Below, piece by piece: positions 1 to 64,000 of a DNA stretch of 64,000 nucleotides. Made by a program: the position numbers and the translations under genes. The DNA lies in IMG/VR virus record IMGVR_UViG_3300028133_000002, positions 1 to 64,000 of that record. One strand, written 5' to 3'. The notes under the pieces are model-generated. The model was not told the origin of the DNA. It was given only the letters and a program-made list of their open reading frames with translations, and made no database searches. The DNA comes from a virus. Position 1 is the first letter of the stretch; each line of letters begins with the position of its first letter.

Positions 1-2130
1 GATTTTAATTGGTTTACTGGTGTAGTCGAAGATCGCCACGATCCATTAGTAATTAATCGCGTGAAAGTACGTTGCTTTGGCTGGCACACTGAAAACAAAA
101 GAGCTCTTCCAACTGCTGAACTTCCTTGGGCTTCGGTTCTTATGCCTACAACTTCGTCTGGTACTTCGGGCGTTGGTGAAGGTACTCATGGCCTTGTTGA
201 AGGTTCATGGGTTATGGGATTCTTTCGTGATGGTAGTGATGCTCAAGACCCAGTTATTATTGGTACTATTATGGGTACTAATGCCGAAGGTGCTGAACCA
301 ACTACTGGTTTCAATGATCCATACGGAGTTTTTCCAAGAGAAGCTGGTACAGACGCTGGTAATAGAGCATTAGGTCTAGATTCTGAAAGAGTTCGGCCAG
401 TTGGTGTGGGAGAACCAGAAGACGCTTATGCACCTCAATATCCATACAACAAAGTCCGTTTAAGTGAATCAGGTCACATTGTAGAATTTGATGATACTCC
501 TGGTGCAGAACGTATTAATATCCAGCACCGAACAGGCGCTTTTATTGAATTAAGACCAGATACATCAATGCGCACTCGTTCAAAGGAACGATATGATGCT
601 ATGACACAATGGATTGTTACAGTATCCGGAGATGCTACTATTAACGTTGGTGGAAATATGTCTACCACAGTTCAAGGTAATATGACATCTTCAGTTGGCG
701 GTAATTCATATATTGACACAAAAGGAAATTTGACTTCTCGTGTATCTGGATCGCATTATGGATATGTTACGGGATCCACTATCTTACAGACAAGAGGCAA
801 CATCAATGTAAAAACAACTGGTAACTTGACTGTTGACTCTGCGGGTAAAATTGACTTTAGATCTGATGGTCCATTCTCAATTACTGCTCCATCAATGACT
901 ATTGACCTTCAAGAAGATTTATCAATTGTTGGTACTAATATGATTACCGATATGTCAGCAACTATGGTTACTCAAGTTCCAACATATCAATTGACTACAG
1001 ACACTATTAGAGCTGATGCAACGGCTTCACTTGATTTGCATACTGTAGCATTTACTGCGATGGGTCAAGAAACAATAGACCTTGGAACTGATGCCTTAAC
1101 TTTAGATGCTGTTACTTCGGGCTATATGAATTTTGGCTCTTCTTTAGATGTTTCAGCTGGATCCGAAATAAACATTGTAACCGCAACTATGCAAATAGAT
1201 GCTGACGCCGAAATGAGTTTAGCTTCTCCAACTATGAATTTAGATGCTGATGGAACTATGAATATCGCAGGTGGAACATCTAATATTGGTTCTTCTGGAA
1301 CTACAAATATTAAATCATCTCAACTCGAATTAAATCCAGGTGGTACAATGTCTCCTGGTTCTGCATTCTCTCCAGACGAAGCTCCTGAAGCGCCAGATGA
1401 TCCAATAATTCCAGATCCAACTTCACCAAACAATCTTCCAAAGGTTGGATTTGACGCTCTTGAGCGTACGCCATTTGAAGTACAAATCGATGAAGCTGAT
1501 ACTGACATTAGTTTCCCAACACCAAAATATTCTGTGATTAGTCCAGATGGAACTGCTGCATATTCTCAACAAGTTCTGAATCTTCAAAATGTCGGTAGAG
1601 CTGGAATCTCTGGCTACTCAGGTCAAAATCTTCAAAACATTACTTCTGATACTACAAACCCAGCTATTGATGGTAAGATTATTTACCAAGACGGTGCTGG
1701 GACAACTGTAAAATACACAAATGCTCATGCAACAAGAAATAAAGAAATTGTTACTCAGCTTGAGCAGATTATTATTCAAGCTTGTAAAAACAGTGGATTA
1801 TCTGCGGAAATATTCTCAGGTGGTATGACTCCACAAAGAAGAACTGGTTCTGATAGACACCTAAATGGCTTCGCGGCTGATGTTCATCTATTCACGTCAG
1901 AAGGTAAAAGATTAAATGTTCAATCCCAAGAACTTCGCGATTGGTGTCAACAAGCTAAAAACGCGGGGGCTACAGCCATTGGAGCCGGTGTAGGTTATAT
2001 GGGTAACGTAGGTGTTCACTTAGATATTTCAGCTGGCAATACAGTTCCAGCTGGTTCTGCTACGTATTGGGGATCGGGTGGTCGTTCTGCTAATGCTCCT
2101 CAATGGTTAATTAACGTTATGACTAGCTAA
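1..2130 (+). CDS. 5: Baseplate central spike protein gp5-like with C-terminal M15 peptidase-like domain (5' end outside window)
   Basis: The frame is open from base 1, so the true start lies upstream; 709 codons are visible. The N-terminal ~130 residues look like the gp5/VgrG OB-fold (WFTGVVEDR, VKVRCFGWHT, DPVIIGTIMG). Residues ~200-460 are short repeats rich in T, N, G and M that fit the triple beta-helix needle. T4 gp5 carries a lysozyme domain after the OB-fold; none is visible here. Instead, the C-terminus has SDRHLNGFAADVHL and GVHLDIS, the H-D-H zinc ligands of the M15 D,D-/L,D-carboxypeptidase family (codons at 1858, 1879 and 2017). I infer that the needle brings a peptidoglycan peptidase rather than a glycosidase. 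The PAAR tip gene follows 11 bp downstream. Spike identity is secure; peptidase activity is inferred from motifs. Confidence 0.88.
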   Translation, partial: DFNWFTGVVEDRHDPLVINRVKVRCFGWHTENKRALPTAELPWASVLMPTTSSGTSGVGEGTHGLVEGSWVMGFFRDGSDAQDPVIIGTIMGTNAEGAEPTTGFNDPYGVFPREAGTDAGNRALGLDSERVRPVGVGEPEDAYAPQYPYNKVRLSESGHIVEFDDTPGAERINIQHRTGAFIELRPDTSMRTRSKERYDAMTQWIVTVSGDATINVGGNMSTTVQGNMTSSVGGNSYIDTKGNLTSRVSGSHYGYVTGSTILQTRGNINVKTTGNLTVDSAGKIDFRSDGPFSITAPSMTIDLQEDLSIVGTNMITDMSATMVTQVPTYQLTTDTIRADATASLDLHTVAFTAMGQETIDLGTDALTLDAVTSGYMNFGSSLDVSAGSEINIVTATMQIDADAEMSLASPTMNLDADGTMNIAGGTSNIGSSGTTNIKSSQLELNPGGTMSPGSAFSPDEAPEAPDDPIIPDPTSPNNLPKVGFDALERTPFEVQIDEADTDISFPTPKYSVISPDGTAAYSQQVLNLQNVGRAGISGYSGQNLQNITSDTTNPAIDGKIIYQDGAGTTVKYTNAHATRNKEIVTQLEQIIIQACKNSGLSAEIFSGGMTPQRRTGSDRHLNGFAADVHLFTSEGKRLNVQSQELRDWCQQAKNAGATAIGAGVGYMGNVGVHLDISAGNTVPAGSATYWGSGGRSANAPQWLINVMTS

Positions 2131-2141
2131 AGGAGATTATA

Positions 2142-2435
2142 ATGCCTGCTGTAGTTGTTCAAGGTTCTGCTTCAACCGGTGATCCATGTGGAGCTCCACC
2201 AAGACCACCATCTAGTTTTAGTGGAGATGTAAATGCTGGAGGAAAACCAGTGGTAAGGCAAGGCGACGCATATGCCGCACATGCTTGTCCAAATTCACCA
2301 CCGCATGGTGCTTCTGCTTCAGCAGGTTCTGGAACAGTAAATGTAAATGGTCAACCAGCTCACAGAAATGGTGATGCTATTTCTTGTGGAAGTAGCGGAG
2401 CTAATGGCGTTGGTAGCGTAAACATCGGTGGATAA
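2142..2435 (+). CDS. PAAR-repeat spike tip protein
   Basis: This 97-residue protein is rich in G, P, S and H. It has the duplicated pattern of PAAR proteins: GKPVVRQGDAYAAHACPNSPPH in the first half and GQPAHRNGDAISCGSSGANG in the second, with His and Cys residues that could bind the metal at the apex. PAAR proteins cap the gp5/VgrG needle and form the membrane-piercing point; gp5.4 has this role in T4. The gene follows the spike gene directly with a good ribosome site (AGGAG at about 2131) and is certainly co-transcribed with it. The family is clear from the motif pattern. The exact metal ligands are not resolved here. Confidence 0.85.
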   Translation: MPAVVVQGSASTGDPCGAPPRPPSSFSGDVNAGGKPVVRQGDAYAAHACPNSPPHGASASAGSGTVNVNGQPAHRNGDAISCGSSGANGVGSVNIGG

Positions 2436-2437
2436 GG

Positions 2438-2445
2438 TATAAATA
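2438..2445 (+). promoter_or_regulatory. T4-type late promoter octamer TATAAATA
   Basis: An exact TATAAATA lies between the PAAR gene and gene 25. Transcription should begin about 5-7 bases downstream, at about 2451. That is the annotated ATG of gene 25, so a transcript from here would either be leaderless or use an internal start. Confidence 0.6.
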
Positions 2446-2450
2446 ATAGC

Positions 2451-2900
2451 ATGAGTACAGAAATTCTATCAGACGCAAATCCATCTAGAGTCGGGGTAAC
2501 TGCTAAAGTTATGGCCCGAGTAAAGCCATATACTGATTTAGATTTACGTTTTAAGCCTCATCCCAATTTTGGTGATGTTGTACCATTAAAAGATATTGCT
2601 GCGATCAAAAATTCTATTCGCACTATCTTATTAACGAATAAAGGTGAGAGACCATTTCAGCCAAACTTTGGCTGTAATATTACTGGTTATCTTTTTGAGC
2701 AACCAGATCCTATTACATTATCATTTTTAGAAGACGAAATTAAAGACGCACTAGGACTATATGAACCTCGCGTAATTACAGCTGATGTTAAAGTTGAAGA
2801 TAACACTGACGCTAATGCGCTATTTGTTTCAGTATCATGCATCTTAGTATCAACACAACAACAAATTGATGTTGAATTATTTTTAGAGAGAACTAGATAA
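2451..2900 (+). CDS. 25: Baseplate wedge protein gp25
   Basis: The protein matches the gp25/TssE family: 'IKNSIRTILLTNKGERPFQPNFGCNITGYLFE' in two adjacent blocks at residues ~49-82 is the family signature (the T4 protein has RKGSRPFDPEFGCDL). gp25 joins the wedge to the tail tube/sheath initiation complex. The 149-residue reading is longer than T4 gp25 (132). The ATG at 2511 would give 129 residues beginning MARVKPYTDL, and it fits better with the late promoter at 2438-2445, whose predicted start site falls on the ATG at 2451. Neither ATG has a strong ribosome site. The gene abuts gene 6 with no gap. Confidence 0.88.
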   Translation: MSTEILSDANPSRVGVTAKVMARVKPYTDLDLRFKPHPNFGDVVPLKDIAAIKNSIRTILLTNKGERPFQPNFGCNITGYLFEQPDPITLSFLEDEIKDALGLYEPRVITADVKVEDNTDANALFVSVSCILVSTQQQIDVELFLERTR

Positions 2901-4751
2901 ATGGCACAAATTAAGAACGTAACCGAACTTGATTTCGATCAGATTAAAACTAATCTAAAAGTTTTTTTAAGTTCTCAAGAAAAATTTAATGACTATGATT
3001 TTGATGGCGCAGGGATGAATGTTCTATTAGATGTTCTTTCTTATAACACTCAGTATAATGCGCTTTTAGCACATATGACAATGAATGAAGCATTTTTAGA
3101 TTCTGCACAAATAAGATCTAACGCGGTGTCCCACGCTAAAAACTTAGGTTATACACCAAGATCTAGATCTGCTGCTGCTGCGAAATTAAATGTTACTGTA
3201 ACTGGAGACTCGGAATCTCCTGCTACTATTTCTATACCAAAGGGATATAATTTTACAGGACAAATCGGATCTAGTACTTATACATTTGTGACTAATGCTG
3301 CATTTAACGCTAATAAAAGTCAATTTAACAACCAATATGTCTTTAATCAAATTCAAGCTTACGAAGGTAAGCTTGTTAACTTAACGTACCGAGTAGATAA
3401 TAAAGAACAATTTCAAAAGTTTAGAATAGCAGATCCTAATATTGATACTTCTACTATGGTTGTGCGAGTTAGAGATTCATTAACCTCAAGTGACTATGTT
3501 TCCTATACTCATTACGATAATATTCTAAATGTAAATAATGAATCAAAAATTTATTATTTACAAGAAAATGGTAATAACCAATATGAGTTTTATTTTGGAG
3601 ATGGAGTATTAGGTTATCAACCTTCGACAGGCCAAGTTGTGGAGCTAACATATATTTCTACAAATGGTATAGAAGGAAACGGCGCTAAAACGTTTACGGC
3701 AAATTCTTCAATTGGAGGATTTACTTCTATCTTAGTTGTAAATAGTGATGGCTTTGAAAAAACCTTAACTGGGGCCGAAAAAGAGACAATTGATTCGATT
3801 AAGTTTAATGCTCCTAAGTTGTTTGCTGCACAAGATAGAGCTGTAACTTCACAAGATTATAGATCAATTTTACTTGCAAATTTTGATTACATAGAAGATA
3901 TATCTGTTTGGGGCGGAGAAACTGCGGTACCTCCAGTATATGGAAAAGTTTATATTTCTATTAAACCTAATGACGCAGAATTGCTAACAGACTCTACAAA
4001 ATCGTCAATCGCTCGCTTTTTGAAAGATAAAAATGTTGGATCAGTTACTGCAGAAGTTGTAGATCCAGATTATACTTATTTAAATATTGAAGCATTTTTT
4101 AAGTACGATTCGCATAATACTTCTAGAACTAAAACACAATTAGAATCTGCGGTTAATCAAGTTATTCAAAACTATAATGATACTGCCTTAAAAAAGTTTG
4201 ACGGTGTGTTTAGACAATCTCAGTTGTTGCGTCTTATCGATGACGCCGACCAAGGTATTTTAAATTCTACAATAAGAATTAAAATGCATAAACATATATT
4301 CCCTATTGCAGGTGTTACTTCTTCTTACAATATTAAATTTTCTGCTCTAATGTATCTCTCAGATTCTGATGAATCTATTATTAGTTCCAATATATTTCAC
4401 ACAGACGATGCTGGTACCGAAGGCACGTTTACTGACATTGCAATTGCAGGATCTACTGACAGACAAGTTCAAGTAGTATCTGCTACAACTGGAAATGTAA
4501 TTATTGCTAATGCAGGAACTGTAAATCCATCTGAGGGAACGATTAGTCTTAGCTTAAATATTACTTCGACATCTGTAATAAAAATATATGCTAAAGCTGA
4601 TTCGAATGATATTGCTCCAAAGTTTAACCAACTTGTAGCTATTGAAGTAGATGACGCTGAAGATGCAATCGAAGTAACTGGCGAAATAGATACTATTGCG
4701 ACGCAGGGCTCTGATGGCGCTGCTAATTATACAACGTTCTCAAGACATTAA
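2901..4751 (+). CDS. 6: Baseplate wedge protein gp6
   Basis: This 616-residue protein is close in size to T4 gp6 (660) and sits directly after gene 25, as in many T4-like phages. The N-terminus (FDQIKTNLKVFLSSQ, MNVLLDVLSYNTQYNALLAH, EAFLDSAQ) and the central SQDYRSILLANFDYIEDISVWGGE region are typical of gp6 and the related baseplate_J proteins. gp6 forms the dimeric ring linking wedges around the hub. The last ~130 residues (from about residue 490) are a less conserved, beta-rich extension. The start ATG follows the gene 25 stop immediately, implying translational coupling. Function follows from family and position. Confidence 0.9.
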   Translation: MAQIKNVTELDFDQIKTNLKVFLSSQEKFNDYDFDGAGMNVLLDVLSYNTQYNALLAHMTMNEAFLDSAQIRSNAVSHAKNLGYTPRSRSAAAAKLNVTVTGDSESPATISIPKGYNFTGQIGSSTYTFVTNAAFNANKSQFNNQYVFNQIQAYEGKLVNLTYRVDNKEQFQKFRIADPNIDTSTMVVRVRDSLTSSDYVSYTHYDNILNVNNESKIYYLQENGNNQYEFYFGDGVLGYQPSTGQVVELTYISTNGIEGNGAKTFTANSSIGGFTSILVVNSDGFEKTLTGAEKETIDSIKFNAPKLFAAQDRAVTSQDYRSILLANFDYIEDISVWGGETAVPPVYGKVYISIKPNDAELLTDSTKSSIARFLKDKNVGSVTAEVVDPDYTYLNIEAFFKYDSHNTSRTKTQLESAVNQVIQNYNDTALKKFDGVFRQSQLLRLIDDADQGILNSTIRIKMHKHIFPIAGVTSSYNIKFSALMYLSDSDESIISSNIFHTDDAGTEGTFTDIAIAGSTDRQVQVVSATTGNVIIANAGTVNPSEGTISLSLNITSTSVIKIYAKADSNDIAPKFNQLVAIEVDDAEDAIEVTGEIDTIATQGSDGAANYTTFSRH

Positions 4752-4760
4752 TAGGGTCTC

Positions 4761-6677
4761 ATGGCTGATAATAGAACAAATATAGAAAGCCCTAGTGTTG
4801 AGCAACTAATACCTCAGCAATTAGTAGGTGACTCTCAAGCTTTAATTGAATTCTTAAAGGAATATTATAAGTTCCTGAATCAAGATCAAGAGCCAACTCA
4901 TGTAATTAACACAATTATTCAAAATAAAGATTTGGATGACGCTGTTGATGCATATATTGATATGGTTCGCAAAGAGCTTGGTCATGGAATGGCCACTAAG
5001 CTTGAAGCTAATAAAGTAAACTTATATAAACACATTGGTGAATTTTATAGGTCTAAAGGTTCTATTGATTCTTTTAAATTATTATTCAGGCTTCTTTTTA
5101 ATAAAAACGTAGAAATTTCTCTTCCTAAAGAACAAATTCTTGTTGCTTCTGACGGTAGATGGGTTCAGCAAACATCATTGTTTGTGAATATATCAACTGG
5201 AAATGCTTTTGACTTAGTCAACTCATTTGTTACAATTAATAATACTAATGGTTCATCTGTAATAGTTGAAGTTGAAAGAGTAAGAAAATACGATGATTCT
5301 GGCATTTTTGAACTTATTGTTTCAAGATTATTTGTAGGTCAAATTAATGATGCTGCAACATTTACAGAAAATTCTATAACCGGGACAGTTATTAATTCTC
5401 TGTCAGCATATTCAATTAGTTATTCTGGCGAGGATGGATTTAAAGTCGGTCAATTACTAGATGTAGTAAGTGGATCAATCACTGGAACTAAAGTTAAAGT
5501 TACTTCAGTAAATGCTACTAATGGTATTACTGGTATTGAGTTTTTAGAATTTGGAGCTAATTATCCCTCTACGGTAACACTACAAGTATCAGTAGATACA
5601 ACTTCTTTAAATAATGGTATTTTAATAGGATCAGTAATTACTGATACTAGCGTAGAAAATATAGAAGCATTAAAAGTATCAAATCCAGAAAAAGCTATAA
5701 TTTATTTTACAAGCACCGCGGTTTCTAGATATTCTGGATCATATTCAACTAATAAAGGGTTTCTATCTGACGACATTTACCTGCAAGATAACTTTTATTA
5801 TCAGCAATACTCTTATGCAATTAAAGCTGATGAGCAGTTTTCGCAATATGAAAGTATAGTAAAGCAAACTATTCATCCATCAGGTATGATTATGTTTGGT
5901 GAATTTGAAATTACTAATGAAATTGACGCTACTGCAGCGATTCAGCTATTGGGAAGACTTTATCGCGGGTTTTACAGTGATGCAGTTAGAACAGATGATA
6001 CTGATACTATAATTGATACAACAAAGCCATTAGCTCATACCGCTACTACTTCTCAATTTGTTATTTACGAATTTACTAAGGGTGTGGCAAATACTGATGA
6101 TATTGTTAATACATCTGATCTACATGAAAAGTTTTCAACAAAGCCATTAGCTCATACCGCTACTACTTCTCAGCACGTATATAGAAATATAACAAAGCCT
6201 TTCGAAGAATTAATAGAGTCTCAAGATAGCAACTTAGTTGAAGGTCCACAGGTTTATGCAAATGATTACTTTTTGCAAGATTATTCTACTGATTTAACCA
6301 TTGATACTTTAAAAGGATATAAGTGGAATTTAACAAAACCATTCTTTGAAAGCATTGCTACTTCTCAAATTGATCCCATTTTTAATTTTACTAAATCCGA
6401 TACAGATTTAGTAAATACCTCGCAAATTGTTGATAAAAATACTACAAAGCGACTTGTTGATGTTGTCGGGGCAGAATCAGAAGATTTAATCTTTGATACG
6501 CAAAAGGTATTATCGACAAACGTTTTATCAAGTGAGCAATTGTCGAATGATATGGATAAACCTTTACCTGGAGATAGTATAAATACTATTGTCGACGGGA
6601 TGGCTGAGATTAATCCATATTCCCCGTTTTATTTTGAAGAACACTATTCAGGCGGCCCACGCTCTGATTTTACCTAA
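4761..6677 (+). CDS. Baseplate wedge protein, gp7 candidate, with C-terminal TKP repeats
   Basis: This 638-residue structural protein lies between gp6 and gp8, the place of gene 7 in T4. The first ~130 residues are helical and conserved-looking (QALIEFLKEYYKFLNQ, YRSKGSIDSFKLLFRLLF), a pattern found in T4-like marine phage baseplate proteins. The middle (~130-420) is beta-rich. From about residue 420 there is a string of degenerate units centred on 'TKPLAHTATTSQ', 'TKPFEELIESQ', 'TKPFFESIATSQ', 'TKSDTDLVNTSQ' and 'TKRLVDVVGAES'. It is much shorter than T4 gp7 (1032). The gp7 label rests mainly on position; a tail-fibre attachment role is also possible. Confidence 0.6.
   Translation: MADNRTNIESPSVEQLIPQQLVGDSQALIEFLKEYYKFLNQDQEPTHVINTIIQNKDLDDAVDAYIDMVRKELGHGMATKLEANKVNLYKHIGEFYRSKGSIDSFKLLFRLLFNKNVEISLPKEQILVASDGRWVQQTSLFVNISTGNAFDLVNSFVTINNTNGSSVIVEVERVRKYDDSGIFELIVSRLFVGQINDAATFTENSITGTVINSLSAYSISYSGEDGFKVGQLLDVVSGSITGTKVKVTSVNATNGITGIEFLEFGANYPSTVTLQVSVDTTSLNNGILIGSVITDTSVENIEALKVSNPEKAIIYFTSTAVSRYSGSYSTNKGFLSDDIYLQDNFYYQQYSYAIKADEQFSQYESIVKQTIHPSGMIMFGEFEITNEIDATAAIQLLGRLYRGFYSDAVRTDDTDTIIDTTKPLAHTATTSQFVIYEFTKGVANTDDIVNTSDLHEKFSTKPLAHTATTSQHVYRNITKPFEELIESQDSNLVEGPQVYANDYFLQDYSTDLTIDTLKGYKWNLTKPFFESIATSQIDPIFNFTKSDTDLVNTSQIVDKNTTKRLVDVVGAESEDLIFDTQKVLSTNVLSSEQLSNDMDKPLPGDSINTIVDGMAEINPYSPFYFEEHYSGGPRSDFT
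6021..6172 (+). repeat. 35-bp exact direct repeat inside the gp7-like gene
   Basis: The same 35 bases occur at 6021-6055 and 6138-6172, 117 bp (39 codons) apart and in frame, encoding TKPLAHTATTSQ twice. They are the two best preserved copies of a longer degenerate TKP repeat series continuing to about 6580. The base identity, including third positions, points to a recent duplication or to gene conversion. Confidence 0.9.
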
Positions 6678-6694
6678 CTTAGGAGAAAAACCAA

Positions 6695-7138
6695 ATGTTA
6701 ATGAATGAAAGCTTAAAGGCTACCGGCCAAGTCTCAGTAGAGATTTTTGATCCGTCTGGCTCTTTAAAAGAAAAAATTCACATCCCAAACCTTGTTGTAA
6801 CCACAGGTAGAGACTACATTGCTCGTCGTATGGCAAACACTGACGACGCTGTGATGAGTCATATGGCTACTGGTACAGATAACACAACTCCAGCGCTTGC
6901 TGACACTACCCTTGGTACTGAAAATGGTAGAGTTGCTTTAGATTCTACTTCGGTAGCTGCTAACGTTGTAACATATCAGGCGACCTTTGCTCCTGGCACT
7001 TCAACTGGCGCGCTTGTAGAAGCTGCTGTTTTAAATGCTTCTTCTGCTGGTACAATGTTATGTCGTACAACCTTTGATGTTGTAAATAAAGCTGCTGCAG
7101 ATACAATGGTTATCACTTGGGCAATTACAATCTCATAA
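6695..7138 (+). CDS. Virion structural protein, tail-fibre/baseplate associated, unknown role
   Basis: I do not recognise a named T4 homologue. The protein has 147 residues and is mostly beta and small-residue rich, with an N-terminal segment (KATGQVSVEIFDPSGSLKEKIHIPNLVVTTGRDYIARRM) split here by a VxN turn. This type of N-terminus occurs in small phage structural proteins encoded near fibre genes. The C-terminal VNKAAADTMVITWAITIS is a typical beta ending. AGGAG lies 8 bases before the ATG at 6695. A second in-frame ATG lies at 6701. It sits between the wedge genes 7-like and 8, in the same transcription unit, and is presumably a wedge or fibre accessory protein. Confidence 0.7.
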   Translation: MLMNESLKATGQVSVEIFDPSGSLKEKIHIPNLVVTTGRDYIARRMANTDDAVMSHMATGTDNTTPALADTTLGTENGRVALDSTSVAANVVTYQATFAPGTSTGALVEAAVLNASSAGTMLCRTTFDVVNKAAADTMVITWAITIS

Positions 7139-7158
7139 TAAAATAAAGAGAAGTATTA

Positions 7159-9126
7159 ATGACTGCTGTAATCACTTCATCATTTCACACCAATGTTGCT
7201 AATTCTGTTTATGAAGAAATTCAAAGTAGAAGCGCAATTTATCACTATTTTGTCGGGCAAGTGCTGGCGTGGAGTGATGAAAATGATCCCCCTGTTCCTA
7301 ATGGCTCTTACGTGTATGAAAACAGCGTAAGAAATAGTATTGTACAAACTAAGCAAATTCAAATTAATGATGTAATACATGTTCTTCCAAGAATAAATTG
7401 GGAAGCGCAAACTGTTTATGATATGTACGATGATACTTATACTTTAGATAATACGTCAGCCACTGGAGCAACGTCATTAGCTGAAGCAGTATTTTATGTT
7501 CTTACTGAAGACTTTAATATCTATAAATGTATTTTTAATAACAACGGTGGAGCTTCTACTGTACAACCAACTGGAACTAGTGCCAATTACATAGAAACCG
7601 GTGATGGATATGTTTGGAAATTTATTGCCTTTATTCCTTTAGGTTTAAGAAATAAATTCCTAACTACTGCGTTTATGCCTATTACAAGGTCTATTAAAAA
7701 TAGGTATTACTCAGAAGGAACAATTACTTCTTATAATATTTTAGATGGCGGTCAAGACTATGATCCAAATGAAACATATGCTGTTATTAGTGGGGATGGC
7801 TCTGGCCCATATGCAAAAAGACTATCATCTATAGTAACTTATGACGTTCAATATAAAGACGGAACTAACGAGAATGGTTTTGGAAAAAAATTCTATATAG
7901 ACAATACCGTAGCTCCAGAATTATATTTAGTTGAAGAAAACACTTATAGATTTGACCAATCACATTCAAATAATTCTGGTATAACTATTAAGTTTTCAAC
8001 AACAGACGATGGAACTTGGCATAGTGGTACCGAATATACAACGGGTGTAACTTATGTTGGAACACCTGGTACTTCTGGTGCATACACACAAATTGTAGTT
8101 CCTGAGAGTGCTCCAGATTTATACTATTATAGCGAAAACGATGAATACGCTGGAAATCAAGTTTACACGTTACAGAACGCTGGAGTAGAAGGTCAAGCAA
8201 ATATTCAACTTGTAATCGAAAACGGTGTTATCACGGGCTTACAAATTTTAGATGGTGGATACGGTTATACTTCTGCAAATTTAAGTATTGCTAAAGATAT
8301 TGGTGATCCTGGAACTGGAGGATCAATTACTTTAAATCTTTCAGAAGGTGACTTGGCAACACAACAATCGAACGTTGAGCTTCTTGCTGTTGACGGAGAA
8401 ATAAGTTATGTCGTAATTGAAAATGGTGGCACTGGATATACTAGTGCCAATATTGTTATCACAGGCGATGGTACTGGGGCGGATTTTGATGCTGTATTAG
8501 ATGCAAATGGAACAATTACTGGTGTAACTATCAACAGTAAAGGATCTGGATATAGTTTTGCTAATATAGTTATTACTGGGGATGGCAACGACGCGTCCGC
8601 CAGAGCAATTATGGCCCCAACTGGAGGTCATGGGTCGAATGCTCCAGCAGAATTAATATCAGACACTCTTTGCTTTTATACTTCTTTTGAAAATGAAGCT
8701 ATTCAAGGTCTTCAAGTTGATAACGAATATCGACAAATTGGAATTATTAAAGACGTTATGGATTTTGGATCTATACATACAAAGTTTAATAACGAATTAG
8801 GTTCTGCGTGTTATGCAATCACTGGTACTTTTAGTGGAAGTGATTTTCCAGAAGATGCCGATATTATAACCTTTGATGATACAAAAACATTAAAGATTGT
8901 ATCATCAAACGATAATTCAATGCTAGTTCAATCTTTAGATGGATCAGTTCCCGTAGATGCTGAAACATATTACAATACCGAAAAAACAATTTCTTTCACT
9001 GTTACAAATTTAATAGATCCAACTATTAATAAATTTTCTGGAAATATGTTGTACGTTGACAATAAGCAAGCATTTACACCATCTGGCGAACAGTTTGTGG
9101 TCTTCAGAACATTCATTAAATTCTAA
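7159..9126 (+). CDS. 8: Baseplate wedge protein gp8, enlarged by beta-rich glycine repeats
   Basis: The N-terminal ~190 residues match gp8 of marine T4-like phages (VITSSFHTNVANSVYEE, YHYFVGQVLAWSDEN, YKCIFNNNGGASTVQPTGTS, DGYVWKFIAFIPLGLRNKF). gp8 forms the wedge dimer contacting gp7 and gp10. At 655 residues it is almost twice T4 gp8 (334). The extra length lies largely at residues ~190-490 and includes repeats of the form DGGYGYTSAN, NGGTGYTSANIVITGDG and SKGSGYSFANIVITGDG, which look like stacked beta turns. The C-terminal ~150 residues return to a gp8-like pattern. Family assignment is good for the N-terminus; the repeat insertion is a lineage feature with unknown role. Confidence 0.82.
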   Translation: MTAVITSSFHTNVANSVYEEIQSRSAIYHYFVGQVLAWSDENDPPVPNGSYVYENSVRNSIVQTKQIQINDVIHVLPRINWEAQTVYDMYDDTYTLDNTSATGATSLAEAVFYVLTEDFNIYKCIFNNNGGASTVQPTGTSANYIETGDGYVWKFIAFIPLGLRNKFLTTAFMPITRSIKNRYYSEGTITSYNILDGGQDYDPNETYAVISGDGSGPYAKRLSSIVTYDVQYKDGTNENGFGKKFYIDNTVAPELYLVEENTYRFDQSHSNNSGITIKFSTTDDGTWHSGTEYTTGVTYVGTPGTSGAYTQIVVPESAPDLYYYSENDEYAGNQVYTLQNAGVEGQANIQLVIENGVITGLQILDGGYGYTSANLSIAKDIGDPGTGGSITLNLSEGDLATQQSNVELLAVDGEISYVVIENGGTGYTSANIVITGDGTGADFDAVLDANGTITGVTINSKGSGYSFANIVITGDGNDASARAIMAPTGGHGSNAPAELISDTLCFYTSFENEAIQGLQVDNEYRQIGIIKDVMDFGSIHTKFNNELGSACYAITGTFSGSDFPEDADIITFDDTKTLKIVSSNDNSMLVQSLDGSVPVDAETYYNTEKTISFTVTNLIDPTINKFSGNMLYVDNKQAFTPSGEQFVVFRTFIKF

Positions 9127-9128
9127 CT

Positions 9129-9136
9129 TATAAATA
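9129..9136 (+). promoter_or_regulatory. T4-type late promoter octamer TATAAATA
   Basis: An exact TATAAATA lies just after the gene 8 stop, 38 bases before the ATG of the giant DUF4815 gene. The predicted start at about 9142 leaves a ~30-base leader. It gives the adhesion region its own late promoter. Confidence 0.75.
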
Positions 9137-9173
9137 AATGTAACAGATTAATTCAAATTAGAGTGTAGCAACA

Positions 9174-12100
9174 ATGACAATAAATTTTAATACTGATCCT
9201 TACTACGATGATTATGATGAAACAAAAGATTTTTATAGAATCTTATTTCGTCCTGGTGTCGCAGTGCAGGCCCGTGAGCTTACACAAATCCAAACAATTC
9301 TACAAAAACAGGTAAGTAGAGTTGGCGATCATCTTTTTAAAAATGGTAGTCAAATTATTCCAGGATCAGTTAATGTAGATAATGATGTACACTTTGCTAA
9401 ATTAAATACTACTTTCAATTCTGTTGAAGTTACTACTTATTTAAGTAGTTTCCAGAATATGATTATTACTGGATCTACATCTGGAGTTACTGCAGTTGTT
9501 TTAGATTCTTCAGAATGTAATTGCGTTATTGATGGTACTACTCCAACACTTTATTTTAAATACGAATCAACGGCAGCTGACGGAGAAACTAAAAGATTTA
9601 TTCCAGGCGAAAATCTTGTTGCTACAGTTGCCGATAATACTGTTGCTAATAACTATCGCTTAACTACTCCTTTAGCAGCAGAAATGTCTGTCACTATTTC
9701 TGCTCCAGTTGGAAATACTACTTACACTAATAATGCAAATACAGACGTCATTGGGCGTGGATACGTAGTTGAAGTTAAAGAAGGTATTTACTACATTGAT
9801 GGGTTCTTTGTTAGAAATGAAGAGCTTCACCTATATACCGGTAGATTTTCAAATACTCCAACTGCTCGGGTTGGTTTTAAAGTTGTAGAAGAAACTATTA
9901 CTCCAGAAGCTGACACTACACTTCTTGATCCTGCACAAGGTACATATAACTATACCGCACCAGGTGGTCATAGATATAAGATTTCTTTAGAGCTTACTGA
10001 GTTACCTGAAGAATCTAGCGGTACAGATAGCATTAAGTTTGTTGAACTTGTTCGCTTAAAAAATGGTCAAGTTCAAAGCAAAATTAACAGAACATCATAT
10101 GCTGAGCTTGAAAAGGCTATGGCTAGACGTACGTATGACGCAAATGGCCATTTTGAAGTTAATAAGTTTAAGCTTAACAAGCGTGAGCATTTGGATGATA
10201 CCACAAACAATGGTGTTTACTTAGATGCCGACGGTGGAGATGATTCTAAGTTTGTATTAAGCATTGATCCAGGTCGGGCATATGTTTATGGATACGAGGT
10301 TGAAGCCATTGCAACTACATTTGTAGATTTTGATAAAGCTCGTGGAGACGATCATACAGTTGAATTACAGCAGCAACCAATTGGCACACCCGTTGGTAAC
10401 TATTTGCTTGTTGATAAAGTTCAAGCATACGCTCCTGACTTTGAAGCTTTCGAAGAAATTGATCTTGTTCGCAAATATACTTCTGTTGACGAAACAAACC
10501 ACTTTGCTCCAGGATCATTGAGCTCATTCGACGAAAAAGTTGGTACAGCACGAGTAAAATCCTTTGAGCTTCACTCAGGTTCTTATTCGTCAAATCCTAT
10601 ATTTAAGCTTGGTTTATTTGATATTAAAATGAAGCCTGGATACTCGTTTACAGATGATGTAAATGGATACCGCGAGGCTGGTCAAACTATTGGTAATATT
10701 TGTGGCGGTGGCAACATTGTTGTAGATCCAGATGTTGGATACGTAACTGGCACAGCGACAAACTCTGCTACTACAATTACTGGCGTTGGTACTCTTTTTG
10801 AACAAGAGTTTGCGGCCGGCGATGTTGTAGTAATTAATGGTGGAGTTGTTGGACAGGTTCATACTGTCGATTCAAATACTCAAATTACGGTTACTGGTAC
10901 TACTGATGTTTCAACATCTTATAGTGGTCGTGTACAAAAATTAAAAGCAATTTTACAAGATTCAGAATATCCTAATCTAATTTACCCTGTAGGCTATCAA
11001 TATATTGATTCACTTTATAATACTGATGGCACCAGAGAAGGAACACTGACGGTACGTAGAATTCTTTCTGATACAACAGATGGCGCTGGAACTTGGTCAT
11101 TTACACTTACGACTCAAGGAGAAACATATCTCTCTGATCAAGACCTTGAAAATTATACGCTATTTGATTCAAGTGGTAATGTTGTTAATATTGATTCAGG
11201 CGACATTTCTTTTGATTCTGATTCTAATAGAAAAACAGTATTTATTTCTGGCTTAAGTAACAATGTCGCTTATACTCTTGCAACTACAATTCGTCAATCT
11301 GGCACAATTGGTGCTGAAAAAACTAAAACACTTCAAGAAGATTTTGTAGAAACAATCACTGGTAAGAAAACAGTTACAGCTCAAAGAATTACTCTTTCAA
11401 AAGGCGATGTGTTTGGAATTAAAGATATTCGAGTTACACCTGGTAATTATTTAGCATATGATGCAAATAACTCTATTTCAATTCTAAATAGTTTTACTCT
11501 TGACGATGGTCAAAGGCCAACACACTACCAAGCAGCAGAATTAGTTTTAAAGGCTACAAAAAAGGTTCCATCTGGAGCACTTCAGGTAACTTATGATTAC
11601 TTTACGCATTCGGCTAGTGGCAATTACTTTACCGTTGACTCATACACTCGCCCAGATAACCCAGCTGTTGGTATTGACTATGGTCTAATTGGTACCACTA
11701 ATTTTGATAATGGCGAAACAGTCAACCTCGCTGATGTTATTGATTTCCGACCAATTATTTCTGGCGATAATACAACGTCACCGGAATTACCGGCTGTTGG
11801 TTCGGATTTAACAACTGATCTTGCTTATTATATGGCTCGAATTGACAAACTTCTATTAACATCAAAGGGTGAGTGGAAAGTTATTAAAGGGGTTCCATCA
11901 ATTGATCCTCAAGAGCCGGCTGATTCTGATGACGGAATGATTGTTGCTACAATCTTTATTCCTCCATATACAAAGCAAGTTGGAGATGTAAAATTACGTC
12001 AACGCGATAACAGAAGATATACCTTTAAAGATTTAGGCAATATGGATCGTCGTATGGCTTCTATGGAAGAATACGTTGCTCTTGACCAACTTGAAAAACT

Positions 12101-15100
12101 TACAGCTGATCTTCAAATCACTGACGCTACTACTGGTATTGATAGATTTAAGAATGGATTTATTACTGATCAGTTTACTGGTCACTCACTTGGCGACGTC
12201 AAACGGGATGATTACAGATTTGCTGTAGACGCTACAAATAAACTTGGCCGACCTATGCATTTCACATCTTCATTAGATATTATTGAAGATGTTTCTGATC
12301 AAGCCGAAAGAGCTGCTACTAGTTATCAAAAAACAGGTGACGTAATTACGCTACCTTATACTGAAGAGTCACTAATTTTTAATCCGTATGGCTCTAGAAC
12401 TATTGATGTTAACCCATATAAAATTGGCGCTTTCAAAGGAGAAATAACATTAAATCCAGAAGGCGATAATTGGAAAGAAACTGATCGCCGTCCTGATCTT
12501 ACAGTTACTGATGATAATGGTTATGATGCAATCAAATTTATTGCAGATGAAATTGGTATTACTGGTACTCAATGGAACGAATGGGAAACTAACTGGACTG
12601 GATCTTCTACTTCAACTAGAACTTGGCAAACAGGTGACCCAAATAGAAGACGCCAAACTGTTACAGGTTATGAAGAAACAGTAACAACTATTACTGGTTT
12701 AGATTCAAGAACTGGTGTTCAAACAAATATTTCTTCTACTGTAAATTCTCAAAACTATGGCGATAGAGTTGTAGATCTTTCTTATATTCCATATATGAGA
12801 TCTCGTCCTGTTGTATTTACAGCTAAAAACTTGAAGCCAGATACTAAATTCTTTCCTTTCTTTGATGACAAATCTGTGACGTCTTATGTGACACCGGCTC
12901 AAGTATTTAAAGTATCTTTATCTTCGGCTGCTTCTTATATCGACTTTGATCCTGTAAATCTACAACAAGGTGTTATTACTGATCAATTTGAAAGAACCGA
13001 AAATGGTAAAGTAGAAGCTGCATATGCAGTAGGTGATGTAGTTAAAAACTCTACGCATACCGCTACAAATATTGATAGTATTACTAATTTAATATCTGCT
13101 GGATCTTCGTTTAATATTGATGTTGCTAATGCGACTGGGATTGCTCCAGGTCATCATGTTATGTTTTATAACTTAGGCGCTAATAGAGCAATTGATGCTT
13201 CTCCCTCAAATAATAATATCGCAATCCCAGAATCTACAATTACAGATTATAGCAGAAGCACTTCTTCTGAATTAAACTTGAAGAAATTTAAAGTAACAGG
13301 AGTTTCTGGCACAACAATTACTCTTGAAAACATTGATGGATCTAATATTGCAGCGTTCTCTGCATATGACTTAACTGCTTATACTGGTGATGCTGGTAAG
13401 TTATTAAGACTTACTGCTTCGGGTGTAGTTGCATTCCAAGGTGTTCTTGACGATGAAACTGCTCCAACTACTACAAACCGCTTTATCCATGTTGTTAATG
13501 TTAAAAATGGATTTGCTGTAGGTGAAACTATTACTGGCGTAATTACAACAGCTGGTGGTCAAATTAACTCTGTAGATATTGAAGAAATTAATGGCTCAAC
13601 AAGCCTTACTTCAGCTCCAACAGTATATTCATCAGCCGATGATTTAAGAACAGATACTTGGGGCTCTGCAATTGGCGTATTTAATATTCCAAATACAGAT
13701 GCTCTTGCATTCCGTACAGGTGAACGTAGATTCAAGCTTATTGATAATCGTACTAATAACGATGCTGACTTTGACTCAAAAGGTTCAGCGGTTTATTATT
13801 CAACTGGTATCTCATTATCAAAAGAAGCAACGGTTGTTAACTCAAGAGATGTAAGATTTGTTGAAGATAGATTATATGAAGAACTTCCAGTTCGACGTAC
13901 ATCGACATCTCAACGAGTTCTATATAGCTATTATACTGGACATGACCCAGTGGCGCAAACGTTTACTGTTAATTCAGATGGCGGAGCTTCAGTAACTTCT
14001 GTAGATATTTTCTTTTCAGAAGCAGGTAATAGACCAATTACAGTTGAGTTGCGCACAACAAACCAAGGTGTTCCATCAACTAAAATTATTCCATTTTCAG
14101 CTATAACTAAGACTCCTCAAGAAGTTAGTGTTTCGGCTGATGGCTCAGTTGCGACAACATTTACGTTTGATTCTCCAGTCTACTTGATGGAAGGTGAAAC
14201 CTATGCATTGATTGTTAAAACTGATGAACCAGGTTGTAGATTCTTTATCTCTGAAGTTGGCCAAACCGACGTTGTCACAGGTAACGTAATTACATCTCAA
14301 CCTTTAACTGGTTCATTATATCTATCACAAAATAGCTTGGAATTTGAAATTAATCCGCTTTATGATATGAAGTTTAATCTTCGTAAAGCTTTATATTCTA
14401 CAAATGATATAAATGTTGATTTAAAAGTTGCTACACCTGAATCAATTACACTTCAGTCTAACCCATTTACAATTGCGACGGGAACTAATAAAGTTCGTGT
14501 AGCAGCAAGGAATCATGGGTTTAGAGCAAATGATGTTGTTGTAATTTCAAATGTAGCAGAAGCTGTCTACGGGGCTGATGGAACAAATGGTATTCCAGTA
14601 GATCTATTAAATGGTCAACATACAGTCGCATCAACTGGACTAGATAAAGATTCATTCATTATTGAAGTTGAAACCGAGGATAGTAACAGCGAATCATTAA
14701 TCACCGGAACATTAGATGATCTAGTTCGCGGTGAATACGGTGGTGAAGGTATCTTATGCACTCGCCAATTAAATATGGATATGATGTATCTTAAATCTGG
14801 TGCTGTATCTGTAAAAGGAGCAAACATCGACTGGTATGTTAATCATGAATCGTTTGGAAATAATGTTTATAGGCCAATTGTTGGTGATTCAAACTATATG
14901 TTTGACGAAAGACAAACTATTAAGTCTTATGAAAACCAAACAATTATTCAAGCATCCCCACTTGTTAAAAGAAGTTCAGTATTAGTTAGAGCAACTTTAT
15001 CTACAGACAATGTCAATGTATCACCACAACTTGATTTACAAAAGGGTGCTGCTTACATTGTTTCTAACTTAATTAATGATAGTTCTGAAAACTTAGTAAA

Positions 15101-16301
15101 TGTTCCAGAATTAGATGCAACAGATCTTTATACTCCTGCTCTCGAAAGTGTAACAGAAACTGATACAAAGGGTTCTGGAATTGGCACTGCAACAGTGACT
15201 TCTGGAAATACAGCAGTAACAATTTCTGCATCGGGTGATGATATTACTTGGATGGCTGAAGCTGGTGATTATTTACTTAATTCTTCTGGAACCTTTGTGG
15301 GAGAAATTCATGATGTAAATAGTGCTTCATCAATTACTCTAAGATCTGGAGCTGCTGTACCTATGTCGGCAGAAGCATTCCAAATTCAAAACAATAATCA
15401 TGTTAAGTTTTATGATCTTGGTACAAAAGGTATTATTGAAACAAGCTTTGATACTGCCGATAACTTACTTGCAAACGCTTCTATTGGTAAATATATTACA
15501 GTTAACTCAATCTCTGATATTGTAAATGGCACTCACCAAATTGAAGATATTGTAATTGAGGCAGCAGATCCGGATCGTCCTGGAAATACTGATGGCGATA
15601 GAATTACTATTACACTAGCTGCTCCATTTAATATTGATGGTGTGATGAGACTTAATATTGTTGCTGATACTTTTGATTTTTATGGGTCTGGAAGTATTAC
15701 AACAAACGGTTCGACAACTGTGATAGGCTCTGGTGGTACCAACTTTGTAGAAGAAGTAAATATTGGTGATAAACTAATTAGTTTAGATGGAACTACATTG
15801 GGCGAGGTTGCTTCTATTACTTCTGTTACTGAGCTTGAACTGACTAGCTCTTCAGCTGCTACTATTAGTGGTGAAGATTATACAGTTCGTAAAGAACTTG
15901 GACCATCACCAACTTATTCGATCCAACAATTAGATAAGTTTGTTGAAGACTATGCTCCTGCTGGATCATATAACTATGCAAACTATATTACTCGTCCATT
16001 ATACTTAAATGAACCTGCTGACTCTATTAAAATGATATTTGATGCTGAAGTATTACCTTCAACAGATATTGATGTATATTACAGAACAGCAGTTGGCACA
16101 GAAGATATTCACTCTAAGATTTTTACCAATACGAACTTTATAAATAATACTATAAACCCAGAAGGTGAATTTACTCAAAGAGAAATTGACATTAGTGATA
16201 TTGACCCTTATACAAGAGTTGTTATTAAGATTGTAATGAAATCGTCTAATCCAGTAAATGTGCCAAAAATTAAAAACTTAAGGCTTATTGCATACTCATA
16301 A
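9174..16301 (+). CDS. Giant DUF4815-type virion protein (2375 residues)
   Basis: The N-terminus NTDPYYDDYDETKDFYRILF...PGVAVQARELTQIQTILQ is the start of the DUF4815 family, large structural proteins of T4-like marine phages encoded just after gene 8. Residues ~1-1000 carry the conserved domain (IDGFFVRNEE, DPGRAYVYGYEVEA, DIRVTPGNY, YDYFTHSASGNYFTVDSY, DFRPII). The remaining ~1400 residues are beta-rich with repeated short motifs of the GSG-T-VTG-N/GT-F type (for example near residues 520, 2000 and 2180). It probably belongs to the baseplate periphery or fibre base, near the position of T4 gp10, but no enzymatic motif is visible. It is the longest gene in the window. The ribosome site is weak. 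Confidence 0.8.
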   Translation: MTINFNTDPYYDDYDETKDFYRILFRPGVAVQARELTQIQTILQKQVSRVGDHLFKNGSQIIPGSVNVDNDVHFAKLNTTFNSVEVTTYLSSFQNMIITGSTSGVTAVVLDSSECNCVIDGTTPTLYFKYESTAADGETKRFIPGENLVATVADNTVANNYRLTTPLAAEMSVTISAPVGNTTYTNNANTDVIGRGYVVEVKEGIYYIDGFFVRNEELHLYTGRFSNTPTARVGFKVVEETITPEADTTLLDPAQGTYNYTAPGGHRYKISLELTELPEESSGTDSIKFVELVRLKNGQVQSKINRTSYAELEKAMARRTYDANGHFEVNKFKLNKREHLDDTTNNGVYLDADGGDDSKFVLSIDPGRAYVYGYEVEAIATTFVDFDKARGDDHTVELQQQPIGTPVGNYLLVDKVQAYAPDFEAFEEIDLVRKYTSVDETNHFAPGSLSSFDEKVGTARVKSFELHSGSYSSNPIFKLGLFDIKMKPGYSFTDDVNGYREAGQTIGNICGGGNIVVDPDVGYVTGTATNSATTITGVGTLFEQEFAAGDVVVINGGVVGQVHTVDSNTQITVTGTTDVSTSYSGRVQKLKAILQDSEYPNLIYPVGYQYIDSLYNTDGTREGTLTVRRILSDTTDGAGTWSFTLTTQGETYLSDQDLENYTLFDSSGNVVNIDSGDISFDSDSNRKTVFISGLSNNVAYTLATTIRQSGTIGAEKTKTLQEDFVETITGKKTVTAQRITLSKGDVFGIKDIRVTPGNYLAYDANNSISILNSFTLDDGQRPTHYQAAELVLKATKKVPSGALQVTYDYFTHSASGNYFTVDSYTRPDNPAVGIDYGLIGTTNFDNGETVNLADVIDFRPIISGDNTTSPELPAVGSDLTTDLAYYMARIDKLLLTSKGEWKVIKGVPSIDPQEPADSDDGMIVATIFIPPYTKQVGDVKLRQRDNRRYTFKDLGNMDRRMASMEEYVALDQLEKLTADLQITDATTGIDRFKNGFITDQFTGHSLGDVKRDDYRFAVDATNKLGRPMHFTSSLDIIEDVSDQAERAATSYQKTGDVITLPYTEESLIFNPYGSRTIDVNPYKIGAFKGEITLNPEGDNWKETDRRPDLTVTDDNGYDAIKFIADEIGITGTQWNEWETNWTGSSTSTRTWQTGDPNRRRQTVTGYEETVTTITGLDSRTGVQTNISSTVNSQNYGDRVVDLSYIPYMRSRPVVFTAKNLKPDTKFFPFFDDKSVTSYVTPAQVFKVSLSSAASYIDFDPVNLQQGVITDQFERTENGKVEAAYAVGDVVKNSTHTATNIDSITNLISAGSSFNIDVANATGIAPGHHVMFYNLGANRAIDASPSNNNIAIPESTITDYSRSTSSELNLKKFKVTGVSGTTITLENIDGSNIAAFSAYDLTAYTGDAGKLLRLTASGVVAFQGVLDDETAPTTTNRFIHVVNVKNGFAVGETITGVITTAGGQINSVDIEEINGSTSLTSAPTVYSSADDLRTDTWGSAIGVFNIPNTDALAFRTGERRFKLIDNRTNNDADFDSKGSAVYYSTGISLSKEATVVNSRDVRFVEDRLYEELPVRRTSTSQRVLYSYYTGHDPVAQTFTVNSDGGASVTSVDIFFSEAGNRPITVELRTTNQGVPSTKIIPFSAITKTPQEVSVSADGSVATTFTFDSPVYLMEGETYALIVKTDEPGCRFFISEVGQTDVVTGNVITSQPLTGSLYLSQNSLEFEINPLYDMKFNLRKALYSTNDINVDLKVATPESITLQSNPFTIATGTNKVRVAARNHGFRANDVVVISNVAEAVYGADGTNGIPVDLLNGQHTVASTGLDKDSFIIEVETEDSNSESLITGTLDDLVRGEYGGEGILCTRQLNMDMMYLKSGAVSVKGANIDWYVNHESFGNNVYRPIVGDSNYMFDERQTIKSYENQTIIQASPLVKRSSVLVRATLSTDNVNVSPQLDLQKGAAYIVSNLINDSSENLVNVPELDATDLYTPALESVTETDTKGSGIGTATVTSGNTAVTISASGDDITWMAEAGDYLLNSSGTFVGEIHDVNSASSITLRSGAAVPMSAEAFQIQNNNHVKFYDLGTKGIIETSFDTADNLLANASIGKYITVNSISDIVNGTHQIEDIVIEAADPDRPGNTDGDRITITLAAPFNIDGVMRLNIVADTFDFYGSGSITTNGSTTVIGSGGTNFVEEVNIGDKLISLDGTTLGEVASITSVTELELTSSSAATISGEDYTVRKELGPSPTYSIQQLDKFVEDYAPAGSYNYANYITRPLYLNEPADSIKMIFDAEVLPSTDIDVYYRTAVGTEDIHSKIFTNTNFINNTINPEGEFTQREIDISDIDPYTRVVIKIVMKSSNPVNVPKIKNLRLIAYS

Positions 16302-16549
16302 TGACTCGATTATCTGTACAAGGTTATTCTAATTTAGTAAAAGATCCCACTTCTGGTGGGATCGTAAATAATGACCCAAAAGCTTTTGCTGAGTATAAGA
16401 AAAAAAGAGAAATAGCTTTACAAAATATTAATGAAAAAAATGCTCTTGAAAACCGAGTAATAGACGTTGAAAAAGATATAAATAAAGTTAAATCGGACGT
16501 CAATGATATTAAAAATATGCTACAGAGCATTATTGACAAATTAATTTAG
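16301..16549 (+). CDS. Small coiled-coil virion-associated protein
   Basis: This 82-residue protein starts in a TAATG overlap with the stop of the DUF4815 gene, so its translation is probably coupled. The N-terminus (LSVQGYSNLVKDPTSGGIVNNDPKAFAEYKKKR) is split by a turn and resembles small conserved proteins encoded next to large virion proteins in marine T4-like phages. Residues ~45-82 (ENRVIDVEKDINKVKSDVND and onward) form a heptad-like coiled coil. It may be a trimeric adaptor or chaperone for the neighbouring protein. The name is descriptive only. Confidence 0.75.
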   Translation: MTRLSVQGYSNLVKDPTSGGIVNNDPKAFAEYKKKREIALQNINEKNALENRVIDVEKDINKVKSDVNDIKNMLQSIIDKLI

Positions 16550-16559
16550 GAAAATACTG

Positions 16560-17270
16560 ATGGCTGCAACATTAACATTAAGATCTGTAAAAGGAATACC
16601 TCTTACTAATACTGAGGTAGATGATAATTTTACTAACTTAAATACCGAAATTTCTACTTTAGAAACAGATGTAGGTACATTACAAACAGATGTAAGTACT
16701 GCTGAAAGCAATATTACTACTTTACAGGGCGAAGTTGCTGCCTTAGAAACAGCAACAGGAGATAATCTAGCAGAAACAGTTTCTGATATTATTGGCACTA
16801 TGGTAACAGGTAATAGTGAATCTGGTATTAATGTTACGTATCAAGATCTTGATAATACTTTAGATTTTGACGTTGGTGATTTTACTTTAACAATTAATGG
16901 TGATGCAGCGGGATCTGCTACTATTACGAATTTAGCAAGTCAGACTTTGACTTTAGATATTTCTTCTATTACTGGCAACTTATCGGTAAGTGGTGATGTT
17001 GAAGCAGCCAACTTTAACACTACATCTGATATTGCCCTTAAAGAAAATTTAAATATTATTGATTCACCATTATCAAAAATTGAACAATTAAATGGTTATA
17101 CATTTAATTGGAAAGAAAATAAAAAAGATGCAATTGGGATTGTTGCTCAAGAAGTTGAGAAAGTATTCCCAGAATTAGTTGTTGCTGGTAAAGACGGAGT
17201 TAAACGTGTTAACTACGATTCTCTTATTCCAGTAATGTTAGAAGCAATTAAAGAATTAGCGAAACGCTAA
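16560..17270 (+). CDS. Fibre protein with C-terminal S74 intramolecular chaperone domain
   Basis: This 236-residue fibre-like protein has an N-terminal attachment segment (TLRSVKGIPLTNTEVDDNFTNLNTE), a coiled coil at ~25-70, and a beta module (~80-145: ESGINVTYQDLDNTLDFDV, INGDAAGSATITNLASQ). The C-terminus ~155-236 is a peptidase S74/endosialidase chaperone domain: SDIALKENLNIIDSPLSKI, GYTFNWKENKKDAIGIVAQEVE, FPELV. This domain trimerises the fibre and often cleaves itself off. The beta module recurs at 20635-22629 and 27504-28691. Start is ATG with AGGA about 10 bases upstream. A short trimeric fibre or fibre base is likely. Confidence 0.85.
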   Translation: MAATLTLRSVKGIPLTNTEVDDNFTNLNTEISTLETDVGTLQTDVSTAESNITTLQGEVAALETATGDNLAETVSDIIGTMVTGNSESGINVTYQDLDNTLDFDVGDFTLTINGDAAGSATITNLASQTLTLDISSITGNLSVSGDVEAANFNTTSDIALKENLNIIDSPLSKIEQLNGYTFNWKENKKDAIGIVAQEVEKVFPELVVAGKDGVKRVNYDSLIPVMLEAIKELAKR

Positions 17271-17291
17271 TAGTTCATAAGGAGAACGAAG

Positions 17292-18809
17292 ATGGCGATT
17301 AAAGTATCAGGCACTACGGTTATTGACGATGCTCGTGCCTTACAAAACATAACAGATATTCCGAATCTAGCGAAAGCAATATCTATTGAAGCACCGGCAA
17401 ATGGCTCTACAGACACCGCAACAGGTAGATATCTCACAATTGATGTTTCACCATATTTAGCGATTTTTGGTGTTTCATCGGCTTTAGAGGTTCAATTAGA
17501 TAATAATAGTGATATGAGTTCACCGTTTTACGATGAAGAAACCACTACTTCAGGTTCTGAAATATCTATTGACTCAACAGTACATTCAATTCCAGTAGGA
17601 ACAACAATTTACGTAAGAGCGCGATATAAAGATACAGACGGTGCTTTTGGAAGTTATTCTCCTATTTCAAGCTTTACTTCTAGAGCATCATTCGATTACC
17701 CAAACCAACCGTCAATTACTTCAGCAAGTTCAGGTCTCGATATAAATCCAACGTTCACTTCATCGGCATTTAGTACAACTGGTGGAAGTACGACACATAC
17801 ATCTTCTAGTTGGCAGGTTGCACAAGATGCCACATTTAATTCAATTATCGATCAAGGCGTTGAACTCAGCGGCAACTTGACGTCATGGGGACCAGGATCT
17901 GCTTTGAATTACTCGTCAACTTATTATGTAAGAGTAAAGCACCACTCTTCAACATTAGGCGATTCTGATTGGTCAGCTAGCCAAACGATCACGACTGGAC
18001 TTGCGCCTGGTGAAGAAGTTTATACGACTCCAGGAACTTATAGTTGGGTTCCAACAAATGATGTGAATTGTAGCGCTGTAGCTGTTGGTGGCGGTGGCGG
18101 TGGCGTAGGTCCGGTGCACGATAATTGTGGTGCTGCCGGCGGTGCGTGTTCATGGATCAATAACTTTTCAGCTACTGGTGGACAAGGGTATACTGTCACA
18201 GTTGGTGCAGGTGGTTCTGTGGGCACTTCTGGCGGAAATAGCTCGTTTAACGGGAATGCCACCTGCTATGCTGGCGGTGGCTATGCAGCGCCGGGCTCGG
18301 GTAATGGCGCAAACTCGGCGGCGCTATACAACACCGCGCGGTTTGGTGATGGCGGCGGTGATGGCGGCGGCTTGAATAATGGTTCTAGATCTGGAGCAGG
18401 TGGAGCAGGTGGTTATACTGGCCAAGGTGGAGTTGGTCAAGAAACGGACACCAACCCAACCAATAACCCTGCTACCGGAGGCGGTGGAGGCGCAGGTTTC
18501 AACATAAATAACTTCGGCGCTTGGGCCGGCGGCGGTGTTGGCATTTTTGGTGAAGGGACTTCCGGGGCAAGCGGGACAACCAACAGTGGAGCTGGCAAAG
18601 GTGGTTCAGGCGGCGCTGGTGGCTTACCATCTGGATCTGGGCGGCATAACCAAATACCGAATGGTGGGGCGTATGGTGGTGGCGCTGGATCAGCTGGAAC
18701 TGGCGGCTATGGAACTGTTCCTCCCAATGGAGGCCAAGGCGGTGGCGGCGCTGTCAGAATTATGTGGGGCGGCGGCCGCACTTTTCCAAACAATGCTGAT
18801 GCGGTTTAA
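17292..18809 (+). CDS. Receptor-binding fibre candidate: two fibronectin-like domains plus glycine-rich tip
   Basis: This 505-residue protein has three parts. Residues 1-30 are a fibre-type N-terminus (IKVSGTTVIDDARALQNI). Residues ~30-135 and ~140-235 are two related beta-sandwich, fibronectin-type modules (TTIYVRARYKDTDGAFGSYS; STYYVRVKHHSSTLGDSDWS). Residues ~250-505 are glycine-rich with GGGGGG, GGGGAG and GGAGG runs ending in VRIMWGGGRTFPNN, the tip form seen in many marine T4-like fibres and comparable to polyglycine-II adhesin tips. The glycine-rich part is clearly more GC-rich than the flanking genes, suggesting a mobile host-range module. A DUF4376-like protein, probably its chaperone, follows 12 bases downstream. 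Confidence 0.82.
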   Translation: MAIKVSGTTVIDDARALQNITDIPNLAKAISIEAPANGSTDTATGRYLTIDVSPYLAIFGVSSALEVQLDNNSDMSSPFYDEETTTSGSEISIDSTVHSIPVGTTIYVRARYKDTDGAFGSYSPISSFTSRASFDYPNQPSITSASSGLDINPTFTSSAFSTTGGSTTHTSSSWQVAQDATFNSIIDQGVELSGNLTSWGPGSALNYSSTYYVRVKHHSSTLGDSDWSASQTITTGLAPGEEVYTTPGTYSWVPTNDVNCSAVAVGGGGGGVGPVHDNCGAAGGACSWINNFSATGGQGYTVTVGAGGSVGTSGGNSSFNGNATCYAGGGYAAPGSGNGANSAALYNTARFGDGGGDGGGLNNGSRSGAGGAGGYTGQGGVGQETDTNPTNNPATGGGGGAGFNINNFGAWAGGGVGIFGEGTSGASGTTNSGAGKGGSGGAGGLPSGSGRHNQIPNGGAYGGGAGSAGTGGYGTVPPNGGQGGGGAVRIMWGGGRTFPNNADAV

Positions 18810-18821
18810 GGAGATACTCTA

Positions 18822-19472
18822 ATGCAATTGTATGTAAAAATAGAAAATAACTTAGCAGTAAATTACTGCGTGACCGAAAGTAATTTACGTGAATTATTTC
18901 CAGGCCAAAATATTAAAGATTCTGAAGTTTTAACTTCTATAGGTTACGCTAAAGTTAAAACCAAAGATCGGCCGATTACTAATAATCCTGCTGAAGCTTG
19001 GGAAGAAGTTTATCCAGAAGCTGACGAAAATGGAGACTTTCATCAGCACTACAATCTTGTAACTGTAGATGCAACTGACGAAGCAATTTCTACTGCTAAG
19101 GCATCATTGAAAACTGAGAAAAAAAAGGTAACTAAAGGCTATTATGATGCTAAATCTAATAGACCATTAGTAGAATCTGGACTTGGATTTAATGTGGATG
19201 GAGGAGCATTAGATTTATTAAGCTTTAAATCTGGCAAAGCTCAAGGTCAATTAACAATTAGAGATGCTGATAACGTTACGCAAACTCTAAGTTCTGTAGA
19301 TGATTATGATTTAATTATTGCAGCTATTGAAACCGAACAACTTAGATTAATTAATAAAAAATGGGAATTAGACGATTTAGTTGAAAATGTAGACACTTCT
19401 CTAGATTTTAATGATTATAGCGATGCATTAGATTCAGTTGCTATATATAGTTCGTCTTTTAACTCAGTATAA
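18822..19472 (+). CDS. Putative tail-fibre assembly chaperone (DUF4376-like)
   Basis: This 216-residue soluble, acidic protein follows the glycine-rich fibre with good coupling (AAGGAG at ~18808, ATG 18822). The N-terminal part contains YAKVKTKDRPITNNPAEAWEEVYPEAD, interrupted by acidic turns, resembling phage proteins that pair with fibre genes. The central-to-C-terminal part (KGYYDAKSNRPLVESG, FNVDGGALDLLSF, TLSSVDDYDLIIAAIE, INKKWELDDLV) matches the layout of DUF4376/tail-fibre assembly proteins: a short beta unit on a substrate-like segment followed by helices. I infer that it helps the preceding fibre fold. The family call is by pattern and not certain. Confidence 0.62.
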   Translation: MQLYVKIENNLAVNYCVTESNLRELFPGQNIKDSEVLTSIGYAKVKTKDRPITNNPAEAWEEVYPEADENGDFHQHYNLVTVDATDEAISTAKASLKTEKKKVTKGYYDAKSNRPLVESGLGFNVDGGALDLLSFKSGKAQGQLTIRDADNVTQTLSSVDDYDLIIAAIETEQLRLINKKWELDDLVENVDTSLDFNDYSDALDSVAIYSSSFNSV

Positions 19473-19492
19473 ACTTATGAGAATTAAATATT

Positions 19493-19774
19493 ATGGAAAT
19501 AGATGCTAGTATTAAAAACCACTATGAACACCTTATTGAAGAATTTGGAGCTTTACCAACATTTTACGATATAAAATATCTGAATCCTAATAATAATCCT
19601 GGAATACATAAGTGTGTTCCAGGATTAACGCCAAAGCAGGCCACCGAAAGGAGCTTAGAATGGCTGTGTTATAGCACGGATTATACTCCTGAAGACTTTA
19701 CAGTTAATGATGTTTTTGAAACTGAAAGCAAAGATATGCCTTTAGAGCTTATTGAATGGTTAAAAAATCAATAA
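19493..19774 (+). CDS. Hypothetical acidic small protein
   Basis: I do not recognise this 93-residue protein. It is acidic, with few charged clusters and no membrane segment (KNHYEHLIEEFGALPTFYDI, PNNNPGIHKCVPGLTPKQAT, SLEWLCYSTDYTPEDF). Two Cys residues are present (in HKCVPG and LEWLCY). It is the last gene before a clear terminator and lies 20 bases after the putative fibre chaperone, so it belongs to the fibre operon and may be another assembly factor. The start has no strong ribosome site. Coding potential is supported by length, position and lack of overlap. Confidence 0.6.
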   Translation: MEIDASIKNHYEHLIEEFGALPTFYDIKYLNPNNNPGIHKCVPGLTPKQATERSLEWLCYSTDYTPEDFTVNDVFETESKDMPLELIEWLKNQ

Positions 19775-19792
19775 TTTAAAAATTAATATGAC

Positions 19793-19821
19793 AAATACCC
19801 AGCTCTGCTGGGTATTTTTTT
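19793..19821 (+). terminator. Rho-independent terminator closing the first fibre operon
   Basis: An 11-bp perfect stem (AAATACCCAGC / GCTGGGTATTT) with a TCT loop is followed by a T run. It lies 18 bases after the stop at 19774 and directly before two late promoters. Confidence 0.9.
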
Positions 19822-19832
19822 GCTTTGATTAT

Positions 19833-19840
19833 TATAAATA
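19833..19840 (+). promoter_or_regulatory. T4-type late promoter octamer (first of a pair)
   Basis: An exact TATAAATA lies 12 bases after the terminator stem-loop. A near match (TATAAATC) occurs at 19845-19852. Confidence 0.75.
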
Positions 19841-19867
19841 GTTATATAAATCTCAATTTGAAAAAAT

Positions 19868-19875
19868 TATAAATA
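19868..19875 (+). promoter_or_regulatory. T4-type late promoter octamer (second of a pair)
   Basis: A second exact TATAAATA lies 27 bases before the ATG at 19903. Together with the copy at 19833 it makes a tandem late promoter for the second fibre operon. Confidence 0.78.
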
Positions 19876-19902
19876 GATTAAACAAACTAAAGGTTTTCTA
19901 TT

Positions 19903-20232
19903 ATGGCAATTTATGCGAATCTTACCGCAGATCAAGGATCCACTTTTGAATCGTCAATTGACGTGACTGGTTCTGATGGTTCTGCTCTTGATCTTACTAC
20001 ATATACAGTTCGAGCACAAGTTCGCAAATCTTACAATTCTTCTACTGCTGTTGATTTTGCAACAACAAGAGATTCTTCTGGGGGCATCGGTCTTTCATTA
20101 ACAGCTACTCAAACCGGTAATATGAAATATGGCCGATATGTCTATGATGTTGAAATCGAATCATCAACAGGAATAGTTTCAAGAGTACTAGAAGGACAAT
20201 TAGAAATTACACCTAGAGTTACGAGACTATAA
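19903..20232 (+). CDS. Small virion protein with BppU/immunoglobulin-like beta fold
   Basis: This 109-residue protein is almost entirely predicted beta. The sequence (ANLTADQGSTFESSIDVTGS, LTTYTVRAQVRKSYNS, YGRYVYDVEIESS, VLEGQLEITPRVTR) resembles a group of small phage structural proteins with the fold of the BppU N-terminal domain, common next to fibre genes of marine T4-like phages. It is the first gene after the tandem late promoters. The function is probably fibre or baseplate decoration. No enzymatic residue is evident. The ribosome site is weak. Confidence 0.72.
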   Translation: MAIYANLTADQGSTFESSIDVTGSDGSALDLTTYTVRAQVRKSYNSSTAVDFATTRDSSGGIGLSLTATQTGNMKYGRYVYDVEIESSTGIVSRVLEGQLEITPRVTRL

Positions 20233-20242
20233 GGTAATATAA

Positions 20243-20605
20243 ATGGCGATTAAAGCTACAGTAAATAGAGCAAATACAGCGGCAATTGCCGCAAGGACTA
20301 GTTCTAAGAAAGAAATTCAAGCAAAATCGATCGCTGTAGGTTCTGCTGGCAGGATTCAAGATCTATCTGATGTAGATCTTGGTGATATTACAGACGGAAA
20401 AGTATTAACATATGATGCAGCTACTGGTAAGTTCAAAGGAATTGAATCAGCAAACTTTGGTAAGCAAAGGCTAAATGATTTAAACGATCTTGATGTTACT
20501 CAATTGCGACAAGGGGCAATGGTAGTTTGGGATGAAGCAACACAGAAATGGGTAGCAAAACAAGATATCCAAGATGGTACTTCGCTAAATGGCGGTAGGT
20601 ACTAA
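20243..20605 (+). CDS. Small virion structural protein of unknown function
   Basis: This 120-residue protein has a basic, Ala-rich N-terminus (~1-35) and two copies of a short module: 'IQDLSDVDLGDITDGKVLTY' with DAATGKFKG, then LNDLNDLDVTQLRQGAMVVW with DEATQKWVA. The repeat L-x-D-L-x-D-x-D-x-x...G-x-x-x-x-(Y/W)D-x-A-T-x-K-(F/W) is of a kind found as linker units in phage fibres and structural proteins. It lies in the fibre operon between the BppU-like protein and the large fibre. I infer a structural adaptor. Confidence 0.68.
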   Translation: MAIKATVNRANTAAIAARTSSKKEIQAKSIAVGSAGRIQDLSDVDLGDITDGKVLTYDAATGKFKGIESANFGKQRLNDLNDLDVTQLRQGAMVVWDEATQKWVAKQDIQDGTSLNGGRY

Positions 20606-20634
20606 CTTCATAATAATAACGGAGAGGCAATTAA

Positions 20635-22629
20635 ATGTCAACTATCATTAGAATTAAACGTTCTACCACAGCCGGTGATCCTAGTACGCTGGCTGACGGC
20701 GAACTCGCTTACTCCTCCGCCGACTCGGGTGCCGTTTCTGGTGGTGGAAGACTTTACATTGGTATTGGTGCAGAAACTGCAGGCGATGCTGCTTCCCACT
20801 TAATTATCGGTGGACAATACTTTACAGATAAATTAGATCATGCGGATGGTACTCTTACTGCAAATTCTGCTATTACTACAGATGGTGATAATAAGATTGA
20901 CATTCTAAATGTTGATAATATTACACTTAATGGTAATACAATTTCTACATCTGATCTAAACGGTAATCTTACTTTAGCACCAAATGGTACTGGTAACATT
21001 GTAGGTTCAAACAAACGTATCACAAGTGTTGCTGATCCAGTAAATGCTCAAGACGTTGTAACCAAAGCATACCTCGAAAGCAATGTCAATTTGGAATATA
21101 TCCAAGATGATATTGGTGCAATGGTTGCTGGTGGTACTCAAAACGGTATTACAGTAACATACGATGATGCTGGAAACGCTATTAATTTTAATGTTGCTGA
21201 CCCAACAATTACTATTGCCGGAGATGTAGCTGGTTCAGCCACAATGACTGATCTTGGTGATGTTACAATTTCGGTAACTCAGCAAGCTGACTCAGTAGAT
21301 CTTGGTACTCATACAACTGGTAATTATGTTGCCTCTCTTGTTGCAGGTACAGGTGTTACCCTTTCAAATAACTCTGGTGAAACTGCAACTCCAACAGTTG
21401 AAATTGGTAAGGATGTTTCTACAACTGCTGATGTTACATTTAATAACGTAACAGTTGATGGTGTTTTAAACTCTGACGATATTACAGCTTCCACCATGAC
21501 AGCTTCTGGTAACGTTATTGTTCAAGGTAACTTAACAGTAAATGGTACAACAACTACTGTTAATTCTAACCAAGTAGATATTGGTGATTCAATTCTCTTA
21601 TTGAATAATGATGAAACTGGTACTCCATCGCAAAATGGTGGTTTTGAAGTTGAACGTGGTACCGCTGAAAATGTTCGTTTTGTCTGGGATGAAGCTGAAG
21701 ATAAATTCTCTGCTCAGCAATATGATGGTTCTGATTGGGTATCAATTGGTATTGTTGCTGATTCATTTAGTGGTGAAGTAACTGGTGATATTACTGGTAA
21801 CCTTACAGGTAATGTAACGGGTAATCTTACGGGCGACGTAACGGGTGATGTAACTGGTGATCTTACTGGTAACGTAACTGGTAACGTAACTGGCAATGTT
21901 ACAGGCGATGTAACTGGTGATCTTACTGGTAATGCTGATACCGCTACAACTTGGGAAACAGCCAGAAATCTAACAATTTCTGGTGATGCAACAGCTACAT
22001 TCTCAAGTGTAGATGGTAGCGCAAATGTTAATGCAGCTCTTACTCTTGCGAATACTGGTGTAGCTGCTGGATCATATGGCTCAGCTACAGAAATTCCAAC
22101 ATTTACTGTTGATACAAAAGGTAGACTATCTGCTGCAGGTATTGTATCTGTTGCAACTGCATTAGATATTACTGATGGTACAAATAATAATACTGTTGAT
22201 CTACTGTCTGATACATTAACATTTACTGGTGGTACTGGTTTAACCTCAACTGTTGGTACTGATGAAGTTACCTTTACTCTTGATGATACAGCGGTATCTG
22301 CTGGTTCTTATGGTAATGCAACTACTATCTCAACATTCACTGTAGATGCACAAGGTAGATTAACAGCTGCTGGTACAACAGCAATTAATATTCCATCTAC
22401 CCAGATTAATGACTTTACCGAAGCTGCTCAAGACGCAATGGGGTCAGCAATTAGTGCAGGTGGTCAAACAAACATTACGGTATCTTATGATGATGCGAAT
22501 AGCGCTGTTGATTACGCAGTAGCAACCGCTACAACATCAGTTAAAGGTGTTGCATCATTTACAAGCGATAACTTCACGGTAGCAGCCGGATCTGTGTCTA
22601 TAAATAATGTTGATGGTGGATCATATTAA
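20635..22629 (+). CDS. Long tail fibre protein with TGD/TGN tetrapeptide repeats
   Basis: This 664-residue fibre begins with a short attachment motif (STIIRIKRSTTAGDPSTLADGELAYS) shared in outline with the next gene. It has a beta module at ~155-215 (NGITVTYDDAGNAINFNV, DPTITIAGDVAGSATM), a knot-like segment at ~295-370 (LTVNGTTTTVNSNQVDIGDS, NGGFEVERGTAENVRFVWDE), then twelve TG(D/N)(V/L/I) tetrapeptides at ~383-430. The C-terminal part has repeated AAGSYGSATEIPTFTVDTKG and SAGSYGNATTISTFTVDAQG units. There is no S74 domain. It is probably a trimeric fibre shaft. Modules are shared with the fibres at 16560, 26116 and 27504. Confidence 0.82.
   Translation: MSTIIRIKRSTTAGDPSTLADGELAYSSADSGAVSGGGRLYIGIGAETAGDAASHLIIGGQYFTDKLDHADGTLTANSAITTDGDNKIDILNVDNITLNGNTISTSDLNGNLTLAPNGTGNIVGSNKRITSVADPVNAQDVVTKAYLESNVNLEYIQDDIGAMVAGGTQNGITVTYDDAGNAINFNVADPTITIAGDVAGSATMTDLGDVTISVTQQADSVDLGTHTTGNYVASLVAGTGVTLSNNSGETATPTVEIGKDVSTTADVTFNNVTVDGVLNSDDITASTMTASGNVIVQGNLTVNGTTTTVNSNQVDIGDSILLLNNDETGTPSQNGGFEVERGTAENVRFVWDEAEDKFSAQQYDGSDWVSIGIVADSFSGEVTGDITGNLTGNVTGNLTGDVTGDVTGDLTGNVTGNVTGNVTGDVTGDLTGNADTATTWETARNLTISGDATATFSSVDGSANVNAALTLANTGVAAGSYGSATEIPTFTVDTKGRLSAAGIVSVATALDITDGTNNNTVDLLSDTLTFTGGTGLTSTVGTDEVTFTLDDTAVSAGSYGNATTISTFTVDAQGRLTAAGTTAINIPSTQINDFTEAAQDAMGSAISAGGQTNITVSYDDANSAVDYAVATATTSVKGVASFTSDNFTVAAGSVSINNVDGGSY
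21781..21933 (+). repeat. 12-bp tandem repeat encoding TG(D/N)(V/L/I) units
   Basis: About twelve in-frame 12-base units of the form ACN-GGY-RAY-(GTA/CTT/ATT) lie within the fibre gene. Third positions vary, so the array is ageing, but it remains a likely site of slippage and copy-number change that would alter shaft length. Confidence 0.88.
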
Positions 22630-22647
22630 TTAAAGGTCTAAGACGTT

Positions 22648-23211
22648 ATGTCTACAGCGATTAAGCTAAAAAGAAGTACTACACAAGGTTCAACTCCCAC
22701 AACAGCTAACTTAGCTGAAGGGGAGTTAGCCCTTAATGTATATGACGGTAAGCTATTTTTTAAGAAAGATAATGGTACTGCCTCTATTGTTTCATTAGAA
22801 GCATATGACGCAAACAATCCATTACCTACTGAAAAAGGTGGCTTAGGTCAAGGGTTTACTCCTGGTTCGGGCCAAATTCCAATTGGTAACGCCGCTGGCG
22901 GATTTACTCTTAATAGAATTTTAGGTGGCAGTGGAATTCAAGTATCGAGTTCTGCAGGCCAAGTCGAAATTTCTTATAATGGTGAAAATACTTCTTCTGC
23001 TGCCTTTGCTCCACAAGCTAGGACTGATCTTGGGTTTGTTTATGAAGCAGCTTCTGCTCAGGACGACGAAGATCTTGGAATAGTGGATGAAACTACAACG
23101 TTAAGATACGACCTTGGTTCATTGCAACTTGACGGTATCGTATCACTATCAAATATTGACCAATCGGTGAAAGCTGATTATATTGGTTATTCAATTATTT
23201 TCGGATTTTAA
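22648..23211 (+). CDS. Virion structural/fibre protein, unknown subtype
   Basis: This 187-residue protein opens with STAIKLKRSTTQGSTPTTAN and LAEGELALNVYDGKLFFKK, the same type of N-terminal attachment unit that starts the long fibre upstream (IRIKRSTTAGDPSTLADGEL). The middle is Gly- and Ser-rich (GGLGQGFTPGSGQIPIGNAA), and the C-terminus (residues ~130-187) is mixed beta. Because only the N-terminal unit is conserved, it may be a short fibre using the same docking site as its larger neighbour. AAAGG precedes the start. No enzymatic motif is present. Confidence 0.72.
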   Translation: MSTAIKLKRSTTQGSTPTTANLAEGELALNVYDGKLFFKKDNGTASIVSLEAYDANNPLPTEKGGLGQGFTPGSGQIPIGNAAGGFTLNRILGGSGIQVSSSAGQVEISYNGENTSSAAFAPQARTDLGFVYEAASAQDDEDLGIVDETTTLRYDLGSLQLDGIVSLSNIDQSVKADYIGYSIIFGF

Positions 23212-23226
23212 AAGGATTACTATAAT

Positions 23227-26088
23227 ATGGCACGCCAGTTAGTTGAAAAATATATCTTTGCTCCAGATGCTGCAGGACTTGGAACTGTTAAATTTCCAGG
23301 AAAAGTTGATGAAACTCAACTTTTAATTATTGCGAATAAAACAACCCAAGAAAACATTTATGCGATTGGTGATCCAACACGTACTGGCTCAGTTTCGTAC
23401 GATGCATCAGATAACGATACATTTTTCTCAGAACAAGATGGCGTAACAACAGTAACTCTTTCTAAAGATACTTCAACCATGTTGAGTAGTCATAAGATTG
23501 CTGTTTATACAGACGCTCCGCGACAAGTTGGTAATATCATCCGCCCATACGCATTTGGTGTTGATGCCGTAGAACGTATGAGAGTAGCTCAACCACAATC
23601 ACTTATTGATGCTGACTTTGAATACGGTCTACAAACAACTAAATGGCAAAACTACGCTAACATTAGAGGAATTCCAGGCATTTTTGAAAAACCTGGTCTT
23701 GACTTGTTCTTAGATGATGTTGTTTCTAATGGCGCATCTCCTTCAGAAATTACTGTTACAACAACGGCTCCTCACGAACTAAATGTCAATGATCCAATCT
23801 TTATCTATGGATTAGGCAACACATCAGACTATGCCCGTGCTGAAGGTTCTTTTGTAATTACTGAAGTGTCAGATTCAACTACCTTTAAATTTATTGCAAA
23901 AGGTATTGTTGGTACTAATGGATTATCAATTGCAACTGGTATTACGTACGCAAGACGTGGTGGTTTCTATACCGGAGCTTCTTTGCCTATTTCATCAATT
24001 GCTTCCGATGGAGGAAACCCATCTGTAATTACTATAACGTGTTCGGCTAATCATGGCCTTGTTCCAGGTGCTCCACTTATTTCTATTGTAACATCTGCAG
24101 GTACAAGACACAATCTCGTTACAGGTAACTTCTTTGCTGAAGAAGTTCCATCGCCAACGACCTTTAAGTTTACTGCTCGAGTTGGTGGTGATGTTGATAA
24201 TGGTACTACTATTACTTCAGATATTTTCTTAAGAACTGATGCGTTTGTTCTACATAGACCTTTTGATGGTGGTGTTCAATTAGGGAACTTTGTTCCATCT
24301 CACGGTGCTTCTATTTCAAGACAAACTAAGAAATACATGAGATATCAATCCGGTAAAGGTGTTCTTTGGACATCAGGTGTATCTCTTAATCCAGTTCTCA
24401 ACCTTGACCAAATTCATGCCGATGGTACAGCTCCAGGATCTGCAATTACTGTTTCAACAGAATTAGATCATGGTCTTCAAGTTGGAGCTGAAGTTACAAT
24501 TGATGGTGTAGTTACCGAAGGCTATAATGGTTCATATGGTGTAAATACAATTACATCTGAAAATGAATTTACTGTAGTTGCTTCAGCAACATTGGGATCT
24601 TCAACTGCTGTTATTACAACTAAGCCAAGAGTAACTATTAAGAAATGGCACGGTGCTTCAGTTCGAGTTGGACCATTCGATGATCAAAACGGATTGTTTT
24701 GGGAATTTGATGGCCAAGAACTTTCAGTAGTTCGTAGAGCTTCTACATTCCAAATTTCAGGATTTATTGATGTTGTATCTGGTTCTCAGGCAGTAACAGG
24801 TACTAATTGTAGATTTACTCAACAGCTTAAAGTTGGCGATAACGTAGTTATTCGCGGTATGACTTATAAAGTTGGTACTATTACTGATGATAACAACTTA
24901 ACGATTAACCCTGAATATCGCGGTGTAAGTAATTCATCCGGTATTAAAATGGCTGCTGTCGTAGACCATAGGGTTAAACAATCAGAATTTAATATTGATA
25001 AATTAGATGGAACTGGTATTTCTGGTTACAATCTAAACTTAAATAAAATGCAAATGCTTGGGATTTCGTTCTCATGGTATGGTGCTGGCTTTATCGACTT
25101 TATGTGTCGCGGCCCAGATGGTAACATGATTCTTGCCCATAGAGCAAAACAAAATAACGTTAACGATGAAGCATATATGCGTTCTGGTAACACTGCGGTT
25201 CGTTATCAATCGATTAACGAATCTGCTATTGACTCATTAACATCTACAATTTCAGCTGCAGCAACAAGTATCCCATTGAGTGATGCTTCTAGATTCCCAA
25301 CTTCTGGTACTGTTCTAATTGAGAATGAATGTATTAATTACACTGGTAAATCTCAAAATACATTAACTGGTTGTACAAGAGGTGCAACATTTACGCTATT
25401 CATTGGTGGTACTAATAAAGACTTTACGGGTGGAAGCGCTGCTTCTCACGCTGTAGGGAATGGGAATACTGCTGTAACACTTGTTTCATGTACGGCATCT
25501 CCAACACTGAACCACTGGGGTTCATCATATATTATGGATGGTGGGTTCGATACAGATCGTGGTTATTACTTTAACTACTCAGCATTGAATAACACAATTG
25601 CTGCTGGATCTGATGCATCAGTATTCTTTGTAAGATTGGCCCCTGCAGTAAGTAACTCTATTGCTGGTAATCTAGGTGAACGTGATTTGCTAAACCGTTC
25701 ATCTATGCTTCTACAAAAATTACAAGTTCAATCTTCACAAGCTGTACAAGTTTACGGTATTTTGAATCCAGGTAATATTAATTCAGGCACTCTTACATGG
25801 CAATCAGTTAACACTGTTGCATTAGGATCTCAGCCTTCATTTGCTCAAATTTCAACCAGCAGTTCTACAACAGCTACTCCAGGCGAACAGATTTTTGCTA
25901 CATTGGGACAACCTAATGGTTTTTCTGAAATTGACCTTTCAAATCTGAAAGAATTATCAAACTCAGCGATTGGTGGTTATAATAACTTCCCTGATGGCCC
26001 TGACGTTTTAGCAATTGTTGTAAATAATTTATCATCTAGTAGCGCAGATGTTAACTTAAACTTATTCTGGTCAGAAGCGCAAGCATAA
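23227..26088 (+). CDS. Large virion structural protein (953 residues), fibre or baseplate periphery
   Basis: This is a large beta-rich protein of a type repeatedly encoded in the fibre region of marine T4-like phages. Its start (RQLVEKYIFAPDAAGLGTVK) is followed by VDETQLLIIANKTTQENIYA and ends with SSSSADVNLNLFWSEAQ. Several internal units of ~80-90 residues share the pattern 'EITVTTTAPHELNVNDPIFI...VTEVSDSTTFKF' (residues ~175-225, 260-315 and 395-440), which look like repeated Ig- or beta-sandwich domains. A conserved-looking core at ~560-640 includes FSWYGAGFIDFMCRGPDGN. No catalytic residues were recognised. Confidence 0.75.
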   Translation: MARQLVEKYIFAPDAAGLGTVKFPGKVDETQLLIIANKTTQENIYAIGDPTRTGSVSYDASDNDTFFSEQDGVTTVTLSKDTSTMLSSHKIAVYTDAPRQVGNIIRPYAFGVDAVERMRVAQPQSLIDADFEYGLQTTKWQNYANIRGIPGIFEKPGLDLFLDDVVSNGASPSEITVTTTAPHELNVNDPIFIYGLGNTSDYARAEGSFVITEVSDSTTFKFIAKGIVGTNGLSIATGITYARRGGFYTGASLPISSIASDGGNPSVITITCSANHGLVPGAPLISIVTSAGTRHNLVTGNFFAEEVPSPTTFKFTARVGGDVDNGTTITSDIFLRTDAFVLHRPFDGGVQLGNFVPSHGASISRQTKKYMRYQSGKGVLWTSGVSLNPVLNLDQIHADGTAPGSAITVSTELDHGLQVGAEVTIDGVVTEGYNGSYGVNTITSENEFTVVASATLGSSTAVITTKPRVTIKKWHGASVRVGPFDDQNGLFWEFDGQELSVVRRASTFQISGFIDVVSGSQAVTGTNCRFTQQLKVGDNVVIRGMTYKVGTITDDNNLTINPEYRGVSNSSGIKMAAVVDHRVKQSEFNIDKLDGTGISGYNLNLNKMQMLGISFSWYGAGFIDFMCRGPDGNMILAHRAKQNNVNDEAYMRSGNTAVRYQSINESAIDSLTSTISAAATSIPLSDASRFPTSGTVLIENECINYTGKSQNTLTGCTRGATFTLFIGGTNKDFTGGSAASHAVGNGNTAVTLVSCTASPTLNHWGSSYIMDGGFDTDRGYYFNYSALNNTIAAGSDASVFFVRLAPAVSNSIAGNLGERDLLNRSSMLLQKLQVQSSQAVQVYGILNPGNINSGTLTWQSVNTVALGSQPSFAQISTSSSTTATPGEQIFATLGQPNGFSEIDLSNLKELSNSAIGGYNNFPDGPDVLAIVVNNLSSSSADVNLNLFWSEAQA

Positions 26089-26091
26089 ATA
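26084..26091 (+). promoter_or_regulatory. Possible weak late promoter (CATAAATA)
   Basis: A one-mismatch version of the late octamer overlaps the stop of the 953-residue protein, 25 bases before the next ATG. Its position fits the other late promoters, but the sequence is not exact. Confidence 0.35.
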
Positions 26092-26115
26092 GAATAAAGA
26101 TTTAGAGGAAAAATA

Positions 26116-27453
26116 ATGGCAACTCAGGTACAGTTTAGACGAGGCACCACAACGCAAAACAATGCGTTTACTGGCGCGATTGGTGAAATTACATATGATA
26201 CAGAAATTGAAACACTAAGGCTACATGATGGATCTACTGCCGGTGGCGGTGCAATTATTGCTACTACCACTGCTAGCCAGACACTTTTAAATAAAGTATT
26301 AAGTACTGGATCTTCTTGGGAAGGTGGTATTATTGATCTTGCTTATGGTGGTACAGGAGCTGCATTAACCGCGGATGCTGGTGGCATCGTTTATTCAACT
26401 TCAGATGCAATGGGTATTTCCTCGGTCGGCGCATCTGGTCAAGTTCTTACTTCTGGTGGAACGAATGCGCCTACTTGGGTAAATGCTTCTGCTCTTACTG
26501 TTGGTACCTCTACAACAGCTACTTCTGCGGAAAATATTGAAGGTGGTTCTTCTGGTTATCTAGTTTATCAAATTTCGGAAGATAATACTGGATTTATTAC
26601 ACCAGGGCAATCTGGGTTTGTTTTAAGATCCACAGGTGCTTCTACAGCGCCTAACTGGGTAACATCTGCTATTACTATTGGTACAACTGAATTGCAAGTT
26701 GGAGATACTGGTGATACATTTAGTGGTTTAGATGAATTAAATTCTATTGGCACAAGCCATTGGACAATCCCAGCCGGTACTACTGCTCAAAGGCCGAGTA
26801 CTCCAGCCGATGGTCAAATTAGATATAACTCTACAATCTCTAGTTTTGAGGGTTATGGTCCAGGTAACGCATGGGGATCATTGGGTGGTGTAAAAGATGT
26901 TGACCAAGACACTTACATTACGACAGAAACATCGGCTGGATCCGACGAAGATACCTTTACCTTTTATAACGCAGGATCGTCTTCATTAACCTTAAGTTCT
27001 ACTGCGTTCACTGTAGCGAATGGTATTGATACTACTTTAAATGGTGCTCTTACTGTACAGGGCAATTTAACAGTTAATGGTACAACAACTACTCTTAATT
27101 CTACAACATTAGAAATCGATGATAAAAACATCGTATTGGCTTCAGGAGCAGCAAATGCAGCTGCAGCAGATGGAGCTGGTATTACTATCGATGGGGCAAA
27201 TGCAACAATTTTATATGATGCTAGTGAAGATAAGTTTTCATACAGCAAAGGTGTAAAATATAATGGCGAAATTGAATATGACAATCCAGTCACATATACT
27301 TCTCCATTCCAATATTATGCAACAACAGTAGCCACAGATACTACTTTAACTGGTGTTTCAGGTTATGAAATCAGATCAGGCTCTAGCATTATTAATATAA
27401 CTGCTGGGCAAACACTAACTATTTCCGCTGGCACTTCTGTTACAATTGGATAA
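26116..27453 (+). CDS. Fibre protein with Mtd-like N-terminal unit
   Basis: This 445-residue fibre starts with ATQVQFRRGTTTQNNAFTGA and a following GEITYDTEIETLRLHDGST segment, the N-terminal unit of the major tropism determinant type that anchors many phage fibres. Residues ~215-265 (AQRPSTPADGQIRYNSTISS, FEGYGPGNAWGSLGGV, DVDQDTYITTETSAG) are closely repeated in the next gene. Residues ~315-380 (LTVNGTTTTLNSTTLEIDDK) repeat a segment of the long fibre at 20635. No variable C-type lectin domain and no reverse transcriptase are nearby, so diversity generation is not suggested. Confidence 0.8.
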   Translation: MATQVQFRRGTTTQNNAFTGAIGEITYDTEIETLRLHDGSTAGGGAIIATTTASQTLLNKVLSTGSSWEGGIIDLAYGGTGAALTADAGGIVYSTSDAMGISSVGASGQVLTSGGTNAPTWVNASALTVGTSTTATSAENIEGGSSGYLVYQISEDNTGFITPGQSGFVLRSTGASTAPNWVTSAITIGTTELQVGDTGDTFSGLDELNSIGTSHWTIPAGTTAQRPSTPADGQIRYNSTISSFEGYGPGNAWGSLGGVKDVDQDTYITTETSAGSDEDTFTFYNAGSSSLTLSSTAFTVANGIDTTLNGALTVQGNLTVNGTTTTLNSTTLEIDDKNIVLASGAANAAAADGAGITIDGANATILYDASEDKFSYSKGVKYNGEIEYDNPVTYTSPFQYYATTVATDTTLTGVSGYEIRSGSSIINITAGQTLTISAGTSVTIG

Positions 27454-27456
27454 CGG

Positions 27457-27464
27457 TATAAATA
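27457..27464 (+). promoter_or_regulatory. T4-type late promoter octamer TATAAATA
   Basis: An exact octamer lies 3 bases after the previous stop and 40 bases before the ATG at 27504. It probably drives the S74 fibre and the downstream neck and terminase genes. Confidence 0.75.
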
Positions 27465-27503
27465 GATTAGACAATAAACGTTTTATTAAAGGATAGGAAA
27501 AAT

Positions 27504-28691
27504 ATGAGCACGCTAGTCGTTTCAAATATTGTCCCATCTGGAAGTTCATTGACAGTAGATACTGCCCAAACGGTATTTGATTCTACAGATTCAATTAAGA
27601 TTCCGGTTGGTACGACAGCTAATAGATCTGTAGCTCCTGCTGCAGGTATGATTAGATATAATTCAACTACATCTCAATTTGAAGGTTATGGCCCTGGAGG
27701 GTCATGGGGCTCACTTGGAGGCGTTATGGATGTTGATCAAGATACATATATCTTGACAGAAACATCTGCTGGTAATGATGATGACACGTTAAACTTATAT
27801 GCGGCAGGTACTAATATTGCTTCTTTAAGTCAAACAGATTTCAACGTTAAAATTGCTGCTGATTTTGATAGTAACGTAAATATAGATGGCAGTTTAACTT
27901 TAGGCGGAGTCAATCTTGGTACCGCCTTTGTATCTGCATCTGTAAGTAATGATACAATTACTTTTACAGACGCTGCAGGATCAACTTCTTCAGTAAGTAT
28001 TACGGACGATGGCCTTTCAACAGAGGAAGTTCAAGATATTGCTGGCGGAATGTGGTCAAGCAATACTGAATCTGGTGTAAGTGTTACTTATCAAGATGCG
28101 GATGGTACATTAGATATTAATGTTAATGATCCAACTATTACATTGACTGGTGCAGTTACTGGTTCAGCAACCATGACGAATCTAGGTAATGTAAGTATTG
28201 CAACAACCGCAACAGCTGATCCTACTCTTACAATTAGTGGTGACGCTAGTGGTTCAGCAACATTTACAAATTTAGGTAATGCTACACTATCGTTGACAAT
28301 TACCGATGATTCACACAATCACGTAATTTCTAATATTGACAATTTACAATCTTCTTTGGACGGTAAAGCTGCGTTATCAGGAGCAACATTTACAGGCGAC
28401 GTTACTGCGCCAAACTTTAATACTACTTCAGATGCTGCAGTAAAAGATGATATTATGACAATTGATTCTCCATTGTCTGTACTTTCTGATCTTCGTGGTG
28501 TAAATTTTGACTGGAAACAAACTGGTAAAAAATCAATGGGTGTTGTAGCTCAAGAAGTTGAAAATGTGCTACCATATCTTGTTGCCACTGATTCAAATGG
28601 TTTGAAATCAGTTAACTATCAAGCGATGGTTGGTCTACTTATTGAATCTGTAAAAGATCTTCAAGAACAAGTAAAAAAACTTTCTAAATAA
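27504..28691 (+). CDS. Fibre protein with C-terminal S74 intramolecular chaperone domain
   Basis: This 395-residue fibre has the AxGMIRYNSTTSQFEGYGPG and VDQDTYILTETSAG module at ~30-95 that also occurs in the preceding gene. It has a beta module at ~185-245 (TESGVSVTYQDADGTLDINV, DPTITLTGAVTGSATM) shared with two other fibres. The C-terminal S74 chaperone domain at ~310-395 contains SDAAVKDDIMTIDSPLSVLS, NFDWKQTGKKSMGVVAQEVE and a terminal coiled coil (LIESVKDLQEQVKKL). The S74 domain is homologous to the one ending at 17270. It is the last fibre before the neck genes. Confidence 0.86.
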   Translation: MSTLVVSNIVPSGSSLTVDTAQTVFDSTDSIKIPVGTTANRSVAPAAGMIRYNSTTSQFEGYGPGGSWGSLGGVMDVDQDTYILTETSAGNDDDTLNLYAAGTNIASLSQTDFNVKIAADFDSNVNIDGSLTLGGVNLGTAFVSASVSNDTITFTDAAGSTSSVSITDDGLSTEEVQDIAGGMWSSNTESGVSVTYQDADGTLDINVNDPTITLTGAVTGSATMTNLGNVSIATTATADPTLTISGDASGSATFTNLGNATLSLTITDDSHNHVISNIDNLQSSLDGKAALSGATFTGDVTAPNFNTTSDAAVKDDIMTIDSPLSVLSDLRGVNFDWKQTGKKSMGVVAQEVENVLPYLVATDSNGLKSVNYQAMVGLLIESVKDLQEQVKKLSK

Positions 28692-28700
28692 GGTAATATA

Positions 28701-29450
28701 ATGGCAAATCCAACTACAAGACAGGAATTAGTTGACTACGCTCTTCGTAGATTGGGCGCGCCTGTTATTGAAATTAATGTTGATGACGACCAACTAGAAG
28801 ATCGTGTAGACGATGCTCTACAGTTTTATCAAGAGTATCATTCAGATGCAACAATGCGTGTTTATCTAAAACACCAAATTACTGCAACTGACGTAACAAA
28901 TGGTTATATTACATTAAACGATAATATTTTATATGTGAAGCGTGTATTTCCTATCGGCGATTCACAATCAAGTATTAATATGTTTTCTGTAAAATATCAA
29001 ATGCATCTGAATGATATTTACGATCTTTCTTATATTGGCGACTTAATGTACTATGAAATGGTACAACAATATGTTTCATTGTTAGACATGAAACTAAATG
29101 GTAGTGGTGAGTTTGTAAGATTTAATCGTCATATGAATCAATTACATTTAGATGTAAATTGGGAATCAGATATTAAAGAAAATGATTATGTCATTGTTGA
29201 ATGTATGAGAATTGTAGATCCATCAACTTATTCTGATGTCTATAATGATATGTTCCTTAAGCAATATGTAACTGCTTTAATTAAACAGCAATGGGGTGCT
29301 AACCTTATCAAATTTGAAGGTATGCAACTTCCAGGTGGTGTAACATTAAATGGTCGTCAAATGTTTGATGACGCAACTGAAGAGATCAGACAGATCCGAG
29401 AGCAAATGCAGCTCAATTATGAAATGCCACCAGACTTTTACGTAGGATAA
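28701..29450 (+). CDS. 13: Neck protein gp13
   Basis: The protein matches T4-like gp13 from marine phages: TRQELVDYALRRLGAPVIEI and VDDDQLEDRVDDALQFYQEY at the N-terminus, YDLSYIGDLMYYEMVQQYVS at ~110-130 and KQYVTALIKQQWGANLIKFE in the C-terminal third. At 249 residues it is shorter than T4 gp13 (309). gp13 and gp14 close the filled head and connect it to the tail. AAGG precedes the start. It is followed 4 bases later by gene 14, then 15, 16 and 17, the T4 order. Confidence 0.92.
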   Translation: MANPTTRQELVDYALRRLGAPVIEINVDDDQLEDRVDDALQFYQEYHSDATMRVYLKHQITATDVTNGYITLNDNILYVKRVFPIGDSQSSINMFSVKYQMHLNDIYDLSYIGDLMYYEMVQQYVSLLDMKLNGSGEFVRFNRHMNQLHLDVNWESDIKENDYVIVECMRIVDPSTYSDVYNDMFLKQYVTALIKQQWGANLIKFEGMQLPGGVTLNGRQMFDDATEEIRQIREQMQLNYEMPPDFYVG

Positions 29451-29454
29451 TCCA

Positions 29455-30369
29455 TTGGCTACTAACGTATACTTCTCGCAAAAGGTAAGAACCGAACAGG
29501 ACCTTTACGAAGATATTGTCATCGAATCCCTTAAAATGTATGGGCAAGATGTGTATTATCTTCCCAGAGAAGTAGTGCAAGAAGATAGCATTCTCAATGA
29601 AGATATTGAATCAGTATTTGATGACGCTTACATTATTGAAATGTACATCTCAAATATTGATGGCTTTGAAGGCGATGGTAATTTACTTTCTAAGTTTGGT
29701 GTTGAGATTCGAGACCAAGCTAACTTTATCGTTTCAAAGAAACGTTGGAACCAATATATTGGTGTTCAAAACGCAGGGACTAATAGTTTAAGACCGAGTG
29801 AAGGTGACTTAATATATCTTCCACTTTCTCAATCTTTGTTTGAGATTCGTTTTGTTGAACACGAATCTCCATTCTATCAATTATCAAATCTTCCAACATA
29901 TACACTACAATGCGAATTGTTTGAATACTCAGGTGAGCAAATTCAAACTGGTATTTCAGATATTGATACAGTAATGGAAGACATATCACAGCAGCTTGTA
30001 TTAGTTGTCAATAACTCAAATGGAACAGAATTTGCTATTGGTGAAGATATTCAACAAGAAATTGGCGATACTGACGAATATGTAACAGGCCGAGTAGTTT
30101 CTTATGAAACTGTTGATGCTACAACTAAAAAGCTATTTGTAACTGGTTGGGCCACTACTGACGGAAAATACCACTCATTCACTAATAATATTATTGACGG
30201 TAATACCTCTGGTGCTCAATGGACAGTTACTGATGTGTATAATATTGATGATCCAATTACAAATAAAGCTTTAAATGATTCTCAATCACGTAACCAAGAA
30301 TTTGAATTAGAAGCTGAAGGAATTATTGATTTCTCTGAATCCAATCCATTTGGTGAGATCGGAGGTTAA
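29455..30369 (+). CDS. 14: Neck protein gp14 (TTG start)
   Basis: This 304-residue protein is encoded directly after gp13 and has the gp14 pattern ATNVYFSQKVRTEQDLYEDI, VIESLKMYGQDVYYLPREVV and, centrally, FEIRFVEHESPFYQLSNLPT. It is longer than T4 gp14 (256). The N-terminus begins at a TTG codon (29455): no ATG lies at the conserved start, and the next in-frame ATG would remove the VYFSQKV motif. The ribosome site is a GGATAA-type sequence overlapping the gp13 stop. gp14 binds gp13 in the neck collar. Confidence 0.9.
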   Translation: MATNVYFSQKVRTEQDLYEDIVIESLKMYGQDVYYLPREVVQEDSILNEDIESVFDDAYIIEMYISNIDGFEGDGNLLSKFGVEIRDQANFIVSKKRWNQYIGVQNAGTNSLRPSEGDLIYLPLSQSLFEIRFVEHESPFYQLSNLPTYTLQCELFEYSGEQIQTGISDIDTVMEDISQQLVLVVNNSNGTEFAIGEDIQQEIGDTDEYVTGRVVSYETVDATTKKLFVTGWATTDGKYHSFTNNIIDGNTSGAQWTVTDVYNIDDPITNKALNDSQSRNQEFELEAEGIIDFSESNPFGEIGG

Positions 30370-30371
30370 CT

Positions 30372-31136
30372 ATGTTATCAGATCATTTTTATCATGCATC
30401 AATTAGAAGAACCATTGCAGCATTTGGTACTATCTTTAATGATATTAAAATTATGCGCAAAGGTTCAGATGGTGAAGTAAAAAATATTATGAGGGTTCCA
30501 TTAGCATATGGACCTAAGCAAAAGTTTCTTGCAAGATTAGAATCACAAGCGTCTCTTACAGATCCAAAAGTGGCAATTAAGTTGCCGAGGATGTCTTTTG
30601 AAATTACTTCTTTAGCATACGACGCAGCAAGTAAGTTACCAAAAATGAACCAAATTGTCCGCGGATCTGGTATTACAAGAGACGCAATTTATACTCATGC
30701 TCCATATAATATGGGTATTACTTTATCAATTATGGCAAAGAACCAAGATGATGCTTTGCAGGTAATTGAACAAATTATTCCGTATTTTCAACCAGAATAT
30801 ACGATTACAATTAATGAAGTACCAGAGCTCGGGATAAAATCTGATGTACCTATTATATTATCAAGTGTAGGATTAGCTGAAGACTATGAAGGTGATTTCT
30901 TGTCTCGTAGGGCTATTGTCTATACATTGGACTTTGAATTAAAAGTAAAATTCTATGGTCCAGTTCAACAGCGAGGTGTTATTACTAAAGCAGAAGTTGA
31001 TATGATTAATGCTGAAGCAGAAGATCCATTTGGATTCCTTGAGGAATATATTGCAGATGGAACTAACGCAAATGGCGACTTTGATAATGTTATTGAAGGT
31101 AAAGATGAAGTTGATGACGGAGAAATTACTCCATGA
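30372..31136 (+). CDS. 15: Tail completion/sheath terminator gp15
   Basis: At 254 residues this is near T4 gp15 (272). Family features include FYHASIRRTIAAFGTIFNDI at the N-terminus, MSFEITSLAYDAASKLPKMN at ~77-97 and PYNMGITLSIMAKNQDDALQ, with GDFLSRRAIVYTLDFELKVK near residue 175-195. gp15 caps the tail tube and sheath and joins the neck. Gene order 13-14-15-16-17 is conserved. The stop overlaps the gp16 start (ATGA at 31133), indicating coupling. An acidic C-terminal tail (~220-254) is added after the conserved core. Confidence 0.9.
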   Translation: MLSDHFYHASIRRTIAAFGTIFNDIKIMRKGSDGEVKNIMRVPLAYGPKQKFLARLESQASLTDPKVAIKLPRMSFEITSLAYDAASKLPKMNQIVRGSGITRDAIYTHAPYNMGITLSIMAKNQDDALQVIEQIIPYFQPEYTITINEVPELGIKSDVPIILSSVGLAEDYEGDFLSRRAIVYTLDFELKVKFYGPVQQRGVITKAEVDMINAEAEDPFGFLEEYIADGTNANGDFDNVIEGKDEVDDGEITP

Positions 31137-31483
31137 AGCATGATAAAGACGATGTAGATGACGATTATGATTTTGCTCGAAGTAAATATTATAATCTAGC
31201 AGAAAAAGGCGATGAGGCCATAGATCTTATGATGGAATTAGCTCGTGAGTCTGAGCATCCACGCGCCTTTGAAGTATTATCTAATATGATGAAACAAAAT
31301 GCAGAAATTGCTGATCGTCTAATGGAATTACAAAAGAAAAAGAAAGAAGTTCGCTTAAAAGATTCTAAAGGACTTCCAGGTAAATTGACACAAAATAATG
31401 TATATGTAGGTTCTTCAACAGACTTACAAAGAATGCTATTGAAAAAAATGGATGATGCAAATGTCATTGAGTCTGAAGAATAA
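31133..31483 (+). CDS. 16: Small terminase subunit gp16
   Basis: This 116-residue protein is between gp15 and gp17. Its core, KYYNLAEKGDEAIDLMMELA followed by SEHPRAFEVLSNMMKQNAEI and ADRLMELQKKKKEVR, is the two-helix coiled-coil core of T4-like small terminases. It lacks part of the longer T4 protein (164 residues). It recognises or recruits viral DNA and regulates gp17 packaging. Its last 32 bases overlap gene 17 in another frame, a typical arrangement in this locus. Confidence 0.9.
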   Translation: MKHDKDDVDDDYDFARSKYYNLAEKGDEAIDLMMELARESEHPRAFEVLSNMMKQNAEIADRLMELQKKKKEVRLKDSKGLPGKLTQNNVYVGSSTDLQRMLLKKMDDANVIESEE

Positions 31484-33059
31484 CGAAGCAGGCTATCTTG
31501 GTAACCCTAATGTAAAACGTGACGGTGTTGAACAAGAGTGGACTCAAAAAGAAATAAAAGAATACGCAAAATGCATGAGAGATCCTGCATATTTTGCTAG
31601 AACTTATTTAAAAGTAATTTCTCTTGATAGAGGATTAGTTTCATTTGATCTATATCCGTATCAAGAAAAAATGTTTAAACATTTCGAAGATAATAGATTC
31701 TCTATTGTTTTGGCCTGTAGGCAATCAGGTAAATCTATTTCATCTGTAGCATATCTTTTGTGGTATGCAATATTTAATCCCGAAAAAACAATTGCTGTTT
31801 TAGCTAACAAAGGTTCTACTGCACGCGAAATGCTAGCAAGAGTAACCTTAATGTTAGAAAATTTACCATTCTTTTTGCAGCCTGGATGTAAAGCACTTAA
31901 TAAAGGCTCAATAGAATTTTCTAATAACTCTCGTATTATTGCTGCTGCTACGTCTGGTTCTTCTATTCGTGGTATGTCAGTTAACTTACTATTCCTTGAC
32001 GAATTTGCATTTGTTGAAAACGATGCTGAGTTCTATACATCAACTTATCCAGTTGTTTCATCTGGGGAAAGTACAAGAGTTATTATTACGAGTACTGCAA
32101 ATGGTGTTGGTAATGTTTACCATAAAATTTACGAAGGTGCTGTTCAAGAAACAAATGAATATAAACCTTTTAGAGTAGATTGGTGGGACGTTCCAGGAAG
32201 AGATGAAGCTTGGAAAGAACAGACTGTTGCTAACACTTCTGAACTTCAATTCCAACAAGAATTTGGAAACACTTTCCACGGAACCGGTAATACACTAATT
32301 GCTCCAGAAATACTTCTTGGACTTCAGGCAAAGCCGCCAATTAAGCAAAGCACCGAGGTAAGAATATATAAAGAACCTGAAGAAGTTCACGAATATATGA
32401 TGTTTGTAGATGTTGCAAAAGGTCGTGGTCAAGACTACTCTACATTTAATATTATAGATATGTCTGTTAGGCCGTTTGAACAAGTAGCTGTTTTCCAAGA
32501 TAATAAAATTTCGCCATTGTTATTTCCAGACGTTATTTACAAATATGCTAACATGTATAATGAAGCATTTATTGTGATTGAGAGTAATGACCAAGGATCT
32601 GTTGTATGTAATGGTTTATATTATGATTTAGAGTATGAAAATATTTTTGTAGAGTCTGCTGTAAAAGCCAATTCAATTGGTGTTACTATGACCCGTAAAA
32701 TTAAGCGCATTGGTACATCAAATATCAAAGACTTAATTGAGCAAAGAAAACTAATAATAAACGATGCAGAAACCATTTTAGAACTATCAACCTTTGAAGC
32801 AAGAGGTAATTCTTATGAAGCTTCAACTGGTAATCATGATGACTTAGTAATGAACTTAGTTCTATTTGGATGGTTTTCAACAAATGCATTTTTCGCAGAG
32901 CTTACAGATATTGATATGAAGTCTTTATTATATTCTGAAAGAATTAAAGCAATGGAAGAAGAAATTGTTCCGGTTGGATTCTTTGAGGATGGCAGAGAAG
33001 ATAAGTACGAAAGAGAAGGTGGTATGGTCTGGGAGACCGTAGATACTGGAATTTACTAA
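31452..33059 (+). CDS. 17: Large terminase subunit gp17 (ATPase-nuclease)
   Basis: The packaging motor protein is clear. Walker A ACRQSGKS is at ~88-95, Walker B LLFLDEFAF at ~178-186, and coupling motif STAN follows at ~214. The RNase H-like nuclease begins near residue 315 with VDVAKGRGQDYSTF, followed by VIESNDQG (~375) and GNHDDLVMNLVLF near 465. At 535 residues it is shorter than T4 gp17 (610), mainly at the termini. The start is uncertain among ATGs at 31452, 31455 and 31461, all overlapping gene 16. No intron or intein is present. It uses ATP to package DNA and cuts concatemers. Confidence 0.95.
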   Translation: MMQMSLSLKNNEAGYLGNPNVKRDGVEQEWTQKEIKEYAKCMRDPAYFARTYLKVISLDRGLVSFDLYPYQEKMFKHFEDNRFSIVLACRQSGKSISSVAYLLWYAIFNPEKTIAVLANKGSTAREMLARVTLMLENLPFFLQPGCKALNKGSIEFSNNSRIIAAATSGSSIRGMSVNLLFLDEFAFVENDAEFYTSTYPVVSSGESTRVIITSTANGVGNVYHKIYEGAVQETNEYKPFRVDWWDVPGRDEAWKEQTVANTSELQFQQEFGNTFHGTGNTLIAPEILLGLQAKPPIKQSTEVRIYKEPEEVHEYMMFVDVAKGRGQDYSTFNIIDMSVRPFEQVAVFQDNKISPLLFPDVIYKYANMYNEAFIVIESNDQGSVVCNGLYYDLEYENIFVESAVKANSIGVTMTRKIKRIGTSNIKDLIEQRKLIINDAETILELSTFEARGNSYEASTGNHDDLVMNLVLFGWFSTNAFFAELTDIDMKSLLYSERIKAMEEEIVPVGFFEDGREDKYEREGGMVWETVDTGIY

Positions 33060-33062
33060 TCT

Positions 33063-33070
33063 TATAAATA
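33063..33070 (+). promoter_or_regulatory. T4-type late promoter octamer TATAAATA for tail sheath
   Basis: An exact octamer lies 3 bases after the gene 17 stop, giving a ~70-base leader before gene 18. A 12-bp palindrome (TATGATATCATA, 33096-33107) lies in that leader. Confidence 0.78.
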
Positions 33071-33148
33071 TAATCGAGTGAATAAATAAACGTATTATGA
33101 TATCATATTATATCCCGAGCTTATAATCTTTTTTGGAGAGGAATACAC

Positions 33149-34834
33149 ATGGCTTTTCTAGTATCACCAGGAGTTCAAGTCAAAGAAATTGACTTGACGA
33201 ATGTGATTCCAGCTGTATCTACCAGTATTGGTGGATTTGCTGGCGCATTCAACTGGGGTCCTGTAGAAGAAATCCGCACACTAGGTTCAGAAAAAGAACT
33301 TGCGGCGGTCTTCGGCACCCCAGATAATCAAACCGCGGTATACTTCCTAACAGCAGCTAGCTTCCTAACTTATGGTAATGCATTAAAAGTTGTCCGTGCT
33401 GAAACAGCCGGCATGCTTAATGCTACCACAGGAGCAACTGGTCTTTTAGTGAAGAATCGCGATCATTTAGACGACGTAACAACCACAGCCTTTGAATTTA
33501 TTGCTAAGTATCCAGGTACTTTAGGTAATTCATTGAAAGTAGATGTATGTCCAGCAGACACAACAGTCTTTACTGGATGGGCATATGCAGATCAATTCGA
33601 TGCTGCACCGGGTACATCTGACTTTGCAGCTGATCGTAGCTGTTCAAACGATGAAATGCATATTGCAGTAATTGATGAAGATGGCGCATGGTCAGGAGTT
33701 CCAGGAACAGTTCTTGAAACTTTCCCATTCGTATCACAAGCATCTGATGCAAAATCAGCGCAGGGCACATCCAACTATTGGATTGATGTTATTAATGGTA
33801 CATCATCCTATGTTTGGGCTGGAGATGCTCCAGCATTATTAACACATGCAGGTGACAGTACTGAAACCCGTGGAGGCGATTACTTAGATGCTATTACCGC
33901 CGCTACAATTTCAGAATCATTGGCAGCTGGTGCTGATAATAATGTACCATCAGTTGGTGAAATTCAGCTTGGTTTTGATATGTTCGAAGATGCAGAAACT
34001 GTAGATGTAAATCTATTGTTTGCTGTACCAGGCGCAAATGGTGGCGACGACGTTACTCTTGCTAACGATCTATTAAGCATTGCAACATCGCGTAAAGATG
34101 TAGTTGCATTTGTTTCTCCTCCAATCGAGGACACAGTAGGAACTGCTACACCAGCAGCAGATGTTAAAGCATGGGCTGATCAGCTCACATCGACATCTTA
34201 TGGTGTAATTGATTCTACTGCAATTAAAGTATACGACAAGTACAATGATGTGTATCGCTGGATTCCAGCTGCAGGTCACATGGCTGGTCTATGTGCTAAT
34301 ACAGACAACGTGGCCGATGCATGGTTCTCACCAGCAGGCTTTACACGTGGTCAAATCTTGGGTATTACAAAGATTGCTTTCAATCCTAAGCAAGCTGATC
34401 GTGATACTCTTTATAAAGCACGCATTAACCCAATTGTTTCTTTCCCTGGTCAGGGCACTGTACTATATGGTGATAAGACTGCACAAGCTAAACCTTCTGC
34501 ATTCGATCGCATCAACGTACGTCGTCTATTCGTCACCTTGGAAAAAGCAATTGCAACTGCTGCCAAATTCCAACTCTTTGAATTCAACGACGAATTTACC
34601 CGTGCAATGTTCCGCAATATGGTAGAACCATTCTTGCGTGATGTTAAAGGTCGTCGTGGTATTACAGACTTTGCAGTTGTATGTGATGCAACAAACAACA
34701 CTGGAGAAGTTGTAGATACAAACCGTTTTGTTGCGGATATCTACATTAAACCAGCACGTTCTATTAACTTCATCACATTGAACTTCATCGCGACTCGTAC
34801 CGGCGTTGAATTCTCTGAAATTATTGGTCAATAA
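33149..34834 (+). CDS. 18: Contractile tail sheath protein gp18
   Basis: The N-terminus FLVSPGVQVKEIDLTNVIPA and IGGFAGAFNWGPVEEIRTLG is characteristic of T4-like sheath proteins. The C-terminal third (ITKIAFNPKQADRDTLYKAR, NPIVSFPGQGTVLYGDKTAQ, INVRRLFVTLEKAIATAAKF) is the conserved sheath core. At 561 residues it is shorter than T4 gp18 (659), so the outer protrusion domains are probably reduced. Codons are biased to C-ending forms compared with fibre genes, consistent with high expression. It has a strong ribosome site (GGAGAGG) and its own late promoter. Confidence 0.94.
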   Translation: MAFLVSPGVQVKEIDLTNVIPAVSTSIGGFAGAFNWGPVEEIRTLGSEKELAAVFGTPDNQTAVYFLTAASFLTYGNALKVVRAETAGMLNATTGATGLLVKNRDHLDDVTTTAFEFIAKYPGTLGNSLKVDVCPADTTVFTGWAYADQFDAAPGTSDFAADRSCSNDEMHIAVIDEDGAWSGVPGTVLETFPFVSQASDAKSAQGTSNYWIDVINGTSSYVWAGDAPALLTHAGDSTETRGGDYLDAITAATISESLAAGADNNVPSVGEIQLGFDMFEDAETVDVNLLFAVPGANGGDDVTLANDLLSIATSRKDVVAFVSPPIEDTVGTATPAADVKAWADQLTSTSYGVIDSTAIKVYDKYNDVYRWIPAAGHMAGLCANTDNVADAWFSPAGFTRGQILGITKIAFNPKQADRDTLYKARINPIVSFPGQGTVLYGDKTAQAKPSAFDRINVRRLFVTLEKAIATAAKFQLFEFNDEFTRAMFRNMVEPFLRDVKGRRGITDFAVVCDATNNTGEVVDTNRFVADIYIKPARSINFITLNFIATRTGVEFSEIIGQ

Positions 34835-34846
34835 GGAGAATAAACA

Positions 34847-35380
34847 ATGGCAATCTTAGGCGTAGATGATTTCAAATCAAAGCTAGTTGGTGGTGGCGCA
34901 CGTTCTAACCTTTTCAAGGTAGAAATGGGTTTTCCAGCTGGTATCGCAGGTGCAGCTGAATCTGAAGTAGGTGGTTTCTTAATTAAAGCCGCTCAACTTC
35001 CGGCTTCTGTTATTGCACCAATCACTGTTCCATTCCGTGGGCGTCAACTTCAAATTGCGGGCGATCGTACTTTTGAACCTTGGACAATTACGGTAATGAA
35101 TGACACAAACTTCTTGTTGCGTGATGCATTCGAGCGTTGGATGAACTATATCAACTCTCACAATGCAAACAGCGGTGAAGTTACTCCATCAAACTATTTT
35201 GCTGATGCATCTGTTTATCAGCTTGATAAAGATGGAAGTGAAGTCAAAGCATATACATTCCGCGGCATGTGGCCAACGAACGTAGCAGCAATTGATGTTT
35301 CATTCGACAATGAAAATGCTATTGAAGAGTTCACAGTTGAACTCCAAGTACAGTATTGGGAATCAAACACCACTACTTAA
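34847..35380 (+). CDS. 19: Tail tube protein gp19
   Basis: This 177-residue protein (T4 gp19: 163) follows the sheath gene. It has the tube-fold pattern: DDFKSKLVGGGARSNLFKVE, then KAAQLPASVIAPITVPFRGR and LQIAGDRTFEPWTITVMNDT, with a helix NFLLRDAFERWMNYINSHN and a final beta segment DVSFDNENAIEEFTVELQVQ. gp19 hexamers stack to form the inner tube. AAGGAG precedes the ATG. It shares the late transcript with gene 18. A second, shorter tube-fold protein is encoded at 40561. Confidence 0.93.
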   Translation: MAILGVDDFKSKLVGGGARSNLFKVEMGFPAGIAGAAESEVGGFLIKAAQLPASVIAPITVPFRGRQLQIAGDRTFEPWTITVMNDTNFLLRDAFERWMNYINSHNANSGEVTPSNYFADASVYQLDKDGSEVKAYTFRGMWPTNVAAIDVSFDNENAIEEFTVELQVQYWESNTTT

Positions 35381-35385
35381 TAGCA

Positions 35386-35393
35386 TATAAATA
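35386..35393 (+). promoter_or_regulatory. T4-type late promoter octamer TATAAATA for portal gene
   Basis: An exact octamer lies 5 bases after the gene 19 stop. The predicted transcript start (~35399) falls inside the first arm of the hairpin at 35396-35420. Confidence 0.75.
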
Positions 35394-35395
35394 AT

Positions 35396-35420
35396 AGCAG
35401 AGGGGTTTATCTCCTCTGCT
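35396..35420 (+). other. Stem-loop at the 5' end of the predicted portal transcript
   Basis: A 10-bp stem (AGCAGAGGGG / CTCCTCTGCT, one G-T pair) has a TTTAT loop. The following bases TATTATTAAC contain no T run, so it is a poor intrinsic terminator. Its position at the predicted late start suggests an mRNA 5' stabilising structure, though partial termination of the gp19 transcript is possible. Confidence 0.7.
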
Positions 35421-35443
35421 TATTATTAACGTAGGAAGATTTA

Positions 35444-36949
35444 ATGGCTGAATTATTTGGTTTCGAAATAAAGCGAAAGAAAGAGCAAGAACAAGAAGAC
35501 GCTAAAAAGCAATCTTTTGTTGCTCCATTAGAGGATGATGGTTCTAGTTATGTTCAAGCTGGTGGTGGCCACTTTGGCCAGTACATTGACTTGTCTGGAA
35601 CTGAAGGAGCTAAATCTGAAGCTGATCTAATCCGACGTTATAGAGATATTGCAATGCATCCAGAGTGTGATGCAGCAATTGAAGATATTATTAATGAGTC
35701 TATTGTATCAGATACTAAATCTGCGCCAATTGATCTAGTAACTGATGATTTAGATCTACCTGATAATGTTAAAAAACTTGTAAGACAAGAATTTGAAAAT
35801 GTAGTTGAACTATTGCAGTTTAACCATTATGGACATGAAACATTCCGTAAATGGTATGTTGATGGCCGTTTGTTTTACCACATCATTGTTGACGAAAAGA
35901 GCCCTAAAAAGGGTATTTTAGAGTTACGTCCAATTGATCCTACACGTATCCGTAAAGTAAAAGAGATTGAAGAAGAAAAAGATCCTAAGACTGGCGCTCA
36001 AATTATTAAGAGTGTTAAGGAATATTATCTTTATCAAGATACTTCAATGTCAAAGTCTAACTCAGGCTTAAAGATTTCTAAAGATGCTATTCAATATACT
36101 ACATCAGGTTTGTTGGATACATCTCGTAAAAACGTTCTTTCTTACTTGCATAAAGCAATTAAGCCAGTGAATCAACTTCGTATGATGGAAGATTCATTAG
36201 TAATTTATCGCTTATCAAGAGCTCCAGAACGTCGCATTTTCTATATTGATGTTGGTAACCTTCCAAAAGGTAAATCAGAAGAATACCTACGTGGTATTAT
36301 GAACCAATATAGAAACAAATTAGTTTATGATGCATCTACTGGCGAAATCAAAGATGACCGTAAACACATGTCAATGTTAGAAGATTTCTGGCTCCCACGT
36401 CGTGAAGGTGGTAGAGGTACAGAAATTTCAACGCTTCCTGGTGGTGAAAACTTAGGTCAAATTGATGACATTTTCTACTTCCAGAAAAAGCTATATAGAT
36501 CATTAAACGTTCCAGTAAATAGATTAGAGCAAGAAGCTCAATTCTCACTTGGACGTTCTACTGAAATTTCGAGAGACGAGGTTAAATTTCAGAAATTTAT
36601 TAACCGTCTTCGTAAAAAATTCTCTTGGTTATTCTTAGATCTCCTTAAGACACAATTACTTTTAAAAGGTATTATTACTGAGTCTGATTGGAGAAACATT
36701 AGAGAGAATATTTCTGTTGACTTTATTCGTGATTCATATTTCTCAGAATTAAAAGAAGCAGAAATTATTAGAGAAAGATTAGAACTACTCGCGCAATTAG
36801 ATGAGTATGTTGGTAATTATTACTCTAAAGAGTGGGTTCAAAAGAATATTCTCAGACAATCTGATGAGGATATAGATATGATGTCTAAACAGATCGATGC
36901 AGAAAGAGCTGCTGGTAAAATTCCAGATGAAGACGATCTTGAAATCTAA
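35444..36949 (+). CDS. 20: Portal protein gp20
   Basis: This 501-residue protein (T4 gp20: 524) shows the T4-like portal pattern: LIRRYRDIAMHPECDAAIED followed by IINESIVSD, then VVELLQFNHYGHETFRKWYV and DGRLFYHIIVD, LRMMEDSLVIYRLSRAPERR, and RVF-like IFYIDVGNLPKGKSEEYLRG. A conserved block NVPVNRLEQEAQFSLGRSTE lies near residue 355. The dodecameric portal starts head assembly and is the DNA channel and motor dock. AGGAAG precedes the start. It is separated from the upstream tail genes by a late promoter and hairpin. Confidence 0.95.
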   Translation: MAELFGFEIKRKKEQEQEDAKKQSFVAPLEDDGSSYVQAGGGHFGQYIDLSGTEGAKSEADLIRRYRDIAMHPECDAAIEDIINESIVSDTKSAPIDLVTDDLDLPDNVKKLVRQEFENVVELLQFNHYGHETFRKWYVDGRLFYHIIVDEKSPKKGILELRPIDPTRIRKVKEIEEEKDPKTGAQIIKSVKEYYLYQDTSMSKSNSGLKISKDAIQYTTSGLLDTSRKNVLSYLHKAIKPVNQLRMMEDSLVIYRLSRAPERRIFYIDVGNLPKGKSEEYLRGIMNQYRNKLVYDASTGEIKDDRKHMSMLEDFWLPRREGGRGTEISTLPGGENLGQIDDIFYFQKKLYRSLNVPVNRLEQEAQFSLGRSTEISRDEVKFQKFINRLRKKFSWLFLDLLKTQLLLKGIITESDWRNIRENISVDFIRDSYFSELKEAEIIRERLELLAQLDEYVGNYYSKEWVQKNILRQSDEDIDMMSKQIDAERAAGKIPDEDDLEI

Positions 36950-36954
36950 TTTAT

Positions 36955-36962
36955 TATAAATA
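36955..36962 (+). promoter_or_regulatory. T4-type late promoter octamer TATAAATA for prohead/capsid genes
   Basis: An exact octamer lies 5 bases after the gene 20 stop. No other late octamer is seen before the terminator at 40491, so genes 67, 68, 21, 22 and 23 appear to form one late unit. Confidence 0.75.
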
Positions 36963-36978
36963 TATCAAAAGGTGAATT

Positions 36979-37200
36979 ATGACTGAAACAATTGATTTAA
37001 TTAATGCATTAGCAAATAGCAAAACAGCTGACGCTAATAATGTATTTAATGATTTGATGGCAAGTAAATTGAATGTGTCTATTGATGCTAAAAAGATTGA
37101 AATTGCCAACGATACATATAATGGCGTAACACAAGAATTAGAACAGGAAATTGGAAACAATGAAGTTCAAGGAACTGAGACAGTCACTGACTCTGAGTGA
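36979..37200 (+). CDS. 67: Prohead core protein gp67-like
   Basis: This 73-residue protein follows the portal gene, the place of gene 67. Its sequence (DLINALANSKTADANNVFND, LMASKLNVSIDAKKIEIAND) and very acidic C-terminal half (~48-73) match small T4-like core proteins that are degraded by gp21 into internal peptides. AAAGG precedes the ATG. Its end overlaps the next small core gene in a different frame. The assignment uses position, size and composition. Confidence 0.75.
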   Translation: MTETIDLINALANSKTADANNVFNDLMASKLNVSIDAKKIEIANDTYNGVTQELEQEIGNNEVQGTETVTDSE

Positions 37201-37378
37201 AGCTTCTGAAAAAGAAGTTAAAACTCTTAAAGTTGGTAAAAAATCTAAAGCTGTTATTAAACAGAAGGGTTCCAAGTTCTCTGTTTATATCGATGGCACT
37301 TTGCTAGACGATAAATATAAGAATGCTAAAGAAGCAGAAAAGGCTGCGAAGGAATTCGCAGATCTTATGGGAGCATAA
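37160..37378 (+). CDS. 68: Prohead core protein gp68-like
   Basis: This 72-residue basic protein starts inside the gp67-like gene (41-base overlap). The ATG at 37160 (KFKELRQSLTLSEASEKEVK) is preferred to the in-frame TTG at 37151. Lysine-rich, with KGSKFSVYIDGTLLDDKYKN and AKEAEKAAKEFADLMGA at the end. Position between 67 and 21 and the basic nature fit gp68, which partners the acidic core proteins in the prohead scaffold. Sequence similarity to T4 gp68 is weak to the eye, so the symbol is mainly positional. Confidence 0.68.
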   Translation: MKFKELRQSLTLSEASEKEVKTLKVGKKSKAVIKQKGSKFSVYIDGTLLDDKYKNAKEAEKAAKEFADLMGA

Positions 37379-37382
37379 TTAA

Positions 37383-38027
37383 ATGAAGCTTATTACAGAA
37401 CTTTATGAAGATAATCTAAGCTACGTTACCGAAGAAAAGAACGGTAAAAAGAATACCATCATTGAAGGTATCTTTATGCAGGCTGAGTCTAAAAATAGAA
37501 ACGGCCGTGTTTATCCTCGCGGAGTAATGGAATCAGCAGTTAATAAATATGTTACAGAACAGGTTAGTCGTGGACGTGCTGTTGGTGAATTAAATCACCC
37601 AGAAGGTCCAACAATTAACCTTGATAAGGTTTCCCACCGTATTACCGAACTGAATTGGGATGGTAATAACGTAATGGGGAAAGCACTTGTACTAGATACT
37701 CCTATGGGCCAGATCGTAAAAGGTCTTGTCGAAGGCGGTGTTCAGTTGGGTGTTTCAAGTCGTGGTATGGGTACTCTTGTAAACCGTAACGGGGTAAACG
37801 TTGTAGGCAATGATTTCATTCTTGCAACAGTGGACATTGTCCAGGATCCCTCAGCACCAGAAGCTTTCGTTAATGGGATTATGGAAGGCGTCGAATGGAT
37901 CTGGGAAAATGGTCTGTTACAAAAACAAGAGATTGAAAAATATGAGACTGAAATCAAGCGTGCATCTTCATCCCAATTGGCCGAGAGTCAATTGAAGGTG
38001 TGGAACGATTTCCTCTCAAAACTTTAA
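37383..38027 (+). CDS. 21: Prohead core protease gp21
   Basis: This 214-residue protein is almost the length of T4 gp21 (212). Family features are clear: FMQAESKNRNGRVYPRGVME at ~31-50, AVGELNHPEGP with the catalytic His at 72, LGVSSRGMG with the catalytic Ser at ~125-126, and VDIVQDPSAPEAFVNGIMEG, which carries the third catalytic acidic residue region. It cleaves gp22, gp67-like, gp68-like and gp23 during head maturation. It lies 4 bases after the gp68-like gene and 21 bases before gp22. Confidence 0.94.
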   Translation: MKLITELYEDNLSYVTEEKNGKKNTIIEGIFMQAESKNRNGRVYPRGVMESAVNKYVTEQVSRGRAVGELNHPEGPTINLDKVSHRITELNWDGNNVMGKALVLDTPMGQIVKGLVEGGVQLGVSSRGMGTLVNRNGVNVVGNDFILATVDIVQDPSAPEAFVNGIMEGVEWIWENGLLQKQEIEKYETEIKRASSSQLAESQLKVWNDFLSKL

Positions 38028-38048
38028 CTCTCAATCAAGGAGTAAAAT

Positions 38049-39128
38049 ATGTCTGAAGAGACCAAAGTAGAAGAGTTGGATCTCATTGAAGATGTTACTG
38101 AAGTAGAACTCCAAGATGATAACCTCGAAGAAACAGTTGAAGTTGAGAACGAGGAAAGCATCGCGGAAGATGCCGAAGTTGAAGAAGTAGCTGAAGAAGT
38201 AGTAGCAGAAGAAGCTATTGAAGAAGCAGCAGCTCCTAAAACTAAGGCTGGTATTATTAATGCCATGTACTCAGAAATGTCCAAGATGAAAAAAGCCGAC
38301 TTACAAGCCGCTTACGAAAGTATGATGGGTAAAGATGACGAAGACGGCGACGACGATGATGATGAAGAAGTAGAAGAAACAAAAGGTAAAGTAAAAGAGT
38401 CATATGACTTCGAAGCTGACCTTGATGCCTTGGTATCTTCTGATGATTCATTATCCGAAGGATTCCAGGAAAAAGCAGCAACAATCTTTGAAGCAGCAGT
38501 GAAAACTAAAGTTTCAGCTGAGATTGATCGTTTAGAAGAAGAGTATACTCAGAATCTAGAAGAAGAAACAGCTGGTATTCGCAACGAATTAGTAGAAAAA
38601 GTAGATGGTTACCTTAACTACGTCGTTGAAAACTGGATGGAAGAAAATCGTGTAGCAGTTGAAAATGGTTTACGCACAGAAATTGCAGAATCATTTATGG
38701 ATGCGCTTAAAGGCGTATTTACTGAGCATTACATCGCTGTACCAGAATCAAAAGTTGATATGGTAGACGATCTTGCTGAGCAAGTACAAGAGCTTGAAGG
38801 CCAACTTACAAAAGCTACGGAAGATAACATTCGTTTAAGCGAATCAGTATCAGATTTTCGTCGTGCAGAAATCTTAGCAGAAGCATCTAAAGACTTAGCA
38901 GTAACTGAAGCTGAAAAGCTTAAGACACTGGCTGAAGATGTTGATTTTGAAGATGCAGATACATTCGCAAGAAAAGTAGCTACATTGAAAGAATCTTATT
39001 TTGCTAAACCCGTAACAGAAGATGTAGAAGCTGCAGAAGTATCTATGAATGCCGATAACACTGAAGAAGTTCAGTTGTCGCCAATTATGGAAAGATACAC
39101 CGCTGCTCTTGCAAAATCAGTAAAATAA
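38049..39128 (+). CDS. 22: Major prohead scaffold core protein gp22
   Basis: This 359-residue protein is highly acidic (E and D runs at ~5-70 and ~95-115) and helical. It contains ESYDFEADLDALVSSDDSLS and EGFQEKAATIFEAAVKTKVS, the conserved central block of T4-like gp22, followed by a long coiled-coil region (LEEEYTQNLEEETAGIRNEL, LAEQVQELEGQLTKATEDN). It is longer than T4 gp22 (269), mainly through the acidic N-terminal extension. It forms the assembly core and is degraded by gp21. Located between 21 and 23 as in T4. Confidence 0.92.
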   Translation: MSEETKVEELDLIEDVTEVELQDDNLEETVEVENEESIAEDAEVEEVAEEVVAEEAIEEAAAPKTKAGIINAMYSEMSKMKKADLQAAYESMMGKDDEDGDDDDDEEVEETKGKVKESYDFEADLDALVSSDDSLSEGFQEKAATIFEAAVKTKVSAEIDRLEEEYTQNLEEETAGIRNELVEKVDGYLNYVVENWMEENRVAVENGLRTEIAESFMDALKGVFTEHYIAVPESKVDMVDDLAEQVQELEGQLTKATEDNIRLSESVSDFRRAEILAEASKDLAVTEAEKLKTLAEDVDFEDADTFARKVATLKESYFAKPVTEDVEAAEVSMNADNTEEVQLSPIMERYTAALAKSVK

Positions 39129-39154
39129 AAATATCCCATTAGGAGAAAACAATA

Positions 39155-40459
39155 ATGTTTAATGCAGAAAATGCATCTCAAAAATGGCAGCCAATCCTCG
39201 AGAGCGCTGCGATTCCAGAGATCAAAGACAACTACCGTAAGTCCGTAACTGCGGTACTTCTCGAAAACCAAGAAAAAGCAATGCACGAAGAGCGCGCTGC
39301 TTTCGGCATGGTAAATGAAACAGCTGCTAACGCAACTGGCGCTGGTATCGATACTTTCGATCCAGTACTCATTTCACTTGTACGTCGTTCTATGCCAAAC
39401 CTTATGGCTTATGACGTTGCTGGTGTTCAGCCAATGTCTGGTCCAACAGGCTTGATCTTCGCAATGAAGAGCCGTTATAGCACAAAAGCTGGTGCAGAAG
39501 CTCTCTTCGGTGAAGCAGATACAGCTCACTCCGGTGCAGGTTCACATGCAGGTGATTCCGATTCATTGGGTTCATATGGTACAGATACTACTCCAGCTGA
39601 TGACATCGAAGATTCATTTGCAACTGGTACTGGTATGGCTACTGCAGCAGTTGAAGCACTTGGTAACACAGGTGGCAACTTCGGCGAAATGGCTTTCTCA
39701 ATCGAGAAAACATCAGTAACTGCAAAATCACGTGCGCTCAAAGCAGAGTACACAATGGAACTTGCACAAGACTTGAAAGCAATTCACGGTCTTGACGCAG
39801 AATCAGAATTGGCAAATATCTTGTCAGCTGAGATCCTTGCAGAAATCAACCGCGAAGTAATTCGTACAATCAACGTAAAAGCTAAGCTTGGCGCACAAAC
39901 ATCTAACACTGCTGTAAACGGCGTATTTGATGTTGACGGTGACTCAGACGGTCGTTGGTCAGTAGAGAAGTTCAAAGGTTTGATCATGCAGATCGAGCGT
40001 GAAGCTAACACAATCGCGAAAGAAACACGTCGCGGTAAAGGTAACTTCATTATCTGTTCCTCAGACGTTGCATCTGCTCTTGCAGCAGCTGGCATGTTGG
40101 ACTACACACCAGCACTTGCAGCTAACTTGAACGTAGATGACACAGGCAACACATTTGCTGGTGTTCTTAACGGTCGCACAAAAGTATACATCGATCCATA
40201 TGCAACACAGGATTATGTAAACGTAGGTTACCGTGGTACAAACCCATACGATGCAGGTCTTTTCTATGCACCATATGTTCCATTAACAATGGTTCGTGCG
40301 GTAGGTGAAGAAGACTTCCAGCCACGTATTGGTTTCAAAACACGTTACGGCATGGTTGCTAACCCATTCGCGGGTGGCGCAGCTTCTGCTGAAACTGGTA
40401 CAGATCGTGCAAACCAGTACTACCGTATCTTTGCTGTTACAAACATCTTAGGCACATAA
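39155..40459 (+). CDS. 23: Major capsid protein gp23
   Basis: The sequence is a typical T4-like capsid protein: KWQPILESAAIPEIKDNYRK at the N-terminus, GIDTFDPVLISLVRRSMPNL and MAYDVAGVQPMSGPTGLIFA at ~65-105, and MVRAVGEEDFQPRIGFKTRY near the C-terminus. It is 434 residues, shorter than T4 gp23 (521), lacking much of the insertion domain, as in other distant T4-like phages. Codon choice is strongly biased (many AAC, TTC, CGT), consistent with very high expression. AGGAG precedes the ATG and a strong terminator follows. No gp24 vertex paralogue is seen here. Confidence 0.97.
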   Translation: MFNAENASQKWQPILESAAIPEIKDNYRKSVTAVLLENQEKAMHEERAAFGMVNETAANATGAGIDTFDPVLISLVRRSMPNLMAYDVAGVQPMSGPTGLIFAMKSRYSTKAGAEALFGEADTAHSGAGSHAGDSDSLGSYGTDTTPADDIEDSFATGTGMATAAVEALGNTGGNFGEMAFSIEKTSVTAKSRALKAEYTMELAQDLKAIHGLDAESELANILSAEILAEINREVIRTINVKAKLGAQTSNTAVNGVFDVDGDSDGRWSVEKFKGLIMQIEREANTIAKETRRGKGNFIICSSDVASALAAAGMLDYTPALAANLNVDDTGNTFAGVLNGRTKVYIDPYATQDYVNVGYRGTNPYDAGLFYAPYVPLTMVRAVGEEDFQPRIGFKTRYGMVANPFAGGAASAETGTDRANQYYRIFAVTNILGT

Positions 40460-40490
40460 TAAAAAGAGTAGGATTTAACCTACCAACCTT

Positions 40491-40517
40491 AAGGGGCTCT
40501 TCGGAGCCCCTTTTTTT
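40491..40517 (+). terminator. Strong intrinsic terminator after the major capsid gene
   Basis: A GGGGCTC / GAGCCCC stem, extended by AA/TT, closes a TTCG tetraloop and is followed by seven T residues. It ends the capsid unit. Confidence 0.95.
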
Positions 40518-40521
40518 ATCA

Positions 40522-40529
40522 TATAAATA
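40522..40529 (+). promoter_or_regulatory. T4-type late promoter octamer TATAAATA
   Basis: An exact octamer immediately follows the capsid terminator and lies 31 bases before the ATG at 40561. It would place the tube-fold protein, uvsY and uvsW on a late transcript. Confidence 0.75.
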
Positions 40530-40560
40530 ATGGTATAATCTAATATTAGAGAGAACGATT

Positions 40561-41073
40561 ATGGCATACACAAATGAAATCAATTATTCTATGGAACCAA
40601 CCTCTACACTTGTAGAGAATATTAACTTTGCGAATCCGTCAAGTTTCCGTTTAGTAATCGACAATCTTAAATATCCAAATGCCCAGTACACTGTTCAATT
40701 AGCTTCTATTCCTGATATGTCTGTTGATGGTGCTAGCTTTAATACGCCAAAAAGAAACATTCTTGCTTCTGCTGATAAGATTGTATATGCACCATTACAA
40801 CTTACATTTATTGTAGATGAAAATTTTACCAACTATAAAGAAATTCATGATTGGATGTTTGGTATGGTTGGCCAGGATGATTTTGGTGTTCGTAAAACAC
40901 GTGATCTTACGCTGATCATATATAATTCCAGTAATAACGTAGTACAAGAAATTCAATTTGCTGATGCTCATCCATCAAGTTTATCTTCACTACCGTTTGA
41001 AACTACGGGTGAATCAGTGAACTATCTAACAGCAGTAGCGGAATTTAATTACAGTTATTATAAATTCTCATAA
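40561..41073 (+). CDS. Tail tube-fold protein, tail completion candidate
   Basis: This 170-residue protein has the pattern of tail tube-fold proteins: SSFRLVIDNLKYPNAQYTVQ, LASIPDMSVDGASFNTPKRN, a basic loop, and LQLTFIVDENFTNYKEIHDW with MFGMVGQDDFG. It ends with a beta segment, VAEFNYSYYKFS. Small proteins of this type, encoded between genes 23 and uvsY, are found in marine T4-like phages, at the place where gene 3 occurs in related genomes. It may be gp3 (tube terminator) or a gp54/gp48-like initiator; the fold is better supported than the exact role. Confidence 0.7.
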   Translation: MAYTNEINYSMEPTSTLVENINFANPSSFRLVIDNLKYPNAQYTVQLASIPDMSVDGASFNTPKRNILASADKIVYAPLQLTFIVDENFTNYKEIHDWMFGMVGQDDFGVRKTRDLTLIIYNSSNNVVQEIQFADAHPSSLSSLPFETTGESVNYLTAVAEFNYSYYKFS

Positions 41074-41088
41074 AGGTGAAATTATATT

Positions 41089-41535
41089 ATGTTAAATCTT
41101 GAAGAAATTTTTAAAATGTGGGCCAAGGATTCTGAGATTGATGATCTTAGACTTGACGAAGCTTCAAAGAAAACTGCATCACTTCACGCAAAATACCTAG
41201 AAATGCTTTCTGTATCTAAGCTTCAGCTGAAGCGTAAAGATATGGAATTTAAAGTGCTGCTTAAAAATAAGTGGTTGTGGTATAATGGCAAGATGCCAAG
41301 AGATCAGATTGATGAGCTTGGTTGGGAATATGACGCACTCAATGGATTGAAGATTCTGAAAGGTGAAATGGATTACTATTATAATTCAGATCCACATATT
41401 CAAGAAATGCAAGCAAAGATTGACTATCTAAAAACATTAATTGAGACTCTGGAAGAAATCATAAATAATATTCGTTGGAGACATTCAACTATTAAAAATA
41501 TGATTGATTGGAGAAGGTTTGAGAGTGGCGGATGA
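41089..41535 (+). CDS. uvsY: Recombination mediator UvsY
   Basis: This 148-residue helical protein (T4 UvsY: 137) matches the family: LEEIFKMWAKDSEIDDLRLD at the N-terminus, HAKYLEMLSVSKLQLKRKDM and, at ~125-145, NNIRWRHSTIKNMIDWRRFE. UvsY helps load UvsX recombinase on gp32-coated single-stranded DNA. It is directly followed by uvsW (ATG overlaps the TGA), as in T4-like genomes. uvsX and gene 32 are not in the window. It appears to be transcribed from the late promoter at 40522, with no early-type promoter seen nearby. Confidence 0.93.
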   Translation: MLNLEEIFKMWAKDSEIDDLRLDEASKKTASLHAKYLEMLSVSKLQLKRKDMEFKVLLKNKWLWYNGKMPRDQIDELGWEYDALNGLKILKGEMDYYYNSDPHIQEMQAKIDYLKTLIETLEEIINNIRWRHSTIKNMIDWRRFESGG

Positions 41536-43031
41536 GCGACCTTAAAATACATAATAAAAATCATGCTTTCATACATATTGATTGTGAACCATCTGTTGCT
41601 AATGAGCTTTCAGATTTTTTCACGTTCTATGTTCCTGGTTATAAATTTATGCCAGCATATAAGAATAAAATATGGGATGGTAAAATCCGTTTATACGATG
41701 TTCGTAAAAAAGAGCTTCCAGCTGGGCTATACAAGTACGTAGAAGAATTTGCAAATACACCTGGTCGCGATTACCACATCGCCTTAGAGCATGACAATTA
41801 TTATGGATTAGCTGGATCTAAGGTTGATGTTGATATGTCATTCATGAAAGATATGACTATTACATCTAGAGGAAAAGAGATTGAACCCCGTGATTATCAA
41901 TTAAATGCTATTGAGCAAGGGTTAACTAATAAGCGCAGTTTACTTATTTCGCCAACGGCATCAGGTAAATCACTTATCATTTATTCTCTTATTCGTTGGT
42001 ATCTTAAAAATTACGATAAGAAAGTAATTATTGTTGTTCCTACCACTTCACTAGTAGAACAGATGTACAAAGATTTTGGTGACTATTCTGAATTTGACGA
42101 TGGCTTTGACGTAGAACAACTTTGTCATAAGATTTATTCTGGAAGGGAAAAGATTTTTGACCAAAAGATTGTTATCACAACTTGGCAATCTGTGTATAAA
42201 ATGCCAGGACATTGGTTTGAAGATTATGGTATGGTTATTGGTGATGAAGCACACACGTTCAAAGCAAAAAGCCTTACCTCTATTCTTTCAAAGTGTAGAG
42301 AAGCTGAGTTTAGATTTGGTACTACAGGTACTCTTGATGGTACTAATACTCATAAACTTGTTCTTGAGGGCTACTTTGGACCTGCGTATTATGTGACTAC
42401 AACAAAGAGTCTTATGGATGAAGGTTCTTTATCTACTCTAGATATTTCTGTTCTATTGATGAAGTATTCTGATGCTGAATGTAAGCTTATAAATAAAGTT
42501 AAGTACCAAGAAGAAATAAACTTTCTTGTTGGTCATGAAAAAAGAAATAGCTTTATTTCAAATCTAGCGCTTGATCAAGATGGTAATACATTAGTACTTT
42601 TCCAATTAGTGGAAAAACATGGTAAACCATTATACGATATTATTAAGAGTAGAGCTCACCCAAGAAGAAAAATCTTTTTTGTTTCAGGCGCCACTGATGT
42701 AGATACAAGAGAGCAAGTCAGATCTATTACTGAAAAAGAAAAGAATGCTATTATTGTTGCGAGTCTTGGCACTTTTTCTACTGGTATTAATATTCGCAAT
42801 CTGCATAATATTGTATTTGCATCTCCATCAAAATCTCAAATCAAAGTCCTACAATCAATTGGCCGCGGATTGAGAAAATCTGAAGATGGTAGAGATACAA
42901 AGCTTTATGATATTGCCGATGATCTACATTGGAAGAGTAATAAGAACTATACACTCAACCATGCAGCTGAACGAATTAAGATCTACACAAAAGAAAAATT
43001 CAAATATAAAATTTATGAGATAACTTTATGA
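41532..43031 (+). CDS. uvsW: RNA-DNA/DNA helicase UvsW
   Basis: This 499-residue SF2 helicase has Walker A SPTASGKS at ~140-147, the DEAH box GDEAHTF at 237-243, motif III FGTTGTLDG at ~258-266, and motif VI SIGRGLRKS near 440. The N-terminal ~100 residues contain the small UvsW substrate-binding domain (FFTFYVPGYKFMPAYKNKIW). UvsW unwinds R-loops and branched DNA and helps switch from origin- to recombination-dependent replication. Its start overlaps the uvsY stop and its end overlaps the next gene (ATGA). It is slightly shorter than T4 UvsW. Confidence 0.94.
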   Translation: MSDLKIHNKNHAFIHIDCEPSVANELSDFFTFYVPGYKFMPAYKNKIWDGKIRLYDVRKKELPAGLYKYVEEFANTPGRDYHIALEHDNYYGLAGSKVDVDMSFMKDMTITSRGKEIEPRDYQLNAIEQGLTNKRSLLISPTASGKSLIIYSLIRWYLKNYDKKVIIVVPTTSLVEQMYKDFGDYSEFDDGFDVEQLCHKIYSGREKIFDQKIVITTWQSVYKMPGHWFEDYGMVIGDEAHTFKAKSLTSILSKCREAEFRFGTTGTLDGTNTHKLVLEGYFGPAYYVTTTKSLMDEGSLSTLDISVLLMKYSDAECKLINKVKYQEEINFLVGHEKRNSFISNLALDQDGNTLVLFQLVEKHGKPLYDIIKSRAHPRRKIFFVSGATDVDTREQVRSITEKEKNAIIVASLGTFSTGINIRNLHNIVFASPSKSQIKVLQSIGRGLRKSEDGRDTKLYDIADDLHWKSNKNYTLNHAAERIKIYTKEKFKYKIYEITL

Positions 43032-43417
43032 TAGAAGAAAATGATTCTATAGAAGAAATGGATATTCAACATGTAAAGTTATCTGATGGTAGCGAAATTG
43101 TGACATATATAAATTCTACTGAAGGTGCTTCAATTCTTGTTGAAAGACCTATGAATTTAAATCTTGTAACTGCTGCTAATGGATATGACACTTATTACTT
43201 TACAAAATATTTCCCATTTGCAAAAAACAATCTGGTCAAGTTAAACTCGCGAAATGTAATTTCTGCGAGTGAAGTAACTAGTGAAATTAAAGAAAAGTAT
43301 ATTCGAGCGGCTCTTCGGTCTGATAATACTAGTGATATAGATAATGGTATGGCAGACCTTGATGACGATGATATGGATCTAAATTTTATGGAATCACCAT
43401 CTAAGAAGTTACATTAG
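43028..43417 (+). CDS. Sm/LSM-like fold phage protein, unknown function
   Basis: This 129-residue protein starts in an ATGA overlap with uvsW. Its first ~90 residues (VKLSDGSEIVTYINSTEGAS, ILVERPMNLNLVTAANGYDT, YYFTKYFPFAKNNLVKLNSR) follow the small beta-barrel pattern used by many T4-like marine phages: G-x-x-I/V, a loop, then P-M-x-(L/I). An acidic C-terminal tail (DNGMADLDDDDMDLNFM) follows. A related shorter protein is encoded at 58849. The fold suggests RNA binding or oligomerisation, but no target is known. Confidence 0.68.
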   Translation: MIEENDSIEEMDIQHVKLSDGSEIVTYINSTEGASILVERPMNLNLVTAANGYDTYYFTKYFPFAKNNLVKLNSRNVISASEVTSEIKEKYIRAALRSDNTSDIDNGMADLDDDDMDLNFMESPSKKLH

Positions 43418-43495
43418 AGATAGTATATCCCCCTCTCTCACCGGACTCTATTAATTATACCACAGTTTTCCCAATCTGTAAACCCCTAAAATGCA

Positions 43496-43521
43496 TTTTT
43501 ATGAAAATAAATTCATAAAAA
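43496..43521 (+). other. 10-bp perfect AT-rich inverted repeat upstream of gene 55 promoter
   Basis: TTTTTATGAA (43496-43505) and TTCATAAAAA (43512-43521) flank a 6-base AATAAA spacer, ending 5 bases before the -35 box. It could be an operator, an UP-type element or a very weak terminator. The rest of 43418-43495 shows no clear structure. Confidence 0.65.
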
Positions 43522-43526
43522 AGTAG

Positions 43527-43555
43527 TGTACATTTCCTTAGAATTAGTTTATAAT
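43527..43555 (+). promoter_or_regulatory. Early-type promoter for gene 55 (TGTACA-17-TATAAT)
   Basis: -35 TGTACA at 43527-43532, a 17-base spacer, and -10 TATAAT at 43550-43555. It belongs to a set of eight similar promoters in the window, and the first gene downstream is the late sigma factor. Confidence 0.85.
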
Positions 43556-43585
43556 ATAACTAATAATATATGCTAGGAGTATATC

Positions 43586-44170
43586 ATGGCTAAAATCAAA
43601 CCAAAAGATAAACCACATTATGTCAACAATAGAGAATTCTCTTATAAAGTAGTTGAATACGTCTCATCAGTAAATAAAGCCCAAGAGGAAGGTCAAGCAC
43701 TTCCAGTTGTTACTGATTATATTGCAACCTGTTTCCTTAAGATTGCCGAAGGCTTGTCTCACAAATCTAATTTTATTCGATACACTTACCGTGAAGAAAT
43801 GGTAATGGACGCTGTTGAGAATTGTCTAAAAGCTATTATGAATTATAACATAGAAGCTGCAACTCGTACAGGTAATCCAAATGCCTTTGCGTACTTTACT
43901 CAAATCTGTTATTATGCATTTTTACGTCGCATTGCAAAAGAAAAGAAGCAACAAGACATTAAATTCAAATGGATTGAAAAAGCTTCTATTGATGACTTTA
44001 TGCAAGCAGGCCTTGATGGAGATTCAGACACTGGTCGATATTTTGTAGATCAACTTCGTTCTCGTATTGATAAAGTAAAAGATACCGACACTCAGCTAAA
44101 AGAATTTGCAAAAGAAGAAAAGGTAAAAACTAAAAACGCTAAAGGTATTGAATTGTTTATGGGAGAATAA
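43586..44170 (+). CDS. 55: Late transcription sigma factor gp55
   Basis: This 194-residue protein (T4 gp55: 185) has the family pattern ATCFLKIAEGLSHKSNFIRY at ~50-70, YREEMVMDAVENCLKAIMNY at ~73-93, and NAFAYFTQICYYAFLRRIAK followed by EKKQQDIKFKW, the region that holds the core-binding and -10-recognising elements. gp55 directs host RNA polymerase to the TATAAATA late promoters, of which about ten are visible here. It is transcribed from a strong early-type promoter and precedes the nuclease operon 47-46. Confidence 0.95.
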   Translation: MAKIKPKDKPHYVNNREFSYKVVEYVSSVNKAQEEGQALPVVTDYIATCFLKIAEGLSHKSNFIRYTYREEMVMDAVENCLKAIMNYNIEAATRTGNPNAFAYFTQICYYAFLRRIAKEKKQQDIKFKWIEKASIDDFMQAGLDGDSDTGRYFVDQLRSRIDKVKDTDTQLKEFAKEEKVKTKNAKGIELFMGE

Positions 44171-44171
44171 T

Positions 44172-44339
44172 ATGGGACTTAAAGCCAAGTTTATAAGCTT
44201 TTGTGAGTTGCAAAAAGCAGCAAATCTTGAGAGAAGCTTAAAAGGCCACGAACACCGAGATACTATTAAAGCATATGAAAGAGCTAATAAGCTCAAACGT
44301 GAAATCCTTGAGGGACTAGATGAAAATAGCAATCATTAA
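44172..44339 (+). CDS. Small basic conserved protein between 55 and 47
   Basis: This 55-residue protein starts at ATG 44172 with GGAG 8 bases upstream; an upstream in-frame ATG at 44148 lies within gene 55 and is less likely. The sequence (GLKAKFISFCELQKAANLER, IKAYERANKLKREILEGL) is helical and basic. Similar tiny genes sit at this locus in other T4-like phages. Its end overlaps the gene 47 start by 20 bases, suggesting coupled translation. Function unknown; helix-rich and charged, it may bind nucleic acid or a protein partner. Confidence 0.68.
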   Translation: MGLKAKFISFCELQKAANLERSLKGHEHRDTIKAYERANKLKREILEGLDENSNH

Positions 44340-45381
44340 TGATACCCATTGCGGTATTCGCAATTCATCAGAAATCTTTTTAAATTACCAAGAAAAATTT
44401 TATAAAGATGTATTTTTTCCATATTTGAAAGAGCATGGAATTAATCAAATTCTGCACCTAGGTGATTATTATGACCACCGCAAATTTATCAATTTCAAAG
44501 CACAAAATTCAAATCGTAAAACTTTCTTAGATGTACTTAAGAAAGAAGGTATTCATATGGATATTATTCCAGGAAACCACGATGTGTTCTATAAGAATAC
44601 TAATGATTTGACTTCTTTGAAAGAACTTCTGGGTTACTATACATCAAACGTAAATATTATTATGAAGCCAAAAGTGCTTGATTATGATGGTTTGAATATT
44701 GCTGTAGTCCCTTGGATTAACTCAGAAAACTATGCAGAATCAATCGACTTTATTAAGAAGTGTAATGCACCAATTCTTGGCGCTCATTTGGAATTGATTG
44801 GCTTTGATATGATGAAAGGTATGCCAAATACTCATGGTATGACTTCTGAAATCTTTGAACGTTTTGAATTAGTAATGTCTGGCCACTTCCATACAAAGTC
44901 AAACCAAGGGCATATTCACTACCTTGGCACTCAAATGGAGTTTACTTGGTCCGATTGTAATGACCCTAAGTTCTTCCATATTCTTGATACTGAAACTCGT
45001 GAACTTACTCCAATTCGTAACCCATATACTATTTTTGAAAAAGTGTTTTACAATGATGAAAAAATAGATTATAATAATTATGATACGTCAAATTTAAAAG
45101 ATAAGTTTGTAAAAGTTGTGGTAGTCAAAAAGACTGATCCATTTATGTTTGATAGATTTGTTGATCGTATCCAAAATGAAGATATTCATGAACTAAAAAT
45201 TGCTGAAACATTTGAAGAGTTTACTGGTGATAATGTTGAAGATGAGTCTGTATCAGTAGAAGATACTACTGAACTTTTGGATTCATATGTTGAAGCTGTT
45301 GAAACAGATCTTGATAAAGGTCGTATTAAAAACTTAATGAGAACGCTGTACGTCGAAGCACAAAGTATGGAAATCGTATGA
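44320..45381 (+). CDS. 47: Recombination nuclease subunit gp47 (Mre11/SbcD-like)
   Basis: This 353-residue metallophosphoesterase has motif I NDTHCG (D8, H10), motif II GDYYDHR at about 47-53, motif III PGNHDVF at ~84-90 and the late motif SGHFHTKS near 187-194. gp47 pairs with the gp46 ATPase to process DNA ends for recombination-dependent replication and host DNA degradation. The stop overlaps the gp46 start (ATGA). Slightly longer than T4 gp47 (339), the extra residues lie in the acidic C-terminal capping region. Confidence 0.95.
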   Translation: MKIAIINDTHCGIRNSSEIFLNYQEKFYKDVFFPYLKEHGINQILHLGDYYDHRKFINFKAQNSNRKTFLDVLKKEGIHMDIIPGNHDVFYKNTNDLTSLKELLGYYTSNVNIIMKPKVLDYDGLNIAVVPWINSENYAESIDFIKKCNAPILGAHLELIGFDMMKGMPNTHGMTSEIFERFELVMSGHFHTKSNQGHIHYLGTQMEFTWSDCNDPKFFHILDTETRELTPIRNPYTIFEKVFYNDEKIDYNNYDTSNLKDKFVKVVVVKKTDPFMFDRFVDRIQNEDIHELKIAETFEEFTGDNVEDESVSVEDTTELLDSYVEAVETDLDKGRIKNLMRTLYVEAQSMEIV

Positions 45382-47099
45382 TTGTTTTTGAAAAAATCCG
45401 TTGGAAAAACTTTCTGTCAACTGGCAATGACTTTACAGAAGTCCAATTAGATAGATCACCTACTACACTAATCGTAGGCCAAAATGGCGCAGGAAAGAGT
45501 ACTCTTCTTGATGCTCTTTCCTTTGCTTTGTTTGGTAAACCACATCGCAACATTAACAAACCACAACTAGTAAATACCATCAATGGTAAGAATACTGAGG
45601 TTGAAGTTAACTTTACGATTGGTTCTCATACATTTGCAGTAAAGCGTGGTATCAAACCAACTAAGTTTGAGATCTGGCAAAACGGTAATATGATTAATCA
45701 ATCATCAGCCGCTAAAGACTATCAAAAGTTTTTAGAGCAAAATATTCTAAAGTTGAACCATAAATCATTTCACCAAATTGTTGTACTTGGTTCATCTTCA
45801 TTTATCCCATTTATGCAACTACCAGCAGGCCACCGTAGAGACGTAATTGAAGATCTATTAGACATTGGTGTATTTTCTAAAATGAATTTAATCCTTCGTG
45901 AAAAGGATTCAAAACTTAAAGAAGAAATTGGCAATATTACATACGAATATGATTTGAATAAAGAAAAGATTTCTCTTCAAAAGAAATATATTCGTGATAT
46001 TACGGAGTTGAATGATGAGCAAATTGAAAAGAAAACTGCCCAGATTGATACCAATCAGGACGAGATCGAAGAATTCAATATGGTCAACAACAACTTATCC
46101 CAAGAAATCGAAAGTCTTCAAGAAGGCCTTGCTGAAAGTCTTAAAACCAACCACGATAAAAAGCAAAGCCTCTCTCAATTCAAATTTCAATTCCAATCAA
46201 AAATCAAAGAGGTTGTTAAAGACGCAAAGTTCTACGAAGAAAATGATGTTTGTCCAACATGTTCCCAAGGTATTGGTGATGATCTCAGACACAAAAAATT
46301 GTCCAATGCCAAGTCCAAAGCCCAAGAACTTAACACGGCAATTTCTGATGCATCTGAACAGTCAACTATTGTGGAACAGGCTATTGAGCGGCTCAATATC
46401 ACTGCAGAGCAGGTCAGAGAGAAGACAGCATCTATATCAACTAACAATTCTACAATCGCCGGGCTCCAAAGACAAATACACAATCTTGAGACTGAGATAG
46501 ATTCACTAAGAGGTTCTACAGGAGATTTATCAAAAGCTAATTCTGAACTATCAGAACTACAAGAATCTCGTAATGTTTTATCTGAAGAAAAGCTAAAGTT
46601 GATTGATACTAAATCATATAACCAAGCTGCGTCAGAAATGCTAAAAGATACTGGTATTAAGACAAAAGTAATTAAACAGTATTTACCTGTTATGAATAAC
46701 TTAGTGAATAAATATCTTCAGGTACTTGACTTCTTTGTAAAGTTTGAGCTAGATGAAAGTTTTAATGAAACAATCAAATCCCGCCATAGAGACTCATTCA
46801 ATTATGCGAGCTTTAGTGAAGGCGAAAAACAAAGGATTGATTTGGCCTTACTCTTCACGTGGCGTCAAATTGCTAGAATGAAAAACTCAACATCTACGAA
46901 TTTGCTAATTCTAGATGAAACATTTGATTCGTCTCTAGATCATGATGGTATTGATAACCTAATGAAGATCCTTTATACTCTAGATGATCAAGCAACAAAC
47001 GTATTTGTTATTTCACACAAGGGTGATCTATTAGATGGTAAGTTTAGAAGTAAGATTGAATTTGTTAAAGAACACAACTTTAGTAAGGTAAAAGTATGA
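45378..47099 (+). CDS. 46: Recombination ATPase subunit gp46 (Rad50/SbcC-like)
   Basis: This 573-residue SMC-like protein has Walker A GQNGAGKST at 34-42, two long coiled coils (~180-280 and ~300-400) around a CPTC zinc hook (C292, C295), the signature FSEGEKQRIDLALL (~475-488) and Walker B LLILDETFDS (~510-519). Size agrees with T4 gp46 (560). With gp47 it forms the end-resection complex. It overlaps gp47 at its start and the methyltransferase at its end. In T4 the next major gene is 45; here four kilobases of accessory genes intervene. Confidence 0.95.
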   Translation: MIVFEKIRWKNFLSTGNDFTEVQLDRSPTTLIVGQNGAGKSTLLDALSFALFGKPHRNINKPQLVNTINGKNTEVEVNFTIGSHTFAVKRGIKPTKFEIWQNGNMINQSSAAKDYQKFLEQNILKLNHKSFHQIVVLGSSSFIPFMQLPAGHRRDVIEDLLDIGVFSKMNLILREKDSKLKEEIGNITYEYDLNKEKISLQKKYIRDITELNDEQIEKKTAQIDTNQDEIEEFNMVNNNLSQEIESLQEGLAESLKTNHDKKQSLSQFKFQFQSKIKEVVKDAKFYEENDVCPTCSQGIGDDLRHKKLSNAKSKAQELNTAISDASEQSTIVEQAIERLNITAEQVREKTASISTNNSTIAGLQRQIHNLETEIDSLRGSTGDLSKANSELSELQESRNVLSEEKLKLIDTKSYNQAASEMLKDTGIKTKVIKQYLPVMNNLVNKYLQVLDFFVKFELDESFNETIKSRHRDSFNYASFSEGEKQRIDLALLFTWRQIARMKNSTSTNLLILDETFDSSLDHDGIDNLMKILYTLDDQATNVFVISHKGDLLDGKFRSKIEFVKEHNFSKVKV

Positions 47100-47659
47100 T
47101 TGAAAACTATGACTTTCCAGAAGGATCTTATAGATCAATAGTTCATTTGATAAATTTTATGAACTACAAAATTGGATGTGAGGTTGGAGTCTATAGAGGA
47201 TTAAGTTTATTGAATCTCGCCCAACATTGTAGCTCTATTGAAAAAATGTATGCTATTGATAATTGGAAACCTCATACTGATTATAAATATGATGAAAATG
47301 GACAAGTTTATGACATTAAGGATATAGAATTATCGAAAACTATTTTTGAGCATAATCTTAAATATTCAGGAGTCGATAGCAAAATAGAAGTTATCGAAAA
47401 AGATTCTGAAATTGCTAGTAAAGACTTTGAAAATAGCTACTTCGATTTTATTTGCCTAGATTGCTATTCTAATTCAGAAGAAATAACAGATAATATTAAA
47501 TATTGGTGGCCGAAAGTTAAAAGCGGAGGACTACTTATAGGTCATGATTCTCAGACAGAAATGGTAAGAAGCGTAGTGATTGCCTCTTACAATGACGGGA
47601 TTTTAAAGTCTGGTACTGGCCTTAGTGAATACGATAATGTATGGATTGTAAAAAAATGA
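47096..47659 (+). CDS. SAM-dependent methyltransferase (class I, Methyltransf_24-like)
   Basis: This 187-residue protein starts in an ATGA overlap with gene 46. The glycine motif CEVGVYRGLSLLNLA (~28-42) is motif I; MYAIDNWKPH (~53-62) supplies the acidic residue after beta 2; and DFICLDCYSN (~117-126), then WWPKVKSGGLLIGHDSQTE (~136-154), are motifs typical of Methyltransf_24. This group often acts on sugars or small metabolites rather than on DNA. No DNA methylase DPPY motif is present. It may modify a cell-surface or phage glycan, but the substrate is unknown. It is the first gene of the 46-45 island. Confidence 0.82.
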   Translation: MIENYDFPEGSYRSIVHLINFMNYKIGCEVGVYRGLSLLNLAQHCSSIEKMYAIDNWKPHTDYKYDENGQVYDIKDIELSKTIFEHNLKYSGVDSKIEVIEKDSEIASKDFENSYFDFICLDCYSNSEEITDNIKYWWPKVKSGGLLIGHDSQTEMVRSVVIASYNDGILKSGTGLSEYDNVWIVKK

Positions 47660-48159
47660 ATTTAGCTGAATATAATAACCCATTACTAACTTCGCCTTTG
47701 GAGTTTATTGAAACTCCAAGTAAAGATCTTGAAGGTTTGAAAGAGCTTTCCAAGCAAATGTATCAGCTTGTCGCACAGTTTGGCGGAGCTGGATTATCTG
47801 CTAATCAGATTGGTATTAATAAACGAATGTTTGTTGTAAAATACGGTGAGTACGAACAAACATTTATTAATCCAAAAATTACTTGGTTCTCAGATAAGAA
47901 TATTGTTTTGGAAGAAGGATGTCTAACCTTTCCAGGAGTATTCATTGGTGTAAAAAGACCTGATGCCTGTAGAGTAACATTTATGGATGCTGATGGAAAT
48001 GAGCACGAAGAAATGCTTTTCACTGGGATTTCTAATAGAATCATTCAACATGAGTACGATCATATGGAAGGTAAGTTCTATTACGATCATATTTCTAAGC
48101 TTCAAATGGGACGCTTAAAGAAAAAAATGAAAAAAAAATTAGACATCGATCTTAAGTAA
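47656..48159 (+). CDS. def: Peptide deformylase
   Basis: All three deformylase motifs are visible: GAGLSANQIG (44-53), EGCLTFPG (87-94, Cys89) and HEYDH (132-136). The enzyme removes the formyl group from the N-terminal methionine of nascent proteins. The start at 47656 (ATGA overlap with the methyltransferase) gives 167 residues, the size of bacterial enzymes; an upstream in-frame ATG at 47641 is less likely. Marine phages are known to carry deformylases, probably to keep phage protein maturation fast. The lysine-rich end (KKKMKKKLDIDLK) may aid ribosome binding, as in other deformylases, but this is inference. Confidence 0.94.
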   Translation: MNLAEYNNPLLTSPLEFIETPSKDLEGLKELSKQMYQLVAQFGGAGLSANQIGINKRMFVVKYGEYEQTFINPKITWFSDKNIVLEEGCLTFPGVFIGVKRPDACRVTFMDADGNEHEEMLFTGISNRIIQHEYDHMEGKFYYDHISKLQMGRLKKKMKKKLDIDLK

Positions 48160-48161
48160 TT

Positions 48162-48183
48162 GATTTCTAAGGAAATCTTTTTT
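48162..48183 (+). terminator. Intrinsic terminator after peptide deformylase
   Basis: A 6-bp stem GATTTC / GAAATC with TAAG loop is followed by six T residues, 2 bases after the stop codon. The stem is short, so efficiency may be partial. Confidence 0.75.
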
Positions 48184-48203
48184 CATAAAAGTGAAAATAA
48201 TTG

Positions 48204-48232
48204 TGTACATTTGCTTCTTGTTATGGTAGAAT
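48204..48232 (+). promoter_or_regulatory. Early-type promoter for the metalloprotease-VWA gene (TGTACA-17-TAGAAT)
   Basis: -35 TGTACA at 48204-48209, 17 bases, -10 TAGAAT at 48227-48232 with an extended TGG element. The 18 bases before the -35 box are almost identical to those before the promoter at 50342. Confidence 0.88.
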
Positions 48233-48256
48233 ATACTTAACAAATGGAGAAATGGC

Positions 48257-50326
48257 ATGGCTAAACAATCTAAATCTATCTTAGCAAAGCTGCTGGCTAA
48301 TGAAAATATTGATGTTCAATATGGCAATTACAAGACAGCTTTCTTTGACGTTGAAAAGCGTGTTCTTGGTCTTCCACTCTGGAAAGACGTTTCTAAAAAT
48401 CTTACTGATCTTTTAATTGGCCATGAAGTTGGCCATGCGCTTTATACTCCTGCCGATGGATGGCATGACTCTGCAACTACTATTCCTGGTTGCCCTCGCG
48501 CATATGTAAATGTTGTAGAAGATATTCGTATTGAGAAAAAAATCCAATTCAAGTATCCTGGCCTTGTTCGCTGTTTCAAGCTTGGCTATAAAGATCTTTT
48601 TGATAAAAACTTCTTTGGTACAAAAGATCGTGTTATCGAATCATATTCCTTGATTGATCGGATTAACATTAAAGCAAAGCTTCGTGATTTGATTGAAGTC
48701 CCTTTCTCTTCTAAAGAGCAACCATTAGTTGATATGGCATTCAAAGTAGATACTTGGGAAGATGTTATTGAAGCATGTAAAGCTTTATATGAATATATGA
48801 AAGAAAACGCAGAGGGACAGAAAAATGAGAATGATTCGCAAAATGAGCAACTCGATCAGAATGAAGATCTTGGAGATACGAGGGATGATCTACCTATGGC
48901 AGGCGAACAGAGCTCTGACGAAGATGGAGAAGAAACTAAAGCTTCCCAAGGATTGGAACCAGAAGAAAAATCAGAAGACAAAATAGAAGAAAGCTCATCT
49001 GCTGAAGCTAATGGTGGTGATACTTCTCCTGAAAATGTAGAAACTGATGAAATCTTTCGTTCGATGGAAGGTGAGTTGCTTGAGCAAGACGCACATGGTC
49101 GTCAACCAGTTTATATGAAGCATATTACTCGTCGTCAATTCAAAGATATGCTATTCACATACAATGATGTTTTATTGTCTCGAGCTATCAAAGGTAGCAA
49201 TATTGAAGTTGAAGAAAAAGACTATAAAGATTTTATTGATGAGACTAAAAAAGTAACTAATCTTCTCGCAAAAGAATTTGAAATGCGTAAAGCAGCATTT
49301 CGTACTCGTCGCGCTCAATCAGCTCGTTCAGGTTCTTTAGATGTAAATAAGCTTTATAACTATAAATTTACTGATGACATCTTTGCCCGTGTAACTAATC
49401 TTGCAGATTCAAAATCGCATGGTATGGTTATGATGATTGATTTCTCTGGTTCTATGGGAGACATCATGGGTGGAACATTAAAGCAGGTTTTAAACCTTTC
49501 AATGTTTTGCAAAAAGGTAAATATTCCTTTTGAAGTTTATGGTTTTACTGGTGGTGATTCTGCTGGTAGACAATATTCTTATGTGGGTGAAGCTGAAGTA
49601 GATCACCGTGACCAGCGTGTATTTGAATTGCTTTCTTCTAAAATGAAAAAGGTAGTTTATGAAGATGCATTCAAAACTTTGTGGAAACGCTCTCTTGATA
49701 GTTACAGCTGGAGAACTCCATCTACTGTAGAAGAGTGGGGTGGAACTCCATTAAACGAAACTTTGATGGCTTCTAGATATATTATTGAAGATTTTAAAGC
49801 TAAAAACCCAGTACAAAAAGTAAATTTTGTACTTCTCTCAGATGGTGATGGCCATAACGTTCGAGTAAATACTTCAGAATATGTACGTTATAACTATGAA
49901 GCTATTATCGATATTAAAGGTAAACTACATAAAGTAGCTCGACGTTCTAGTGCAGTAACGTCCTTCTTGCTAAATCAACTTCAAAATATGGATGTTACTA
50001 CAGTTGGCTTTTTCCTTGCTCAACGAGCATATGACTTCAATGGAGCCGTTTGGAAAAATTCTGATAGTCACGTTAGTAGCGAAAAATTAAAAGAGCTTCG
50101 TAAAAAATACAATAAACAAAAGTTCTTGAATATGGATAATGTATCAGGTTTCAATCGTTACTTTGTAGTCAAATCAGATCGTAAATCTATTGACACAGAT
50201 AATGAAGAACTTGAGATTGATCAAAATGCCTCAAAGGCTCAGATTGCCAAAGCTTTCAAGAAGTACTCTTCTTCTAAGAAAGGCAATCGGGTTCTATCAG
50301 CAAAATTTGCAGAAATAATTGCATAA
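48257..50326 (+). CDS. Zinc metallopeptidase-VWA protein (CobT-like)
   Basis: This 689-residue protein has an HEVGH zinc motif at 56-60 with NVVEDIRIEK near 83-93, the usual third-ligand region. An acidic, low-complexity linker lies at ~185-265. The C-terminal half is a von Willebrand A domain with MIDAS DFSGSMG (~395-401) and threonine loop (TPLNETL near 500). The layout resembles CobT-like VWA proteins that work with MoxR-type AAA+ partners, and such a partner is encoded immediately downstream. I infer a AAA-VWA remodelling system with a protease module, not cobalamin synthesis. It has its own strong early-type promoter. Confidence 0.82.
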   Translation: MAKQSKSILAKLLANENIDVQYGNYKTAFFDVEKRVLGLPLWKDVSKNLTDLLIGHEVGHALYTPADGWHDSATTIPGCPRAYVNVVEDIRIEKKIQFKYPGLVRCFKLGYKDLFDKNFFGTKDRVIESYSLIDRINIKAKLRDLIEVPFSSKEQPLVDMAFKVDTWEDVIEACKALYEYMKENAEGQKNENDSQNEQLDQNEDLGDTRDDLPMAGEQSSDEDGEETKASQGLEPEEKSEDKIEESSSAEANGGDTSPENVETDEIFRSMEGELLEQDAHGRQPVYMKHITRRQFKDMLFTYNDVLLSRAIKGSNIEVEEKDYKDFIDETKKVTNLLAKEFEMRKAAFRTRRAQSARSGSLDVNKLYNYKFTDDIFARVTNLADSKSHGMVMMIDFSGSMGDIMGGTLKQVLNLSMFCKKVNIPFEVYGFTGGDSAGRQYSYVGEAEVDHRDQRVFELLSSKMKKVVYEDAFKTLWKRSLDSYSWRTPSTVEEWGGTPLNETLMASRYIIEDFKAKNPVQKVNFVLLSDGDGHNVRVNTSEYVRYNYEAIIDIKGKLHKVARRSSAVTSFLLNQLQNMDVTTVGFFLAQRAYDFNGAVWKNSDSHVSSEKLKELRKKYNKQKFLNMDNVSGFNRYFVVKSDRKSIDTDNEELEIDQNASKAQIAKAFKKYSSSKKGNRVLSAKFAEIIA

Positions 50327-50341
50327 AAGTGAAAATAACTG

Positions 50342-50370
50342 TGTACATTCACTGAGAAGTATGGTAGAAT
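50342..50370 (+). promoter_or_regulatory. Early-type promoter for the CobS/MoxR-like gene (TGTACA-17-TAGAAT)
   Basis: -35 TGTACA at 50342-50347, 17 bases, -10 TAGAAT at 50365-50370 with extended TGG. The ~25 bases upstream duplicate those at the 48204 promoter, with a single difference. Confidence 0.88.
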
Positions 50371-50405
50371 ATACTTATAAATGATGATGATGTGGAGACT
50401 ATATT

Positions 50406-51542
50406 ATGATTAATGAACGTGAACTTCTGGTAGAACTGACTCGCCAATACCATAACCGCACTGACTTCAAACCTGATGAAGTTATTGAAGTTGGTAAATC
50501 TCTTGGTATGAAAGCTAGCCCAGTTTATAAATACATTACGTCGCAACCAAAGGTAAAGCGTGGTGTTTATAGCCTTACTGCGCAAGTTGTCCCTTTCAAA
50601 CAAGAAGAGGTGAATAAACCTATGGCATCAGTTTCTTCTGTTGTTAACGACGAAGTTTTTGTCCCTCAAAAAGAAGATACATATGTTGTCTGGGGTAACT
50701 TCAAGGATGTAGAAAAAATCATCCAATCTCGAATTTTCTATCCAACTTATATTACTGGTCTTTCCGGTAATGGTAAAACCATGATGGCAGAGCAAGCTTG
50801 TGCTCGAGCTAATCGTGAATATGTACGAGTTCAAATAACTCCTGAGACAGATGAAGATGATCTGATCGGTGGATTCCGCCTCGTTGACGGTGAAACAGTT
50901 TTTGCAAAAGGACCAGTCATCAAAGCAATGGAACGTGGCGCCATTCTCCTCATCGATGAAATCGATCGTGGATCAAATAAGATCATGTGTCTACAAGGAG
51001 TGCTCGAGGGTAAACCCGTTCTCATCAAGAAAACTGGTGAGGTCGTTTCTCCTTCAAACGGGTTTAATGTGATTGCTACAGCGAACACCAAAGGTAAAGG
51101 CTCAGATGACGGTCGCTTTATTGCTGCGACTATTATCGATGAAGCCTTCCTTGAGCGCTTTACAATTACCCTCGAGCAACCTTATCCTTCAGCTGCAATT
51201 GAACGCAAAATTGTTATGAAGCACATGGAAAAATATAGTTGTGTTGATAAAGAATTTGCAGAGTTGCTTACTGTATGGAGTGAAACAATTCGCAAAACTT
51301 TTGAAGATGGTGGTGTAGATGAAATTGTTTCTACACGGCGTCTTTGCCATATTGTTCAAAGCTTTTCAATCTTCAATGATCGTCAAAAAGCAATTGAACT
51401 TTGTGTAAATCGTTTTGACGAAGATACTAAAGAGGCCTTCATTGATTTATATACGAAGGTTGATGTTCAACCCACTATTGAAGAAACACTTGGAACAGAT
51501 GTTTCTTTAGATGAAATTTTACTGGATGCTATAAATGATTGA
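50406..51542 (+). CDS. cobS: MoxR/CobS-like AAA+ ATPase
   Basis: This 378-residue protein carries Walker A GLSGNGKT (118-125), Walker B LLIDEIDRG (181-189), the MoxR/CobS-type segment TPETDEDDLIGGF (~145-158) and sensor ATANTKGKG at ~222-230. The N-terminal ~60 residues form a small helical domain (ELLVELTRQYHNRTDFKPDE). Phage homologues are commonly labelled CobS because they resemble the cobaltochelatase subunit. No other corrin genes are present, and the partner upstream has a protease motif, so a protein-remodelling role is more likely. It is transcribed from its own early-type promoter. Its end overlaps the DUF3310-like gene (51535). Confidence 0.88.
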   Translation: MINERELLVELTRQYHNRTDFKPDEVIEVGKSLGMKASPVYKYITSQPKVKRGVYSLTAQVVPFKQEEVNKPMASVSSVVNDEVFVPQKEDTYVVWGNFKDVEKIIQSRIFYPTYITGLSGNGKTMMAEQACARANREYVRVQITPETDEDDLIGGFRLVDGETVFAKGPVIKAMERGAILLIDEIDRGSNKIMCLQGVLEGKPVLIKKTGEVVSPSNGFNVIATANTKGKGSDDGRFIAATIIDEAFLERFTITLEQPYPSAAIERKIVMKHMEKYSCVDKEFAELLTVWSETIRKTFEDGGVDEIVSTRRLCHIVQSFSIFNDRQKAIELCVNRFDEDTKEAFIDLYTKVDVQPTIEETLGTDVSLDEILLDAIND

Positions 51543-52038
51543 TTATAAATTTAACGAACGTAATTTGATTGAAGAATTTCAGTCGTATATTGACTCTACA
51601 TATAAGGGTCATTATGCCACTAATAAATTTCAATCTACTGAAGTAATTATTGAACGTGGTCATGGTACTGGTTTTTGTATGGGCAACGTCGATAAGTATT
51701 CAAACCGATATGGTAAAAAAGGCTCTCGTGAAGATGCTCGAAAAGATCTGATGAAGGTTCTTCATTATGCTCTTATCCAATTATACATCCATGATACTGA
51801 AACTGCAAAAGAGCAAACATTAGATATTCCTGATGATCTAACAATTGATTTGACAAATAGTGATAATATTTCACTTTCAGGTATGTACAATGTTGATAAT
51901 ATAGGTTATAATAATATAGATAGCGTTACTGTAGATCTTGATAGTGTGACTACATTGACTTATGGAAACTCAATTGATGATGCTACTCCAGAAGAGTGGG
52001 ATCGTGTATCTAAAAAACATATGGGAAATAAAAAATGA
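51535..52038 (+). CDS. DUF3310-like protein (T7 gp1.7-type nucleotide kinase family)
   Basis: This 167-residue protein has a central conserved core FCMGNVDKYSNRYGKKGSRE followed by DARKDLMKVLHYALIQLYI. The C-GNVxKYxxRYGxKG-x-x-DLxK pattern is that of DUF3310, which includes T7 gp1.7 nucleotide kinase. The C-terminal ~70 residues are less conserved and acidic, rich in N, D and T (DLTNSDNISLSG, DVDLD-like segments). It overlaps the CobS-like gene at its start and gp45 at its end (ATGA at 52035), so it is likely co-translated with the clamp. Kinase activity is not established from sequence. Confidence 0.75.
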   Translation: MIDYKFNERNLIEEFQSYIDSTYKGHYATNKFQSTEVIIERGHGTGFCMGNVDKYSNRYGKKGSREDARKDLMKVLHYALIQLYIHDTETAKEQTLDIPDDLTIDLTNSDNISLSGMYNVDNIGYNNIDSVTVDLDSVTTLTYGNSIDDATPEEWDRVSKKHMGNKK

Positions 52039-52715
52039 AACTAAGTGATGAAACCCTTTCAACATTAAAAAACTTTGCTGGTATCAATTCAAATGTTGTG
52101 TTGAATCCAGGCAGTGTTGTAAAAACAATGTCTGAATCAAAAACTATTATGTCATCAGCTACTATTGCTGAAGATATTCCAGCTCAAATTGGTATTTACG
52201 ATTTGAATGAATTTCTCGGTGTTGTTAATATGTTTGATGATCCAGATCTTATGTTTGATAATGAATTCAAATCCGTTCGTGTAACTGAAGGCAAGCGTGC
52301 TGTAAAGTACTTCTTTTCTGAGCCTTCTATTTTGACTACACCAAGTAAAGATGTTCAAATGCCTCCGTGTGATGTAACATTTACTCTTACTGGTGAAGAC
52401 ATGTCAAATTTACGTAGAGCTGCTAGTGCACTCGGAGTTACAGATTGTGTTATTAAATGCGAACCTGGAACTACACCACAACTTGTAGTAACTGACACCA
52501 AGGACTCTACATCTAACTCTTATGAAATTGATCTGGATGAATCTGTTGGTGCTGGATCAACATGTAATTTTGTTTTCAACATTGGTAATTTCAAATTTGT
52601 CAATGATGATTATGACGTATCAATTTCCAGCAAATTAATTTCAAACTTTAAAGCAAAGAATACTCAAATTGAATACTGGGTAGCTCTTGAAAAAAACTCA
52701 ACCTTTGGAGGCTAA
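52035..52715 (+). CDS. 45: DNA polymerase sliding clamp gp45
   Basis: At 226 residues this equals T4 gp45 (228). It shows the two-domain clamp pattern: LSDETLSTLKNFAGINSNVV, then IYDLNEFLGVVNMFDDPDLM (~55-75), FFSEPSILTTPSKDVQMP (~93-110) and, in domain 2, MSNLRRAASALGVTDCVIKC. The trimeric clamp tethers gp43 to DNA and, with gp55 and gp33-like factors, activates late transcription in T4. It is in an overlapping gene string with the DUF3310-like gene and precedes two small genes and the clamp loader. No gp33 homologue was seen in the window. Confidence 0.94.
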   Translation: MKLSDETLSTLKNFAGINSNVVLNPGSVVKTMSESKTIMSSATIAEDIPAQIGIYDLNEFLGVVNMFDDPDLMFDNEFKSVRVTEGKRAVKYFFSEPSILTTPSKDVQMPPCDVTFTLTGEDMSNLRRAASALGVTDCVIKCEPGTTPQLVVTDTKDSTSNSYEIDLDESVGAGSTCNFVFNIGNFKFVNDDYDVSISSKLISNFKAKNTQIEYWVALEKNSTFGG

Positions 52716-52716
52716 T

Positions 52717-52935
52717 ATGAGTGAACAACCAGAAATCGGTCTTGGTGTAGAAGATCTAATGAATGCACTGCGAGTAATTAATACAGCAACTGAACGCGGT
52801 GTATTTAAAGCAAATGAATTATCTTTTGTAGGACAAGTTTATGACAAATTCTCAACCTTTGTACGAGCAGCTCAAGAAGAAGCAAAATCACAACAACCTC
52901 AAGATGGAGAATCTTCTGAAGATGGTAGTGAATAA
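52717..52935 (+). CDS. Small conserved protein between genes 45 and 44
   Basis: This 72-residue protein starts at ATG 52717 behind GGAGG; a longer reading from 52687 would overlap gene 45 and is not needed. The core GVEDLMNALRVINTATERGV and FKANELSFVGQVYDKFSTFV matches a small helical protein conserved between 45 and 44 in marine T4-like phages. An acidic, Q/E/S-rich tail follows. Possible roles include a clamp or polymerase accessory factor, but none is documented to my knowledge. It overlaps the next gene by 14 bases. Confidence 0.78.
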   Translation: MSEQPEIGLGVEDLMNALRVINTATERGVFKANELSFVGQVYDKFSTFVRAAQEEAKSQQPQDGESSEDGSE

Positions 52936-53170
52936 CCCAACCCAACGTGAAACCATTGTAAACGCTTTAAAGGAATGGTCAAATTCTGCAGTTCGTGTAG
53001 AAGCAGAAAAAGATCTTCAAAAAAATATTATTGAAGATTTGTCTGATAAAGTTGATATTGAAAAGAAATATTTGAATAAACTAGCAACAATGTTTCATAA
53101 ACAAAACTTTGCACAGTTTCAGCAAGAACGTGAGGAAATCGAAGAATTGTATGAATCTATCACTTCATAG
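52922..53170 (+). CDS. Small helical protein, possibly DsbA-like DNA-binding
   Basis: This 82-residue protein overlaps the previous gene in another frame. ATG 52922 gives VVNNPTQRETIVNALKEWSN; in-frame upstream starts would extend the overlap. It is all-helical and charged (KDLQKNIIEDLSDKVDIEKK, YLNKLATMFHKQNFAQF). T4-like genomes encode small double-stranded DNA-binding proteins (DsbA) of similar build near the late region, and a small gene of this kind precedes gene 44 in related phages. The DsbA suggestion rests on build only and is weak. The last codon is one base before the gene 44 promoter -35 box. Confidence 0.6.
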   Translation: MVVNNPTQRETIVNALKEWSNSAVRVEAEKDLQKNIIEDLSDKVDIEKKYLNKLATMFHKQNFAQFQQEREEIEELYESITS

Positions 53171-53199
53171 TGTAAAAATCAGTCTAATTGTTATATAAT
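53171..53199 (+). promoter_or_regulatory. Early-type promoter for the clamp loader genes (TGTAAA-17-TATAAT)
   Basis: -35 TGTAAA at 53171-53176, 17 bases, -10 TATAAT at 53194-53199. The -35 box has one difference from the common TGTACA. It begins one base after the previous stop. Confidence 0.78.
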
Positions 53200-53226
53200 A
53201 TATCTACTAAATCATGGAGTAAGTGA

Positions 53227-54162
53227 ATGTCTGATTTTCTATGGGTTGAAAAATACCGTCCTCGCACTGTTGAACAAGCTATCCTTCCTTTGTCCCTCAA
53301 GGAAACATTTCGACAGATTATTTCTACTGGTGAATTGCCTAATATGCTTTTCACTGGTACTGCCGGCGTTGGTAAGACTACCATTGCTCGAGCTTTGTGT
53401 AATGAGCTCGACCTAGATTATATTCTAGTTAATGGTTCGGAAGAGGGAAACATCGATACCTTGCGTAATAAAGTGAAACAGTTTGCCTCCACTGTTTCAC
53501 TTCATGGTGGATATAAGGTAGTCATCCTTGATGAAGCTGATTATCTTAATCCACAATCAACTCAGCCAGCCCTTCGTGGCTTTATTGAAGAGTTTGCGAA
53601 TAATTGTCGATTCATCTTGACGTGTAATTTCAAAAACCGTATTATTGAGCCTCTCCATTCTCGTTGTTCGGTTTATGAATTTGCTATTCCAAATGATCAA
53701 AAGCCCGAATTGGCTGGCCAATTTTTTAAACGCGCAAGTGAGATTCTACAAAAAGAAAATGTAGAATTTGTACCTGATGCAGTTGCTCAATTAATTACCA
53801 AACACTTTCCAGATTGGCGTCGTGTTCTAAATGAAATGCAGCGTTATTCTGTGTCTGGTAAAATTGATGCTGGAATGCTTGTCGATTTGAATGATACCAA
53901 TATCAAATCTCTTATGTCAGCTCTAAAAGCTAAAGACTTTAAAACTATGCGTCAATGGGTTGTTAGTAATATTGATACCGAACCTCAAGCAATCTTTCGT
54001 AAGCTATATGATTCTATGAACGAATATATAGTACCACAGTCAATTCCTCAACTAGTTTTGATCTTGGCTGACTATCAATATAAAAATGCTTTTGTCGCTG
54101 ACCATGAATTGAATGTGGTTGCTTGTATGACAGAAATTATGGCAAATGTGGAGTTTAAATAA
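53227..54162 (+). CDS. 44: Clamp loader large subunit gp44
   Basis: This 311-residue AAA+ ATPase (T4 gp44: 319) has WVEKYRPRTVEQAILP at the N-terminus, Walker A GTAGVGKTT (44-52), Walker B VVILDEADYL (~98-107), sensor I CNFKNRI and the SRC motif HSRCSVYEF (~144-152). Four gp44 subunits and one gp62 open the gp45 clamp at primer ends. The start follows GGAG. It overlaps the glutaredoxin gene by one base (TAATG). Promoted by the early-type promoter at 53171. Confidence 0.96.
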   Translation: MSDFLWVEKYRPRTVEQAILPLSLKETFRQIISTGELPNMLFTGTAGVGKTTIARALCNELDLDYILVNGSEEGNIDTLRNKVKQFASTVSLHGGYKVVILDEADYLNPQSTQPALRGFIEEFANNCRFILTCNFKNRIIEPLHSRCSVYEFAIPNDQKPELAGQFFKRASEILQKENVEFVPDAVAQLITKHFPDWRRVLNEMQRYSVSGKIDAGMLVDLNDTNIKSLMSALKAKDFKTMRQWVVSNIDTEPQAIFRKLYDSMNEYIVPQSIPQLVLILADYQYKNAFVADHELNVVACMTEIMANVEFK

Positions 54163-54383
54163 TGCTAACAGTGTATTCAAAAAATAATTGTCCCTATTGT
54201 GTTAAACTAAAAAATCAACTTAATACTTGGGGAATTGCGTTTGAAGAAGTAAATATTGAACAAGATAAAGATGCAAAGAGTTTTGTAGTTGAACAGGGCC
54301 ATCGAAGTGTACCTGTTCTTTATAATGAATTAGAACATATCAATCATAATAACATTACAAAAGAACAACTACTTAATCTTTGA
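54162..54383 (+). CDS. grx: Glutaredoxin
   Basis: This 73-residue protein has the glutaredoxin redox site CPYC at residues 10-13, with the typical fold start TVYSKNNCPYCVKLKNQL, the cis-proline segment SVPVLYN (~50-56) and a final helix. Glutaredoxins reduce ribonucleotide reductase and other disulphides; T4 also carries one (nrdC). Here it is inserted between gp44 and gp62, which are adjacent in T4, and starts in a TAATG overlap with gp44. Ribonucleotide reductase itself is not in the window. Confidence 0.92.
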   Translation: MLTVYSKNNCPYCVKLKNQLNTWGIAFEEVNIEQDKDAKSFVVEQGHRSVPVLYNELEHINHNNITKEQLLNL

Positions 54384-54400
54384 ACTAAGGTGCTTATATT

Positions 54401-54775
54401 ATGAACTTCTTTGATTACCTTAACTCTATTAACTATTCTAAAAAAGACATCATGGTTGATGATATTGCCGAGGACGAATATAACTCCTTTATGGTCAACC
54501 GCGGTCTTTCTTATTTTCAAGATACTATTCTCTATGCAAATGAGATGAATAAGTATCATCACCTAGACTCTCGTCTTCAATTTGATTTTCTTATAAATAT
54601 CATTAGAAAGCGAAAACGTTTCAGTAAATGGGCAAAAAATACTGATCCGGATGCTTTAAGTGTAGTGAAAGAATATTATGGCTATAGTAATGAAAAAGCC
54701 CGCCAAGTTCTTTCTCTACTTTCTAATGAACAAATAATTGAATTGAAAAAGAGGATGTTCAAAGGTGGAAAATAA
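54401..54775 (+). CDS. 62: Clamp loader small subunit gp62
   Basis: This 124-residue protein lies between gp44/glutaredoxin and regA, the gp62 position. The pattern FFDYLNSINYSKKDIMVDDI, YNSFMVNRGLSYFQDTILYA, NKYHHLDSRLQFDFLINIIR and KRKRFSKWAKN is that of gp62 in marine T4-like phages. It is shorter than T4 gp62 (187), as in those phages. It caps the gp44 tetramer. The stop overlaps the regA start by 11 bases. The ribosome site AAGG is at about 54387. Confidence 0.92.
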   Translation: MNFFDYLNSINYSKKDIMVDDIAEDEYNSFMVNRGLSYFQDTILYANEMNKYHHLDSRLQFDFLINIIRKRKRFSKWAKNTDPDALSVVKEYYGYSNEKARQVLSLLSNEQIIELKKRMFKGGK

Positions 54776-55181
54776 TAATCAAGAAATTCATGACTGGTCT
54801 CCAGCCGCTATGCTGGAAATCACATTGAACGAGCCTGATGACTTTTTGAAAGTAAGAGAAACATTAACTCGTATTGGTGTGGCTTCTCGTAAGGATCGTA
54901 AGCTATATCAGTCATGTCACATTTTGCACAAGCAAGGCAGATACTTTATTGTGCATTTTAAAGAGCTATTCTTGCTCGACTCTAAACCTTCTAATTTGAC
55001 TGAAAATGATATTCAGCGTCGTAATACTATTGCGACTCTTTTGTCAGACTGGGGCTTGATTTCTGTTGTAAATTCAGAGGCTGCATCTAATGTTGCTCCT
55101 CTACGACAGATTAAAGTAATTTCTCATAAAGAGAAAAATCAGTGGGAATTATGTCCAAAATATAATATTGGAAATAATTAA
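54765..55181 (+). CDS. regA: Translational repressor RegA
   Basis: This 138-residue protein (T4 RegA: 122) matches the family: AMLEITLNEPDDFLKVRETL and TRIGVASRKDRKLYQSCHIL (~15-55), then GRYFIVHFKELFLLDSKPSN with RRNTIATLLSDWGLISVV. RegA binds start regions of many early mRNAs, including 44, 45 and its own, and blocks ribosome binding. Gene order 44-(grx)-62-regA is as in T4 apart from the inserted glutaredoxin. The accessory island before gene 43 begins just after this gene. Confidence 0.95.
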   Translation: MENNNQEIHDWSPAAMLEITLNEPDDFLKVRETLTRIGVASRKDRKLYQSCHILHKQGRYFIVHFKELFLLDSKPSNLTENDIQRRNTIATLLSDWGLISVVNSEAASNVAPLRQIKVISHKEKNQWELCPKYNIGNN

Positions 55182-55190
55182 AAAAAACTG

Positions 55191-55219
55191 TTTACATTTG
55201 GCTAGCATTGTTGTATAAT
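55191..55219 (+). promoter_or_regulatory. Early-type promoter for the glycine-zipper gene (TTTACA-17-TATAAT)
   Basis: -35 TTTACA at 55191-55196, 17 bases, -10 TATAAT at 55214-55219, directly after regA. The bases around the -35 box (AACTGTTTACATT) match the AACTGTGTACATT context of the other early-type promoters. Confidence 0.85.
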
Positions 55220-55243
55220 ATACTTAGAAATTGGAGAAAAGTT

Positions 55244-55756
55244 ATGAAAAAGACTATCTTAGGACTTACTACGGCACTTACTCTAGCTGCTTCGAATGTT
55301 GCAGCAGCTGGCCAAACTGTATATGGTACAATTACAAACGTATCTCAAAACTGGACTTATGAAACTCGTCGAGTTCCATACGAAGATTGTACAACGGTTC
55401 GTGTTCCAGTAACTGGTAATTACCGTGGTGGATCAGCCGGTGGTGATGCTCTTGCAGGTATGATTATTGGTGGATTACTAGGTAAAGGCGTTACTGGAAA
55501 CGATCGTGGAGCCGCTGCAGGAGCTATACTCGGCGGTGTTATCGGAGCTGATAATCATCGTCCAGTAAATCGTGGCCGTGAGTATCGTGAAGAATATCGT
55601 TGTGTAACTAATTATGATTATGTTCGCGAATCAGTTCAAGCTGGCTACATTGTAGATTATATGTATGAAGGTTATCTCTATCAACTTAAAACTTTCAAAC
55701 AATATAACATTGGAGATAAAATTCGACTAAATGTTCGAGTAAGTCCAATTAATTAA
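55244..55756 (+). CDS. Secreted glycine-zipper (2TM, SlyB/17-kDa-antigen-like) protein
   Basis: The start at 55244 (GGAGA upstream) gives 170 residues with a clear signal peptide, KKTILGLTTALTLAASNVAA, and a type I cleavage site at AAAG. No lipobox Cys is present. Residues ~60-100 form a glycine zipper: GGSAGGDALAGMIIGGLLGK, GAAAGAILGGVIG. The surrounding RVPYEDC...YRCVTNYDYV supplies paired Cys residues typical of 17-kDa surface-antigen/SlyB proteins. It should act in the periplasm or outer membrane, perhaps in envelope integrity or exclusion of other phages. The upstream in-frame ATG at 55208 lies before the likely transcript start and is rejected. Confidence 0.8.
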   Translation: MKKTILGLTTALTLAASNVAAAGQTVYGTITNVSQNWTYETRRVPYEDCTTVRVPVTGNYRGGSAGGDALAGMIIGGLLGKGVTGNDRGAAAGAILGGVIGADNHRPVNRGREYREEYRCVTNYDYVRESVQAGYIVDYMYEGYLYQLKTFKQYNIGDKIRLNVRVSPIN

Positions 55757-55768
55757 GAAAGATTTATA

Positions 55769-56362
55769 ATGAAAATTGAAAGCCAATTTATAGGATCTTC
55801 TTTTATAGAAGAAGATCTATGCGATAATCTAATTCGCTATTTTGATTCTTGGATTCATGAAGCAGCTCCAGGCACAATCGGCCTCAATAGTGGCAAAAAG
55901 CCTTCTAGTGCAGATATTAACTATGACGTAAAAAACAGCTTAGACTTACTTATTGGAGATATAGATCTTCAAGAGGCATACTATAACTCTCTAAAAAGAA
56001 ATTTGGTAGATGATTACAAAAAAGAGTATAGCTGTTCAGACGACAATGCGCCTTGGGGTATTATCCAGGATTCTCAAATACAAAAATATCCTATAAAAAA
56101 TGGTGGCTTTAAAGCATGGCACTGCGAAAGAAGCTCTGGAGTGGTTCAGCCGAATGCATCTAGACATTTAGTTTATATGACATATTTAAACGATATTAAT
56201 GATGGAGGCGAAACAGAATTTTTATATCAAAATTTAAAAATTAAACCTAAAAAAGGCTTATCTTTAGTTTGGCCAGCTGATTGGACCTTTACACATAGAG
56301 GTAACTCTGCTCCATCTGAAGAAAAATATATTGTCACAGGATGGTTTAATTATCTAGAATAG
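55769..56362 (+). CDS. 2-oxoglutarate/Fe(II)-dependent oxygenase (prolyl 4-hydroxylase-like)
   Basis: This 197-residue protein has the phage 2OG-Fe(II) oxygenase pattern: FKAWHCERSSG with iron ligands H118 and E120 (HxE instead of the common HxD), RHLVYMTYLNDINDGGETEF (~130-149), and THRGNS with H176, followed by KYIVTGWF for 2OG binding. It contains IKPKKGLSLVWPADW. Such enzymes are frequent in marine T4-like phages and may modify proteins or nucleotides; the substrate is unknown. It follows the glycine-zipper gene on the early transcript from 55191 and ends just before a late promoter. Confidence 0.88.
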   Translation: MKIESQFIGSSFIEEDLCDNLIRYFDSWIHEAAPGTIGLNSGKKPSSADINYDVKNSLDLLIGDIDLQEAYYNSLKRNLVDDYKKEYSCSDDNAPWGIIQDSQIQKYPIKNGGFKAWHCERSSGVVQPNASRHLVYMTYLNDINDGGETEFLYQNLKIKPKKGLSLVWPADWTFTHRGNSAPSEEKYIVTGWFNYLE

Positions 56363-56364
56363 CT

Positions 56365-56372
56365 TATAAATA
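56365..56372 (+). promoter_or_regulatory. T4-type late promoter octamer TATAAATA inside the early region
   Basis: An exact octamer lies 2 bases after the oxygenase stop, 60 bases before the Hsp20 ATG. No early-type promoter is visible between here and 59133, so Hsp20 through the 73-residue protein probably depend on this late promoter. Confidence 0.72.
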
Positions 56373-56376
56373 AAAC

Positions 56377-56400
56377 TGAGATGCGGATAGTCCGGTCTCA
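56377..56400 (+). other. Stem-loop at the predicted 5' end of the late Hsp20 transcript
   Basis: TGAGA (56377-56381) pairs with TCTCA (56396-56400), and CGGA pairs with TCCG inside, leaving a TAG loop. The structure begins at the predicted start site (~56378) and has no T run after it, as at the portal gene. Confidence 0.62.
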
Positions 56401-56431
56401 TACTGTTCTTGCTTGAAAAAGGAGAAAAACA

Positions 56432-56902
56432 ATGACAGGCGTTAAACAATTATTTCCACGTTCATCTTTCGTGGGTTTCGATCATCTTTTAAATGAACTC
56501 GATCAAGTAGCAACTCATGCTAACGATCATTATCCACCTCATAACATTATTAGAACTGGTGAGAATGATTATCTTATTGAGCTTGCAGTCGCAGGTTTCT
56601 CTCGTGATGAGTTATCAATTGAAGTAAAAGATCGAACTCTCGCAGTAACTGGAAATCATACTTCTAAAGGTAGAGAATTTATTCATCGTGGTATTTCGAC
56701 AAAGAAATTTAAGCGAACCTTTAGGCTGTCTGAGCACGTACAAGTGCACGGAGCAGATCTAGTAGATGGTATCCTTGCGGTAGAACTGAAGGTAATCGTC
56801 CCAGAAGAAATGCGTCCTCGTAAAATTTCAATTGGAAAAAACGAGGGTCAAAATGACACAACACATATTAACAGTACACAGCTACTCAACGAGAGCAGTT
56901 GA
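56432..56902 (+). CDS. hsp20: Small heat-shock protein Hsp20
   Basis: This 156-residue protein has an alpha-crystallin domain at ~38-130: YPPHNIIRTGENDYLIELAV, AGFSRDELSIEVKDRTLAVT and the C-terminal strand VDGILAVELKVIVPEEMRPR. The N-terminus FDHLLNELDQVATH and the IxI-like KISI near the end are typical of the IbpA class. Hsp20 chaperones are common in marine T4-like phages and probably hold unfolding capsid or scaffold proteins. It is the first gene of a late unit and its end overlaps the DUF1127 gene by 50 bases. Confidence 0.94.
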   Translation: MTGVKQLFPRSSFVGFDHLLNELDQVATHANDHYPPHNIIRTGENDYLIELAVAGFSRDELSIEVKDRTLAVTGNHTSKGREFIHRGISTKKFKRTFRLSEHVQVHGADLVDGILAVELKVIVPEEMRPRKISIGKNEGQNDTTHINSTQLLNESS

Positions 56903-57107
56903 ACTAATCCTTGAAACGCTGAAAGGCATTTACAATAATCGAATTGAGCGTAAAGCAATTCGTGAAACTGAAAAGGCTTTAAGCGCACTATCTAATAAAG
57001 ACTTAGCAGACATTGGCATCAACCGCGGCGAGATCTATGAAATCGCTAGATGTAAATCATCTATTGCCCACGTCAAAGCAAACAAAAATTTGCAGGGATG
57101 GGTATAA
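56853..57107 (+). CDS. DUF1127-type small protein
   Basis: The start at 56853 has GAGGG upstream and gives 84 residues beginning TQHILTVHS; an earlier in-frame ATG (56832) is possible. The C-terminal half, ETEKALSALSNKDLADIGIN and RGEIYEIAR, is the signature of DUF1127 (YjiS-like), small Arg-rich proteins abundant in Alphaproteobacteria and Enterobacteria. Some DUF1127 proteins bind RNA and modulate RNA turnover. The gene overlaps hsp20 by 50 bases and couples with the next gene by TAATG. Its presence in a phage suggests host capture. Confidence 0.85.
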   Translation: MTQHILTVHSYSTRAVELILETLKGIYNNRIERKAIRETEKALSALSNKDLADIGINRGEIYEIARCKSSIAHVKANKNLQGWV

Positions 57108-57277
57108 TGACTGAAGCAGTAATGAAATATGCATTTGCACCAGTTAGTGGACTCTTTAGTGGGTTTAATAACTTCTTTCTTTCATTGGGAAGAGCAAGAG
57201 CTGCAGCTGAGCTTTCGCGGATGGGTTATCACGCAGAAGCTAAATATCTAATGACTACTGATGTAGAAGATTTATAG
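57107..57277 (+). CDS. Small protein after DUF1127 (56 residues)
   Basis: This short gene starts in a TAATG overlap with the DUF1127 gene and ends with TAG at 57277. The translation begins TEAVMKYAFAPVSGLFSGFN, then NFFLSLGRARAAAELSRMGY and HAEAKYLMTTDVEDL. The ARAAAELSRMGYHAEAKYLM helix resembles the helical half of other small DUF1127-like proteins, so it may be a distant relative of its neighbour. No signal peptide is evident, though the first half is moderately hydrophobic. Function unknown. Confidence 0.72.
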   Translation: MTEAVMKYAFAPVSGLFSGFNNFFLSLGRARAAAELSRMGYHAEAKYLMTTDVEDL

Positions 57278-57311
57278 CTCAAAAGTAAGGGTCACTACTC
57301 AATAAGTGCGC

Positions 57312-57333
57312 GGGAGGCCACGGTAAGCCTCCC
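57312..57333 (+). terminator. Hairpin between DUF1127 pair and DoxX gene (weak terminator or processing site)
   Basis: GGGAGGC (57312-57318) pairs with GCCTCCC (57327-57333) around an 8-base loop. The following ATTTATTTTAC is only moderately T-rich, so read-through into the DoxX gene is likely. No promoter of either class is visible after it. Confidence 0.6.
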
Positions 57334-57356
57334 ATTTATTTTACAAGGATAGTAGA

Positions 57357-57761
57357 ATGCTTAAGAATATTACTAATAAAATACCCGACTTTTGTATGAG
57401 TCACTGGTTGCTAAGAATTCCACTTGCAATCGTATTCCTTCAACAAGGATTTGCTAAATGGCCAATTGATGCCGAAACAGCAGCATCATGGGAACTACCT
57501 CTTTTAGTTTGGGCATTCGTTGTTCTAGGCGAAATTGGAGCAGGCATTGGACTATTAGTCGGTGGATCTCTTTATAAGTATCTAAAAGAGCTCGGCGATA
57601 TATTAACACGGTTTTCAGGTATTACTATTTGTAGTATTATGACCGGTGTTATTTGGATGGCACAACCAGAAAGTTTTACTGAAGTATTATTGTATGACAA
57701 TTTCCACGTCCTATTATGGGTAGGTGGAATGTTTTTTGCATTGAGAGGAAATAGAACATGA
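57357..57761 (+). CDS. DoxX-like four-helix membrane protein
   Basis: This 134-residue protein has four hydrophobic segments (~15-30, ~45-72, ~85-105, ~112-130). The first contains WLLRIPLAIVFLQQGFAKWP, the R-(x)n-G/Q-x-x-K signature of DoxX-family proteins, and the second contains AFVVLGEIGAGIGLLVGGSL. DoxX proteins act in the inner membrane with redox partners such as the quinol oxidase of Acidianus or thiosulphate systems. AAGGA precedes the start. The stop overlaps the cytochrome c start (ATGA). DoxX is known in bacteria; I am not aware of it as a usual T4-like phage gene, so this is a notable acquisition. Confidence 0.8.
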   Translation: MLKNITNKIPDFCMSHWLLRIPLAIVFLQQGFAKWPIDAETAASWELPLLVWAFVVLGEIGAGIGLLVGGSLYKYLKELGDILTRFSGITICSIMTGVIWMAQPESFTEVLLYDNFHVLLWVGGMFFALRGNRT

Positions 57762-58123
57762 CTAAAAACTTAATAGCATTTATTGCTTTTTTTATCGTAG
57801 CAGGTTCCACAGCGCATGCTGATAAAGCATTTCGTAAATGCGCATCTTGCCATAGTATTGAAGAAGGCGGAAAAAACGGTGCTGGACCAAACCTATGGAA
57901 CGTTATGAATCGTGGCGCAGCTGTAAATGAAGATTATCGTTATAGTAAAAAGCTATTAGCATGGGCAGAAGAAAATCCTCAATGGACTCCTGAGCTTATG
58001 GATAAGTGGCTAACCAATTCTAAAAAAATGGTAAAAGGTACTAAGATGAATTTCAAAGAAAAGAAAGAATCAAAGCGCCAAGCTATTATTGAATACCTAC
58101 AATCAATGGGTACAGAACAATAA
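57758..58123 (+). CDS. Class I cytochrome c, exported
   Basis: This 121-residue protein has a signal peptide (TKNLIAFIAFFIVAGSTAHA, cleaved after ~21) and a complete class I cytochrome c: haem site C28-A-S-C31-H32, GPNLW at 43-47 and the axial Met in GTKM (Met97), followed by the C-terminal helix KRQAIIEYLQSMG. It resembles alphaproteobacterial/mitochondrial-type soluble cytochromes, which carry electrons to terminal oxidases in the periplasm. Haem would be attached by the host Ccm system. It overlaps DoxX by ATGA and the following membrane gene. All key residues are intact, so it looks functional. Confidence 0.93.
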   Translation: MTKNLIAFIAFFIVAGSTAHADKAFRKCASCHSIEEGGKNGAGPNLWNVMNRGAAVNEDYRYSKKLLAWAEENPQWTPELMDKWLTNSKKMVKGTKMNFKEKKESKRQAIIEYLQSMGTEQ

Positions 58124-58290
58124 AAAATGCATGGCGAATATGGGCAAAAAGCTTAGGTGAAAAGGTCGGAGAGACTGACACTCAAGCAAACGTGGTTGCC
58201 GTCATAAGAACTTTCTGGTGGGTAGTCCATATTGCTACCTGCTTTATGATTATTATACACAATGGAGCAAAATTAGGATGGTGGCTATGA
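58120..58290 (+). CDS. Small membrane protein with no standard start codon (ATA start)
   Basis: The frame from 58120 to TGA at 58290 encodes 56 residues: (I/M)KNAWRIWAKSLGEKVGETD, TQANVVAVIRTFWWVVHIAT, then CFMIIIHNGAKLGWWL. The RIWAKxLGEK start and a hydrophobic segment match small conserved membrane proteins of T4-like marine phages, which begin MKN-WRIWAKALGEK. Here the expected ATG is ATA (58120-58122), overlapping the cytochrome stop. In-frame codons back to the stop at 58090 include no ATG, GTG or TTG. The next gene starts in its ATGA. Translation may be coupled or reinitiated at ATA. Confidence 0.72.
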   Translation: MKNAWRIWAKSLGEKVGETDTQANVVAVIRTFWWVVHIATCFMIIIHNGAKLGWWL

Positions 58291-58499
58291 CAACACTAAG
58301 ATGGCAAATGATTAATGCAGCACATGACCATGCCAAAGCACATGTTGAAAAACACAAAATGAATATTGAAATCTATTTAACGAATCCAGCTGGTATTGGT
58401 GAACACTCTGATATTATGGATGCAATCGAAAAAGAACTTGAGGAGATGGCAAAGTATGAAGATCATATGGAAATTCTTAACAAGTACTTCCCAAAATAG
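58287..58499 (+). CDS. Conserved small soluble protein
   Basis: The start at 58287 forms ATGA with the preceding stop; 70 residues. The sequence TTLRWQMINAAHDHAKAHVE, KHKMNIEIYLTNPAGIGEHS and DIMDAIEKELEEMAKYEDHM is helical and acidic and matches a small protein (HAK-H-x-K-H-x-N-x-E-x-YLxNPxGIGEHSDI) that neighbours the membrane protein in related marine T4-like phages. Its function is unknown. An upstream in-frame ATG at 58278 would add three residues, and a longer reading from 58218 is rejected because it runs through the coding frame of the membrane protein. Confidence 0.78.
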   Translation: MTTLRWQMINAAHDHAKAHVEKHKMNIEIYLTNPAGIGEHSDIMDAIEKELEEMAKYEDHMEILNKYFPK

Positions 58500-58510
58500 A
58501 GACCTGAGTT

Positions 58511-58549
58511 TGCATAGAGCTCATACCTCTAAATACGAAGATCTATGCA
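58511..58549 (+). repeat. 8-bp perfect inverted repeat with a 23-base loop
   Basis: TGCATAGA (58511-58518) and TCTATGCA (58542-58549) flank 23 bases that include CTCTAAATA, a poor match to the late octamer. It could be a regulatory site upstream of the next gene. Confidence 0.5.
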
Positions 58550-58580
58550 TGTAAACACACAACACACAAAGGAGACTATT

Positions 58581-58802
58581 ATGTCTAATAAAAATCCGTT
58601 TGAAATCCGTTCTGAAATGTTGCAACTCGCAAAAGAATATATGGATCAACAACAATCTTTGAATATGGCATTTGCTGAAAACATGGTTGAAGCTGGTAGA
58701 AAAACAGCTGAAGAAATGCAACAAGCATATCAAATGTATTCAATGGAAGATCTTATGGAAAAAGCTAAAGAGATGTACTCTTTTGTTTCGAAAAAAGACT
58801 AA
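58581..58802 (+). CDS. Conserved small coiled-coil protein
   Basis: The ATG at 58581 has AAAGGAG 8 bases upstream and gives 73 residues; the in-frame ATG at 58545 has no ribosome site. SNKNPFEIRSEMLQLAKEYM and DQQQSLNMAFAENMVEAGRK is a helical pattern conserved among small marine T4-like phage proteins (NPFEIR-x-E/D-x-L-x-x-AKxYxD). Charged, with no membrane segment. It is the last gene before the terminator at 58809. Possible role in virion assembly or as an adaptor; unknown. Confidence 0.75.
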   Translation: MSNKNPFEIRSEMLQLAKEYMDQQQSLNMAFAENMVEAGRKTAEEMQQAYQMYSMEDLMEKAKEMYSFVSKKD

Positions 58803-58808
58803 ATTGTA

Positions 58809-58833
58809 GAGGGACTTCGGTCCCTCTTTTTTT
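58809..58833 (+). terminator. Strong intrinsic terminator, UUCG loop
   Basis: GAGGGAC / GTCCCTC closes a TTCG loop, followed by seven T residues. It ends the late unit that starts at 56365. Confidence 0.95.
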
Positions 58834-58848
58834 ATTATAGGAACTATC

Positions 58849-59127
58849 ATGATTAAAATTATTAGATTAAATTCTGGCGAAGAACTAATTGCTGAAACAA
58901 AAATAGAAGATTTAACATATGTTTTAAGTAATGTTTCAATAATTATTCCGACCGAAAAGGGAATTGGCCTTATGGACTTTATGGCTTATTCTACTGTTCC
59001 AGATAAGGGATTAGAAATTAAATCTGACTTTGTTGCTTTTACTTCTGAACCAGTTGAAGGTCTATTAAAGCAATATAAATCAGTTCACTCAAAAATTATT
59101 ACTCCAAGCCAAGGATTAATCACATAA
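58849..59127 (+). CDS. Sm/LSM-like small barrel protein, paralogue-type of 43028
   Basis: This 92-residue protein starts at ATG 58849 behind AGGA. The sequence IKIIRLNSGEELIAETKIED, LTYVLSNVSIIIPTEKGIGL and MDFMAYSTVPDKGLEIKSDF has the same small-barrel pattern (L-x-x-GEE/GSE-(I/L), then a P-x-x-x loop) as the protein at 43028. T4-like marine phages often carry one or more such proteins. No RNA-binding partner is known. It sits alone between a terminator and the gene 43 promoter, with no clear promoter of its own in the 15-base gap, so it may rely on read-through. Confidence 0.72.
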   Translation: MIKIIRLNSGEELIAETKIEDLTYVLSNVSIIIPTEKGIGLMDFMAYSTVPDKGLEIKSDFVAFTSEPVEGLLKQYKSVHSKIITPSQGLIT

Positions 59128-59132
59128 AGTTG

Positions 59133-59161
59133 TTTACTTTCTCCGCAAACTTTGATATAAT
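59133..59161 (+). promoter_or_regulatory. Early-type promoter for gene 43 (TTTACT-17-TATAAT)
   Basis: -35 TTTACT at 59133-59138, 17 bases, -10 TATAAT at 59156-59161 with an extended TGA element. The -35 box is the weakest of the eight. Confidence 0.75.
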
Positions 59162-59187
59162 ATTTACTATGTAATGGAGGTAAACCC

Positions 59188-61713
59188 TTGGAATTCTACA
59201 CTAACGTAACTCGTTACGGCAACAGTCTTCTTTATCGTGGCTACAAAAACGGCCAACGTTTTGAAGACCGTATTAAATTCTCACCAACACTCTATCAAGC
59301 AGATCCAAATGGAACCGCGTATACCATGAACGGTGTGCGCGTTTCTCCACGCTTGTTTGATACAATGCGCGAAGTAAAAGATTATCAGCAAGCATGGAAA
59401 GATGTTGGTGGTGCTGATAAAACTCTATACGGTCAAACTAACTTTGTCTCTTCTTTTATTCAAGAAAAGTTTCCAGACAATATTGAATTTGATCGTGATA
59501 TTATTAATGTGTCAACAATCGATATTGAAGTTGCCTCTGATGATGGATTCCCAACTCCAGAAGAAGCAGCTTATCCAGTAATCTCAATTACTATTAAAAA
59601 CAATATTGATAACATTTATTATGTCTGGGGTCTATATGATTATAATCCTTCTGCTTGTACACTTGGTAGTGTCACTGCTAATGATATTGTTTATGTTCAA
59701 TGTCAAGACGAGCGAGAATTACTCTTACGCTTTCTTGCTCATTGGAATTCAGATCGTCATTGCCCTGATGTTATTACTGGTTGGAATACCCGCTTCTTCG
59801 ATATTCCTTACCTCGTAAATCGTATTACTAAATTCATTGGCGAAGACTTTGCTAAAAAGATGTCACCTTGGGGTGTAGTCAATCCTCGATCTGTAACAAC
59901 TATGGGTCGTGAACAACAATACTATAATCTTGAAGGTATTGCATCTCTTGATTATCTTGAACTTTTCAAAAAGTTTGGTTACTCATATGGTGCTCAAGAA
60001 TCCTATAAACTAGATCATATTGGTCACGTTGTTCTTGGTGAACGTAAACTTTCTTACGAAGAATTCTCTTCACTTCATTCTCTTTACAAACACGACTTTC
60101 AAAAGTTTATTGACTATAATATCAAAGATGTTGAACTAGTTGATCGTCTTGAAGATAAGATGGGTTTGATTACCCTTGCACTTACTATGGCTTATCGTGG
60201 TGGTGTAAACTATACTGACACTCTCGGCACAACCGCGATCTGGGATTCAATTATCTTTCGAGATCTATCTCAACAAGGTATTGTTATTCCTGCTGCTGAA
60301 GACAAATTCAAATCCGATTATCCAGGTGGCTACGTAAAACCGCCTCAAATTGGTTTACACGAATGGGTTGTTTCTTTTGACTTGGCTTCTCTTTATCCAA
60401 ACATTATTGTTCAATGGAATATGTCGCCTGAAACTATTGTCGATGGTAAGCGTGAACAAATGGATCCAGACATGGCCTTGGCTGGCAATATGCCGCAACT
60501 AAAAGGTGACTATGCGCTTGCAGCTAATGGTGTATATTTTACCAAAGAAAAGCAGGGCGTATTACCAAAAATCATTGTTGACTATTACAATGAACGTAAA
60601 GCTGTTAAGAAACGCATGTTGGCTTCTCAACAAGAACTTGAAACAATTGATAAATCAAATGTCGTTGAAAAATATCGAGTTGAGCGTGATATTGCCCGTT
60701 ATGAAAACCAGCAAATGGCGATTAAAATTCTGTTGAATTCGCTTTATGGCGCATTGGGCAACAAATACTTTCGTTACTTTGATCTTCGTGTTGCTGAAGG
60801 TATTACCTTAACTGGTCAAACTGTTATTCGTTGGGCTGAACGTTCTGTAAACGAATTTATGAATAAAATTGTTGGTACTGATAACAAAGACTATGTAATC
60901 GCAATTGATACTGATTCTGTCTACGTTAATTTTGGCCCTTTAGTTGATAAGTATGTAAAAGATAACCAAGTAGATAATATTGCTCAAATATGCAAAGATC
61001 AATTTGAGCCAATGCTTGAAAAATCATATCAAAATTTATATGATATGTTTAATTGCTATATGCCTCGTATGGAAATGGACCGTGAAGCAATTGCTGATCG
61101 TGGCATCTGGACTGCTAAAAAACGTTATATCTTGAATGTTCATGACAATGAAGGTGTTCGTTATGCTGAACCAAAACTTAAGATCATGGGTATTGAAGCT
61201 ATTAAGTCTTCAACTCCATCAGCGTGTCGTGATGCACTGAAAGCTTTGTTCAAAGTAATTGTAACCGGTGATGAAGGTGCTACACAAAAAGCAATTCAAC
61301 AATTCAAAGATTATTTTGTTACATTGCCACCAGAAAATGTATCCTTTCCACGTGGTGTAAATGACACCATCAAATGGCGGGATCGTAAACTGATCTATAA
61401 AAAGGGTACTCCAATCCATGTACGTGGGGCACTCCTATATAATCATAATGTCAAAGACAAAAGCCTTGATAAGAAATATACACTTATTCAAAACGGTGAA
61501 AAGATCAAGTTTTGTTATTTGAAAATGCCAAATCCAATCAGAGAAAATGTTATTTCATTCCCTGATTATCTTCCACAAGAATTACAGCTTCATAAATACA
61601 TTGACTATGATCTGCAATTCAAAAAAACCTTTTTGGATCCAATTGAACCAATCCTAGATGCTATTGGCTGGTCTGTTGAAGAAAAGGTATCAATTGAAGA
61701 CTTCTTTGCATAA
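59188..61713 (+). CDS. 43: DNA polymerase gp43 (family B, TTG start)
   Basis: The 841-residue family B polymerase (T4: 898) has exonuclease motif I IDIEV (~111-115), pol motif A DLASLYPNI (~398-406), motif B KILLNSLYGALGNKYF (~511-526) and motif C DTDSVYV (~574-580). The N-terminus FYTNVTRYGNSLLYRGY is the gp43 start. The start is TTG at 59188 with GGAGG 8 bases upstream; the nearby ATG at 59174 is out of frame and stops quickly. No intron or intein interrupts the motifs. It replicates the genome with gp45, gp44 and gp62 and proofreads. Confidence 0.96.
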   Translation: MEFYTNVTRYGNSLLYRGYKNGQRFEDRIKFSPTLYQADPNGTAYTMNGVRVSPRLFDTMREVKDYQQAWKDVGGADKTLYGQTNFVSSFIQEKFPDNIEFDRDIINVSTIDIEVASDDGFPTPEEAAYPVISITIKNNIDNIYYVWGLYDYNPSACTLGSVTANDIVYVQCQDERELLLRFLAHWNSDRHCPDVITGWNTRFFDIPYLVNRITKFIGEDFAKKMSPWGVVNPRSVTTMGREQQYYNLEGIASLDYLELFKKFGYSYGAQESYKLDHIGHVVLGERKLSYEEFSSLHSLYKHDFQKFIDYNIKDVELVDRLEDKMGLITLALTMAYRGGVNYTDTLGTTAIWDSIIFRDLSQQGIVIPAAEDKFKSDYPGGYVKPPQIGLHEWVVSFDLASLYPNIIVQWNMSPETIVDGKREQMDPDMALAGNMPQLKGDYALAANGVYFTKEKQGVLPKIIVDYYNERKAVKKRMLASQQELETIDKSNVVEKYRVERDIARYENQQMAIKILLNSLYGALGNKYFRYFDLRVAEGITLTGQTVIRWAERSVNEFMNKIVGTDNKDYVIAIDTDSVYVNFGPLVDKYVKDNQVDNIAQICKDQFEPMLEKSYQNLYDMFNCYMPRMEMDREAIADRGIWTAKKRYILNVHDNEGVRYAEPKLKIMGIEAIKSSTPSACRDALKALFKVIVTGDEGATQKAIQQFKDYFVTLPPENVSFPRGVNDTIKWRDRKLIYKKGTPIHVRGALLYNHNVKDKSLDKKYTLIQNGEKIKFCYLKMPNPIRENVISFPDYLPQELQLHKYIDYDLQFKKTFLDPIEPILDAIGWSVEEKVSIEDFFA

Positions 61714-61724
61714 GGAACTTATAC

Positions 61725-61892
61725 ATGGCTAATACAGAAGCATACATACAATCATTAAAGAAAAAGCATAAACATTTGCATCAAACTATTGAAGCTCTTG
61801 AAGCAGAAAAAGCTCCAGACGAAGTTATTACTCTTCGAAAAAAAGAAAAGCTCGCTTTAAAAGATAAAATTTCTGAACTTTCTTCAAAATAA
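61725..61892 (+). CDS. DUF465/YdcH-type small protein
   Basis: A 55-residue gene starts at ATG 61725, with AAGGA upstream, 11 bases after gene 43, and stops at 61892. The translation ANTEAYIQSLKKKHKHLHQT, IEALEAEKAPDEVITLRKKE, then KLALKDKISELSSK is a coiled coil with the DUF465/YdcH pattern (L-x-x-xHxxL-x-x-x-I-x-x-x-E...P-x-x-x-x-x-L-K(K/R)-x-KL-x-L-K-D). Such proteins are typical of Alphaproteobacteria, of unknown function. It overlaps nothing and shares the gene 43 transcript. Its presence supports contact with an alphaproteobacterial host. Confidence 0.82.
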   Translation: MANTEAYIQSLKKKHKHLHQTIEALEAEKAPDEVITLRKKEKLALKDKISELSSK

Positions 61893-61895
61893 CTG

Positions 61896-61924
61896 TGTAC
61901 ATTCTTTTTTGGTTGTGATATAAT
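61896..61924 (+). promoter_or_regulatory. Early-type promoter (TGTACA-17-TATAAT)
   Basis: -35 TGTACA at 61896-61901, 17 bases, -10 TATAAT at 61919-61924, extended TGA. It lies directly after the DUF465-like stop and drives the group starting at 61951. Confidence 0.88.
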
Positions 61925-61950
61925 AGTTCTATACCAATGAGGAGAAGCGT

Positions 61951-62280
61951 ATGTTTGGTGAAGTCAGCTACGAAGTTTTAGACGAAGTTATCATAGGCTC
62001 AAAGAAAAAGCCAGGAACTCACCTTCAATTAGTTAAAACTAAAAGGGGAAATACTCGTATTTTATGCTGGCATTCAATTGGAAAAAGATGGGCCACTATG
62101 TACCGACATGGAGACATTGAAGGTGTATGGGCCTCTTGGAAACGAATAGAGAAAAGTATCAATGAACGTAAGAAAAGTAGGGCAAAACCAGTGGGTGATC
62201 CAGGTAAAGGAAAACCAAGAAACAAAGGAGCTGTATCTAGATCTACCAAGCGACGTACTAAATCAAGTCGGGTGGGATGA
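61951..62280 (+). CDS. Hypothetical basic protein with long overlap into the next gene
   Basis: I do not recognise this 109-residue protein. Residues 1-70 look like a folded unit (GEVSYEVLDEVIIGSKKKPG, THLQLVKTKRGNTRILCWHS, IEGVWASWKRIEKSINER). The rest (~75-109) is a K/R/S/G/P-rich tail that overlaps the next gene in a different frame for 119 bases, so the tail may be an overprinted, unstructured extension. The ATG follows GGAG and the strong promoter. Its basic tail suggests nucleic-acid binding, but this is inference. It is first in its transcription unit. Confidence 0.68.
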   Translation: MFGEVSYEVLDEVIIGSKKKPGTHLQLVKTKRGNTRILCWHSIGKRWATMYRHGDIEGVWASWKRIEKSINERKKSRAKPVGDPGKGKPRNKGAVSRSTKRRTKSSRVG

Positions 62281-62344
62281 CGGCGATACAATCATTTGGG
62301 AAGAGCTCGATGGTGGCAATTGGTCGCTAACTAAGAAAGATTAG
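62162..62344 (+). CDS. AbrB/SpoVT-like small phage protein
   Basis: This 60-residue protein begins inside the preceding gene. The sequence NVRKVGQNQWVIQVKENQET, KELYLDLPSDVLNQVGWDDG, DTIIWEELDGGNWSLTKKD has the swapped-hairpin AbrB pattern: a beta strand, LPxxVLxxxGWxxGDxIxW and a final strand with W-x-L-x-K. Many marine T4-like phages encode such a small protein. AbrB-type folds bind DNA, but this one lacks a clear basic surface. A suitable AGAGA precedes ATG 62162. It is conserved enough that its overlap with the upstream frame looks real. Confidence 0.78.
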   Translation: MNVRKVGQNQWVIQVKENQETKELYLDLPSDVLNQVGWDDGDTIIWEELDGGNWSLTKKD

Positions 62345-62346
62345 TT

Positions 62347-63039
62347 ATGAAGTGGATATTTGATGTTGATGGTACTCTTACACCAAGTAGGAGTAAAATG
62401 GATTCTGAATTTAAAGAATACTTTTTAAAGTTTGCAAAAGCTAATCGAGTATATCTTGCGACGGGATCTGATTACCCAAAGACCGTAGAACAAATTGGTT
62501 CTAAAATATGTGAAACAGTAAAAGCTTGCTATAATTGCTCCGGTAATTCTATTTGGGTTGCTGGTAAAGAAGTATATAGTGCAGACTGGGAACTACCAGA
62601 ACTTGCAAGGTACTTCTTAGAAAGCTGTTTGTATGAAAGTAAGTTTAGTATACGCACTGGAACTCATATTGAAGAACGTCCTGGTATGGTAAACTATAGT
62701 ACTATTGGCCGGAATTGTACTCAAGAAGAAAGAAGCCAATACATTTTATTTGATAAAGAATTTAATGAACGTCACACAATCGCAGATTCATTTAATACAA
62801 TGTTTCCTGACCTAGAAGCAAAGGTTGGTGGAGATACTGGAATTGATATTTTTCCAAAGGGATTAGATAAATCTCAAATTGCACAACACATAAAGGGTTC
62901 AGCAATTTTCTTTGGCGATAAAATGATGCCAGGCGGAAACGACAGACCATTAGCAGAACAAATTGTAAAAAGGTTTGGCGGTCGAGCTATTGAAGTAAAA
63001 GGCTGGAAAGATACTTGGAAAAGGATGAAAGAAATATGA
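62347..63039 (+). CDS. HAD-superfamily phosphatase of eukaryotic phosphomannomutase type
   Basis: This 230-residue protein has the HAD motif I DVDGTLT (6-12), with both Asp residues, and the eukaryotic PMM pattern: RPGMVNYSTIGRN (~111-123), GGDTGIDIFPKGLDKSQ (~161-177) and FFGDKMMPGGNDRPL (~188-202). These match the PMM1/PMM2/Sec53 substrate and phosphate sites (their FFGDKTxPGGNDxEI). PMM interconverts mannose-6- and mannose-1-phosphate for GDP-mannose. The phage enzyme may supply sugar for glycosylation or act as a phosphatase. A TTAG-ATG start follows the AbrB-like stop; the stop overlaps the next ATG. Confidence 0.85.
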   Translation: MKWIFDVDGTLTPSRSKMDSEFKEYFLKFAKANRVYLATGSDYPKTVEQIGSKICETVKACYNCSGNSIWVAGKEVYSADWELPELARYFLESCLYESKFSIRTGTHIEERPGMVNYSTIGRNCTQEERSQYILFDKEFNERHTIADSFNTMFPDLEAKVGGDTGIDIFPKGLDKSQIAQHIKGSAIFFGDKMMPGGNDRPLAEQIVKRFGGRAIEVKGWKDTWKRMKEI

Positions 63040-63209
63040 TTCACTTTAGTTACTATAATTCAGAAATAGAAGAAACTGTAGAAATGCAAACCGATATGGA
63101 TGATATTTCTACTCATGAACTTTGCAATATGCTTGAACGATTTATGCTTGCAATAGGTTACGTTTTACCTGAAAATTGCAGTGTACAAATTGCAGAAAAT
63201 GATGTATAA
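63036..63209 (+). CDS. Small acidic conserved protein
   Basis: The start at 63036 forms ATGA with the phosphomannomutase stop and gives 57 residues (IHFSYYNSEIEETVEMQTDM, DDISTHELCNMLERFMLAIG, YVLPENCSVQIAENDV). The pattern of acidic N-terminus plus LCNMLERFMLAIGY helix is conserved in small proteins of T4-like phages. No catalytic motif. Its last codons include the -35 box of the next promoter. Function unknown. Confidence 0.72.
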   Translation: MIHFSYYNSEIEETVEMQTDMDDISTHELCNMLERFMLAIGYVLPENCSVQIAENDV

Positions 63210-63210
63210 T
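63182..63210 (+). promoter_or_regulatory. Early-type promoter (TGTACA-17-TATAAT) overlapping a gene end
   Basis: -35 TGTACA at 63182-63187, 17 bases, -10 TATAAT at 63205-63210. The start site would be ~63217, so the ATG at 63221 is too close and the ATG at 63239 is preferred for the next gene. Confidence 0.82.
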
Positions 63211-63238
63211 AAACTATATTATGAAAACGGAGAAACAC

Positions 63239-63442
63239 ATGGCAAAATACGAGCCAAAAACTTATCCTAGTGATACTATCAAAATGAAAAACCATTGGGC
63301 CGTTGGCACAGTATGGGATGTTATTGGTAGCCGCGGAAATAACTATAACGTAGAATTTTTAGATAAAGGTTTTAGCTGTGATTGCCCCGCCTTTAAAAAA
63401 TGCAAACATATTAAAAAAATAGAGGAAGCTTTCAATGTCTGA
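63239..63442 (+). CDS. SWIM zinc-finger protein
   Basis: Starting at ATG 63239 (GGAG 8 bases before), this 67-residue protein has the SWIM finger C47-x-C49...C55-x-H57 within GFSCDCPAFKKCKHIKKIEE. SWIM fingers bind DNA or protein and occur in recombination and transposition factors. The N-terminal half (TYPSDTIKMKNHWAVGTVWD, then VIGSRGNNYNVEFLDK) is beta-rich, so the whole is a compact single domain. It is first on its early-type promoter and overlaps the MazG-like gene by 8 bases. Confidence 0.85.
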   Translation: MAKYEPKTYPSDTIKMKNHWAVGTVWDVIGSRGNNYNVEFLDKGFSCDCPAFKKCKHIKKIEEAFNV

Positions 63443-63845
63443 TTGGGCAAATGATATTACTATGATGCACTACAAGTTTGGTGTAAAAGAATGGTTTGAA
63501 AAGAATAAGCACGACAAAGAATTGATGAAAAATTATCTAAACTTTCGTCTTGCGATGTGTAAAGAAGAACTTGACGAAACAATGGATGCTATTGAAGCAA
63601 AAGATCCAGAAGAAATTGTTGATGGTCTTATTGATCTTTGTGTTTTTGCAATTGGCACTCTCGATGTATTCGGTGTTGACGCAAACGAAGCATGGGATCG
63701 AGTGTATGAAGCAAATATGGCTAAAACACCAGGCGTAAAAGAAGGTCGTCCAAATCCATTTGGTCTTCCAGATTTGATTAAGCCTGAAGGCTGGACTGCT
63801 CCAACACATGAGGCTAATCATGGGAATTTCCCTGACGCTGTTTAA
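63435..63845 (+). CDS. MazG-like nucleotide pyrophosphohydrolase
   Basis: This 136-residue all-helical protein has the MazG/HisE superfamily pattern: FRLAMCKEELDETMDAIEAK (EExxE-type metal site, ~37-56) and EEIVDGLIDLCVFAIGTLDV (~60-79, with the second acidic pair). The conserved C-terminus KTPGVKEGRPNPFGLPDLIK (~97-116) is typical of phage members. Such enzymes hydrolyse NTPs/dNTPs and may affect host alarmone or nucleotide pools. It overlaps the SWIM gene at its start and the final gene at its end. Confidence 0.85.
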   Translation: MSDWANDITMMHYKFGVKEWFEKNKHDKELMKNYLNFRLAMCKEELDETMDAIEAKDPEEIVDGLIDLCVFAIGTLDVFGVDANEAWDRVYEANMAKTPGVKEGRPNPFGLPDLIKPEGWTAPTHEANHGNFPDAV

Positions 63846-64000
63846 CAGCATTTTTGATAATAAAACTGATAAAAGAATGGATCTCTCGAATTGGCAACAG
63901 TTCGAGAGTCTGCTGTATGATCTTTCCACTGTTGAACGAAAAGACAAGAAAGATGCGCAACTCATCTCACCAGCAACTTATCAACCTGATACTACAAGGG
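63820..64000 (+). CDS. Unidentified protein, 3' end outside window
   Basis: From ATG 63820, inside the MazG-like gene, an open frame runs through the window end (60 codons). It begins GISLTLFNSIFDNKTDKRMD, then LSNWQQFESLLYDLSTVERK and DKKDAQLISPATYQPDTTR. The KKDAQLISPATY segment is a pattern I associate with large phage replication or primase-like proteins, but too little is visible to name it. An 8-bp inverted repeat (CTCTCGAA at 63883-63890, TTCGAGAG at 63901-63908) lies in the coding sequence. Confidence 0.7.
   Translation, partial: MGISLTLFNSIFDNKTDKRMDLSNWQQFESLLYDLSTVERKDKKDAQLISPATYQPDTTR

Follow-up and report, generated by a model that had tools for sequence, protein, structure and literature searches.

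Cyanophage petE plastocyanin, PTOX and psbA/D have been proposed to sustain the flow of electrons and the supply of energy in the infected cell (PMC5082946). A phage ALA synthase (vAlaS) was proposed, in passages of PMC11480375, to sustain haem for respiratory enzymes, and the passages searched did not describe cytochrome c, pseudoazurin, DoxX or an oxidase cassette in phages. Electron-transport genes in viromes were treated in general terms by Hurwitz et al. 2013 (PMC4053976). In Paracoccus, cytochrome cd1 has two alternative donors in vivo, cytochrome c550 and pseudoazurin (PMC6872814).

The locus studied here lies in the window, that is, the whole stretch of 64,000 nucleotides that was analysed (positions 1 to 64,000 of the 70,835-base virus record IMGVR_UViG_3300028133_000002). 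Like the cyanophages with petE and PTOX, the T4-like marine phages described below carry a soluble copper carrier and, in some cases, a terminal oxidase. In contrast to the cyanophage genes, however, the carriers are respiratory (mitochondrial-type cytochrome c and pseudoazurin), their partners are related to the aa3 oxidase, the nearest bacterial relatives are non-cyanobacterial, and DoxX is linked. By analogy, the phage cassette may work in the manner of the cyanophage plastocyanin and PTOX genes, but for heterotrophic respiration. The phage carriers belong to the same two families as those of Paracoccus; a single Paracoccus cell has both, whereas every carrier-bearing phage record encodes just one of the two. 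The Paracoccus result is reportedly that of Pearson et al. 2003. Within the literature covered, outside which most subscription papers and preprints fall, a phage pseudoazurin, DoxX together with a respiratory cytochrome c, and a phage aa3 oxidase were undescribed.

Gene layout of the window locus

The portal and polymerase proteins place the window phage among the T4-like marine phages. Of the deposited genomes, those of Phage C48C1, Methylophilales phage Melnitz and Pelagibacter phage Mosig are the nearest. Phage C48C1, the best match in the tblastn search with gp43 (55%), has Hsp20 and gp43 and lacks the cassette, and no relatives of DoxX or the cytochrome were detected in 50,697 deposited phage records. 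The cassettes recur at one site, between Hsp20/DUF1127 and gp43. The DUF1127 protein and its 59-residue partner accompany the cassette in many phages, and further genes lie upstream in the window (Table 1).

Table 1. Features of the window and of related viral contigs
Feature	Location	Strand	Evidence
Glutaredoxin-like protein, upstream	window 54162-54383		by eye
Exported glycine-zipper protein, upstream	window 55208-55756		
2OG oxygenase/prolyl-hydroxylase-like protein, upstream	window 55769-56362		by eye
Hsp20 small heat-shock protein, conserved landmark to the left of the cassette site	56432..56902	+	PF00011 6.9e-17, phrog_432 1e-33
DUF1127 protein, left landmark (with 59-aa partner, 56832-57277)	56832..57107	+	PF06568 7.3e-7
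59-aa protein, GRARAAAELSRMG motif, left landmark	57098..57277	+	tblastn across loci
Intrinsic-terminator-like hairpin 5' of DoxX	57312..57333	+	consensus scan; RNA fold z = -1.9
DoxX-family four-helix membrane protein, 134 aa	57357..57761	+	PF07681, AlphaFold, 389 viral contigs
Exported class I (mitochondrial / c550-like) cytochrome c, 121 aa	57758..58123	+	PF00034, 2yk3
56-residue single-pass membrane protein, phrog_1679	58120..58290	+	PHROG match 5.1e-13
phrog_1811 protein, ~70 aa, ordinary phage neighbour	58287..58499	+	PHROG 1e-28
Intrinsic-terminator-like hairpin with T run, 3' of 85-aa gene	58808..58827	+	consensus scan
DNA polymerase gp43, right landmark	59188..61713	+	tblastn to 2,602 phage records
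G037 oxidase cassette	L376 5990-11599 (G037:C1, IMGVR_UViG_3300027859_000890)		
Oxidase and haem genes of a viral contig	L387 5-6469		
COX1 and haem oxygenase of a 194-kb viral contig	L388 4995-6557 and 10722-11270		
Two-helix membrane protein, example	L037 4681-5037		family alignment A5
SufE (Fe-S metabolism) next to or near DoxX, also in L129, L196 and L242	L009 6754-8288		

The three frames that the sequence-only reading had described as overlapping head to tail were present exactly where it placed them. At the first junction, the DoxX stop and the cytochrome start overlap as ATGA with AGGA, a ribosome-binding-like site, upstream. The third frame, a point that the sequence-only reading had missed, contains no ATG, GTG or TTG, and the only possible start is an ATA that overlaps the cytochrome stop as ATAA. 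The ATA is common to the window and three other contigs (L001, L002 and L019) with the remaining frame conserved, and the corresponding start is ATG in L043 and L057 and TTG in L129 and L232. The L019 gene is about 97% identical to that of the window, with a dN/dS of 0.06 based on about five changes only. AUA initiation coupled to the upstream stop is possible.

In three contigs (L003, L006 and L008), the cytochrome leads straight into the next gene without phrog_1679, and in the first two that gene directly overlaps the stop of the cytochrome. The trio as a unit was therefore rejected, since phrog_1679 is present or absent independently of the cytochrome; the 56-residue protein, which had been counted as part of the module, belongs to a separate phage family and is an optional neighbour that is not needed. 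From L003 and L006, the start of the phrog_1811 gene in the window was inferred to be the ATG at 58287, in an ATGA overlap with the preceding stop, and four genes are therefore chained. The hairpin 5' of DoxX is a probable start boundary of a transcription unit, and that 3' of the 85-aa gene is the probable end of a unit comprising DoxX, the cytochrome, the 56-residue protein, phrog_1811 and the 85-residue protein. The two terminator-like hairpins thus suggest one transcription unit.

DoxX and the cytochrome

The window DoxX matched PF07681 over residues 18-69 with 25.9 bits, above the gathering score of 23.6, and its AlphaFold model (pLDDT 84.5) has four long helices (20-34, 49-71, 77-101 and 115-130) in addition to short ones. 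It thus resembles the DoxX/DoxD family in both sequence and four-helix layout, as the sequence-only reading had proposed. Relatives were found in 389 IMG/VR contigs, which makes DoxX the most widespread member of the cassette, and it is under purifying selection (dN/dS = 0.08). Bacterial relatives reach 67% identity, the closest being short marine proteobacterial DoxX proteins. No significant match was obtained in fold comparisons against PDB and BFVD, no solved homologue was found, and the neighbourhoods of bacterial DoxX genes showed no consistent partner gene. A serine-hydroxymethyltransferase-like gene was seen by eye near DoxX in L009.

Mycobacterial DoxX acts with SodA, and DoxD is a thiosulfate:quinone oxidoreductase. 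DoxX could accordingly be the functional centre of the locus, a thiol/sulfur or oxidative-stress membrane oxidoreductase whose electrons are only drained by the carrier, and its wide distribution, the adjoining genes for SufE (L009/L203) and glutaredoxin (L026), and a methionine-sulfoxide-reductase-like gene seen by eye beside one bacterial relative are in line with such a role. We regard this as unlikely, however: many carrier-bearing records have no DoxX, it is oxidase genes that join the cassette instead, and neither the DoxA partner of DoxDA nor a superoxide dismutase domain was seen among the ten window proteins scanned. We therefore assign DoxX a putative role as membrane partner only and leave its reaction out of the assignment.

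The second protein had been read as an exported class I cytochrome c with intact ligands, and this was borne out. It has a signal sequence, the haem motif CASCH and the distal Met in KGTKM, and matches PF00034 (E = 7.6e-10); its profile matches solved cytochromes c, the best being 2yk3 (1.9e-24). It scored 47.8 bits against the equivalog cut-off of 240 for NCBIfam NF043008 (cytochrome c550 CycA); we class it as a relative and do not file it as CycA. Relatives were found in 59 IMG/VR contigs, and CxxCH and KGTKM were kept in 68 of the 76 copies from phages that were scanned (some contigs counted more than once). Thirty phage cytochromes form one clade (SH-aLRT 98), with one viral sequence (L307) falling outside, and dN/dS values of 0.17-0.29 indicate purifying selection. 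The gene order varies, DoxX preceding the cytochrome in the window and L011 and following it in L009. The pairing of DoxX and the cytochrome is more than chance, since it recurs in independent contigs under purifying selection.

Cytochrome c and pseudoazurin as alternative carriers

In most DoxX loci without the cytochrome, an exported pseudoazurin is encoded near DoxX. The phage protein matched PF00127 (4.4e-16) and solved pseudoazurins (3tu6, 1.8e-33), and the type-1 copper ligands His, Cys, His and Met were present in 143 of 143 copies (same-contig repeats included). Relatives occur in at least 346 viral contigs. The one pseudoazurin scanned against NCBIfam TIGR02375 fell just below the equivalog cut-off (105.7 against 109.85 bits), and "pseudoazurin" here denotes a wider family than that equivalog. 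The only match among deposited phages was cyanophage plastocyanin (25%), and phrog_515 PetE was matched at 1.7e-7.

When 50 long viral records, recruited for having a carrier or DoxX, were searched whole, pseudoazurin was found in 29, the cytochrome in 17, neither in 4 and both in none. The hypergeometric figure for this exclusion was 6e-10, which we do not count as proof because the records were recruited by carrier or DoxX. Recruitment by DoxX alone is a fairer test. Among 53 distinct DoxX genes so obtained, 33 were accompanied by pseudoazurin, 4 by the cytochrome and 16 by no carrier; for those flanked by 2 kb or more on each side, the corresponding numbers were 22, 2 and 6. No DoxX gene in either set had both. 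In addition, the carriers were always on the DoxX strand, 26 of 37 within about 310 bp. It is apparent that the two carriers alternate exclusively at these loci. In the gp43 tree at least four carrier exchanges were found, one of them inside a close clade.

DoxX was detected in 30 of the 50 long records; 12 of the 17 cytochrome-bearing ones lacked a detected DoxX, and four DoxX-bearing ones had neither carrier, both kinds possibly being fragments. The occurrence of the cytochrome without DoxX, or the reverse, which at random would speak against the module as first proposed, was thus observed in part. The pattern is nevertheless not random, since DoxX without the cytochrome mostly accompanies pseudoazurin. 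The phage pseudoazurins mingle in the tree with those of SAR116, Planktomarina and Pelagibacterales genomes; from this tree and the identity of up to 67% to bacterial DoxX proteins, the hosts are probably marine Alphaproteobacteria.

Oxidase genes and a respiratory reading of the cassette

A COX4_pro_2-like membrane protein of 53-76 residues, which resembles subunit IV of the aa3 oxidase, occurs with either carrier, in 29 of the 50 long records. Twenty-eight of 31 members matched PF07835 at E<=0.1 (best 3.6e-6), and a typical member scored 20.3 bits, just under the gathering score of 22. Neither this protein nor oxidase genes were found in the window's own record. A two-helix membrane protein of 93-142 residues, with an invariant His and a C-terminal GEH, is constantly near the carriers; comparison of its fold against PDB gave no significant match.

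A COX1 search revealed one record, G037 (134,166 bases), in which oxidase genes directly precede the cassette, in the order coxB-ctaG-coxA-TM3a-COX4like-DoxX-pseudoazurin, with the two-helix protein directly 3' of coxA. The matches were 9.1e-159 for COX1, 1.2e-45 for COX2 and 1.5e-56 for CtaG. The same record contains phage families, namely a clamp loader, thymidylate synthase, endolysin, tail-fibre and endonuclease, and a second assembly from a second metagenome (L386) was 98% identical to its cassette over 8 kb. Another viral contig (L387) encodes an ALA-synthase-like aminotransferase, alternative oxidase, ClpP, COX2, COX1 and CtaG, and a further one (L388) has COX1 and haem oxygenase 4 kb apart; COX1 was also noted, by eye only, in viral contigs L389 and L390. 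The haem/CuB ligands and K-channel lysine motif of COX1 and the CuA motif of COX2 are intact in G037 and L387, and these oxidases are therefore of the cytochrome c oxidase type. As in the vAlaS phages of the PMC11480375 passages, ALA synthase was present, above the NCBIfam cut-off, in 5 of 50 cassette-bearing records.

Relatives of the cassette genes occur in marine Alphaproteobacteria and Betaproteobacteria, as would be expected if host genes had been captured by chance, or had entered by contamination, and were functionless in the phage. This is very improbable, given the single clade of 30 phage cytochromes, the recurrence of the cassettes between Hsp20/DUF1127 and gp43 under purifying selection, and the oxidase cassette lying within phage genes in two independent assemblies. 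On the grounds of this clade, the selection and the oxidase cassette amid phage genes in both assemblies, contamination was rejected.

The carrier might instead serve a nitrite, nitric oxide or nitrous oxide reductase or a cytochrome c peroxidase, in denitrification or peroxide removal and not in aerobic respiration. The cd1 nitrite reductase is known to accept electrons from either cytochrome c550 or pseudoazurin, both of which have also been reported as donors for NorC (PMC6872814), and viruses of OMZ waters with nirK/norB have been published (PMC8115048). Beside the cassette, however, the enzymes encoded are subunits of the aa3 oxidase and a protein resembling its subunit IV, and no reductase was seen in the loci read, which makes such a role doubtful.

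The host membrane is a frequent target of small membrane proteins of phages. The cassette could thus divert or weaken host respiration, as an electron sink or by a lowered proton-motive force, a block to superinfection or the timing of lysis, and a non-pumping alternative oxidase does lie beside the cytochrome oxidase genes in one viral contig. Against this, neither the haem-copper and CuA ligands nor the lysine motif of the K-channel has been lost from the phage oxidases, and genes for copper assembly accompany them, as would suit a functional enzyme; we consider a weakening effect quite improbable.

It appears reasonably probable to us that the two window genes are one form of a cassette for the respiratory chain in uncultured T4-like marine phages, a grading that covers the following explanation as a whole, from bc1 through the carrier to the aa3 oxidase, with the small proteins and the energy supply. 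The phage would express its own periplasmic one-electron carrier, cytochrome c in the window and pseudoazurin in most relatives, which would accept electrons from the quinol-oxidising bc1 complex of the host and pass them to an aa3-type cytochrome c oxidase of the host or the phage. Proton-motive force and ATP supply would thereby be kept up while host synthesis is shut down. The COX4-like protein, DoxX and the two-helix protein would probably have a part in assembling or altering the terminal oxidase or its contacts with quinone or carrier, and some phages additionally encode oxidase subunits I and II with the copper chaperone CtaG. The electron-transport module of the sequence-only reading thus survives as a soluble carrier beside DoxX in many phages, with oxidase genes in few, and not as a trio.

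Hundreds of uncultured relatives supply a carrier beside DoxX. Based on this cassette and the oxidase core in a few phages, these viruses probably keep up or re-route the aerobic respiration of the host. There is perhaps an even chance that uncultured T4-like phages, as a widespread group infecting marine heterotrophs, encode a replaceable terminal segment of the aerobic respiratory chain, ranging from a carrier alone, as in the window, to a full coxB-ctaG-coxA oxidase accompanied by pseudoazurin and genes of haem biosynthesis; part of the respiration of the infected cell would then pass through viral proteins. From the swap at one locus between a cytochrome c and a blue copper protein it is predicted that either carrier can serve the same oxidase, and which of them a phage has may depend on the host or the iron/copper supply. 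Viral core subunits of cytochrome c oxidase would directly attest to the control of oxygen consumption by viruses. If the proposed explanation is true, the cassette would be the counterpart, in phages of non-photosynthetic marine bacteria, of the photosynthetic electron-transport genes of cyanophages, and viruses would also control aerobic respiration, the main energy process of ocean heterotrophs.
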